Origin: Bacilli bacterium
GTDB lineage: Bacteria; Bacillota_I; Bacilli_A; RFN20; CAG-826
Reading direction: 5' to 3'
DNA: 40,271 bases
Assembly (NCBI GenBank): GCA_017454295.1
Contig: JAFTDF010000039.1
Coordinates: forward strand, 1-40,271
The translations under genes and the position numbers were made by a program. Within the stretch, counting starts at the first letter, position 1. Each line of letters starts with the position of its first letter. Below the pieces are notes generated by a model. It ran no database searches. It saw only the letters and a program-made list of their open reading frames with translations, and was not told the origin of the DNA. Of the stretch, positions 1 through 40,271 are shown one piece after another.

Positions 1-53
1 CCGTGGTAAAATCCGACATGGCAGATGCCTCCCTGAACAAGAGCATTCTACCA

Positions 54-86
54 AAAACGCCGGATCCATCGCGGTTCCGGCGTTTT
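54..86 (+). terminator. Rho-independent terminator upstream of lepA
   Basis: An 11-bp perfect stem (arms 54-64 and 76-86, AAAACGCCGGA and its complement) with an 11-base loop is followed by T-rich sequence. Its A-rich left and T-rich right flanks allow it to work in either direction. Bases 1-53 show no recognisable gene end; short open frames there resemble nothing I know. Confidence 0.75.
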
Positions 87-225
87 GTTATTGAAGAGCT
101 AGTTTTTCAACAGCCCCAAAATCTTATTGCAACTCAATTATAGCATAACCCATGGGCCTGCCAAGTTCTGGAGGAGACCCCAAAAGACGGAGTTCGCCAT
201 CCACGCGTGTAAATTCTTGCGGGGA

Positions 226-234
226 TGGTATAAT
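226..234 (+). promoter_or_regulatory. lepA extended -10 promoter
   Basis: TGG-TATAAT is a perfect -10 with an extended TGn motif. It ends nine bases before the lepA ATG at 244, so transcription should start within about three bases of the start codon. No convincing -35 is visible. The rest of 87-225 shows no gene. Confidence 0.7.
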
Positions 235-243
235 CTTGCCATT

Positions 244-2046
244 ATGGACAAATCCCGCATCCGCAACTTCTCGATCATCGCCCATATCGACCATGGCAAA
301 TCCACCCTCGCGGACCGGATTTTGGAACAGACCGGGACCGTGGAGCAGCGCTTGATGAAGGAGCAGCTCCTCGATTCGATGGATCTCGAGCGGGAACGGG
401 GCATCACCATTAAACTGAACGCCGTCACCTTATCCTATAAGGCCAAAGACGGACAGGAATACATCTATAACCTCATCGACACCCCGGGGCACGTCGACTT
501 TTCCTATGAAGTCAGCCGCTCCTTAGCCGCGTGCGAAGGCGCTTTATTAGTCGTCGATGCCACCCAAGGCGTGCAAGCCCAAACTTTGGCCAACGTCTAT
601 TTGGCCATCGATAATGACTTGGAGATCATCCCCGTCATCAACAAAATCGACTTGCCGAGCGCCCGTCCCGATTTTGTCAAAGAGGAAATCGAGAAACGGG
701 TTGGGATCCCTGCGGACGAAGCCTGTTTGGTCTCGGCCAAAACCGGCGTCGGCGTCGGCGAAGTCTTAGAAGCGGTGGCGGCTTTGATTCCGCCTCCTGG
801 CGGCGATGAGAATGCGCCGCTACAAGCCTTGATCTTCGATTCCTATTACGATTCTTACCGGGGCGTCATCGTCCAAATCCGCGTCAAAAACGGGGTGGTA
901 AAAGTCGGCGATGAGATTTTGCTTATGCAATCGGGGAAAAAATACCTGGTCACCGAAATCGGCATCCGCACGCCTAGCGAAGTCCCCACCGGCGTCCTCC
1001 ATTGCGGGGAAGTCGGCTATCTAGCCGCCCAAATCAAAGATATCCATGATGTTTTCCCCGGCGAAACCATCACCTTGGCTAACGCCCCCGCCGAAGCACC
1101 TCTTCCCGGCTACCGCCATATCCACCACATGGTCTATTGCGGCCTCTATCCGGTAGATAGCAAGAAATATGGCGATTTAAAAGACGCCTTGGAAAAGCTC
1201 TCCCTCAACGATTCATCGTTGGTCTATCAGCCCGAAACTTCCCAAGCCCTCGGCTTTGGCTTCCGTTGCGGGTTCTTAGGCTTGCTCCATATGGATGTGG
1301 TGCAGGAACGTTTGGAACGCGAATATAACCTCGATTTGATTTTGACGGCCCCCTCTGTCATTTACCGCGTCACCAAAACCGATGGAACCGTCCTTGAGAT
1401 CGATAACCCCTCCAAATTGCCTGATCCCAGCCACATTTCCTTTATTGAAGAACCTTATGTGTCCGCTTCGATCATGGCCCCTCAGGATTATGTGGGGCCG
1501 ATCATGGAACTTTGCCAGCAGCGGCGGGGCATCTACACCGACCTCATCTATGATGACGATACCCGCGTCACCGTCAAATACGATCTCCCCTTATCGGAAA
1601 TCATCTTCAATTTCTTCGATAAGCTGAAGTCCTTCACCAAAGGCTATGCCTCTTTGGACTATGAACTCGCCGATTATCGACGGGGGGATCTAGCAAAGAT
1701 GGATATCCTCTTAAATGGCGAAGTGATCGACGCCCTCTCCTCCATCGTCTTTAAGCCCAATGCCTATCAACGGGGTCTAGCGATGGTGAGCAAACTCAAG
1801 CAAATCATCCCCAGACAGCAATTCGAGGTGCCCGTCCAGGCCGCGATCTCAAATAAAGTCATCGCCCGTGCCGATATCAAGAGCATGCGCAAAGACGTCT
1901 TGGCCAAGTGCTATGGCGGGGATATCAGCCGGAAGAAGAAATTGCTTGAAAAGCAAAAAGAAGGCAAAAAGCGGATGAAGGCCATTGGCTCGGTCGAAGT
2001 CCCGCAGGAAGCCTTCATGTCCGTCCTCTCTTTGGATGAGGAATAA
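244..2046 (+). CDS. lepA: Elongation factor 4 (LepA), translational GTPase
   Basis: Ribosome-bound GTPase of the EF-G-like family that remodels stalled or mispositioned elongating ribosomes. The 600-residue length is the family norm. The N-terminus carries the G1 motif AHIDHGKST, the RGITI switch region, DTPGH (G3) and NKID (G4); the LepA-specific C-terminal part follows, with KPNAYQRG and the Arg/Lys-rich [17 protein letters not shown] tail. The frame is open from 127, but family members begin [17 protein letters not shown], so ATG 244 is chosen. No Shine-Dalgarno precedes it; the perfect -10 lies just upstream, so the mRNA is probably leaderless. Single-gene unit closed by a terminator at 2064. 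Confidence 0.97.
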
Positions 2047-2063
2047 AACGAACGAATCACAAG

Positions 2064-2087
2064 GGAGACCTATGGTCTCCTTTTTTC
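2064..2087 (+). terminator. Rho-independent terminator of lepA
   Basis: GGAGACC / GGTCTCC stem (64-70 and 74-80 of the 2000s) with a three-base loop, followed by a run of six T. It sits 18 bases after the lepA stop. Confidence 0.9.
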
Positions 2088-2158
2088 TTTGTCTCAAGAA
2101 AAGAAAAGCGTTCGTATAAGAAAGTAGGGTAGTTTATTAGCAAAACAATATACCCATG

Positions 2159-2186
2159 TTGCAAATACACGCGAGGCAGGTATAAT
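2159..2186 (+). promoter_or_regulatory. Promoter of the higB remnant/higA unit
   Basis: TTGCAA (2159-2164), 16-base spacer, TATAAT (2181-2186). The -10 ends four bases before the ATG of the toxin remnant, so the transcript should start at or beside that codon. The promoter is near consensus even though the toxin gene it once served is broken. Bases 2088-2158 hold nothing I recognise. Confidence 0.7.
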
Positions 2187-2190
2187 AACC

Positions 2191-2265
2191 ATGATTATCA
2201 GCTTTCTCGACAAAGAAACGGAAAAAGTCTTTTGCCAAGAGTTCTCGAAAAAGATTCCGAAGTGA
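2191..2265 (+). pseudogene. Truncated HigB-type toxin remnant
   Basis: A 24-codon reading frame begins MIISFLDKETEKVF and continues QEFSKKIPK before TGA. This matches the conserved start of HigB/RelE-superfamily mRNA interferases, which run to about 90 residues. The rest of the toxin fold, including the catalytic C-terminal strands, is absent. After the stop the bases still encode D-H-P-E-G-G in frame, similar to the family's usual DYH-type ending, suggesting an internal deletion of about 200 bases joined the two ends. It sits directly before higA in normal toxin-antitoxin order. A functional micro-peptide cannot be excluded, but toxicity is unlikely. Confidence 0.7.
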
Positions 2266-2288
2266 TCACCCTGAAGGAGGGTTGAAAC

Positions 2289-2609
2289 ATGGTGCACATC
2301 AAAACCCCAAGTGCAGGCGAAATCTTATGGGGAGAATTTATGAAACCCATGGGGATTTCCGCTTATCGCCTCGCTCATGATATCCACGTTCCGGTTTCGC
2401 GCATCCAAGATATTCTCCATGGTAGACGCAGTCTAAGCGTGGATACCTCCTTGCGTCTTGCCCGTTATTTCGGGATGTCGGAACGCTTTTTCATCGATTT
2501 GCAGTTAACGATCGACATCCGCCAAGCAAAAGAAACGATGGGCAAGGACTTAAAAGCAATCCAACCTCGCGCCGTCCAACCTGATAAAACGGCGAAGCAG
2601 CCTTCCTAG
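2289..2609 (+). CDS. higA: HigA/VapI-family antitoxin (HTH_XRE)
   Basis: 106-residue DNA-binding antitoxin. The opening HIKTPSAGEIL matches the HigA signature (HPGEIL-type), followed by an XRE helix-turn-helix at about residues 15-70 (ISAYRLAHDI, VPVSRIQDILHGRRSLS, TSLRLARYFGMS). In intact systems it neutralises HigB and represses the shared promoter. Here the partner toxin is reduced to 24 codons, so this is an orphan antitoxin or free-standing repressor. A strong Shine-Dalgarno (AAGGAGGG) lies seven bases before the ATG. The reading frame itself shows no damage, so selection may still maintain it. Confidence 0.9.
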   Translation: MVHIKTPSAGEILWGEFMKPMGISAYRLAHDIHVPVSRIQDILHGRRSLSVDTSLRLARYFGMSERFFIDLQLTIDIRQAKETMGKDLKAIQPRAVQPDKTAKQPS

Positions 2610-2645
2610 CCCCTAACAAAACGAGCGAAATTAGTAGTTTTTTGG

Positions 2646-2674
2646 TTGATTCCATCTTTGATGCTTGCTTTAAT
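2646..2674 (+). promoter_or_regulatory. Promoter of the Fic-like gene
   Basis: TTGATT (2646-2651), 17-base spacer, TTTAAT (2669-2674). The leader is about ten bases and contains AAGAGG as a ribosome site. Confidence 0.5.
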
Positions 2675-2691
2675 ATTCCTAAGAGGCACGT

Positions 2692-4116
2692 ATGGAACTT
2701 TACGAACAATACACCGATGTCGAATATAAGACCCAACGAGGGGTGCGTTCCGCACTCCACATGTCGAACATCGACCCCATCTGGGCCAATGTGGAGCGGT
2801 ATCGCCATCCCTTCCGGAAAGGGCTCTCCCTTCGCACCGTGCGTCAACTTCCTTATTTCTACGTGCAAACCCCGGCCTTGCAGGAAAAGTTCGAGGCCTT
2901 CGCCAAAAAGATCAACGATTTCGTCTTTGAATACGGCAACCTCGCCCAAGACGAGGAATTCGCCCGCCCTATAGAAAAGTCCCTTCGTCACGAGATTCTT
3001 TCCTATTTGATGACCATCGAAGGTATCCGCGTCTCGGACGTCACTTTGAAGGCCATCGTCAACGGGATGTACCGCAATAACGAATCCGGGGCCGAAGTGC
3101 TCCTTGGCTACCAAGAAGGTCTCAATGCCTTCATGGAACGGCCCTCCCCGGAAATCGAAGAGGATTTCTTTGTCCGCGCCTACGAATATCTATGCCGCAC
3201 CGACGAACTCACTTCCTTCTACCGGATTGGCGCCTCCAATGAACGTTATATCGGCATCCAAGTCGGCACCGTCGCCGAAGCCCCCAGCGAGGAAATCGAA
3301 GATAAGCTCCAAGAGCTTTGCGCCTTCATCCGTAACGATCCCTTGCCCGTGGCCCTAAAAGCCTTTGTGGCGATGATGGGGGTGATGGCCATCCGTCCTT
3401 TCGCCGCCCATAACGAAGCGATGGCTTGCCTCACGGCCAAACAGGTCCTTTGCAATGGCGGTTATGGTCCTAGCGCCTTCCTCCTTCCTTTGGAGAAAGT
3501 GATGCAGCGGGGCGAATCCTTCGACGATTATTTCGGCCAAACCCTCCGTTATGCCGATATGACCTATTTCCTCACCCATGCCATTGGCGTCTTCTCCCCC
3601 GTACTGGAAAACGCGCTCAATGCCATGGTCAAAGCCAAAAACGCCGCCTTACAGCAAGAATTCAACTTAGGCATTGCCAAAGACGAACCGGAGGTTCCCG
3701 TCGATGTGGCCCCCAAAGCCGCACCCGAACCCCCCTCTCCTGCCCCCGTTCGGGTCGCGCCGGTCCAAGTGGAAGCCGTCGATAAGGAAATCCCCCTCGT
3801 CGACGAAAGCGCCTTCCAAGGGCAACGCGCCGTCAGCGCCCCCCGGGCCTCGCTAAGCGATAAGGAAGTCAAAGAGACCGCCAAGTATCTGCGCGAATCC
3901 CATCCGCAACTTAGCAAAGGGCAATGCCTCTTCTATGCTTCCCATTGCACGATGGGCCGTTACTACGCCATCGCCGATTACAAGAAAACCATCAAATGCG
4001 CCTATGAAACCGCCCGCACCTCCATGGACAAACTCGCGGCCGAAGGGTTCTACCGCAAAATGCAGGTGAAAAACAAATTCGTCTATACCCCCATCAAACA
4101 AGGAGAAAAATCATGA
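2692..4116 (+). CDS. Degenerate Fic-domain protein with C-terminal winged-helix-like region
   Basis: A 474-residue protein with Fic layout but no Fic catalysis. Residues 104-111 end in IEG, as in the Fic inhibitory helix of N-terminally regulated members. Residues 180-255 align with the Fic core: the approach helix at 215-232, then IRPFAAHNEA at 234-243 where active Fic enzymes have IHPFxxGNGR. The catalytic His is Arg and the GNGR nucleotide loop is gone. Residues about 330-385 are a Pro/Ala/Val-rich linker; 385-470 are helical, ending VYTPI, and look like a winged helix. AMP transfer is therefore not expected; a binding or regulatory role is an inference. Its stop overlaps the next start by four bases, so the pair is translationally coupled. 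Fic assignment rests on reading alone. Confidence 0.7.
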   Translation: MELYEQYTDVEYKTQRGVRSALHMSNIDPIWANVERYRHPFRKGLSLRTVRQLPYFYVQTPALQEKFEAFAKKINDFVFEYGNLAQDEEFARPIEKSLRHEILSYLMTIEGIRVSDVTLKAIVNGMYRNNESGAEVLLGYQEGLNAFMERPSPEIEEDFFVRAYEYLCRTDELTSFYRIGASNERYIGIQVGTVAEAPSEEIEDKLQELCAFIRNDPLPVALKAFVAMMGVMAIRPFAAHNEAMACLTAKQVLCNGGYGPSAFLLPLEKVMQRGESFDDYFGQTLRYADMTYFLTHAIGVFSPVLENALNAMVKAKNAALQQEFNLGIAKDEPEVPVDVAPKAAPEPPSPAPVRVAPVQVEAVDKEIPLVDESAFQGQRAVSAPRASLSDKEVKETAKYLRESHPQLSKGQCLFYASHCTMGRYYAIADYKKTIKCAYETARTSMDKLAAEGFYRKMQVKNKFVYTPIKQGEKS

Positions 4117-4331
4117 ACTTCATCCCCCATATCTATGCCAATAACCAGTGGTGGTGGGCCCTCGTCATCGTCGGCATCTTCATCGTCATCGTCGGGCTCG
4201 TCATCCTTTTGAAGCGCCATTTGAAGGCCTTTAAGAGCGACGAAAAGCCCAAATCCGAAAAAGAGATCGCCGCCGAAGAGCTGAGCCGCATCCTCCAACC
4301 CGTGGAGGAAGAGAATACCGATCAAGAATAA
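4113..4331 (+). CDS. Small single-pass membrane protein
   Basis: 72 residues: a short N-terminus with NNQWWW, one hydrophobic helix (about residues 15-33, rich in Val/Ile), then a charged, Lys/Glu-rich cytoplasmic tail ending EENTDQE. ATG overlaps the Fic-like gene's TGA (ATGA), and AAGGAGAAA lies just upstream, so production is tied to that gene. No family recognised. It could anchor or signal to the Fic-like partner, which is inferred only from coupling. Confidence 0.75.
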   Translation: MNFIPHIYANNQWWWALVIVGIFIVIVGLVILLKRHLKAFKSDEKPKSEKEIAAEELSRILQPVEEENTDQE

Positions 4332-4332
4332 A

Positions 4333-5418
4333 GTGGCTTCTTCCCTTTATATCCACATCCCTTTTTGCAAAGGGTTTTGCCCCTATTGCGATTTTCCCAA
4401 GGCTTATTATTTCGAAGATCAGGCAGATGCCTATCTTCTTTCTTTATTCGCGGAGGCCAAAGCCAAATGCCACGGCCCTTACCGCACCATCTATTTCGGT
4501 GGGGGCACCCCGACTTGCTTGAACCTAACACAGTTAGAAAGCCTTTTAGGCTTCTTTGCCCCCTATCTTGCTCCTAACGGAGAATTTTCCTGCGAAGCCA
4601 ACCCCGATTCGCTTAGCGAGGAAAAGATCGCTTTGTTAGCCCAATATGGGGTGAACCGGGTTTCTTTGGGGGTACAAAGTTTCTCCCCGAAATACCTGAA
4701 ACTACTCGGCCGTCATCATGACGCCGAGGATGTAAAACGCGCCGTGAACTCGTTACGGGAGCATGGCATCACCAACATCAATCTCGATTTGATGTTCGCT
4801 TTGCCCGCCCAAACCGTCTCAGAAGTCCAAGCGGACGTCGCTAAGGCCATTGCCTTAAAACCCACCCATATTTCCGCCTATTCGTTGATTCTCGAAGAAG
4901 GGACCGCCTTTTTTGCCCGTGGGGTGAAGGAAGCTTCCCAAGACGACCAAGCCGATCAATATGAAGCGGTGCGGGCTGCCTTAGAAGAAGCAGGATATCG
5001 CCGATACGAGGTCAGTAACTTCGCCTTGCCCGGATTTGAATGCCGCCATAACCTCGCTTATTGGCATGACGAGGACTATGACGCGATCGGACTTGGTGCG
5101 TCTGGCCATGATGGAAAAACCCGCTATAAAAACACGGTAAATGTCCCCGATTACCTCAAAGGAAAATGGAAACTGGAACAGGAAACCCTTTCCCCTAAAG
5201 AAGAAGAGGAGTGCTATTTGCTTTCCAATCTCCGCTTGGTGGATGGGTTTGCTCTATCTTCCTACAAAGCCCGATTCGGCAAAGACTTTATTTCGGAGCA
5301 TCAGGAAGCGGTGGAATCGCTTATGCGTCGCGGCCTATTGGAAACCGAAGCGGAAACGGTGCGCGCCACCCCGCAAGGACTCATGCTCTTGGACACCGTT
5401 TTGGTGGACCTGTATTAA
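4333..5418 (+). CDS. hemW: Radical SAM protein HemW (coproporphyrinogen oxidase-like)
   Basis: HemW proteins bind heme and a [4Fe-4S] cluster and are thought to act as heme chaperones; many were misnamed oxygen-independent coproporphyrinogen oxidase. Here CKGFCPYCDF puts the cluster ligands at C12, C16 and C19; the absence of a fourth CxC cysteine and the following DF fit HemW rather than HemN. GGGTP is the SAM-binding glycine motif. The 361-residue length is normal and the C-terminus has the HemN_C-type helices. Start is GTG at 4333, one base after the upstream stop, with only a weak ribosome site, so coupling to the preceding genes is likely. Its 3' end is duplicated in decayed form at 10047-10326. 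Confidence 0.93.
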   Translation: MASSLYIHIPFCKGFCPYCDFPKAYYFEDQADAYLLSLFAEAKAKCHGPYRTIYFGGGTPTCLNLTQLESLLGFFAPYLAPNGEFSCEANPDSLSEEKIALLAQYGVNRVSLGVQSFSPKYLKLLGRHHDAEDVKRAVNSLREHGITNINLDLMFALPAQTVSEVQADVAKAIALKPTHISAYSLILEEGTAFFARGVKEASQDDQADQYEAVRAALEEAGYRRYEVSNFALPGFECRHNLAYWHDEDYDAIGLGASGHDGKTRYKNTVNVPDYLKGKWKLEQETLSPKEEEECYLLSNLRLVDGFALSSYKARFGKDFISEHQEAVESLMRRGLLETEAETVRATPQGLMLLDTVLVDLY

Positions 5419-5464
5419 TCTAAAAAACCCCATAACATCGAACTTTTTCTTTAGAAAATATCGT

Positions 5465-5495
5465 TTGACAGTGCTTTTATTATCTTCGATAGTAT
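5465..5495 (+). promoter_or_regulatory. Probable promoter of the large lipoprotein gene
   Basis: Perfect TTGACA at 5465-5470. The -10 is ambiguous: GATAGT with 17-base spacing (5488-5493) or TAGTAT with 19 (5490-5495). CGAAAGGA, the ribosome site, is at 5513-5520. No hairpin terminator separates it from hemW. Confidence 0.55.
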
Positions 5496-5526
5496 CTTTA
5501 TCCTCTTTATTTCGAAAGGAAATTTT

Positions 5527-8500
5527 ATGAGCAAAAAGAATTTACCGATCCTGGTACTTTCTTCCGTCATGGTTCTCGCTTCCTGCGGCGGTGGAAATTC
5601 CAGTTCTTCGGCCGCCTCTTCCGCCTCCAAAGATAGCAGCGGTGCCGACTCTAGTGCCAACTCTAGCGCCGCCTCTTCCGGAGCCAGCGGCGGCACTTCG
5701 ACCTCCTCTTCCTCCAGTGCGGAAGCCGAGCCCACGTTGACCTTCGTCACCAATGGCGGCACGCCGATTGCCACCGTTACCGGCGTCAAAGGCTAAACCA
5801 TCGACTACTCCCAATACGTCACCACCAAAGAAGGCGCCGAATTCTTGGGGTGGTATGCCGACGCCAACCTAAGCATCGCCGCGCCGACGACTTTCCAAGG
5901 GGCCCAAACCGTCTATGCCTTCTGGACCGGCATGCCTGGCGGAACCGGATTCTATTACGGTCACTACCCGCAGAAAAAAGTCACGGATTACGGCTTGAAA
6001 GCCAAAATCAAAGACTATGGGGTCAGCAAAGGTGGCAATGACTACGAATACGAAGGCAAGCGCTACCGGAAGGTGAGTCAAAGCAACACCCAATACGATT
6101 TTTATTCGTTTGATTGGATTCGTTGGGATTATGACGACCTTGGGGACAATCGCTATTTGCTCACCTCCCACGCCGCTTTGGATTATCGGCAGATGTTCGA
6201 AAATATCCCGAGCCAATACTACACCTATACCCAGAAAATCAGTTATATCCAGGATTTCACCAATTCTGATCTTCATCAGTGGCTCAATAGTGAGTATGCC
6301 TATGGCTTCCTCCAAGGCGTCTTCACCGAAGAAGAAAAAGCCAATGTCGAAAGCCCCGTTTCCGTGCCGAGCTATAACGGCAATTGGGAATGGAAACATA
6401 TCACCGACTGGTGCTATGAAACTACCGAATATTGCCAAACTCAGGGTGGCTATTATGACAAAATCGTCGGTCGCGATATCCCTGGTGATGATAAAGGTAC
6501 CGATGCCTTCCCTTATTGGTTTAGGACTTATGCGCCCCGTAACCAGGCGGAGGAAAACCAAGGCAAAGAGCCTTTACTCTATTACTATCGCAGTGCCGCT
6601 CCCCTCGGTTCCAACGCCGTCGAATATCGCAGCGATGTCGATAAATATCAAGGCGTGCGTCCCCAGCTCACCGTTAACTTGAATGAAATGGGCACCCGCA
6701 CCCTCCATTTCAACACCGGCGAAGGCTCCCCAGTAGCGGATGTGACCACCCGGGTCAAGAACCTCGCCACCACCAAAGTCAACCTCCCGGTGGAAGAACC
6801 CGAACGCGATGAATACGTGTTCGAAGGTTGGTATAAAGAGCCGGCCTATATCAACAAAGTGGAAAACTTCTATGAATTCGGCAAAGAAGAAATGGAAGCC
6901 ACCCTTTATGCCAAGTGGCGTTATGACACGACCGTTTACTACAACGACGTCACTTATCACCTCAATGGCGGCACCAAAGCCGCATCTACGCCGTCTCAAT
7001 TCGCCAGCGATGTGACGATTGCCCAACAATTAAATGGCAAGGATCCCACCTATGATCGGTATCACCAATTCATGGGCTGGTATTTGGATGAAGCGCTCAC
7101 TCAGCCGCTCCCGGATACTTTAAAGACCCGAAAGCCCATCGACCTCTATGCCAAGTGGGCGGAACTTGATCCGCTGGATATCGACTTCGTTTATAACGAC
7201 CTCGGCGACGGCACCTTTGAAGTTGCCGCGAAGTCGGATGTGGTCTTCGGCGATACCTTAACGATCCCCGCCGCCAAGAAAGACGGTTCCCCCATCGTGA
7301 AAGTTGCGGAACGCGGTTTCCGTAACCACAGCGAAATCAAAGCCGTCGTTTTGCCCGACGCCATCGTCGAAATCGGCACGAGTGCCTTCGAAAACTGCAA
7401 AGTCGCTTCCTTCACCGCCGGATCTGGCCTCGCCAAAATCGGCGACTATGCTTTTGCCAACTGCTCTTTCGTGAACGTCACGATGCTTGATAACGTCGAA
7501 TACCGAATCGGTGTCTATTATGGCAATGCCAGCCTCATTACTTGCGTCATGCCGGAAGCGATGAAAGAAATCCCCGCTTATTTCTTCAACGGTTGCACCT
7601 TGCTTTCGAACTTGACCTTGCCTACCGTGATCGAAAAAATCGGCGCCCACGCTTTCTACCGTGCTTTCGTCGCGGAAATCCACCTCACCTCCGCGCTTGC
7701 CGAGCTCGATGCCTCCGCCTTCCAAAACGCCAACATCGGCAAGCTCTATTGGGAAGGCGATTTCGACGAAATCCTCACCTCGGCCGCCAACTTATTTGCC
7801 GGTGCCACCCTTGGCGAGTTCCATCTTGGCGGTGACGTTAAGAAGTTGCCTTCGAACATGACCTTGCCGCAAACCAAGGCCTATCTCGATGGCGGTCTAA
7901 CCGCATGGTGCAATGTCAGCAATGCGAATACCTTGCTTCAAAATGCCACCGACATCTATTTTGCCGGCGCAAAACTGAGCGGCTCGATTGAAATCGGTGA
8001 CGGCCCGACTGCCATCCCCGGTTATACCTTCAAGAACGCGACCATCGATAGCCTCACCTTACCCGCTTCGGTGACGAGCGTGAATAGCACTGCGTTTAGC
8101 GGCGCCACGATCAAAGGTTTGACCGCACCCAACACCAATGTCGTGAATAACCTCAGCCAGTCGCAGAAACAAGCATTGGAAAAGCTGACCATCTTGGATT
8201 ACAACACCCATTTGACCTATTTCAACGCGAATTTCACCAATCTCAAGGAAATCAACCTCTTGAGCACCAGCGCCACCTCTTATAGCAAAGTCAGGGTGAC
8301 CTTAGGGTTCATCGGCGCCAGCGATGGAAAGTTGGAAAAGGTGTATGTCGGCCTTGGAAACTTCGACCTCACCGAAGGTTGCCTGAGTGGGCACCTCAAC
8401 CTTTCCGAAGTCACCGTTCCTTACTATGGAACTTACAATCGCCCTGGTTCCTATAACCTCTTCAGCAATGCCACTAGCCCGGCGCAGAATCTGAAGAAGC

Positions 8501-9912
8501 TCACCATCCTTGGCGGTATCGTCTATGGCAATAATCCCTCTTCCACCTACCACCGCGCCGTGGCCGGACTCGAGGAAGTGGTGATCGGCGAAGGCGTCAC
8601 CGAGATTCAAAGCTATGCATTCGCCAACTACGCCGGCTTAAAGAAAGTGACCTTCCAAGGGAACGCTCTTACCACCATCGGCAATTATGCCTTCTATAAC
8701 ACCGGAATGACCTCCTTCGTCTTACCCGCTTCGATTACGAACTGCGGCGAAGATTTGTTCAAGGACTGCGCGGGCATGAAAACCTTATCCGTCGCCAGCG
8801 GCAACACCCGTTACGTCAGCCCCGAAGGCAGCAACTGCATCATTGATTCGACGCAGAACATCGTCGTCGTTCGCATTCCGACTTCGGTGATTCCCGACAC
8901 CGTGACCGTGGCCTCCTCCGGATTCTATCGCGATATCAACGAAGACACCTTTGCGGTGCCTTCTCGCATGACCAAAATCAGTTCCAATGCATTCGATGGC
9001 GCCACCATCCGCATCCTCGATCTCTCCGCCAATCCCGATCTGGTGATCGATAATGGTGCCCTTGCCAACATCAATGGCTTAGAAAAAGTCATCCTTCCTT
9101 CTTTGGGTAAGACATTCGGCTCCTTCTTCAGCTCTGGCGATCCTGGTTTAACGACCATTCGCAGCGTTGAAATCAAAGGCGGCACCTCCCTCCCCGCGAA
9201 TGCTTTCGCCAACTTGGAACAGCTGACCGAAATCGTTCTCCCCGACACCTTAGAAACCCTTCCGGAATATGCTTTCAAGAATTGCACCGGCCTCACCGGA
9301 GCGATGAGCTTCCCGGCCGTGACGAACGTGGGCGATTATGCCTTCTACCATTGCGGTTTGACCGAAGTCAACCTTCCCGAAGCCACCTATATTGGCTACT
9401 ATTGCTTCCAAAAGAGCACCAACTTGGTGACGGTTACCTTCCCCAAGGCCACCACGTTGAAGAAGAATTGCTTGGCCAACTGCACCAATCTTGGCGTCAT
9501 TACCATTCCCAAAGGTATGGCCGGATTCTCCGAATATTCCTATATCTTGGAAGGCTCGAAAGCGGTGGGTATTATCATCGAAGATGGGACGACTGTCCTC
9601 ATGACGACTTTGCTCTACGAATGCGAAGTCGAATGGATTTATATCCCCTACTCCGTGAAATCCGAAAAGATCACCGGCACCTATAACAACAATTATGGTT
9701 CGGCGACCAAAGGGACGATTGGCAAAGTCTATTATGGTGGTTCTAACACCGGTAGTTTCACCTCGATGCTCGATGGGAAAGACAGCTTAGGCAATCCCAA
9801 TTTCGCCGATAACTCCAAGAGCGTCTACAAAGCCGCGACTCTCTACCTGAATCGGACAAGCTCCGGCTCCGGCGGTTGGCATTGGGTCGATGGCTTACCC
9901 GTCGAATGGTAA
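5527..9912 (+). pseudogene. BspA-type LRR lipoprotein gene interrupted by one in-frame stop
   Basis: One 1,462-codon frame broken only by TAA at 5794-5796 (codon 90). Before it: a lipoprotein signal peptide with lipobox LASC (Cys20), a Ser/Gly/Ala linker (about 21-67), and the first half of an InlB B-type repeat. Immediately after it, in the same frame, the second half of that repeat resumes (FLGWYADANL, then VYAFWTG). Next come a DUF6273-like domain (about 140-385, ending GVRPQLTVNL), two more B repeats (FEGWYKEP, FMGWYLDE, each ending LYAKW), and a long LRR_5/BspA region of repeated 'AF-NC--L--V-LP' units to the end. The lost codon fits Gln (CAA). No restart with ribosome site and signal peptide exists downstream. 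Intact, it would be a surface adhesin-like lipoprotein; alternatives are sequencing error or readthrough. Confidence 0.85.
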
Positions 9913-9931
9913 ACCGCTAATACCGATATTT

Positions 9932-9956
9932 GGCACCCCTGCGGGTGCCTTTTTCA
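9932..9956 (+). terminator. Rho-independent terminator of the large lipoprotein gene
   Basis: GGCACCC / GGGTGCC stem (9932-9938, 9943-9949), four-base loop, followed by five or six T. Confidence 0.92.
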
Positions 9957-9978
9957 TAGCGCTATCCACGTACTGCGT

Positions 9979-9984
9979 TATAAC
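9979..9984 (+). promoter_or_regulatory. -10 box before a zinc-ribbon-like micro-ORF
   Basis: TATAAC ends eight bases before ATG 9993, the same close spacing seen at several intact genes in this window. No clear -35. Confidence 0.4.
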
Positions 9985-9992
9985 AAGGCGAT

Positions 9993-10127
9993 ATGAAAGC
10001 CTTGACTTGTGCGCGCTGTGGCGAGCCTTTGCGTGAAACCCCGTTGAATGTCCCAGATTACCTCAAAAGAAAATGGGAACTGGTGAGGGAAACCCTTTCC
10101 GAGAAAGAAGAAGAGGAACGCTTCTAG
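9993..10127 (+). pseudogene. Chimeric 44-codon ORF: zinc-ribbon start fused to decayed hemW
   Basis: The frame starts MKALTCARCGEPLRETP, which looks like the beginning of a zinc-ribbon protein (one CxxC pair), and then runs without a break into the copied hemW segment (NVPDYLKRKW, in hemW's own frame) until TAG at 10125. The second CxxC of a zinc ribbon is missing. It has a -10 box but no ribosome site. Most likely the debris of a rearrangement that joined the 5' end of an unrelated gene to the hemW copy; expression as a micro-protein is possible but unproven. Confidence 0.5.
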
Positions 10128-10326
10128 CTTTCTAGTCTCCGCTTGGTGGATGGGTTCTCGCTTTATGCTTATAAAACCCGATTCGGCTAAGACTTTCTTT
10201 CTTGCCACCAAGAAGCGGTGGATTCGCTAGTGCGTCGCGGCCTGCTGGAAACTAACGCGGAAACGGTGCGCGCCACCCCCGCAAGGACTCTTGCTCTTGG
10301 ACACCGTTTTGGTCGACCTCTTTTGA
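10047..10326 (+). pseudogene. Decayed duplicate of the hemW 3' end
   Basis: These 280 bases align end to end with 5140-5418 of the intact hemW, by eye at roughly 80-85% identity, differing in length by a single inserted C in the C-run near 10280 that shifts the frame. Two further stops are present: TAG at 10125-10127 (replacing a Leu codon) and TAA at 10188-10190 (replacing Lys). Recognisable blocks include SLRLVDGF, HQEAV and RRGLLET. The copy ends in TGA at 10324 just where hemW ends, and like hemW is followed by TTGACA, a CGAAAGGA ribosome site and a Ser-rich lipoprotein start. Confidence 0.9.
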
Positions 10327-10338
10327 GCAAATAGACGA

Positions 10339-10366
10339 TTGACAATTCGTAACGTTTGTTACAAAT
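10339..10366 (+). promoter_or_regulatory. Promoter with internal inverted repeat before the second lipoprotein
   Basis: TTGACA at 10339-10344; candidate -10s at 10360-10365 (TACAAA) or slightly downstream are weak. The spacer holds a perfect inverted repeat, GTAAC-N4-GTTAC (10349-10362), a plausible repressor or activator site. AAAGG of the ribosome site is at 10386-10390, a long 13 bases before ATG. Confidence 0.5.
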
Positions 10367-10403
10367 TTAAGGACGTTTTTCAACGAAAGGATCACAAAAC
10401 CAA

Positions 10404-11543
10404 ATGAAAAAACCTCTTTTGCTGCTTATTTCCGCAACCCTGCTAGCTTCCTGCGGCGGCGGTTCTACCGGTTCTTCCTCTAAGGCCACTTCTTCCGCCC
10501 AGAGTAAAGAAGAATCCAGCGTCGTCTCGTCCTCGCAAGCCCAAAGCTCCGTCCAGTCCTCGTCCTCCTCTTCCGCCCCGGCCTCCTCCTCTTCCGCTTC
10601 GTCTTCGAAAGCCGCTTCTTCCGCCCCGGAAGGATCCGCCGCCACCAACCCCTATACCGGTGAGGCGATCCTCAACTTGGCCAAAGCCACCAGCTCGAAC
10701 ATCAACCAAACCAAGCTCAGCTCCAAGGCTTATTTCTTCAAGGCGGTCATCCTCCGTCACAGCGTCCGTTATAGCGATGACGGAACCTATTATGTCGATA
10801 TGGAACTCAAACTGGCCGCGGGAAAGACGATCCGCGCCTTCCGCATTGCCACCAAAAACAGCAACAAGTACGGCGTCCTCAATGCCCAAGCCGGCAAAGA
10901 GGTCGTCATCAACGGCAAAATCGGCACCTATTACCAATGGGGGTCCGACTTTGGCTGCTATGCCATCACCGGTGACGATAGTGACGATGCCTATATCGCC
11001 GCCGACGTCGGCACCGAAATCGCCGATGAGACCATCGATATCACGGGCAACTACGATAAGTATTGGGCCCAAGGCATGACCAAGCAGTCGACTTTGGGCG
11101 ATCCCTCCCAATTCGGTTCCGCCCTTAAGGGCACCGCGCCTCGCTTCTTCTTGGTTAACGATCGTTGGCGCACCAATACGAACACGACGATGTTCACCTT
11201 CCCGTTCACCAAAGCCGTCATCTTCTCCGACAACGTCATGACCGGCGTCCTCACCGATACCGTCCATTTCGAAGGGGAGCGGTGGACCTTCAAGTATCGT
11301 TTCCTCTTGGCCAATATCGGTGAAAACGGCGCAACCCGCATCAATTACACCACGACGAACCCCGAAGCCACCGAATGGGTTACCGGACAACGCTACGAAA
11401 ACGGTCGCTTCGTGATCGACGAGATCCCCGCATACGTCTGCGGCATTGAGTTCCAACTCGAAACCCCCGCCAATTACGGCGTCATGTCGAACTTCCCGGT
11501 CGGTGGCTGGGCTTATAGTCTTAGCAAGACTTCTTGCCGCTAA
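10404..11543 (+). CDS. Ser-rich lipoprotein of unknown function
   Basis: 379 residues. A lipoprotein signal peptide ends in lipobox LASC (Cys17), followed by GGG and a Ser/Ala linker to about residue 80. The remaining 300 residues form a folded domain rich in aromatic residues and beta-type patterning, with an early AYFFKAVI and INGKIGTYY stretch reminiscent of an OB-like fold, but I recognise no family. Expected to be tethered to the outer face of the membrane. The first 80 residues resemble those of the larger lipoprotein at 5527, and both follow hemW sequence, so the 5' ends probably share ancestry while the downstream domains differ. Terminator at 11569. Confidence 0.88.
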   Translation: MKKPLLLLISATLLASCGGGSTGSSSKATSSAQSKEESSVVSSSQAQSSVQSSSSSSAPASSSSASSSKAASSAPEGSAATNPYTGEAILNLAKATSSNINQTKLSSKAYFFKAVILRHSVRYSDDGTYYVDMELKLAAGKTIRAFRIATKNSNKYGVLNAQAGKEVVINGKIGTYYQWGSDFGCYAITGDDSDDAYIAADVGTEIADETIDITGNYDKYWAQGMTKQSTLGDPSQFGSALKGTAPRFFLVNDRWRTNTNTTMFTFPFTKAVIFSDNVMTGVLTDTVHFEGERWTFKYRFLLANIGENGATRINYTTTNPEATEWVTGQRYENGRFVIDEIPAYVCGIEFQLETPANYGVMSNFPVGGWAYSLSKTSCR

Positions 11544-11568
11544 ATCGGTTGCTTCACCTCATACAAAT

Positions 11569-11594
11569 AGTCCCTGTCGTTCAGGGACTTTTCT
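11569..11594 (+). terminator. Rho-independent terminator
   Basis: AGTCCCTG / CAGGGACT stem with loop TCGTT, then TTTTC. It insulates the heat-shock operon promoter that begins five bases later. Confidence 0.9.
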
Positions 11595-11598
11595 ATTT

Positions 11599-11625
11599 TT
11601 GGCACTTTATTGTTGACAGTGCTAA
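11599..11625 (+). promoter_or_regulatory. CIRCE operator 1 (HrcA site), overlaps -35
   Basis: TTGGCACTT-N9-CAGTGCTAA, close to the CIRCE consensus TTAGCACTC-N9-GAGTGCTAA. It covers the TTGACA -35 at 11613-11618, so bound HrcA would block RNA polymerase. Confidence 0.85.
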
Positions 11626-11640
11626 CGAGCCCTCTATAAT
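11613..11640 (+). promoter_or_regulatory. Sigma-A promoter of hrcA-grpE-dnaK-dnaJ
   Basis: TTGACA (11613-11618), 16-base spacer, TATAAT (11635-11640): both hexamers are consensus. Flanked by two CIRCE operators. Confidence 0.92.
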
Positions 11641-11644
11641 GATG

Positions 11645-11671
11645 TTGGCACTCAGAAAGAGAGACTGCCAA
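11645..11671 (+). promoter_or_regulatory. CIRCE operator 2 (HrcA site), in the leader
   Basis: TTGGCACTC-N9-GACTGCCAA, a CIRCE variant with one mismatch between its arms, lying between the -10 and the ribosome site AAGGAGG (11677-11683). In the RNA it can form a stem near the 5' end. Confidence 0.9.
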
Positions 11672-11690
11672 AAAGCAAGGAGGCCGCGGT

Positions 11691-12743
11691 ATGACACGTA
11701 GTGAACAGATCCTGAAACTGATTGTCGAGCACTTCATCAAGACCGCCCAACCCGTCGGTTCCCATACCTTATTAGAAGAATATGGGCTCGATTGCTCCTC
11801 GGCCACCATCCGCAACGAGATGAACGCCTTGGAGAAGGAGGGGTTCTTGGAAAAGACCCATACCTCCTCGGGCCGTGTGCCTTCCCCCAAAGGTTACAAG
11901 TATTATTGCGATAACCTCCGGGGTGACCGCATCGACTCCTCCGTCAAATACGCCCTTCAAAGCGTGTTGGAGAAGAAGGCCCAATCGGTGGAAGAGGTCA
12001 TCAAGCAATCCTGCTCGATCCTCGCCGATATGACCAACCTCGCTTCCGTCGTCCTCGGACCCAAGATCAACGAAGAGCATCTGGTCTCGATCCAAATCAT
12101 CCCCCTGTCCTCGAATTCGGCCACCGCCGTCTTCGTCACCGACCAGGGCTATGTCGAGAACAAGACCTTCCTCCTCGATGGCAAGGAATCCATGGATGAT
12201 GTGGTGAAGACCGTCAACTTGCTTAATGATCGCCTAAAGGGGACGCCCATCGCCGACTTGGTGGACAAGATGGAGGCGATGAAACCCGCCCTCTCCGACT
12301 TCATGGTGGGGCAGGACATCATCTACCAAGCTTTGCTTGAAGCCTTCCTCAAATTCGCTGAGGAACGAATGAACCTCTATGGCAAGGAAAACCTTCTGAG
12401 CCAGCCCGAATTCGCCGACGATGCGAAGAAATTACGGAAGCTACTCGGACTCATCGACGATCCGAAGGCCTTCCGGGAGGCCCTCGAGGAAGATGATTCC
12501 TCCCGTGTCTCCGTCCACATCGGGGGAGATGGCACCGAAGACGTCTCGATCGTCTCGGCCAAAGTCAATATCCCCGGTGGGAAAAACGCGTCCATCTCTT
12601 TATTAGGACCGACGCGTATGGATTATGAGAAGGCGATGGCGACGCTCGATTACGTCAGCCAAACCCTCGACCAATTCTTCGCCCAAAATCAGGAAGGAGG
12701 GACATCATGGAAGAACGAAACGAACAACAAGAAGCCCAACTAG
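11691..12743 (+). CDS. hrcA: Heat-shock repressor HrcA
   Basis: HrcA binds CIRCE and represses chaperone genes when GroEL keeps it folded. 350 residues, family length. N-terminal winged helix (EQILKLIVEHFIKTAQPVGS, SSATIRNEMNALEKEGFL, THTSSGRVPSPKGY) is diagnostic; the middle is the GAF-like dimerisation domain and the C-terminus has the conserved GPTRMDYEKAMATLDYV block. Excellent ribosome site. It represses its own operon through the two CIRCE sites directly upstream. The last 37 bases overlap the start of grpE in another frame. Confidence 0.97.
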   Translation: MTRSEQILKLIVEHFIKTAQPVGSHTLLEEYGLDCSSATIRNEMNALEKEGFLEKTHTSSGRVPSPKGYKYYCDNLRGDRIDSSVKYALQSVLEKKAQSVEEVIKQSCSILADMTNLASVVLGPKINEEHLVSIQIIPLSSNSATAVFVTDQGYVENKTFLLDGKESMDDVVKTVNLLNDRLKGTPIADLVDKMEAMKPALSDFMVGQDIIYQALLEAFLKFAEERMNLYGKENLLSQPEFADDAKKLRKLLGLIDDPKAFREALEEDDSSRVSVHIGGDGTEDVSIVSAKVNIPGGKNASISLLGPTRMDYEKAMATLDYVSQTLDQFFAQNQEGGTSWKNETNNKKPN

Positions 12744-13321
12744 AAGAAGAGGCCGCCCAAGAACAAGAAGAAGATCTTGGCAAAAAGGTCTCCGCGAAAA
12801 AATACAAAGCCCTCGAGGAAAAACTCGAGAAAGCCCAGGCCGATTGCGAATCCTGGAAAAACCAATATTACAAGGCTTATGCGGATACGCAGAACCTCCG
12901 GAAGAGCCTCGAAGAAGAAACCCGCAGCGCCATCCGTTACCGCGCCGAGGGCTTCCTCGCCGATCTCCTCCCCGCCTTAGATGCCTTCCATATGGCGTTA
13001 GAGGCACCCCCGCCTACCAAAGAATGCGCCAATTACCTCATCGGATTCGGTTACATCTATAACCAATTGATTCAGGCCTTGGCCAGCGAAGGCGTCAGCG
13101 AACTCTCCCCGAAAGTGGGGGACCGCTTCGATGCCACCTACATGCATGCCATGGAAGAGGTCGAAGACGAATCGGTCGAACCCGGCCACGTCTGCAAGGT
13201 CCTCGCCAAAGGCTATAAACTCCACGATCGCCTCATCCGTCCGGTCCGCGTCAATGTGGCCAAGGCGAAAGCGGAGCCCAAAGAAGAAAGCAAGCCCGAG
13301 GAAGAAGTTCCCCAGGCCTAA
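12707..13321 (+). CDS. grpE: GrpE, nucleotide-exchange factor for DnaK
   Basis: GrpE dimer releases ADP from DnaK. 204 residues: an acidic, Glu/Gln-rich disordered start, a long coiled-coil helix (about 30-85, NQYYKAYADTQNLRKS), then the beta-domain with GVSELSPKVGDRFDATYMHAM and the C-terminal VCKVLAKGYKLHDRLIRPVRV signature. AGGAAGGAGGG sits before the ATG, inside hrcA. Overlap with hrcA suggests translational coupling. Confidence 0.96.
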   Translation: MEERNEQQEAQLEEEAAQEQEEDLGKKVSAKKYKALEEKLEKAQADCESWKNQYYKAYADTQNLRKSLEEETRSAIRYRAEGFLADLLPALDAFHMALEAPPPTKECANYLIGFGYIYNQLIQALASEGVSELSPKVGDRFDATYMHAMEEVEDESVEPGHVCKVLAKGYKLHDRLIRPVRVNVAKAKAEPKEESKPEEEVPQA

Positions 13322-13344
13322 GATAACAAAGGAGAAATTCAATT

Positions 13345-15198
13345 ATGGCAAAAGAAATCATCGTCGGTATCGACCTCGGTACCACCAATTCCGTCATCAG
13401 CTATATGCAAGCCGATGGCAAAGTCAAAGTCATCCCCAACCCCGAAGGCACCAACACGACCCCTTCGGTCGTCGCCTTCAAAGGCAGCGGTGAGGAAATC
13501 GTCGGCAACGCCGCCAAGCGCCAAGCCGTCACCAATCCCGACACCGTCGCTTCCGCAAAGCGGAAAATCGGCACTGCGGACAAGTTCCACATCGGTTGCC
13601 TCAACAAAGATTTCACCCCGCAGGAAATCTCGGCCAAGGTCCTCTCCTATATGCGTTCCTATGCCGAAAAGAACCTCGGTCAGACCATCAAGAAAGCCGT
13701 CATCACCGTTCCGGCCTACTTCAATGACGCCCAGCGTCAGGCCACCAAAGACGCCGGCACCATCGCCGGGCTCGACGTCGTCCGTATCATCAACGAACCG
13801 ACCGCGGCTTGCCTTGCCTACGGCTTAGAAACCGATAAATCCGAAAAGGTCCTCGTCTTCGACCTTGGCGGCGGCACCTTCGATGTCTCCATCCTCGAAA
13901 TCGGGGATGGCACCTACGAAGTCCTCTCCACCTCGGGCGATACCCGCCTCGGCGGCGACGATTGGGACCAGGTGATCGCCGATTGGATCGCGGCCCAAAT
14001 CAAGATCGAAACCGGTGCCGATTTGAATGATAAGATGGCCCGTCAGCGCTTCCTCGAAGCGGCCGAACGTGCCAAGATCGAGCTCTCCAGCTCCCTCGAA
14101 GCCACCATCTCCCTCCCCTTCATCGGTATGGGTCCCAATGGTCCGATCAACTTCGAAACCAAACTCACCCGTGCCAAATTCCAGGATTTGACCCGCGCCT
14201 TATTGGAACGCTGCAAAGCCCCGATGGAACGGGCTCTCAAGGATTCTGGCCTCTCCTATAACGACCTCGGCGATATCCTTATGATTGGCGGTTCCACCCG
14301 TATGCCCGCCGTCCAGGAAATGGTCCGTCAGGTCACCGGCAAGAACATCAACCTCTCCATCAACCCCGATGAAGCCGTCTCCATGGGCGCCGCCCTCCAA
14401 GGCGCGGTCATCGCCGGCGATGTGAAGGACGTTGTCCTTCTCGACGTCACGCCGCTCACCCTCGGTATCGAAACCCTCGGTGGGGTCATGACGCCGTTAA
14501 TCAACCGCAACACGACCATCCCGACCACCAAGAGCCAAATCTTCTCGACCGCCGAAGACAATCAACCCGCCGTCGACATCTCCGTCTACCAAGGCGAACG
14601 TCCGATGGCCCACGATAACAAGCTCCTTGGCCACTTCTCCCTCTCGGGCATCAAACCGGCCCGCCGCGGCCAGCCTCGCATCGAGGTCACCTTCAACATC
14701 GACGTCAACGGCATCGTCAAAGTCACAGCCAAAGACCTCGATACCCAACTCTCCAACGACATCACCATCTCCGGTTCCAACGGTCTTTCCAAAGAAGACA
14801 TCGATCGTATGATCAAGGAAGCCGAAGAGAATAAGGCCGCCGATGAGAAGCGCAAAGGCGACATCGAAGTGAAGAACAAAGCCCAGACCTACGTCGACGA
14901 GATCAACCGCACCCTCACCGAACAAGGCGACAAGATGCCCGCCGATCAAAAGGAACAGCTCACCAAGATCCGCGACGAAGCCCAAGGCGCCATCCAAGCC
15001 GATGACATCGAAAAGCTCCGTGAGATCGTCGGCCGGCTCGAAGATGCCGCCGCCATGGCCGCCCAACAGCAGCAACAGCAGGCCCAAGGCGCGCAAGGCA
15101 ACCCCTTCGACCAGGGTCAGCAAGGCCAAGGCCAACAGCAAGAAGGCAATCAGACCGCCGATGATGTGATCGATGCCGACTTCACCGATAAAAACTAA
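13345..15198 (+). CDS. dnaK: Chaperone DnaK (Hsp70)
   Basis: ATP-driven chaperone. 617 residues: ATPase domain with GIDLGTTNS (8-16), the phosphate-2 motif [11 protein letters not shown] and MIGGSTRMP; interdomain linker [14 protein letters not shown]; peptide-binding domain and helical lid; and a Gln-rich disordered tail ending DDVIDADF, the family C-terminal signature. AAGGAG ribosome site, 23 bases after grpE. Third gene of the HrcA-controlled operon. Confidence 0.98.
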
Positions 15199-15215
15199 AC
15201 CAAAAACAACCTGCA

Positions 15216-15244
15216 CGAAGCGGCGCCCCCAAGGCGTCGTTTCG
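15216..15244 (+). other. dnaK-dnaJ intergenic RNA hairpin
   Basis: Arms 15216-15227 and 15233-15244 form 12 consecutive pairs in RNA (two G-U) around a five-base loop. It is not followed by a U run, so it is not a standard terminator; it may be an RNA processing or stability element that sets the dnaK:dnaJ ratio. AAGGAGG of dnaJ begins about a dozen bases later. Confidence 0.6.
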
Positions 15245-15269
15245 TTGCGAATAAGAAAGGAGGGCACCC

Positions 15270-16412
15270 ATGGCCAATAAACGCGATTATTACGAAGTGC
15301 TTGGCTTAAATAAGTCCGCTTCCAAAGACGAAATCAAATCCGCCTACCGTAAATTAGCCAAGCAATACCACCCCGACCTCAACAAAGCCCCCGATGCCGC
15401 CGAGAAATTCAAGGAGGTACAGGAGGCCTATGACGTCCTTTATGACGACAACAAGCGCCGTGCCTACGACCAATTCGGCCACGCCGCCTTCGAACAAGGC
15501 GGATCCACCGGCGGAGGAGGCAACCCCTTTGGCGCCGGCTTCTCCTCGGCCGGATTCGGGGATATCGACCTTGGCGATCTCTTCGGTTCCATCTTCGGAG
15601 GTGGGGGACGCCGCCAGTATCAGCAAAGCGGTCCTGCCAAGGGCCAGGATAACGTGATGCGGGTCCGTGTCAAATTCATGGACGCAATCAACGGCACCAA
15701 AATCGTCCTACCCGTCACCTATGACGAGCCTTGTTCCCATTGCCATGGGACGGGCGCCGAATCGCCTAGCGACATCACTACCTGCCCCCATTGCGGTGGT
15801 TCCGGTACCGTTTATCAGCAACGGCAAACCCCATTCGGGGTTTTCCGCCAAGAAGGACCCTGCCCCCATTGCGGTGGACGGGGGCGTATCGTGCGACAAC
15901 GCTGCCATCAGTGCAATGGCGAAGGCTATACCCGCGTCCGCAAAGATGTGGAAGTCAATGTCCCCGCCGGCATCAATTCGGGCCAGCAGATTCGCGTCAC
16001 CGGCAAAGGGGGACGCGGCTATAACGGCGGTCCCAATGGCGATCTCTACATCGATATCGTCGTGGCCGACCATGATGTCTTCGTCCGCGATGGCAACGAC
16101 ATCCATATCGAGGTCCCCTTATCCTTCGTCGATTGTGCCTTAGGCACGACCATCGATATCCCGACCGTCTATGGGGAGGCGTCCATCAAAATTCCCGAAG
16201 GCACCCAACCCGATCAAATCCTCAAGCTCAAAGATCGGGGCGTGAAGGATTTGCGGACCGGCAAGCCCGGAAACCTCTATGTCCACATTAAGGTCAAGAC
16301 GCCGACGAAGCTAACCAAATCCCAAAAGGATCTCCTTGCCGCCTTCGCCGCCCAGACCGACAAAAAAGAATCCATCTTCGCCAAATGGAAGAAGGAGCGG
16401 TTCAACAAATAA
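15270..16412 (+). CDS. dnaJ: Chaperone DnaJ (Hsp40)
   Basis: Co-chaperone that delivers substrates to DnaK and stimulates its ATPase. 380 residues: J-domain with HPD at 34-36, a Gly/Phe-rich segment (about 75-115), four CxxCxGxG zinc repeats ([32 protein letters not shown]), then the two C-terminal beta-sandwich domains. All zinc ligands are present, so it is a type I DnaJ. Last gene of the heat-shock operon; terminator follows. Confidence 0.98.
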
Positions 16413-16418
16413 TCTTCG

Positions 16419-16441
16419 AGGCACCATTCGGTGCCTTTTTC
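16419..16441 (+). terminator. Rho-independent terminator of the heat-shock operon
   Basis: GGCACC-ATTC-GGTGCC stem-loop (16420-16435) followed by TTTTT. Confidence 0.92.
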
Positions 16442-16484
16442 ATACTCACGTCGTTTCAAACTTTCGCTTTGCCCAAGGAGGGCT

Positions 16485-16490
16485 TATACT
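16485..16490 (+). promoter_or_regulatory. -10 box of the TM2/zinc-ribbon gene
   Basis: TATACT ends six bases before ATG 16497. An AAGGAGGG at 16475-16482 lies upstream of this -10, too far (14 bases) from the ATG for ideal use and absent from a transcript that starts after the -10. Confidence 0.55.
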
Positions 16491-16496
16491 AAGCCC

Positions 16497-16931
16497 ATGC
16501 CGTATTGCCGTAATTGCCATCAGGAAATCTCAAAATTTGATACGGACATTTGCCCGTATTGCGGGGAACGCCATCCCATCGATTCCCATTATCAGACGAT
16601 GGATGTGACCCGTGGGTTTTCCTCATTGGAAGGCCAATACGAATTGCCAAAGGCAAAATCGCTAAAGGTGACCCGTTTGCTTTGTGCATTCCTGGGGTAT
16701 TTAGGTATCCATTGGTTCTATATCCATCGGCCGAAGCGGGGCGCCGTCGATTTACTGCTGACCTTGCTTGCGATCGGGGGCATCGGCTCTTTATTACTAT
16801 TAACCCCCTTATCGCCGGTGGGATGTTATTTGATTCCGTTTTTCGCTTTGTGGGCGGTTTATATCGCCGAAGCCATCGCCATGGGGCGGATCGATTCGCC
16901 CAAAGATGGAAGAGGGGAGTTTTTGAGGTAA
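16497..16931 (+). CDS. Zinc-ribbon/TM2-domain membrane protein
   Basis: 144 residues. N-terminal zinc ribbon with two CxxC pairs (CRNC at 4-7, CPYC at 19-22), a linker, then a TM2 domain: KSLKVTRLLCAFLGYLGIHWFY followed in order by RPKRGAVDLLL and a second hydrophobic hairpin ending in an AVYIAEAI helix. TM2 proteins are two-helix membrane proteins of unknown biochemical role. The frame is open from 16431, but ATG 16497 gives the intact ribbon and matches the -10. It takes the place between dnaJ and rsmE where prmA is often found. One base separates its stop from rsmE. Confidence 0.85.
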   Translation: MPYCRNCHQEISKFDTDICPYCGERHPIDSHYQTMDVTRGFSSLEGQYELPKAKSLKVTRLLCAFLGYLGIHWFYIHRPKRGAVDLLLTLLAIGGIGSLLLLTPLSPVGCYLIPFFALWAVYIAEAIAMGRIDSPKDGRGEFLR

Positions 16932-16932
16932 G

Positions 16933-17646
16933 ATGCAACATTATTTCGGAACGGTCGTTTCGGGGAAAGCCATCCTCGAAGGGAGCCAAGCCCATCATCT
17001 GATCAACGTCAAGCGGGCCGAGATCGGCGAAAAGATCGAGGTCACCGACAATGGGGAAACCTATCTCTGCTTCGTCAAAGATATCGATCCCCTCGAGATT
17101 TTGGTGCTTGAAAAAGTCGAAACCCTCCGTGAGCTCGATATCCATATTACCGTGGCCTTCGCGCTCCTAAAGGGCGACCATAACGACCTGATCGTGCTAA
17201 AAGGCACCGAACTAGGCGTCGATGATTTCGTGCCGTTTGTGTCTTCACGTTGCGTTGTTTCTCCTAAGGAGAAAGAAGATAACCGAATCCTCAGATTGCG
17301 GAAAATCGCCGCCGAAGGGGCCGCCCAATGCCGCCGCTCGGTGATCCCCAGCGTGTCTAGCTATCAAACCCTCGACGATGTGCTAAAAAGCGAGGCCGAG
17401 GTCAAATTCTTCGCCTATGAAGGGCTCGCCGGCAGCGGGGATTCCTTGCTTAGCGTCGCCAAAACCCTCAAAAAGGGGCAAACCGTGTTGCTAGTGGTGG
17501 GACCCGAAGGCGGATTCACCCACGAAGAAGCGCGCCTGGCCTTGGATTATGATTTCACTTTAGTGTCTTTGGGACGCCGTATTTTACGGGCCGAGACCTC
17601 GGCGATTTATGGCGCCTCTATCTTGGGCGCGTTTGGAGAGGAATAA
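16933..17646 (+). CDS. rsmE: 16S rRNA m3U1498 methyltransferase RsmE
   Basis: Methylates N3 of U1498 in 16S rRNA using SAM. 237 residues: N-terminal PUA-like domain (SQAHHLINVKRAEIGEKIEV) and C-terminal SPOUT knot with KGTELGVDDFVPF, AEGAAQCRRSVIP, GPEGGFTHEE and LGRRILRAETS, all RsmE signatures. Starts one base after the TM2 gene and its TAA overlaps the next ATG (TAATG), so a tight operon. Confidence 0.96.
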   Translation: MQHYFGTVVSGKAILEGSQAHHLINVKRAEIGEKIEVTDNGETYLCFVKDIDPLEILVLEKVETLRELDIHITVAFALLKGDHNDLIVLKGTELGVDDFVPFVSSRCVVSPKEKEDNRILRLRKIAAEGAAQCRRSVIPSVSSYQTLDDVLKSEAEVKFFAYEGLAGSGDSLLSVAKTLKKGQTVLLVVGPEGGFTHEEARLALDYDFTLVSLGRRILRAETSAIYGASILGAFGEE

Positions 17647-18428
17647 TGGATTTCTTTGCGACCCTCACCAAAAAACAAAAGACCACGGCCTTCGATTCCT
17701 CCTCGGAGATGCATTTTTTCCTCGATAATTCGGCTTTGCTCGCCGATTTACCCCAGTTTAAGGGATTTATGCGGGCCACGGCCCCTTTCGACGTCATACG
17801 GGCGAATATCATTCTTCGTGCCTTACAAAACAAAGAATTGATCCAAAATGCCTTGGGCCGTATCAATAAGCACGGCACCGATGAGGAAAAAGCCCATCTA
17901 AAAGAAACGATGGAGGCTTTCTTGGAGACCCTTCCCTACCTAAAGGAAGGGAAAGAGAGAATCTTCGTCCCCATCTTTCCTCGGACCATCAACCGTCTCT
18001 ACGCGGGCGATTTCGAGAAGTTCGACGAACGCCCCTATAAGTCGTTGCTCCGCGGCTATAGCGAGTCTTTGGCGATCGACCCCTTCGATGCCTATGGCTA
18101 TGCCCTTTACGATTCTTATTTCACCAAGCTGATCCTCGTCGATAAAAACGATAAAGAAGCGGTGTTCCTCGATTACGATTCCCATTCCCTATTTGCCGTC
18201 AACGTCGATGGCCGACTCAATTCGCGCATCGCCTTATTCGACAAGTATTTGGGCAAGACTTACACCAACCATTTGCTCGAACGGGTCAAACCGGTGGTGG
18301 CGGCGTATCTGGCGGGAGACCGCGAAACCATGATAGACGCATTAGTAGATAATGGGTTGATTTCTAGGAAGTTAATTTTTAAGATTTATTACGAAGAACG
18401 CAAGGTTTTTTCGAAAATCTACCGATAA
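17646..18428 (+). CDS. Conserved-looking protein of unknown function
   Basis: 260 residues, soluble, no signal peptide or membrane helix, not recognised. Mixed helix/strand with a charged middle (KEGKERIFVPIFPRTINRLY) and a region (VFLDYDSHSLFAVNVDGRLN) that reads like beta hairpins around acidic residues. The C-terminus is basic. Start overlaps the rsmE stop and it ends seven bases before mtaB, so it lies inside an RNA-modification operon; a role linked to RNA or translation is only suggested by position. Confidence 0.85.
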   Translation: MDFFATLTKKQKTTAFDSSSEMHFFLDNSALLADLPQFKGFMRATAPFDVIRANIILRALQNKELIQNALGRINKHGTDEEKAHLKETMEAFLETLPYLKEGKERIFVPIFPRTINRLYAGDFEKFDERPYKSLLRGYSESLAIDPFDAYGYALYDSYFTKLILVDKNDKEAVFLDYDSHSLFAVNVDGRLNSRIALFDKYLGKTYTNHLLERVKPVVAAYLAGDRETMIDALVDNGLISRKLIFKIYYEERKVFSKIYR

Positions 18429-18435
18429 GTGCTAA

Positions 18436-19722
18436 ATGGAAACTACGTTCTTTATTCATACCCTTGGATGCAAGGTGAATTCTTATGAATCCTATGCCCT
18501 AGGCGAAGAGCTTAAGCGCCTTGGTTACGTGCCAACCTCCAAGAAGGAAAACGCGGGGATTTTGATTTTGAATACCTGCTCCGTCACCGGGAAAGCCGAT
18601 GCCAAAAGCCGGCAGCATCTTTCCTCTATGCGCAAAGCAAGCCCCCATGGCATCTTGCTCGTTATGGGTTGCCATAGCCAAGGCCACGCGGAAGCTTGTG
18701 CGAAAGCGGGGGCGGACATCGTATTAGGCGCCTCTAGCCGAGCAAAAGCGATTCCCTATATCCAAGAATTTGAGAAAACCCATCGGCAAATCGTCGATGT
18801 CAAACCCAATCTCCGTCATGAGGATTATGAAGAGCTTGGCACCTTCTCCTTTGGAGAGAACGCTCGGGCGTATCTGAAAATCCAGGATGGCTGCGATAAT
18901 TTCTGCTCCTATTGCTATATCCCCTTTTTAAGGGGCAACAGCCGTTCCCGTCTCCCGGGCGAAGTCATCAAGGAAGCCAAAGCTTTGGTGGACCGGGGCT
19001 ATCAAGAACTGATCCTCACCGGGATCCATCTGGGCGGATATGGCAAAGACTTAGGGGATGGCTCATATCGACTAAGCACTTTGATTAAGAATCTCCTTTT
19101 GGCGGTGCCGGAGTTATTCCGCCTCCGCATCTCTTCTATAGAAGAAAGCGAGATCGATGACGAATTGATTGCTCTGTTACGTGATAAACCCCAAATCGCC
19201 TCCCATCTCCACATTCCTTTGCAAAGCGGATCGAAAACCGTTTTGGAGCGGATGAAGCGGAAATACGACAAAGAAGGTTTCTTAAGAAAGCTGGCCGCGA
19301 TTCGCGCGGCTCGCCCCGAGATCGCCATCACCACCGACGTTATTGCCGGCTTTCCTTTGGAAAGTGATGAGGAATGGGCCGAAACGATGGATTTCTGCAA
19401 AGAATGCGGCTTTGCCGAAATCCACGTCTTTCCCTTTTCCTCCCGTCCGAAGACCTATGCCGCGACCTTGCCGGATTTATCGCCCGAGATCAAAAAGAAG
19501 CGCGTTGCCGAGCTATTGGCCCTCTCCAAATCCATGCGGGCGGAATACGAAGCCCGCTTCGAGGGCGTGGCCATGCCCGTCTTATTCGAAGACTTCGATG
19601 CGGAAAAGCACCTCGCCTATGGTCACACCTCCAATTATTTGAAAGTGGGGGTCCCCGCCGAAAAGCCTCGCCATGGCGAAGTGGAAACCATCATCTACGA
19701 AAGTTCGATAGCAGCGGATTAA
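18436..19722 (+). CDS. mtaB: tRNA t6A37 methylthiotransferase MtaB
   Basis: Radical SAM enzyme that converts t6A37 to ms2t6A37 in ANN-decoding tRNAs. 428 residues with the three-domain MTTase layout: N-terminal cluster domain with C12, C48 and C79 (HTLGCKVN, NTCSVT, MGCHSQG), radical SAM core with C153, C157, C160 (CDNFCSYC), and a C-terminal TRAM region. HTLGCKVNSYES and NTCSVTGKADAKSRQ identify MtaB rather than MiaB or RimO. Only a weak ribosome site; likely cotranscribed from 16490. Confidence 0.95.
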   Translation: METTFFIHTLGCKVNSYESYALGEELKRLGYVPTSKKENAGILILNTCSVTGKADAKSRQHLSSMRKASPHGILLVMGCHSQGHAEACAKAGADIVLGASSRAKAIPYIQEFEKTHRQIVDVKPNLRHEDYEELGTFSFGENARAYLKIQDGCDNFCSYCYIPFLRGNSRSRLPGEVIKEAKALVDRGYQELILTGIHLGGYGKDLGDGSYRLSTLIKNLLLAVPELFRLRISSIEESEIDDELIALLRDKPQIASHLHIPLQSGSKTVLERMKRKYDKEGFLRKLAAIRAARPEIAITTDVIAGFPLESDEEWAETMDFCKECGFAEIHVFPFSSRPKTYAATLPDLSPEIKKKRVAELLALSKSMRAEYEARFEGVAMPVLFEDFDAEKHLAYGHTSNYLKVGVPAEKPRHGEVETIIYESSIAAD

Positions 19723-19757
19723 TTCAGGATTTTTTTGACATCGTCTCAATTTTTCTT

Positions 19758-19785
19758 TTGCTTTACGCCCTGGATTGCCTATAAT
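19758..19785 (+). promoter_or_regulatory. rpmF promoter
   Basis: Perfect TATAAT at 19780-19785, with a weak -35 TTGCTT at 19758-19763 (16-base spacer). A stray consensus TTGACA at 19736-19741 is too far upstream to pair with it. Confidence 0.6.
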
Positions 19786-19813
19786 TCGTCTCGTCTTTCA
19801 GGAGGAAGAAACA

Positions 19814-20002
19814 ATGGCAGTCCCACAGAGAAGAACTTCCAAAACCGCGAAGCGTTTACGCCGTACCCACTTCAAACTCGAAGTCACCGGCCTCACCGCT
19901 TGCCCCCATTGCGGGGAGATGATCCGTTCCCATCGCGTTTGCCCCAAATGCGGCTACTACGATGGTAAGCAGGTCCTCAAAGTCGCCAACGAAGGAAAGT
20001 AA
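19814..20002 (+). CDS. rpmF: Ribosomal protein bL32
   Basis: 62 residues, family size. [21 protein letters not shown] start (given here as two halves: [10 protein letters not shown], then [11 protein letters not shown]) and zinc ribbon CPHCG...CPKCG near residues 31-47. ATG 19814 chosen because AGGAGGAAGAAAC precedes it; the frame is open from 19775. Zinc-binding (C+) form of L32. Own promoter and terminator; the usual upstream yceD (DUF177) gene is absent here. Confidence 0.96.
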
Positions 20003-20012
20003 TTCGGAAAAT

Positions 20013-20034
20013 GGATGCTAAGGCATCCTTTTTT
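20013..20034 (+). terminator. Rho-independent terminator of rpmF
   Basis: GGATGC-TAAG-GCATCC stem-loop then six T. The next promoter's -10 begins six bases on. Confidence 0.9.
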
Positions 20035-20039
20035 CATGC

Positions 20040-20045
20040 TAGAAT
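20040..20045 (+). promoter_or_regulatory. deoC -10 box
   Basis: TAGAAT directly precedes an ATG at 20046 that would fall within or before the transcript start, and lies 21 bases before the real ATG at 20067. TAGGAG at 20054-20059 is the ribosome site. Confidence 0.55.
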
Positions 20046-20066
20046 ATGGCCCATAGGAGAACCTTT

Positions 20067-20720
20067 ATGGAATTAAACCGTTATTTCGATCATACCTTAC
20101 TCAAACCCGACGCCACCTCGGAACAGATCAAGAAGCTTTGCGCTGAAGCCCGCAAATACGAATTCGCTTCCGTCTGCGTCAACCCGGACTTCATCGAACT
20201 TGCTAAGCAAGAACTCGCTGGTTCGATCGTCAATGTCTGCACCGTCATCGGTTTCCCTTTGGGCGCCATGACCAGCGCGTCCAAAGCCTTCGAAGCCAAA
20301 GACGCGATCGCCCGTGGGGCCGACGAAGTCGATATGGTGCTCAACGTCTCCAAAGCCAAAGAGCATGACTATCAAGCGGTGGAGGAAGATATCCGCGCCG
20401 TCAAGCAAGCCTGTGGCAAGACCTTGCTGAAAGTCATCCTCGAAACCTGCCTCCTCACCAAGGAAGAAATCGTCGAATGCTGCAAAGCCGCCGAACGGGC
20501 GGGGGCCGATTATGTGAAGACCTCCACCGGCTTCTCCAAAGGAGGAGCCACGCCCGAAGACGTCGCCTTGATGCGTCAAACCGTCGGCGATCGGCTCGGT
20601 GTGAAAGCCTCCGGTGGCGTTCATAACCTCGCCGAGGCCCAGGCCATGATCGACGCGGGTTGCTCCCGCATCGGCGCCAGCGCTTCCGTCGTCGTGATGG
20701 AAGAAGCCGCCGCCAAGTAA
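20067..20720 (+). CDS. deoC: Deoxyribose-phosphate aldolase
   Basis: Cleaves 2-deoxyribose-5-phosphate to glyceraldehyde-3-phosphate and acetaldehyde in deoxynucleoside salvage. 217 residues, class I aldolase TIM barrel: FDHTLLKPDAT at the start, ADEVDMVLN, and YVKTSTGF with Schiff-base Lys151, then GVKASGGVHN. All active-site residues are visible. Own promoter. A salvage partner, cdd, lies 2.6 kb downstream. Confidence 0.97.
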   Translation: MELNRYFDHTLLKPDATSEQIKKLCAEARKYEFASVCVNPDFIELAKQELAGSIVNVCTVIGFPLGAMTSASKAFEAKDAIARGADEVDMVLNVSKAKEHDYQAVEEDIRAVKQACGKTLLKVILETCLLTKEEIVECCKAAERAGADYVKTSTGFSKGGATPEDVALMRQTVGDRLGVKASGGVHNLAEAQAMIDAGCSRIGASASVVVMEEAAAK

Positions 20721-20728
20721 GAAAATCG

Positions 20729-20757
20729 TTGATTTGTACCGTTTCTTCCCGTATCAT
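20729..20757 (+). promoter_or_regulatory. rpsU promoter
   Basis: TTGATT (20729-20734), 17-base spacer, TATCAT (20752-20757). Leader of about 28 bases contains AGGAAGG. Confidence 0.6.
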
Positions 20758-20791
20758 CTTGACGTTGCAAACAGGAAGGAAGTGAGTACAA

Positions 20792-20968
20792 GTGGCCATC
20801 AAAACCGTCGTCCGTGAAGGCGAAAACGTCGATGACGCGCTCCGTAGATTCAAACGCGGCGTCAATAAGTCCGGCATCCTTCTCGAAGCTCGTAAGCGCG
20901 AAGCCTACCTCAAACCTGGCTTAAAGCGCAAAATGAAATCCAAACTTGCCCGTCGCAAGAAATGGTAA
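20792..20968 (+). CDS. rpsU: Ribosomal protein bS21
   Basis: 58 residues starting at [23 protein letters not shown], then [10 protein letters not shown], and a Lys/Arg-rich end (KLARRKKW) match bS21, which helps 16S rRNA-mRNA pairing at initiation. AGGAAGG at 20774-20780 serves the start. Own promoter and terminator. Presence of bS21 next to many genes lacking a Shine-Dalgarno is of interest for initiation in this organism. Confidence 0.96.
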
Positions 20969-20975
20969 TCATCAT

Positions 20976-21000
20976 CCCCCGGTAATCCGGGGGTTTCTTT
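20976..21000 (+). terminator. Rho-independent terminator of rpsU
   Basis: CCCCCGG-TAAT-CCGGGGG stem-loop followed by TTTCTTTTTC. Confidence 0.92.
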
Positions 21001-21025
21001 TTCTCAAAACGAGGGTCTGCCTGCG

Positions 21026-21031
21026 TATAAG
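21026..21031 (+). promoter_or_regulatory. -10 box of the C39-peptidase membrane gene
   Basis: TATAAG ends five bases before ATG 21037. GAAGG falls in the five-base gap and its edge, too close to the ATG to act as a ribosome site. No clear -35. Confidence 0.5.
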
Positions 21032-21036
21032 AAGGT

Positions 21037-22203
21037 ATGGAACCCCTTGTCCAAATCCAAACCCATGGCTGCGGCTTCACCAGCGTGAAGGCCTTGCTCT
21101 TGCACCTAAGCAAAAACCCGGATTTCGCATATCTACCCGAACCCAAGTGCGAGGAAGCACCTCCGTTAAAACGGATTCTTGCCTATGGCAGCGAATATGG
21201 ATTGAAGCTAAAGGGGTTTGCGGCCCTTGATATCAAAAGTGCTTTCCCCAAGGATTATTGCCCCTGCCTCGTGATGCTTCGACGCCCCCAAGGCCCCCAT
21301 ATGGCGTTGCTATTGAAAGCGGGTTTTCTACTTCGTCTTTATGATCCGGAGCGGGGGATAATCTATTTGACGCGCCGCGAGTTTGCCAAAACCTGGAGCG
21401 GGGTGTATATGCGCCTCCAACCGCCCACCTATTTGCTGACGCCACCCGAGGTCAAGATTCGGGAACGGCCGTTTCTGCCTTTGCTAGCAATCTCCTCGGC
21501 TTTGCCGAGCATCTCCTTGGTGCTAGGTTTGGTTTTCTTAGAAAAAGGCGGGCTTGGGTATGGTTTCCTCGGTCTTGCTTTGCTGCTACTATTTGGAAAC
21601 CGAATCCTGCTGTTTTTCGCTTCTCGATGTTTGAATGAGCAAGCGTTTCCCCGTTTGCGTGGATGCGGTGACCGCAAAGAGGTCTATGCGGCCTTCCAAT
21701 CTTATAAAGGGAGCTTCCTATCCTTACCCCTGAAAGCCGGCTCGATTCTGGGAATGATCGCTTCTTTGCTCTATGTGGGCAGTGGGGCCTCTTTCCTATT
21801 GCTGCGCGATATGGGCTGTTTCTTCGTGGGTTGTTTTCTTTTAGAACTCTATCGGCAGCGAAAAATCGAAAGGGACGCTCCCGCGTTTGCCTCTTTGGAG
21901 CGGGATTATTACCAAAGCGGACACGAGGACAAACTCCGCTTGCTTCTAAAGCGTCAGGAAGGGATCGGGGCTTTCTTCGCCCGCATCGGCTTATGGTCTT
22001 GGCTGTTGCTTGGGGCGGTGCTTTGCTCGTTGCTATTAGAAATCGAACTTCCTTTTCCAGTGGCCTTATTGCACCTGTTCTTGTTTTTCCCATTACGCGA
22101 GGTGGCCGCGTCTAGCCAAAACCTACCTTCCCAAATCAAAGAATACCGGCGTGCCAAAGCCCGTTTTTACACACCCCTATATGAGGAAGGGTTTTCTAAT
22201 TAG
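21037..22203 (+). CDS. C39-like cysteine peptidase fused to a six-helix membrane domain, no ATPase
   Basis: 388 residues. Residues 1-130 read as a C39 bacteriocin-processing peptidase: oxyanion Gln6, catalytic Cys12 in HGCGFTSVK, His88 in GPHMALLL and Asp103 in LYDPERG, followed by the family's FAKTWSGV-type end. Residues 145-375 contain about six hydrophobic helices (near 147-166, 172-194, 235-255, 257-275, 316-338, 343-358) with long polar loops, as in the membrane half of peptidase-containing ABC exporters. The protein then stops: no Walker A, signature or Walker B motif. It may process a Gly-Gly-type leader at the membrane, or work with an ATPase encoded elsewhere. No leader-peptide gene is visible nearby. 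Single-gene unit. Confidence 0.75.
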   Translation: MEPLVQIQTHGCGFTSVKALLLHLSKNPDFAYLPEPKCEEAPPLKRILAYGSEYGLKLKGFAALDIKSAFPKDYCPCLVMLRRPQGPHMALLLKAGFLLRLYDPERGIIYLTRREFAKTWSGVYMRLQPPTYLLTPPEVKIRERPFLPLLAISSALPSISLVLGLVFLEKGGLGYGFLGLALLLLFGNRILLFFASRCLNEQAFPRLRGCGDRKEVYAAFQSYKGSFLSLPLKAGSILGMIASLLYVGSGASFLLLRDMGCFFVGCFLLELYRQRKIERDAPAFASLERDYYQSGHEDKLRLLLKRQEGIGAFFARIGLWSWLLLGAVLCSLLLEIELPFPVALLHLFLFFPLREVAASSQNLPSQIKEYRRAKARFYTPLYEEGFSN

Positions 22204-22214
22204 AAAAAGAAGTC

Positions 22215-22220
22215 CATAAT
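22215..22220 (+). promoter_or_regulatory. -10 box of ybeY operon
   Basis: CATAAT ends eight bases before ATG 22229; a weak TTTTCT lies 17 bases upstream (22192-22197). No Shine-Dalgarno in the gap. Confidence 0.5.
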
Positions 22221-22228
22221 ATTGCCAT

Positions 22229-22696
22229 ATGGAACTAATCTTCGATAATGACGTTTCCCCCGAATACGACGCTTTGGAAGACGAATATCGCGCTCTCCTA
22301 TCTTTCGTCTTTGCCGACTTAGGCATCCGGACGAATTATGAGGTGGACGTTTCCCTCGTCGACGCGGAAACGATCCAAACGATCAACCGCGATTACCGTT
22401 CCACCGACCGCGTCACCGACGTCATCTCCTTCGCCTTCGAAGACGATAAGAGCGACCTGGGCAAGATCGTGGGCGATGACATCCCGCGGATGTTAGGGGA
22501 GATTTTCATCTGCGTCCCCCGTTGCCTTGAGCAGGCCAAAGAAATCGGCAATACCCCGAAACGGGAATTCCGGTTCCTCTTCGTCCATGGTTTGCTCCAT
22601 TTGCTCGGCTATGATCACATGAAACCCGAAGACGAAGCGATCATGTTCCCGTTACAAGACCGGCTATTAACCGCCTATGAGGAGGCCCATCCATGA
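22229..22696 (+). CDS. ybeY: Endoribonuclease YbeY (16S rRNA maturation)
   Basis: Zinc endoribonuclease needed for 16S 3'-end maturation and ribosome quality control. 155 residues, with the metal motif HGLLHLLGYDH (His120, His124, His130) and the upstream INRDYRSTDRVTDVISFAF block. First gene of ybeY-cdd-era-recO, a common Firmicutes order. Start without Shine-Dalgarno, next to a -10 box. Stop overlaps cdd by four bases (ATGA). Confidence 0.96.
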   Translation: MELIFDNDVSPEYDALEDEYRALLSFVFADLGIRTNYEVDVSLVDAETIQTINRDYRSTDRVTDVISFAFEDDKSDLGKIVGDDIPRMLGEIFICVPRCLEQAKEIGNTPKREFRFLFVHGLLHLLGYDHMKPEDEAIMFPLQDRLLTAYEEAHP

Positions 22697-23091
22697 CCAA
22701 AGAAGAACTCGTTGCCCTTGCCATCGAAGCCAGGGAACGCTCCTATTCCCCCTATTCCCATTTTGCCGTTGGGGCGGCTTTGCTTTGCCGCGATGGCTCC
22801 GTCTATATCGGGGCCAACATCGAAAACGCCTCTTATCCTCTATGCATGTGTGCGGAACGCACCGCGCTATATAACGCCCTTTTGGATGGCAAAGCCCAGG
22901 AAGACTTCTTGGCCTTGGCCGTCGTGGCCGATACGGAAGGGCCGACTTCCCCGTGTGGGGCTTGCCGTCAGGTCCTTTCCGAGCTCTTCCCGCCCGAGGC
23001 GCCCATTTATATGGCGAACCTGAGCGGCGCCCTGCAAGAGACCTGCGTTCACGAACTTTTGCCCTTTGCCTTTGATGGGGAGGATTTATGA
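22693..23091 (+). CDS. cdd: Cytidine deaminase
   Basis: Deaminates cytidine and deoxycytidine for pyrimidine salvage. 132 residues, the small tetrameric type: SPYSHFAVGAAL, zinc ligand Cys53 and proton-shuttle Glu55 in CAER, and Cys88/Cys91 in PCGACRQ. Overlaps ybeY and era by four bases each, so all three are translationally coupled. Confidence 0.97.
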   Translation: MTKEELVALAIEARERSYSPYSHFAVGAALLCRDGSVYIGANIENASYPLCMCAERTALYNALLDGKAQEDFLALAVVADTEGPTSPCGACRQVLSELFPPEAPIYMANLSGALQETCVHELLPFAFDGEDL

Positions 23092-23975
23092 GAAGCGGTT
23101 TCGTCGCCATCTTAGGGCGGCCCAACGTCGGCAAATCCACCCTCGTCAATGCGATGCTTAGCAAAAAAGTTTCCATTGTCTCGCCCAAAGCCCAAACCAC
23201 GCGCGATGCGGTCCTTGGCATCCTCACCGAAGCCGATACCCAAATCGTCTTCCTCGACACGCCGGGGATTTATTTCGGCAAGGAAAAGCTCGATTCCCAT
23301 ATGCGGCGGAGCGCTTTTTCATCTTCTCGGGAAGTCGACGCCATTGTCTATCTCCTCGATGCCGGGGATATCGATTTGGCCCGCGATTTCAAAATCATCG
23401 ATTCCATCCATAGCGAAGCCCCGATCTTCTTTGTTCTGAATAAGATCGATTTGATCGACCCCGAAACCGGGAAGAAGATCCTCGGCCAAATCCGCGATAA
23501 ATATCCGACCCGGCCCATCATCGAGGCTTCTTTGAAGAACAATTTCGGCTTAAAGGAAATCAAGGCCGCGGTTATCCCGACATTGTCGGGAGAGGCGCCA
23601 TTCTATCCCGAGGATTGGCTCACCGACCGTAACCTCGATTACCAAGCCAAAGAAATCATCCGCGAGAAGATGCTGTATTTCCTCGATAAGGAAGTGCCCC
23701 ATTCCTCCGCGGTGAAAATCACCTCGTTCAAAGTGGTCAAAGACGCCTTATCCATTGAGGCTTTGGTCGTCGTCGACCGCGAATCCCATAAGGCAATCGT
23801 CATCGGCAAAGGTGGGGCGATGATCAAAAAGATTTCCATGGCCGCCCGTCAGGAAATGGAAAAGCGGTGGCATCGGCGCGTCTCTTCCCTGGTGTTAAAG
23901 GTGGAAGCCCGCCCCGGGTGGCGAAGCCGCGTCAAAGACCTCGTGGAACTTGGCTATGGCGACACGGGAGAATAA
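23088..23975 (+). CDS. era: GTPase Era
   Basis: Ribosome-assembly GTPase that binds the 3' end of 16S rRNA. 295 residues: G1 GRPNVGKST, the switch segment KAQTTRDAVLGI, G3 DTPG, G4 NKID, and a C-terminal KH domain with IGKGGAMIKKI. Works in the same 30S maturation step as YbeY, two genes upstream. ATGA overlap with cdd. Confidence 0.97.
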   Translation: MRSGFVAILGRPNVGKSTLVNAMLSKKVSIVSPKAQTTRDAVLGILTEADTQIVFLDTPGIYFGKEKLDSHMRRSAFSSSREVDAIVYLLDAGDIDLARDFKIIDSIHSEAPIFFVLNKIDLIDPETGKKILGQIRDKYPTRPIIEASLKNNFGLKEIKAAVIPTLSGEAPFYPEDWLTDRNLDYQAKEIIREKMLYFLDKEVPHSSAVKITSFKVVKDALSIEALVVVDRESHKAIVIGKGGAMIKKISMAARQEMEKRWHRRVSSLVLKVEARPGWRSRVKDLVELGYGDTGE

Positions 23976-24693
23976 ACGTTATACCGGATTCGTTTACCGT
24001 CAGACCCCCATTAAGGAAAAAGACGCGATGGTGTCTTGCATCGGGGAGGAAGGCTTTTTTTCCTTTTTCGCCCGGGGCGTGATGAATCCCGCCTCCAAGG
24101 ATTTCGCCGTCACCCAAGAAGGGAGCTATGGCGAATTCGAACTCAATGTTTCCACCCAAGACGCGTTGCGTCTAAAAGAAGGAAGGTGGATTGCCTCGTA
24201 TCGCAAAGACGGGGACTACGAAGCCACCTTTGCCTTACAGGCCTTATTTGAAATCCTTTCTCGCGCCGTTCCCGAAGAAGACAGCTCAACCCTATACCCC
24301 TTCGTGGAAGCTTTTCTAAAGGCGCTAAAACAAGGCGGGGATCCCTATACCCTCTTAGCCATCCTTTTGGCGAAAACCTTAATGGTGGAGGGCTATGGTC
24401 CGACCATCGACTCTTGCGCCGTCTGCGGCAAAAAGGAAGACATCGTCGCCTTTTCCCCGGAAGCAGGGGGACTACTTTGCCGCGAAGACGCCGAAACCAT
24501 GGGCGTGGCGAAGATGCCCGTGAGCCAACTGCGCGCCTATCGGGCCGTTTTCTTGGTGCCACCAGAGAAATTCGGCACCTTCACTTTACCCAAACTTGAC
24601 CTTCTCCCCATCCTTTCGTTGCTCGGGGCGATGGTGGAAGGAAGCGTGGGCGTGTCCTTAAAAAGTCTCGCCACGATTCTCCGTTATCAATAG
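23956..24693 (+). CDS. recO: DNA repair protein RecO
   Basis: Loads RecA with RecR during RecF-pathway repair. 245 residues: OB-fold N-terminus (YTGFVYRQTPIKEKDAMVS, FARGVMNP), helical C-terminus and a zinc site with CAVCG and a later LLC; only three cysteines are evident, whereas many family members have four. ATG 23956 is inside the era 3' end (20-base overlap); a TTG six bases earlier is possible but less likely. Confidence 0.92.
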   Translation: MATRENKRYTGFVYRQTPIKEKDAMVSCIGEEGFFSFFARGVMNPASKDFAVTQEGSYGEFELNVSTQDALRLKEGRWIASYRKDGDYEATFALQALFEILSRAVPEEDSSTLYPFVEAFLKALKQGGDPYTLLAILLAKTLMVEGYGPTIDSCAVCGKKEDIVAFSPEAGGLLCREDAETMGVAKMPVSQLRAYRAVFLVPPEKFGTFTLPKLDLLPILSLLGAMVEGSVGVSLKSLATILRYQ

Positions 24694-24707
24694 TCACTTA
24701 TAAAGGG

Positions 24708-24735
24708 TTGACATGACGCCCGGAAAAACTATAAT
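24708..24735 (+). promoter_or_regulatory. glyS promoter
   Basis: TTGACA (24708-24713), 16-base spacer, TATAAT (24730-24735), both consensus. The leader is about 45 bases and contains CAGGGGGA before the ATG; too short for a T-box. Confidence 0.85.
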
Positions 24736-24787
24736 TTGGACGTTTTTGTTTTTCTATTAGAAATACTGCATTCAGGGGGACCAATTC

Positions 24788-26164
24788 ATGGCAAACAAAA
24801 CTAGTTTTGAAACCATCACCCAGCATCTTCAAAACACTGGGTATATCTATCAGGGTTCGTCGATTTATGGCGGCCTTTCCAATACGTGGGATTATGGCCC
24901 ACTTGGCGCCGAGATCAAGCGCAACATCCGCGATGCCTGGTGGCGCCGCTTCGTCACCGAAAGCCCGACCAATGTCGGGATCGACGCGGCCATCTTGATG
25001 AATCCCCGCGTTTGGGAAGCCACCGGCCACGTCTCCACCTTCAATGATCCGATGTGCGATTGCAAAGCTTGCAAAGCAAGACACCGCGCGGATAACCTCA
25101 TCAAATCCCAATATCCCGATGCCGACGTCGAAAACATGAGCTTTGAGGATATGGACCATTTCATCGCAGAACATAAGATGGTTTGCCCCGTCTGCGGCAA
25201 GAGCGATTTCACCCCGATCCGTAAGTTCAACATGATGTTCAAGACCCATATCGGGGTCACCGACGATTCCTCGTCCTTAGTCTACCTTCGCCCCGAAACC
25301 GCCCAAGGCGTCTTCGTCAACTTTAAAAACGTGCAACGCACCACGCGTAAGAAATTGCCGCTTGGGATCTGCAACGCCGGGAAGAGCTTCCGCAACGAAA
25401 TCACCCCGGGGAATTTCACCTTCCGCACCCGTGAATTCGAACAATTGGAAATGGAATTCTTCTGCAAGCCCGGCACCGACCTCGAATGGTTTGCCTATTG
25501 GAAGGGGCAGTGCCTCGATTTCATCGATTCCCTCGGCGTGAAGAAGGAAAACCTCCGTTACCGCGACCACGAACCGGCGGAACTCGCCTTCTATTCCAAA
25601 GCGACCACCGATATCGAATATGATTTCCCGACCTTGGGCTTTGGCGAAATCCTCGGCGTAGCCGATCGTACCGATTACGATTTGAAGCGCCACATGGAAT
25701 ACTCCAAGGAAGACCTCACCTATTTCGATCCGGATACCCAAGAGAAATATGTGCCCTATTGCATCGAACCTTCCATGGGCTTAGATCGTTTGATCCTCAT
25801 GGTGCTCGTCGATGCCTATGACGAAGAAGAACTCGAAGGCGGGGATGTGCGCACCGTCATGCATATCGCCCCGAGCCTTGCTCCGTATAAGGCCGCGATT
25901 CTGCCCTTGTCCAAAAAGCTCGCCGAGCCGGCCAAAGAACTCTTTGGGAAGCTCTGCAAGGAGGTGGTGTGCACCTATGACGATACCGGTTCCATCGGAA
26001 AACGTTATCGTCGCCAAGACGAAGTGGGCACCCCCTATTGCGTGACGCTCGACTTCGATAGCGAAAACGATGGCTGCGTTACCATCCGCGAGCGCGATTC
26101 CATGACGCAAGTCCGCCTCCCGATCGGGGAAGTCGCCGCCTATTTGAAAGAACATACCAAGTAA
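24788..26164 (+). CDS. glyS: Glycyl-tRNA synthetase (dimeric, class II)
   Basis: Charges tRNA-Gly. 458 residues, the alpha-2 (eukaryote/Mollicutes/Bacilli) type rather than the alpha2beta2 GlyQ/GlyS form. N-terminal SSIYGGLSNTWDYGPLG, class II motif 2 region FRNEITPGNFTFRTREFEQLEME (shown in parts: FRNEITPG, RTREFEQLEMEFF), and motif 3 PSMGLDRL; the C-terminal anticodon-binding domain runs from about 350. Two CxxC pairs (CDCKACKAR, CPVCGK) indicate the zinc insert. Strong stand-alone promoter, no T-box. Confidence 0.97.
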   Translation: MANKTSFETITQHLQNTGYIYQGSSIYGGLSNTWDYGPLGAEIKRNIRDAWWRRFVTESPTNVGIDAAILMNPRVWEATGHVSTFNDPMCDCKACKARHRADNLIKSQYPDADVENMSFEDMDHFIAEHKMVCPVCGKSDFTPIRKFNMMFKTHIGVTDDSSSLVYLRPETAQGVFVNFKNVQRTTRKKLPLGICNAGKSFRNEITPGNFTFRTREFEQLEMEFFCKPGTDLEWFAYWKGQCLDFIDSLGVKKENLRYRDHEPAELAFYSKATTDIEYDFPTLGFGEILGVADRTDYDLKRHMEYSKEDLTYFDPDTQEKYVPYCIEPSMGLDRLILMVLVDAYDEEELEGGDVRTVMHIAPSLAPYKAAILPLSKKLAEPAKELFGKLCKEVVCTYDDTGSIGKRYRRQDEVGTPYCVTLDFDSENDGCVTIRERDSMTQVRLPIGEVAAYLKEHTK

Positions 26165-26180
26165 TTAAGTAGTATAAGAT

Positions 26181-26192
26181 TAGTAGTTACTA
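26181..26192 (+). promoter_or_regulatory. Small palindrome in the glyS-dnaG gap
   Basis: TAGTA-GT-TACTA lies in the 51-base A/T-rich gap between glyS and dnaG, just upstream of the dnaG ribosome site AAAGGAGG. TATAAG at 26173-26178 could be a -10 but lacks a placed -35. Operator or promoter function is uncertain. Confidence 0.25.
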
Positions 26193-26215
26193 TCGTTAGA
26201 TAGAAAGGAGGAAAC

Positions 26216-28027
26216 ATGGCTGATAACGACTTGATGGAAGCAGTGCTGAAACACGCCGATATCGTCAGCGTGATTTCCTCTTATCTACCCGTGACCAAGA
26301 AGGGGCGGAACCATATGTGCATCTGCCCGTTCCATGATGATAAAAACCCGTCACTGAACATCTCCAAGGAGAAGCAAATCTTCAAATGCTTCGTCTGCGG
26401 CGAAGGCGGAAACGCCATCTCCTTCGTTTCCAAATTCGAGAAGATTCCCTTCCGCCAGGCGATGAAGAAAGTCGCCGAAATCTCCGGCTACGAGGATCCT
26501 CGTTTAAATGAGAACGTCGTCATCACGCCCAAAGACGAATCCAAAAACCGTCTTTATAAAGCCATGGGCGACCTGCAAGCCTATTACCGTTATAGCCTAA
26601 CGATACCCGAAGGGGAAGCGGCCCGGAATTATCTTCAAAGTCGGGGCCTCGATGGCGAAATCCAAGAACGCTTCGGCATTGGCTATGCCCCCAAAGACGG
26701 GGCGAAGACCATCGCTTATCTTGGCGCCAAGAAGCATTCCCTTAAAGTGGCGGAGGACGCCGGCATTGCCCTTAACAATGGCAAAGACCGGTTCGCCGGG
26801 CGCATCAGTTTTGCCTTGTTCAGCCCCCAAGGGCAGATCAATGGCTTCTCAGCGCGCCGCTTCCAAGAAGGCCAAGAAGGCGGAAAATATGTTAATTCCC
26901 CCGAAACGCCCATCTTCCACAAGGGCGAAAACCTCTATAACTACCACCATGCCGTTTCCGCAAGCCGCATCGAAGGATGCTGCTACCTCACCGAGGGATT
27001 CATGGATGTCATCGCTTTATATAAAGCGGGCATCAAGTCCGCGGTGGCCTCCATGGGCACGGCCTTAACCAAAGAGCAAGTGGGGCTGCTCAAGCGTCTC
27101 AAATGTGAGATCCGCCTCTGTCTCGATGGCGATGGACCGGGTCAGGAAGCGACGTTGAAAACGGGACGGCTCCTCGCCCAAGCGGGGGTGCCATACCGCA
27201 TCGTCGATTACCAAGGCGATCTCCGCGATCCCGACGAAATCCTCAATCAAGAAGGGGCCGAAGCCTTGGTGAAGCGTCTCAATCAACTCGTCCAGCCCTT
27301 CGACTTCGCCCTGAGCTTCTATTCGAAGAAATCCGGCAGTATGGATGTGGGGGAGCGCCGGCGCATCGCCGAAGCCTTCTTACCTTATCTAAGGCAAACC
27401 CCGGCCGGCATCGAATATGAGGATCTCCTCAACCGCATCGCCGATGCGACCTCCTTCCATAAGGAAGCCATCCGCGAAATGGCCCAAGGGGCCGCGCCGA
27501 AGGAAATGGACCGCGTGGACTTTGTCCAAGGGCGAGTCGACCGCATCCATCTCCATACCGATCCCGAACTCAGCAAACTGATTATGGCGGAACGGGCCTT
27601 ACTCCATTATATGGTGAATTGCCCGGAAGCCCTTGCCTTCTATAAGGCGCAGGCGATCCACTTCAAAGGGAAACCCGTCCATGAAGAAATCGCCCAATAC
27701 CTCGTCGAATACGAAGCCAGCCATCCGGGAAGTCTGGATCTTAGCCTCTTACAGGGCTATATCGAAGAAAATTCCGATGGCCAAGATGGCGACACCATCT
27801 CCGAACTCTCCGCGTTGGGACTAGATGAGAACTACCCCCCGCTAACCAAAAACACTTTGGGGGAACTCCTACGGACCATCGTCGAAGAGAATGCGACCCT
27901 CACCGCCAAAGCCGCGGTGAAATCCTCCCTCAACACCGGCTCGGCCGCCGAGCAGACCAAAGCCATCAAGGCCCTCGTCGAGCAGAAACGCCGTCTCCAA
28001 GAAGAGAAAAAGAAGAAAGGAGCCTAA
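26216..28027 (+). CDS. dnaG: DNA primase DnaG
   Basis: Synthesises RNA primers at the replication fork. 603 residues: N-terminal CHC2 zinc finger with Cys37, His40, Cys58 and Cys61 ([20 protein letters not shown]), catalytic core with TOPRIM ([18 protein letters not shown]), and a helical C-terminal helicase-binding region. Ribosome site AAAGGAGG. First gene of the dnaG-rpoD-trmK cluster. Confidence 0.97.
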
Positions 28028-28031
28028 ACCC

Positions 28032-29348
28032 ATGGCCAAAGCAAAAACCAAAACCCAGGACCCCGAACTCAACGAAGAAGCGGTGATCGTCGACGACGAT
28101 GACGATATCGTCGGTTTGGATGCGATCAAGAAACGCTTCCTCAAACAAGGCAAAGAAAAGGGCTTCATCAACCAAGAAGACGTCTTTGAAGCCGCCTCCC
28201 ATTTGGATTTGAGCGAATCCGACCTCGAAAACCTGATCCTCTACTTTAAGGACAACGGCATCGAAATCGAATCCGACGAAATCGTCGACGAACCCGAACT
28301 CGATATGGACGCTTCCATGTCCGAAGAGGAGATGGAAAAGGAAATGGAAGAGGACGAAGCCCTCGAAGACGATGAAGACGGCCTCTCCGAAGAAGACAAA
28401 GAAGCCTCGGCCATCACCGATTTCTCCAAAATCTCCATGGGCGAAGTCAAAGTCAACGACTCTGTGAAGATGTACCTCAAGGAAATCGGCAAAGTCGAAC
28501 TCCTCACCGCCCAAGACGAAATCGATTTGGCCAAGCGCATCGTCGCCGGTACGGCCCCCGATGCCACCCCGGAACAAATCGCCGATGGGCAAGACGCCAA
28601 AAACCAACTCATCACCGCCAACCTCCGTTTGGTCATCGCCATCGCCAAGCACTATGTCGGCCGCGGCATGCATTTCCTCGACTTGATCCAAGAAGGCAAT
28701 ATGGGCTTGATCAAAGCCGTTGAGAAATTCGATTACACCAAAGGGTTCAAGTTCTCCACTTATGCCACCTGGTGGATCCGTCAGGCCATCACCCGCGCCA
28801 TCGCCGACCAAGCCCGCACCATCCGCATTCCGGTCCATATGGTCGAAACCATCAACAAGATGACCCGCGTTCAGCGTCAACTCGTCCAGGAGCTCGGCCG
28901 CGATCCCACCCCCGAGGAAATCTCGGAGAAGATGGAAGGGGCCCTCTCCCCGGAACGGATCCGCGAAATCCAACGCATCGCCCTCGAGCCGGTTTCTTTG
29001 GAAACCCCGATCGGCGAGGAAGACGATTCCCACCTGGGGGACTTTATTGAAGATAAGGATGCCGAATCCCCGGGCGAATACACGACCAAATCCTTACTCA
29101 AAGACGAACTCTACGAAATCATGAAGGACCTCACCGACCGTGAGGAACGCGTCCTTCGTCTTCGTTATGGCCTCGACGACAACCGCCCCCGGACCTTGGA
29201 AGAAGTCGGCCGCGAATTCGGGGTCACCCGTGAACGTATCCGTCAAATCGAAGCCAAAGCCATCCGTAAACTCCGCCATCCCAACCGTTCCAAGCGCTTG
29301 GGGGACTATCGCGATACCATCTATGGCGATAAGGGAGGCCATCGCTAG
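28032..29348 (+). CDS. rpoD: Primary sigma factor SigA/RpoD
   Basis: Housekeeping sigma factor. 438 residues: region 1.1-like helical start, a very acidic insert (about 80-120), region 1.2 ([15 protein letters not shown]), region 2 with [33 protein letters not shown] and the -10-recognising [15 protein letters not shown], region 3 ([12 protein letters not shown]), and region 4.2 helix-turn-helix ([19 protein letters not shown]) for -35 contact. The conserved region 2.3/2.4 and 4.2 residues agree with the TTGACA/TATAAT promoters in this window. Four bases after dnaG. Confidence 0.98.
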
Positions 29349-29350
29349 AC

Positions 29351-30037
29351 ATGCCCAAACGTCTCTCCGCGCGGCTGGAGGCGGTCGCCTCCTTGGTGCC
29401 AAAGGGCTGCTATCTTGCCGACATCGGCAGCGATCATGCCTTTTTGCCCATTGCCTTGGTGGAACGAGGCGTCATTTCCTATGCCCAAGCCATCGATAAC
29501 AAGATGGGACCCTTCCTCCGCATGGAAGGACACGTCAAAGAAGCGGGGCTATCTTCCCATATCAAGACCTTATGCTCCGATGGGCTCACCGACATTGGGG
29601 ACGAAGTCAACGCCCTCAGCATCTGTGGCATCGGCGGGTTGCTCACCGTCAAATTGCTCCAACGCGACCAAGCCAAATTGACCAACATCGACACCATCAT
29701 CGTCGATCCCCATCGCGATTTAGTCGCGGTGCGAAAACGAGTCAGCGAAATGGGCTACCACATCGTCGCGGAGAAAATGGTTTACGAAAACAAGATCTTC
29801 TATTGCATCATCCGCTTCGATAAAGGTGCCCCCGCGAAACCCTACGATGCCCTCGATCTCTATTTTGGGCCGATTGCCCGGAAGGAAAAGAGTCCGGTCT
29901 ATCTCGAATGGGTCGCCGATTCGAAAAAGAAAGTCTCTGGCCAGCTAAACAAAAACCTTCCCCCGGAGAGGAAGGACTATTATCTCAAGCTCTATCGCGC
30001 CCTTTCCAAACAGCTCAAAGAGAGCGAAGGTAAGTAA
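29351..30037 (+). CDS. trmK: tRNA m1A22 methyltransferase TrmK
   Basis: Methylates N1 of A22 in tRNA with SAM; the canonical third gene after dnaG-rpoD in Firmicutes. 228 residues: RLSARLEAVASLVPKG, SAM motif DIGSDHAFLP, CGIGG and a C-terminal coiled coil (LNKNLPPERKDYYLKLYRAL). Two bases after rpoD. The last 23 bases overlap the end of ispH on the other strand. Confidence 0.93.
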   Translation: MPKRLSARLEAVASLVPKGCYLADIGSDHAFLPIALVERGVISYAQAIDNKMGPFLRMEGHVKEAGLSSHIKTLCSDGLTDIGDEVNALSICGIGGLLTVKLLQRDQAKLTNIDTIIVDPHRDLVAVRKRVSEMGYHIVAEKMVYENKIFYCIIRFDKGAPAKPYDALDLYFGPIARKEKSPVYLEWVADSKKKVSGQLNKNLPPERKDYYLKLYRALSKQLKESEGK

Positions 30038-30863
30038 GCACGCTTTGGAAGACGCCTTCGGAGACGGAAGCACCGGACCCGAGGGCGATTTTCTTTTTGA
30101 GAGAAAGGTCGAGCTTTTGCACTTCGGCAAGGCCAAGGCAAAGGAAGGATTCGATCCCCCGGCTTTCCCCGATGCGGACGAGTTGCTTCGAATTGGCCGA
30201 ATCTTGCGATCCTAAGATGAGCAGCGCGTCGACGTCGCGGAGTTTTTCGATGTTTTCCTGCCGCAACTTGGAGGAGGGGCAATTGCCTTTGAGCAGTGTT
30301 GCCTCGGGAAAGAAAGTGTGGATATCCGCAACGGCTTCCTTGATTTGGTCATTCCCAAGCGTGGTCTGGCAGATGATGCCCACGGGAAGATCCCTTCCTT
30401 TGAGTTTCAGGGGATTCCAATGCTTGGTTTTGACGTCATAGAAGACGGCTTCGGGGACATTGGCCAAGAAAGCGGTGGATTCGTCGTGGCCATCGATCCC
30501 GATATAAAGGATGGAGCCTTCGTAAGTTAAGCCCGCCTCCAGATTCTCCTGAACATAGGGGCAGGTGGCGTCAAAGTAACGGATTTTCCGTAAATTGCAG
30601 ATATCCTCATAGGCAATGGGGTGGCCGTGAGCCGAGAATAAAACGTGGCTCTTTTCGGGTATTGAGAGGATTAAATCCAAAGGATTCTCCTTTTCACGGA
30701 CTTCCATGCCTTCTTGGGATAACTCAGTCAGGACCTCTTCGTTGTGCACTAGGGATCCTAACATCGTCAAAGGGCCTTCTTCGCGCAGGGCCTTTCGCGC
30801 CATTTCGATGGCCCGATGGACGCCCATGCAGAAGCCATAAGGGGATAAAACGGTGATTTCCAT
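30015..30863 (-). CDS. ispH: HMBPP reductase IspH
   Basis: Last step of the MEP pathway: reduces HMBPP to IPP and DMAPP at a [4Fe-4S] cluster. 282 residues. Cluster ligands Cys12, Cys101 and Cys195 and the substrate residues His40, His79, His126 and Glu128 all align with the E. coli positions in spacing. GFCMGVHRAI and DATCPYV are signatures. The gene faces the trmK operon and diverges from the DEAD-box helicase across a 62-base gap; no ribosome site is obvious. A hairpin (AAGATGG.. / ..CCATCTT) lies right before the start. Confidence 0.95.
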   Translation of the reverse strand: MEITVLSPYGFCMGVHRAIEMARKALREEGPLTMLGSLVHNEEVLTELSQEGMEVREKENPLDLILSIPEKSHVLFSAHGHPIAYEDICNLRKIRYFDATCPYVQENLEAGLTYEGSILYIGIDGHDESTAFLANVPEAVFYDVKTKHWNPLKLKGRDLPVGIICQTTLGNDQIKEAVADIHTFFPEATLLKGNCPSSKLRQENIEKLRDVDALLILGSQDSANSKQLVRIGESRGIESFLCLGLAEVQKLDLSLKKKIALGSGASVSEGVFQSVLTYLRSL

Positions 30864-30910
30864 AAGATGGATTTTCCCATCTTCGGGTGCAAAAGGAAAG
30901 CAAACTTGCT

Positions 30911-30916
30911 TATAAT
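30911..30916 (+). promoter_or_regulatory. -10 box of the DEAD-box helicase gene
   Basis: Perfect TATAAT ending nine bases before ATG 30926. The same bases read TATAAG on the other strand, so the box may also serve ispH divergently. Confidence 0.65.
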
Positions 30917-30925
30917 GACCCCGTT

Positions 30926-32299
30926 ATGGCTAAATTCTCCCAATTCGCATTATCCCCCGAACTCGTCCATGCCTTGGAAAAACTAGGCTATGTCGAGCCT
31001 TCCCCGGTCCAAACCTCGGTCATCCCACGGGCTTTGGAGGGCCGTTCTTTGCTCTGCCAAAGCGAGACGGGATCAGGTAAAACCCATTCTTATTTGATTC
31101 CGATGCTGGAAAAGATCGACTTCAATTTGCCCCGTCTTCAAGGCATCGTCATTTGCCCTAGCCGCGAATTGGCCCGTCAGGTCTATGAATTCGCCTTTGC
31201 CTTCACCAAATATTTGCCGCGGTTCAAGGTGCGCTTATTCTCTTCGGAAACGGAGACCACCCAAAACCGCGAGGGGCTCTCCATGAATCCCCATTTGGTC
31301 ATCGGCACCCCGGGGCGCCTCGCCGATATCCTTTCCTCTCTTTATGAGTTAGATCTGCATCAGGTCCGTTTCCTCGTCCTCGATGAGGCGGATATGCTGA
31401 TGGAACTCGGCTATTTCGACGCGATTGACGAACTCTACGACAAACTCCCCGAATCCACCCAAAAGATGGTTTTCTCCGCCACCTTGGAAGAGAATCTCAA
31501 AACCCGGTTAGGGCGTTATGTGGATTCTTCCTTCCTTTATACCGGAGGGGACAACAAAACCGCGGCCTTGGTCTCCCATCACCTCGTCGATATCAAACAC
31601 CGCGGCAAAACGCAGGCGTTAACGACGTTCTTAAAGACCGTTCCTTCCTATCTCACTTTGGTGTTCGCCTCGAAAAAGGAAGACCTTGGCGGCGCCTATG
31701 AGGCGGTGAAGGAGAGCGGCAAAAGCGCCATCCTCTTCTCGGGCGATTTGTCGACGCGGGAACGCAAAGCCGCCTTACGCCGCATTAAAGACAACGAATT
31801 CGCCGTCGTGGTGGCTTCCGATTTATTGGCACGGGGCATCGATATCGAAGACGTCGATGTGGTGGTGTCGCTAGATTTGCCTAGTGACCTGACTTATTAC
31901 TATCACCGCGCCGGACGAAGCGGGCGGTTTGGCAAGAAGGGCGATTCCTATGTCTTCTATAACGCCGATACGACCACCCTTCCCAAGCGCTTAATGGAAG
32001 AAGGGGTGCCCTTTGATTTCTATATCCTCAAAGACGAAGGCCTCGTTCCCGATCCCGTCGGACTTGCCCCGAAAAAGAAATTCACCGCCAAAAAACCCTT
32101 TGGCGAAGAAGAACAACTCGAAGTTCGCAAGGCAAAAGCGCTAAGCCGCGAGGACAAAGTCAAACCCGGTTATAAGAAACGGCAAAAGGAAGCGGTGGAG
32201 AAGGTCAAACGCAAGTTCCGCCGTAAAGCCATCAAAGACAAGATCCGCAAAGCCCGGACCGAGGCTTATAAAGCCGAGGCACGGAGCAAGAAGAAATAG
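30926..32299 (+). CDS. DEAD-box RNA helicase (CshB-like)
   Basis: ATP-dependent RNA unwinding, probably in ribosome assembly or mRNA decay. 457 residues: Q-motif (F8 to PSPVQ), Walker A SETGSGKT (46-53), GTPGR, DEAD (153-156), SAT (184-186), ARGIDIEDVD and HRAGRSGRFG. A Lys/Arg-rich tail of about 75 residues ends the protein, as in many RNA-binding members. ATG 30926 is chosen because the Q-motif spacing is normal and the -10 lies just upstream; the frame is open from 30887. No Shine-Dalgarno. Confidence 0.95.
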   Translation: MAKFSQFALSPELVHALEKLGYVEPSPVQTSVIPRALEGRSLLCQSETGSGKTHSYLIPMLEKIDFNLPRLQGIVICPSRELARQVYEFAFAFTKYLPRFKVRLFSSETETTQNREGLSMNPHLVIGTPGRLADILSSLYELDLHQVRFLVLDEADMLMELGYFDAIDELYDKLPESTQKMVFSATLEENLKTRLGRYVDSSFLYTGGDNKTAALVSHHLVDIKHRGKTQALTTFLKTVPSYLTLVFASKKEDLGGAYEAVKESGKSAILFSGDLSTRERKAALRRIKDNEFAVVVASDLLARGIDIEDVDVVVSLDLPSDLTYYYHRAGRSGRFGKKGDSYVFYNADTTTLPKRLMEEGVPFDFYILKDEGLVPDPVGLAPKKKFTAKKPFGEEEQLEVRKAKALSREDKVKPGYKKRQKEAVEKVKRKFRRKAIKDKIRKARTEAYKAEARSKKK

Positions 32300-32303
32300 T
32301 TTT

Positions 32304-33305
32304 CTAATTCTCTTTGCTTGCAGACCTCAGGACACTTTCTAATTCCTTTAAGCCCTCAAGAATCTCCTCAAAAGAGGGGTGACTTCCGAATAGCATTTCC
32401 TCCATTTGCCGATAGTCCGCTTTAAGCGAGGGAAGGCGATTTTGGTTTGGTATTAGGGCTATTTCCGATAGCTCGCAATCTTCAAGACAGGCCCAAGCCG
32501 TTCGATAAAAACGGGATTTGAATGCCCTGACCTCGACGAATAGCTTTCGGTTTTGAAGGATTTCCGCGAAATACCGAGATCGATAGATCATATAGACATC
32601 GTAATAGTGACGGGAATAGCGAAGCGGCATCATCTTGGAGGCGGGGCGATTGGTTTCGGCATATAGGATTAATACCTTCTCCCAAAAGGTGCGGGCAATG
32701 GTAATGGTGGGAATGGCAAAACGGGGCGTCCCCATTGGGATGAAAGGACCGCAATAAGGCGAGATCTCACGGTTCTCATAGGGCGTTGTCGCCGCCATCG
32801 GCCCGATTTCTAGTTTTACCCTAGGCCGCACATAGGCACTAGGCGAGGCGACAGGGTAGGCGAGGTATAAAACCATAGGGTCATGTTCATCCATAAGCAC
32901 TTCTGCCCCAGGGGCTTTTGGGCAAAATAGCCGTTCAAGTTCCGGCTTTAGCTTTTCTCGAACGAAAACAGATCCCTTTTGGTTCAAAGAGATTTCGAAT
33001 TTGGCATCTTGGGTTTTGCTTCTTTCCCGATAAACCTCATCATCGGAAATCCCAAGGACATCCCATTTAAGGATGAGATCGAGGTCTTCTGAAAAACGAT
33101 GGATCACATCGTAACATTTCGATAACGAAGTGCCGCCTTTGAACACAAAGCAATTTCGGAATTGGGATTCGTAGAAGAGGAATTGGAGGATGGAACAAAC
33201 CCAAAAATCCTTTTCGATTACGGTTTGGTTAACCCCCAATTGGAAAGATGCGGCTCGAAAAAGACGCCCTCTTTCTTTCAGGGGAAGATGGATCATATGG
33301 TTCAC
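32304..33305 (-). CDS. abiEii: AbiEii-type nucleotidyltransferase toxin
   Basis: Toxin of a type IV toxin-antitoxin/abortive infection system; AbiEii-family (COG2253) proteins are nucleotidyltransferases. 333 residues. The catalytic motifs are intact: KGGTSLSK (56-63) and RFSEDLDL (70-77), preceded by EKDFWV; TFWEKVLIL and RYSRHYYDVY follow in the helical half. Start is GTG with AAGGAG seven bases upstream; that site overlaps the antitoxin's stop, so the two are coupled. Its end is four bases from the end of the helicase gene on the other strand. Confidence 0.92.
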   Translation of the reverse strand: MNHMIHLPLKERGRLFRAASFQLGVNQTVIEKDFWVCSILQFLFYESQFRNCFVFKGGTSLSKCYDVIHRFSEDLDLILKWDVLGISDDEVYRERSKTQDAKFEISLNQKGSVFVREKLKPELERLFCPKAPGAEVLMDEHDPMVLYLAYPVASPSAYVRPRVKLEIGPMAATTPYENREISPYCGPFIPMGTPRFAIPTITIARTFWEKVLILYAETNRPASKMMPLRYSRHYYDVYMIYRSRYFAEILQNRKLFVEVRAFKSRFYRTAWACLEDCELSEIALIPNQNRLPSLKADYRQMEEMLFGSHPSFEEILEGLKELESVLRSASKEN

Positions 33306-33308
33306 GTT

Positions 33309-33911
33309 TTACTCCTTACAGGTTTTTAAAAGGGTTTGACGGATCCAAGTCGGAATAAAATCGGTTTCGGCGATCGCGTCTTTTTTCTCTCGCTCATTAA
33401 GACGAGAGGCCAACGTAGCAATGACTTGATCGTCAATACGTTGCTGGCCAAGAGCTTTGATTCCTTGAATAAGCAATAGGGTTTTCGGGCTGCAATCTTG
33501 CAGTTCCCGGTTCATGGTGTGTTTAAAACGGATTTCGATTTCGCCGATTCGATACGTTCGATAGGGTCCGTTGCTTTGGAAAACATAGACGGAGGGAACT
33601 TGCTCGGATAGACCAAGCATATTTAAAGCGGTGTTCCCGGAGGGGCAAATCGACCATTTGTGCTTGCGAGCGACAGCTTCGGCAATCGTCTCGATGGGTG
33701 GGAGCATCGATAGGCCGAATGTCTCTTTTCCTTCGACACGGGCATAAATCCCAGGAAGAATCCGTTGCAGCAGGTGGCTGTCTTCCATCCGTTCCAAGCA
33801 TTTGCTTACGGCTTTATAAGATGCTAAATCGGTGAAATCATAGCACGAAAAAGCGGCCCAGCCTTGTTGCTGGATGCGATGGGAGATCAAATCACCAAGC
33901 TTGTTTTCCAC
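33309..33911 (-). CDS. abiEi: AbiEi-type antitoxin (DUF6088-like)
   Basis: 200 residues starting at GTG. N-terminal winged helix (ISHRIQQQGWAAFSCYDFTDL, split as ISHRIQQQGW and AAFSCYDFTDL, then AVSKCLERMEDSHLLQRILPGIY) followed by a larger domain with KHKWSICPSGNTALNMLGLS. This order matches AbiEi antitoxins, which bind their own promoter and counter AbiEii without direct contact. A perfect inverted repeat overlaps the promoter directly before the start codon, consistent with self-repression. Confidence 0.88.
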   Translation of the reverse strand: MENKLGDLISHRIQQQGWAAFSCYDFTDLASYKAVSKCLERMEDSHLLQRILPGIYARVEGKETFGLSMLPPIETIAEAVARKHKWSICPSGNTALNMLGLSEQVPSVYVFQSNGPYRTYRIGEIEIRFKHTMNRELQDCSPKTLLLIQGIKALGQQRIDDQVIATLASRLNEREKKDAIAETDFIPTWIRQTLLKTCKE

Positions 33912-33947
33912 GTCGCAAATAATATATCAATTTTGCGACATAAACAA
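33912..33947 (-). promoter_or_regulatory. abiE promoter and palindromic operator
   Basis: On the minus strand: TTGTTT (33947-33942), 17-base spacer, TATTAT (33924-33919), then seven bases to GTG 33911. The arms GTCGCAAA (33912-33919) and TTTGCGAC (33932-33939) form a perfect 8-bp inverted repeat with a 12-base centre that covers the -10. Bound antitoxin would block transcription; the transcript is probably leaderless. Confidence 0.7.
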
Positions 33948-33959
33948 GGGTACCTAAGG

Positions 33960-35006
33960 TTATTTCTCTAAAGCTTCCACGATTGTGGCAAAGGCTTCTT
34001 CCTCGGAAATGGTTTTGACGATTTGCCCCTTTTTGAATAAGACAAAGTGCCCTTTGCCACCGGCGATGCCCACATCGGCATGTTTAGCTTCCCCGGGCCC
34101 ATTGACGACGCAGCCCATGACGGCCACGGTTTTGGCGATGTTATGGTCTTCCAGATACGCCCGTACCTTCTTGGCCAAAGGCAACAAATCCACTTCGGTG
34201 CGGCCGCAGGTTGGGCAAGAGATAAAGGTGGGGAAGTTCGGATAAAGCCCCAAATCATGGAGCAAGCGTTTCGCGGCTTTGACTTCCTCTTCCGGATCTT
34301 CGCTTAAGGAGATGCGGATGGTGTCGCCGATGCCTTCTAAAAGCAAAGGGGAGAGCCCGGCCGCGGAACGGATCAGGCCCGTCTCCATCGGCCCGGCTTC
34401 GGTGATGCCTAAATGCAAGGGATAAGGAAAGGCTTCGGCGGCGAGGCGATAGGCATCGACGGTTTCTTTCACCGAGGAGCCCTTCAAGGAAATCACCAGG
34501 TCATGGAAATCGAATTTTTCGCAGATGGCGACATGCTTTTTCGCCGATGCGATCAACGCTTCTCCTCGCGTTAAGTTGGGGTCTAACGAGGCATCGAGGG
34601 AGCCGCCGTTGACGCCGATGCGGATGGGGATATGCTTGGCTTTGGCCGCGTCGAGGACGGCTTTGATTTTGCTTTCGTCCCCGATGTTCCCCGGATTGAT
34701 TCTCACGGCATCGATCCCACCGGCGATGACCTTCAAGGCGAGGTCGGCCCGGAAATGGATATCGGCGACTAAGGGGATTGAGGTGGCCGCTTTTAAGGCC
34801 GGGATCGAATCAGCATCCTCATCATCGAGAATCGAGACGCGCATCAAATCCGCGCCCAGGGCGGCGCAGCGGTTGATTTGGGCGGCGACTTCTCCGGTTT
34901 TGGCGGTCTTGATGTTGCACATCGATTGGATCAAAATGCGTTCTTGCCCACCGAGGCGGAGGCCTCCTAAGGTTACGGGACGAGTATCTTTGCGAAGGGT
35001 CATCAT
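33960..35006 (-). CDS. ispG: HMBPP synthase IspG
   Basis: Converts MEcPP to HMBPP in the MEP pathway, with a [4Fe-4S] cluster and flavodoxin or ferredoxin as donor. 348 residues from ATG 35006 (a second ATG follows directly). TIM-barrel half with QSMCN, RVSILDDEDA, DIHFRADLA, RINPGN and IGVNGGSLD; cluster domain with Cys264, Cys267 (CPTC), Cys299 (GCVVNGPGE) and Glu306. The frame is open from 35084 but the extra N-terminus is not family-like. It supplies the substrate of IspH 3 kb away. Upstream DNA is A/T rich without a Shine-Dalgarno. Confidence 0.95.
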   Translation of the reverse strand: MMTLRKDTRPVTLGGLRLGGQERILIQSMCNIKTAKTGEVAAQINRCAALGADLMRVSILDDEDADSIPALKAATSIPLVADIHFRADLALKVIAGGIDAVRINPGNIGDESKIKAVLDAAKAKHIPIRIGVNGGSLDASLDPNLTRGEALIASAKKHVAICEKFDFHDLVISLKGSSVKETVDAYRLAAEAFPYPLHLGITEAGPMETGLIRSAAGLSPLLLEGIGDTIRISLSEDPEEEVKAAKRLLHDLGLYPNFPTFISCPTCGRTEVDLLPLAKKVRAYLEDHNIAKTVAVMGCVVNGPGEAKHADVGIAGGKGHFVLFKKGQIVKTISEEEAFATIVEALEK

Positions 35007-35014
35007 AATTTTTA

Positions 35015-35044
35015 TTGGAAATAAGTTCCTGCGTATGTTAGGAT
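35015..35044 (+). promoter_or_regulatory. rpmG promoter
   Basis: TTGGAA (35015-35020), 18-base spacer, TAGGAT (35039-35044), in the divergent gap with ispG. Confidence 0.45.
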
Positions 35045-35073
35045 AGCACCTGCGAAAAAAGAAGTGTGAAAAA

Positions 35074-35235
35074 ATGGCGACCAAAAAACGTGATCAAGTC
35101 ATCTTAAAGTGCACCGAATGTGGCGAAGAAAATTACATCACCACCCGTAACAAGAAGACCCATCCGGTCAAGATGGAAATCTCCAAGTACTGCCCCAAGT
35201 GCCGGAAGATGACCCTCCACAAGGAAAAGAAATAG
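35074..35235 (+). CDS. rpmG: Ribosomal protein bL33
   Basis: 53 residues. MATKKRDQVILKCTECG start, NYITTRNKK, and KYCPKCRKMTLHKEKK end are family signatures; the two pairs CTEC and CPKC bind zinc (C+ form). A purine-rich but weak ribosome site precedes the ATG. A terminator follows eight bases after the stop. Confidence 0.96.
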   Translation: MATKKRDQVILKCTECGEENYITTRNKKTHPVKMEISKYCPKCRKMTLHKEKK

Positions 35236-35243
35236 CCTTGGAT

Positions 35244-35265
35244 GCGGACTTCGGTCCGCTTTTTT
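35244..35265 (+). terminator. Rho-independent terminator of rpmG, abutting the next start codon
   Basis: GCGGAC-TTCG-GTCCGC stem-loop plus six T (35260-35265); the ATG of the following gene begins at 35266. Confidence 0.9.
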
Positions 35266-35883
35266 ATGCCCGAAATCATCACCTTCGAAAACGGAAACAT
35301 GGGAAATACCTATGTTCTTCACGACGGGAAATCCGCCCTCGTTTTCGATATGGGGATTCGGGGCAAGACGCTAGAAAACTATTTGGAAAAGCACGGTTTA
35401 TCCTTGCTTGCGGTGCTCCTGACCCATGGCCATTACGACCATATCATGGGATTGGGCGACCTTTCCCTAGATGTGCCCGTATATATTGGGGCGGGCGACG
35501 CGGATTATCTGCGTGATCCCGGATTGAATCTCGGCGAGGATTTCTTTGGGAAACCCTTCGTTCTCGATAAAATCGAGCCAAAGACGCTAAGTGGTGGGGA
35601 AGCAATGAAAATCGGCCCCTTTGCCATCCAAACGATCGCCACGCCCTTCCATACCGGCGGGTCGCTTTGCTATTACCTAAAAGACGAAGGCATTCTCTTT
35701 TCCGGCGATACCTTGTTTCGCCTCTCCATTGGGCGCAGCGATTTACCGGGTTCCTGCCCGCGCTTCCAGCGTGAGAGCTTAGCCAAATTAAAGGCACTTC
35801 CCTTAGCGACGAAGGTCTATCCGGGCCATGGCAAGCCCACCGAAATTGCCTTTGAAATCGCCCACGGTTTCCTGGGAGAATAA
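35266..35883 (+). CDS. MBL-fold hydrolase (hydroxyacylglutathione hydrolase-like)
   Basis: 205 residues. Metallo-beta-lactamase fold: NTYVLHDGKSALVFDMG, metal motif THGHYDH, FHTGGSLCYY, LFSGDTLFR and GHGKPT, the order seen in the small YqgX/GloB-like group. Substrate cannot be deduced. ATG 35266 gives the normal distance to NTYVLHD, but leaves no room for a ribosome site because the rpmG terminator ends at 35265; ATG 35299 (MGNTYV) after AACGGAAAC is an alternative. A weak GC-rich direct repeat and T-run follow at 35901-35926. Confidence 0.9.
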   Translation: MPEIITFENGNMGNTYVLHDGKSALVFDMGIRGKTLENYLEKHGLSLLAVLLTHGHYDHIMGLGDLSLDVPVYIGAGDADYLRDPGLNLGEDFFGKPFVLDKIEPKTLSGGEAMKIGPFAIQTIATPFHTGGSLCYYLKDEGILFSGDTLFRLSIGRSDLPGSCPRFQRESLAKLKALPLATKVYPGHGKPTEIAFEIAHGFLGE

Positions 35884-35946
35884 CGAATCGTCGGGATTTA
35901 TGGCGCTTTGACGGCGCTTTTTCTTTTCCTTAGCCTTTATATGTAA

Positions 35947-35952
35947 TATAAT
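35947..35952 (+). promoter_or_regulatory. efp operon -10 box
   Basis: Perfect TATAAT at 35947-35952 with a poor -35 region (TTTTCC at 35924). The leader of about 30 bases includes AAAGGAAAA before the efp ATG. Confidence 0.6.
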
Positions 35953-35989
35953 CACGGCGCGTAAGCGCAAATACGAAAGGAAAATTCCC

Positions 35990-36550
35990 ATGATCAACGT
36001 TACCGAACTCCGTCCCGGCAATTACTTCATCGACGAAGGAAACCTCTACCGGGTCATCGACATCCTCTTGAACAAGACCGCCATGCGTAAGATGGTCGCC
36101 AAAGTCAAAGTCAAGAACCTCCGCACCGGTGCCATCACCGAACTCGCCCGCAACTCGGGCTATGGCGTGGAAGACATCCACGTCGACAAATCCATCATGC
36201 AATATCTCTATGATGGCGGCGAAACCTTGGTCTTCATGAATGGCGAAACCTATGAACAGGTCGAACTCCCCAAGGCCACCTATGCTGATATCATCCCCTT
36301 CCTCGCCCCCAATAGCGAAGTCACCATGATGAGCTACGAAGGCGAAATCCTCGACGTCCAGCTCCCCGCCAAGGTCGTCCTCCAAATCGTCGAATGCGAA
36401 CCGGGCGTCCGTGGCGACACCGTCTCCAACGGCGGCTCCAAAGACGCCACCCTCGAAACCGGCTTGAAGCTCCGCGTCCCCCTCTTCATCGAAAACGGTG
36501 AAAAGATCTCCGTCGACACCACCACCGGCAAATACGACGGGAGGGCCTAA
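35990..36550 (+). CDS. efp: Elongation factor P, 'NKTAMR' loop type
   Basis: Relieves ribosome stalling at polyproline. 186 residues in three beta-domains: KOW-like start (MINVTELRPGNYF), middle OB domain (MQYLYDGGETLVFMN, YEQVELP) and C-terminal OB domain with EPGVRGDT, ATLETGLKLRVPLF and an ending SVDTTTGKY. The domain I loop, usually PGKGxA with a modified or conserved basic tip, is NKTAMRKM (28-35), which I recall as the mycoplasma-type form. No modification enzyme (EpmA, YmfI, EarP) is encoded here. Next gene starts two bases after its stop. Confidence 0.96.
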   Translation: MINVTELRPGNYFIDEGNLYRVIDILLNKTAMRKMVAKVKVKNLRTGAITELARNSGYGVEDIHVDKSIMQYLYDGGETLVFMNGETYEQVELPKATYADIIPFLAPNSEVTMMSYEGEILDVQLPAKVVLQIVECEPGVRGDTVSNGGSKDATLETGLKLRVPLFIENGEKISVDTTTGKYDGRA

Positions 36551-36552
36551 TC

Positions 36553-36792
36553 ATGCGTTTCTATTTCGGCTGGGATGCCGGCTGGTTTGGACTCGTCATC
36601 GGGGCCTTGATCATCGGTTTGGTCGTTGGCTTCTTCGTCTCCCGCTATGTCTTTAAGAAAGCGCTCGAGAAGAATCCCCCCATCAACGAAGCGGCCATCC
36701 GTGCCATGTTCCGCTCGATGGGACGCAAACCTTCCGAAGCCCAAATCCGCCAAGTCATGAATTCCATGAAGAAAAACAACTCGATGATGTAA
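36553..36792 (+). CDS. YneF-family (UPF0154) membrane protein
   Basis: 79 residues: one N-terminal membrane helix (about 11-30, LVIGALIIGLVVGFFVSRYV) and the UPF0154 hallmark KNPPINEAAIRAMF followed by MGRKPSEAQIRQVMNSM. Function unknown; widespread in Bacilli and Mollicutes. Its ribosome site GGGAGG lies in the end of efp. Confidence 0.92.
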   Translation: MRFYFGWDAGWFGLVIGALIIGLVVGFFVSRYVFKKALEKNPPINEAAIRAMFRSMGRKPSEAQIRQVMNSMKKNNSMM

Positions 36793-36812
36793 TCATCCAG
36801 AGGTAAAATTTT

Positions 36813-37694
36813 ATGTCCAAAATCCATATTTTCATCGATAGCACCGGCGATCTCCAAAAGGAATTCCGGGACGAATTCGATATCGATTATCTTCCCATGA
36901 CCGTCTCCGTCGACGACAAGCAGATCATCGCTTCCCTCGACTACGATCAGGGCTACTCTCTCCACGATTTCTATGAAATCATGCGTAACGGCAAGCGAAT
37001 CTACACCTCCCAGGTTTCCAACCCGGTGATTGAGGAGAACTTCCGCAAGGCCCTCGTCAAAGGCGAAGACATCCTCTATATCGCTTGCTCGGGCGCCCTT
37101 TCCGCCTCCGTGCGTGCCGCCGAAGTCATCGCCACCAAGCTCCGCGTCGAATATCCGGGCCGTACCATCATCTGCTTCGATCCGACGATCTCCGGTTATG
37201 CCCAAGGCGAAATGGCCATCCGTGCTTCCAAAATGCGTGCGGAAGGCAAATCCATCGACGAAATCTATCAATGGCTCGATGCCAATAAATGGAAATTCAA
37301 CCAATTTGGCACCGTCGAATCCTTGAAATACCTCAAACAAGCTGGCCGCGTTTCCGCCGGCAGCGCCTTCTTTGGCAACCTCCTCGCCGTGAAGCCCATC
37401 ATCATCTCCAACCGGGCTGGTGAGAACTTGGCCAACATCAAAGTCAAAGGCCAGAAGAAAGCTTGGTCCGAAGTGGCTCGCTTGACCGTCGAAGCCGCCG
37501 AAGACGTCGAAAACAAAGAAATCTGGATCGGCCACGCGGATAACCTCGAAGGCGCCGAATTCGTCAAAGAGGAAATCCTCAAACTCGGCAAGCCTAAAGC
37601 CATCCACATCGGTCCGACCGGCCCGATCATCGGCGCTTCCAGCGGCCCGGGTACCGTCATCACCTACGTCTACGGCAAAGAAGTGACCATCTGA
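36813..37694 (+). CDS. fakB: DegV-family fatty acid-binding protein (FakB)
   Basis: Holds a fatty acid while FakA phosphorylates it. 293 residues, two-domain DegV fold: FIDSTGDL at the start, YTSQVSNP (the fatty-acid head-group loop), ACSGALSASVRAA, LKYLKQAGRVSAGSAFFGNLL and HIGPTGPIIGASSGPGT, all DegV/FakB signatures. 20 bases after yneF with an AGAGG site; fakA follows in 14 bases, so kinase and carrier are made together. Confidence 0.93.
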   Translation: MSKIHIFIDSTGDLQKEFRDEFDIDYLPMTVSVDDKQIIASLDYDQGYSLHDFYEIMRNGKRIYTSQVSNPVIEENFRKALVKGEDILYIACSGALSASVRAAEVIATKLRVEYPGRTIICFDPTISGYAQGEMAIRASKMRAEGKSIDEIYQWLDANKWKFNQFGTVESLKYLKQAGRVSAGSAFFGNLLAVKPIIISNRAGENLANIKVKGQKKAWSEVARLTVEAAEDVENKEIWIGHADNLEGAEFVKEEILKLGKPKAIHIGPTGPIIGASSGPGTVITYVYGKEVTI

Positions 37695-37708
37695 GGCGAT
37701 AGGGAACC

Positions 37709-39352
37709 ATGAATACCCTATCACCCGCCTCGTTCGTCTCGATGCTTGAGACTGGTTTCCGCGCCATCAAGCTCGATCGCGAACGTATCAATGACTTGAA
37801 CGTCTTTCCCGTTCCCGATGGCGACACCGGGACCAATATGACCGCCACCTTCAATGGCGGCATTTCGGCGTTGAAATCGGCCAAGGAAGAATCCATCTCC
37901 TCTTTGGCCAGCGCCTTAGCCAATGGGATGCTCTTTGGCGCCCGTGGGAACTCGGGCGTCATCCTTTCTCAATTCTTCTCTGGCTTTGCCAAAGGCTTAG
38001 AGGGGAAAAAGAGCGCTACCCCCGCGGATTTCGTCGCCGCCCTCCAAGAGGGCAAACTCAAAGCCTATAAGGCCGTCGTCAAGCCGGTGGAAGGCACAAT
38101 GCTTACCGTCATCCGGGAAGCCGCCGAAGCCGCGAAGGACCACGCCGAATTCGAGGATTTCGAATCCTTGTTCGCGTTCGTGGTTCCCGTGATGGCCAAA
38201 AGCTTGGACAACACCCCCAATCTCTTAGCCGTCTTAAAAGAAGCCGGCGTCATCGACAGTGGGGGAGCCGGGATCTTATCGATCTTCAACGGCTTCCGTA
38301 AATTCTTCTTAGGCGAAGACGTCGAAGACTCGGTCTTTAATGGTCCGACGCCCGCCGTCTCCACCCAAGGGGACATCCCCTTCGACGAAGATAGCGTGCT
38401 CGATTACGGCTATTGCACCGAATTCATCCTTCAGCTTTTGAAGTCCTTGGATGGGCCGAAGAACTTTGTTCTTCAGGATATGATTGATTACCTCTCTACC
38501 ATCGGGGATTCGATCGTCGCCGTCCAAAACGGGACCATCGTCAAAGTCCACGTCCACACCAAACGCCCGGGCAAAGCCATCGCCTATGCCCAAAAGTTCG
38601 GCGAATTCGTGACCTTCAAGATGGAGAATATGTCCATCCAACATCAGGAAGTCCTTTTAAAGGAGCTCCAGCAAAGCGGTCCTCGGAAGCGCTTCGCCAT
38701 CATCTCGGTGGCGCCAAGCGAAGCCATCGCCGCCTTGTTCCAGGATATGGGCGTCGCCTATTGCGTTAATGGCGGCCAGACGATGAATCCTTCCGCCGCG
38801 GATTTCACCACGGCCTTCGAAGCGGTCAATGCCGACCATATCATCGTCTTCCCCAATAACTCCAACGTCATTCTAACGGCCGAACAAGCCGCATCCTTAT
38901 ATCGGGATAGCCAAGTCACCATCATCCACTCCAAATCGCCCCTAGAGGCCTATTCCGCCATTCCCATGGTGGACTTCGATAACATGACCCTTGAGGAAAA
39001 CCTCACCACGATCCAAGAAGCGATCGATGGGCTCACCGCCTGCGAGGTCTGTCCCGCGGTCCATGATTCCTCGAATAACGGCATCGAAATCAAAGGCGGC
39101 GATTATATGGGCATTGCCTCAGGCAAGCTGCTCGCCTCGGAGCCGACGATGATCGAAGCGGTACGAAAGATGTTCGCTGGCATTGAGGACATCGACGAGA
39201 AAAGCGTTATCACCGTCTTCTATGGTCTTGATGCGACCGACAAAGATAAGGAAGCCTTCCGTAACTTCCTCAGCAAAGAATACCCCGATCTCGAACTGAT
39301 GGAGATCGAGGGGATGCAAACGGTCTATCCGTTGCTCATTGCCCTGGAATAA
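37709..39352 (+). CDS. fakA: Fatty acid kinase FakA (DAK2/DegV-like)
   Basis: Phosphorylates FakB-bound fatty acids to acyl-phosphate, used by PlsX/PlsY for phospholipid or for elongation. 547 residues: N-terminal DAK2 kinase domain with DGDTGTNM and FGARGNSGVILSQFF, a middle Y-loop zinc-type domain, and a C-terminal DegV-like domain (YCVNGGQTMNPS, VFPNNSNVILTAEQAA). AGGG-type ribosome site. plsY, which consumes acyl-phosphate, is encoded on the other strand 360 bases on. Confidence 0.95.
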   Translation: MNTLSPASFVSMLETGFRAIKLDRERINDLNVFPVPDGDTGTNMTATFNGGISALKSAKEESISSLASALANGMLFGARGNSGVILSQFFSGFAKGLEGKKSATPADFVAALQEGKLKAYKAVVKPVEGTMLTVIREAAEAAKDHAEFEDFESLFAFVVPVMAKSLDNTPNLLAVLKEAGVIDSGGAGILSIFNGFRKFFLGEDVEDSVFNGPTPAVSTQGDIPFDEDSVLDYGYCTEFILQLLKSLDGPKNFVLQDMIDYLSTIGDSIVAVQNGTIVKVHVHTKRPGKAIAYAQKFGEFVTFKMENMSIQHQEVLLKELQQSGPRKRFAIISVAPSEAIAALFQDMGVAYCVNGGQTMNPSAADFTTAFEAVNADHIIVFPNNSNVILTAEQAASLYRDSQVTIIHSKSPLEAYSAIPMVDFDNMTLEENLTTIQEAIDGLTACEVCPAVHDSSNNGIEIKGGDYMGIASGKLLASEPTMIEAVRKMFAGIEDIDEKSVITVFYGLDATDKDKEAFRNFLSKEYPDLELMEIEGMQTVYPLLIALE

Positions 39353-39365
39353 ACTAGTGGAAACT

Positions 39366-39393
39366 ACGGCCTGGAAACGGGCCGTTTTCTTTT
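39366..39393 (+). terminator. Rho-independent terminator of the efp-fakA unit
   Basis: ACGGCC / GGCCGT stem (39366-39371, 39380-39385), eight-base loop, then TTTTCTTTTCC-type T-rich tract. Confidence 0.85.
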
Positions 39394-39650
39394 CCCTATT
39401 TTTGCGCGATCCATCCGCCTGCTTTGGCCGCCGGAAACAAGGGAATGGAAACCTGGGAAAAACGCGTTCTCAGGGCCGCCAGCCTCGGCGATGGCTTAGC
39501 AGTAGGGGAGACCTCTTCCCGTTGCTTAGAAGGCGTTTCTAGCGTTTTCGACTTTTGCAAAATTCCAAAATCGATCATCGAATCCAAAAAAGATGATTTG
39601 TCAAAAGTACTTATTGATTTTGTCAACGAAAAACCAAGTCATTATCGAAA
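39394..39650. other. Intergenic stretch without a supported gene
   Basis: Between the fakA and plsY terminators. Short open frames on both strands (39424-39699 plus, 39396-39626 minus from a TTG) resemble no family I know, carry no ribosome site, and their composition changes midway from GC-rich to A/T-rich. A direct repeat of TTTTGTCAA-type sequence (39598-39607 and 39618-39626) is present. Possibly gene debris. Confidence 0.5.
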
Positions 39651-39682
39651 GAAAAAAGACACCATGAATTTTTCACGATGTC
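39651..39682 (-). terminator. Rho-independent terminator of plsY (minus strand)
   Basis: Read on the minus strand, arms 39682-39672 and 39668-39658 pair over 11 positions (two G-U) around a three-base loop, followed by TTTTTTC. Confidence 0.88.
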
Positions 39683-39716
39683 TAATTCACAAGGTTTAAA
39701 AACTACTAATTAATAA

Positions 39717-40271
39717 CTAATTTGCTGCTTTGGAGAAGGGGTTGATGTTTTCTGTACCTTCGGCGAGCCGTTTGATGTTGGCCTTGTGGCGGAAGATCAA
39801 AAGGGCGGAAACGAAGGTATCGACGACGGCGAATTCGATGCCGAGGAACGGGGCGGATTCAAGACCGAACATAAAGGTGAGCCAATGGGGATTCCAGGGC
39901 ACGGAAACTGCGATGATCGCAATGACCCAAGCGGTCACCGTTCCGACGATCCCGGCGACGATGGAAGAAAGCGAGATGTATTTGGATGCTTTGGCCACGC
40001 CTAGGAAGGTGAATCCGGCGAAGATGAACTCGATCCAGCTGGTCAAAACGTTGACGCCCATGAAGCAAGAGACGGCTTTTCCGCCCTTGAACTTGAGGAA
40101 AACCGAGAAGCAATGGCCAAGCGCGGCAAATAGAGCCGATCCCCAATAGTAAAGCGGGGCGGCGTTATAGCCGTTTTCCCAAATCATGAACTCTTTCAGG
40201 CCGGAATAGGTGAGGATTGCCCAAAAGACATAGAAGGGAATGACGGTTTTGAGCATATCTAGGATGATGAC
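39717..40271 (-). CDS. plsY: Glycerol-3-phosphate acyltransferase PlsY (5' end outside window)
   Basis: Membrane enzyme that transfers the acyl group of acyl-phosphate to glycerol-3-phosphate, the first step of phospholipid synthesis. About 185 codons are visible; the frame continues past the window edge (VIILD before MLKTVIP), matching PlsY's internal D-x-x-K-G region, so the first catalytic motif lies outside. Inside are ALGHCFSVFLKFKGGKAV (motif 2), several membrane helices, and the end region LLIFRHKANIKRLAEGTENI with the conserved HxxNIxRLxxGxE motif. FakA and FakB next door supply acyl-phosphate precursors. Confidence 0.94.
   Translation of the reverse strand, partial: VIILDMLKTVIPFYVFWAILTYSGLKEFMIWENGYNAAPLYYWGSALFAALGHCFSVFLKFKGGKAVSCFMGVNVLTSWIEFIFAGFTFLGVAKASKYISLSSIVAGIVGTVTAWVIAIIAVSVPWNPHWLTFMFGLESAPFLGIEFAVVDTFVSALLIFRHKANIKRLAEGTENINPFSKAAN

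Follow-up and report, generated by a model that had tools for sequence, protein, structure and literature searches.

Peptidase-containing ABC transporters (PCATs) are understood as machines in which a peptidase, a channel and an ATPase act together, and the exporter HlyB has a C39-like domain that is catalytically dead and a nucleotide-binding domain (NBD) that is present. C39 domains excised from such proteins, LahT150 among them, serve as soluble leader peptidases without a transporter motor (PMC10885120). The window is a 40,271-nucleotide stretch of DNA from a Bacilli bacterium (contig JAFTDF010000039.1; GTDB order RFN20, family CAG-826), and it encodes a protein that joins a C39 peptidase to a membrane domain (TMD) of the ABC-exporter type and has no NBD. 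Candidatus Enteromonas pullistercoris is placed in the same order and family (PMC8035907), and members of CAG-826 and CAG-288 are predicted to be peptidoglycan-deficient and non-sporulating (PMC10868615).

Gene, active site and predicted fold

The open reading frame reported in the earlier note is real and uninterrupted (Table 1). Its upstream neighbor is rpsU (about 20791–20967), followed by a terminator that scored as strong, and downstream ybeY is followed in order by cdd, era, recO, glyS and dnaG. The stop codon (22201–22203) is separated from ybeY by a 25 bp spacer which, as had been claimed, contains no ATPase remnant; the ATPase is missing from the homologues examined as well. The earlier suggestion that the gene forms a unit by itself, with its own promoter, is not borne out, however, as a promoter scan from the rpsU terminator to the ATG gave zero promoter-like matches and a terminator scan from the C39–TMD gene to ybeY detected none. 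It is at least as likely that the gene heads a ybeY-cdd-era operon.

Table 1. Features of the C39–TMD locus and of two further loci discussed in the text. Coordinates refer to the window unless a locus, contig or residue range is given; G, C, L and f numbers are our handles for genomes, contigs, loci and families, G000 being the window genome.
Feature	Coordinates	Strand	Basis or remarks
NBD-less C39 peptidase–TMD gene	21037..22203	+	388 aa; starts with ATG, ends with TAG
C39 papain-like peptidase domain, residues 5–132	21049..21432	+	Pfam PF03412, residues 5–129; structural alignment of the model with peptidase domains of ComA, PCAT1 and LahT type
Gln6 codon, oxyanion-hole residue	21052..21054	+	Invariant in alignment
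Cys12 codon, catalytic nucleophile	21070..21072	+	Invariant in alignment
His88 codon, catalytic	21298..21300	+	Invariant in alignment
Asp103 codon, catalytic	21343..21345	+	Invariant in alignment
Predicted six-helix ABC-exporter-type membrane domain	21472..22119	+	DSSP of model, family hydropathy, structural matches (PCAT1, other ABC exporters)
Predicted helices	Residues: TM1 146–166, TM2 172–208, TM3 213–256, TM4 260–294, TM5 297–334, TM6 340–361		DSSP of model
ybeY, conserved downstream neighbor	22229..22696	+	Gene list; synteny in relatives
Intrinsic terminator after rpsU, separating rpsU from the C39–TMD gene	20976..20993	+	Terminator scan
Tad-like pilus locus	G000:C24, about 22211–25200 (L177); relatives L178–L196		
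Loci of the 329–408 aa protein	L033:6352–7515, L040:4210–5223, L270:4626–5750; elsewhere in G006, G010, G014, G026, G027, G029		

A Pfam scan of the 388-residue protein matches PF03412 (Peptidase_C39) as the sole family, at 25.4 bits versus a curated cut-off of 22, with no ABC_tran and no A24 aspartyl peptidase profile; neither NCBIfam nor the solved structures, searched with the single sequence, gave a match. The complete C39 catalytic set previously read from the sequence (Gln6, Cys12, His88 and Asp103) is present and is invariant in a 34-row family alignment. The AlphaFold2 model calculated with this alignment (pLDDT 86, pTM 0.81) has a papain-like fold, with C39 elements up to residue 127 followed by six membrane helices, of which TM3 is broken near residue 235. 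Residues 1–132 of the model align with the peptidase domains of ComA, AMS/PCAT and PCAT1 with Z of 16–17 and rmsd of 2.1–2.7 (VIA-align).

The top Foldseek match of the whole model is PCAT1 (E 6e-12), and VIA-align places model residues 1–388 on residues 10–468 of the PCAT1 chain (Z up to 20.7, rmsd 7.6 over 377), such that the protein stops where the PCAT1 NBD begins; for the membrane part, alignments with many ABC exporters reach Z of about 14–15. These comparisons agree with the idea of a shortened exporter-like membrane half, in that approximately 80 PCAT1 residues inside the matched range have no counterpart in the model, and their position is suggested by a shortened hydropathy spacing between hairpins. 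Family-averaged hydropathy contains three hydrophobic hairpins with two cytoplasmic stretches between them, and these stretches, measured from the positions of the hydropathy peaks, are about 68 and 80 residues long in PCATs of the same genus, 60 and 68 in family f8, and 50 and 55 in families f1 and f3. An AlphaFold2 model of the PCAT from the window genome has a pLDDT of 47, and a loop-length comparison against it is unreliable. No separate coupling helix is seen in the model of the C39–TMD protein at TM2–TM3 or TM4–TM5. In sequence comparison with PCATs the membrane domain by itself goes unrecognized (hhalign probability 0.3%) and peptidase and membrane domain together score 97.9%; the putative PCAT-type identity of the membrane domain rests on its predicted fold and on the f8 intermediates described below.

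Distribution and related forms in the order

The NBD-less C39–TMD protein is a genuine variant held at the same chromosomal spot across the order and no broken gene, a conclusion that we draw with high confidence as regards architecture and conservation. Among 61 genomes (the window genome and 60 relatives), a direct homologue search gave matches in 32, mostly at 23–35% identity, and none of the 30 homologues fetched (387–423 aa) contains an NBD. With the Pfam C39 model and a family profile, NBD-less forms of ~371–442 aa are found in 42 of the 61 genomes, in families f1, f3, f5 and f8 of the order, so that the C-terminal NBD is not a feature of all homologues; matches elsewhere in the class are mostly full PCATs of 670–750 aa, and in mycoplasma-like genomes the C39 frames are broken at TGA. 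Two genomes, both about 95% complete, lack either any C39 match (G035) or a match to the NBD-less family (G017).

The NBD-less gene is directly upstream of ybeY at 16 of 18 inspected f1/f3 loci, usually with cdd-era-recO-glyS-dnaG beyond it, and a single extra gene lies between the two in G004 and G007, and likewise in G012 (f1). The same position adjoining ybeY recurs in f5 and in further f3 and f2 loci, and the earlier proposal of a lineage-conserved gene beside housekeeping genes holds. In f8 the C39 gene is elsewhere or one gene off ybeY, and in f4 it adjoins ybeY in one of three genomes. The neighbors at the inspected loci are housekeeping genes, and a search for Nif11-type leader peptides linked no Gly-Gly precursor to the NBD-less gene.

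Both domains are under purifying selection, with dN/dS of about 0.12–0.2 for peptidase and membrane domain alike in the closer f1 pairs (e.g. L017–L019, 0.083/0.654 for the peptidase and 0.074/0.629 for the membrane domain). The family diverges fast, with about 22% identity in the 34-row alignment, and the peptidase is the better-conserved half, having a mean column entropy of 2.2 bits versus 2.6 bits in the membrane domain and 14 columns conserved at ≥80% versus four.

Sister families contain a series of forms. Members in f8 (429–441 aa) score above the Pfam ABC_membrane cut-off without an ABC_tran match, the f1, f3 and f5 proteins are shorter, and the f2 gene that adjoins ybeY encodes 167–171 residues comprising a C39 domain and one C-terminal helix. 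Families f8 and f2 keep the catalytic Q/C/H/D residues; in f5, F or E is aligned at Asp103 in two of four members, and the f4 proteins (L235, L236 and L237; 120–131 aa) keep the Cys, His and Asp and have lost the oxyanion Gln. In a tree of the peptidase domain, f1/f3 has a support value of 83 and f1/f3 with f5 a value of 85 (neither starred), and a single clade of f1/f3, f5, f8 and f2 is not rejected (p-AU 0.60). The series would fit one NBD loss in the order and subsequent trimming, although the direction is unproven and the peptidase alignment short.

Three other kinds of protein were observed in these genomes. Frames of 213–282 aa with weak PF03412 matches form a further C39-like kind in several genomes of the genus (G017:C141, G021:C15, G024:C94, G025:C84 and G030:C37). 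A protein of 329–408 aa has C-terminal membrane helices and a cytosolic domain loosely like a degenerate ABC ATPase (weak hhalign probability of 3.4%); in G004, G007 and G012 it is the product of the gene between the C39 gene and ybeY. The Tad-like pilus locus, which occurs in most relatives with no A24 prepilin peptidase, encodes a TadA-like ATPase, two membrane proteins of TadB/C type and pilin-like proteins of 113 aa and of 48–61 aa.

Proposed function and alternatives

On balance we favor, at a little better than an even chance, the reading that the C39–TMD protein is an order-specific, PCAT-derived membrane peptidase that cuts a leader or precursor and carries out no ATP-driven export by itself. 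Its ancestor would be a PCAT whose ATPase domain was lost. The C39 domain would face the cytoplasm, anchored by a shortened six-helix scaffold of exporter fold that is probably dimeric by analogy with PCAT1, and would cleave its precursor after a leader or a similar N-terminal segment. ATP-powered export would not be driven by the protein itself, because the NBD is absent and the NBD-coupling parts of the membrane domain are shortened, and a product that leaves the cell would take another route. The retention of the peptidase in f2, where most of the membrane domain is absent, argues for proteolysis rather than ATP-driven transport as the selected activity, and the purifying selection on the six-helix domain in f1 suggests that the membrane domain has a role of its own. 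Our confidence is moderate for the peptidase function and low for any assignment of substrate. Of the three options offered in the earlier note, the membrane-embedded leader peptidase fits best, since the NBD-docking loops are shortened and the f2 form consists of the peptidase and just one helix, and the half-transporter that borrows an ATPase is less likely. A bolder version of the peptidase reading, which we consider doubtful, is that the family constitutes an order-wide core system, in which an ATP-independent membrane peptidase for processing and release (or for processing only) would serve a conserved and unrecognized peptide or protein secreted by these gut bacteria, which are reduced and probably wall-less.

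As a half-transporter, the protein would borrow a stand-alone ABC ATPase or pair with another exporter subunit, making a split PCAT that exports the peptide it has cleaved. The window genome has 54 ABC_tran matches, some of them in short stand-alone frames, purifying selection acts on the membrane domain, and its few conserved positions (199, 200, 224 and 288) are near the cytoplasmic helix ends, where coupling would occur. This explanation is nevertheless unlikely, as no conserved ATPase gene is present at the C39–TMD loci examined, the cytoplasmic loops are shortened with no separate coupling helix in the model, and f2 retains the peptidase with one helix only. Of two candidate partners, an ABC_tran gene beside one f8 member was rejected, as it is on the opposite strand and adjoins a BPD_transp_1 permease. 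The other, the protein of 337–403 aa encoded between the C39 gene and ybeY in G004, G007 and G012, considered as a degenerate NBD acting in trans, is not supported; it has hhalign probabilities of 0.6% (two rows) and 3.4% (nine rows) and is encoded elsewhere in other genomes.

It is rather improbable that the protein is catalytically silent or regulatory, with a C39 domain that, as in HlyB, binds leaders or peptides and leaves them uncut, and a membrane part acting as scaffold or receptor. Such a role would accommodate the fast divergence of the family and the replacement of some catalytic residues in f5 and f4, but the invariance of Q/C/H/D in the 34 rows, and their conservation in f8 and f2, are hard to explain without catalysis.

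The window genome also has an NHLM-like locus (G000:C22, L094/L301) that encodes a full PCAT together with ABC-type, HlyD-like and radical-SAM-like partner proteins, all named from their sequences alone; a STAS-like protein is also encoded at such loci (L301, L302–L304). Beside the NHLM-like PCAT of related genomes lie genes for Gly-Gly peptides with Nif11-like leaders (L303, L304), and some genomes encode dozens of Nif11-type leader peptides. The presence of both systems in the window genome raises the prospect that the NBD-less protein assists the NHLM/Nif11 system as an additional leader peptidase, but it is the full PCAT, rather than the NBD-less gene, with which the leaders co-occur. Counted as sub-threshold hits (none above the curated cut-off) at an E-value limit set after seeing the table, Nif11-type leaders occur in 14 of 15 PCAT genomes versus two of 46 others (p about 8e-11), and in 12 of 42 genomes with the NBD-less gene versus four of 19 without it (p 0.75), the p-values serving as a guide only among related genomes. 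In the remaining 30 genomes with the NBD-less gene no Nif11-type peptide was found. An accessory role of this kind is very unlikely, and to judge from these sequence counts the NBD-less protein looks independent of the NHLM/Nif11 PCAT system.

An equally remote possibility is that the protein stands in for the prepilin peptidase of the Tad-like pilus. A second, TadA-like ATPase, two TadB/C-like proteins and short pilin-like proteins are widespread among the relatives, and an A24 peptidase is present in only eight of the 61 genomes. However, the pilin-like proteins start almost at the membrane helix (MSEIKGQLLG... or MSYKLGLLLS...), too near it for a C39-type leader to fit, and show no Gly-Gly motif, and the short MSEIKGQLLG... 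proteins are also without a long leader and without Glu5. The Tad-like locus does not track the C39 gene (p 0.17); f3 and f5 have the C39 gene, and no TadA-like ATPase passes the cut-off there except at one canonical pilus locus. The prepilin peptidase role was rejected on the leaderless pilins and on the occurrence of the C39 gene without a TadA-like ATPase.

A truncated or decaying PCAT, as the end of the protein where the NBD should start might suggest, is ruled out by the fixed-length homologues in dozens of relatives and the dN/dS values, together with the open frames and the invariant active site, and is almost certainly the wrong explanation.

Comparison with known systems

The order-wide loss of the ATPase, the trimmed coupling loops and the one-helix f2 form suggest that the peptidase half of a PCAT can survive alone, and the series of forms provides material for studying the change from exporter to processing enzyme. 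The NBD-less family also points to an unrecognized maturation pathway in uncultured gut bacteria.

The closest described systems are PCAT1 of Clostridium thermocellum, ComA and the LahT PCAT/AMS, with which the C39–TMD protein shares the combination of C39 and six-helix exporter domains, a fold match over the whole protein and the catalytic set; it differs in having no NBD, shorter cytoplasmic loops and no adjacent Gly-Gly peptides, and in adjoining ybeY. The NHLM/Nif11 PCAT of the same genome is alike in its C39 domain family, but it possesses an NBD, is accompanied by a partner ABC protein, an HlyD-like protein and co-occurring Gly-Gly peptides, and is 73–81% identical across the genus, versus about 22% for the NBD-less protein. 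HlyB likewise has a C39 fold on an ABC exporter, and the C39–TMD protein is its reverse, with the catalytic set kept and the NBD absent. Excised C39 domains of the LahT150 type are laboratory truncations, whereas the NBD-less form described here is native and keeps its membrane domain. The open-licence literature searched holds no precedent for a natural, order-conserved C39 and membrane domain without an ATPase; PCATs, excised C39 domains and HlyB-type dead C39 domains are already known.
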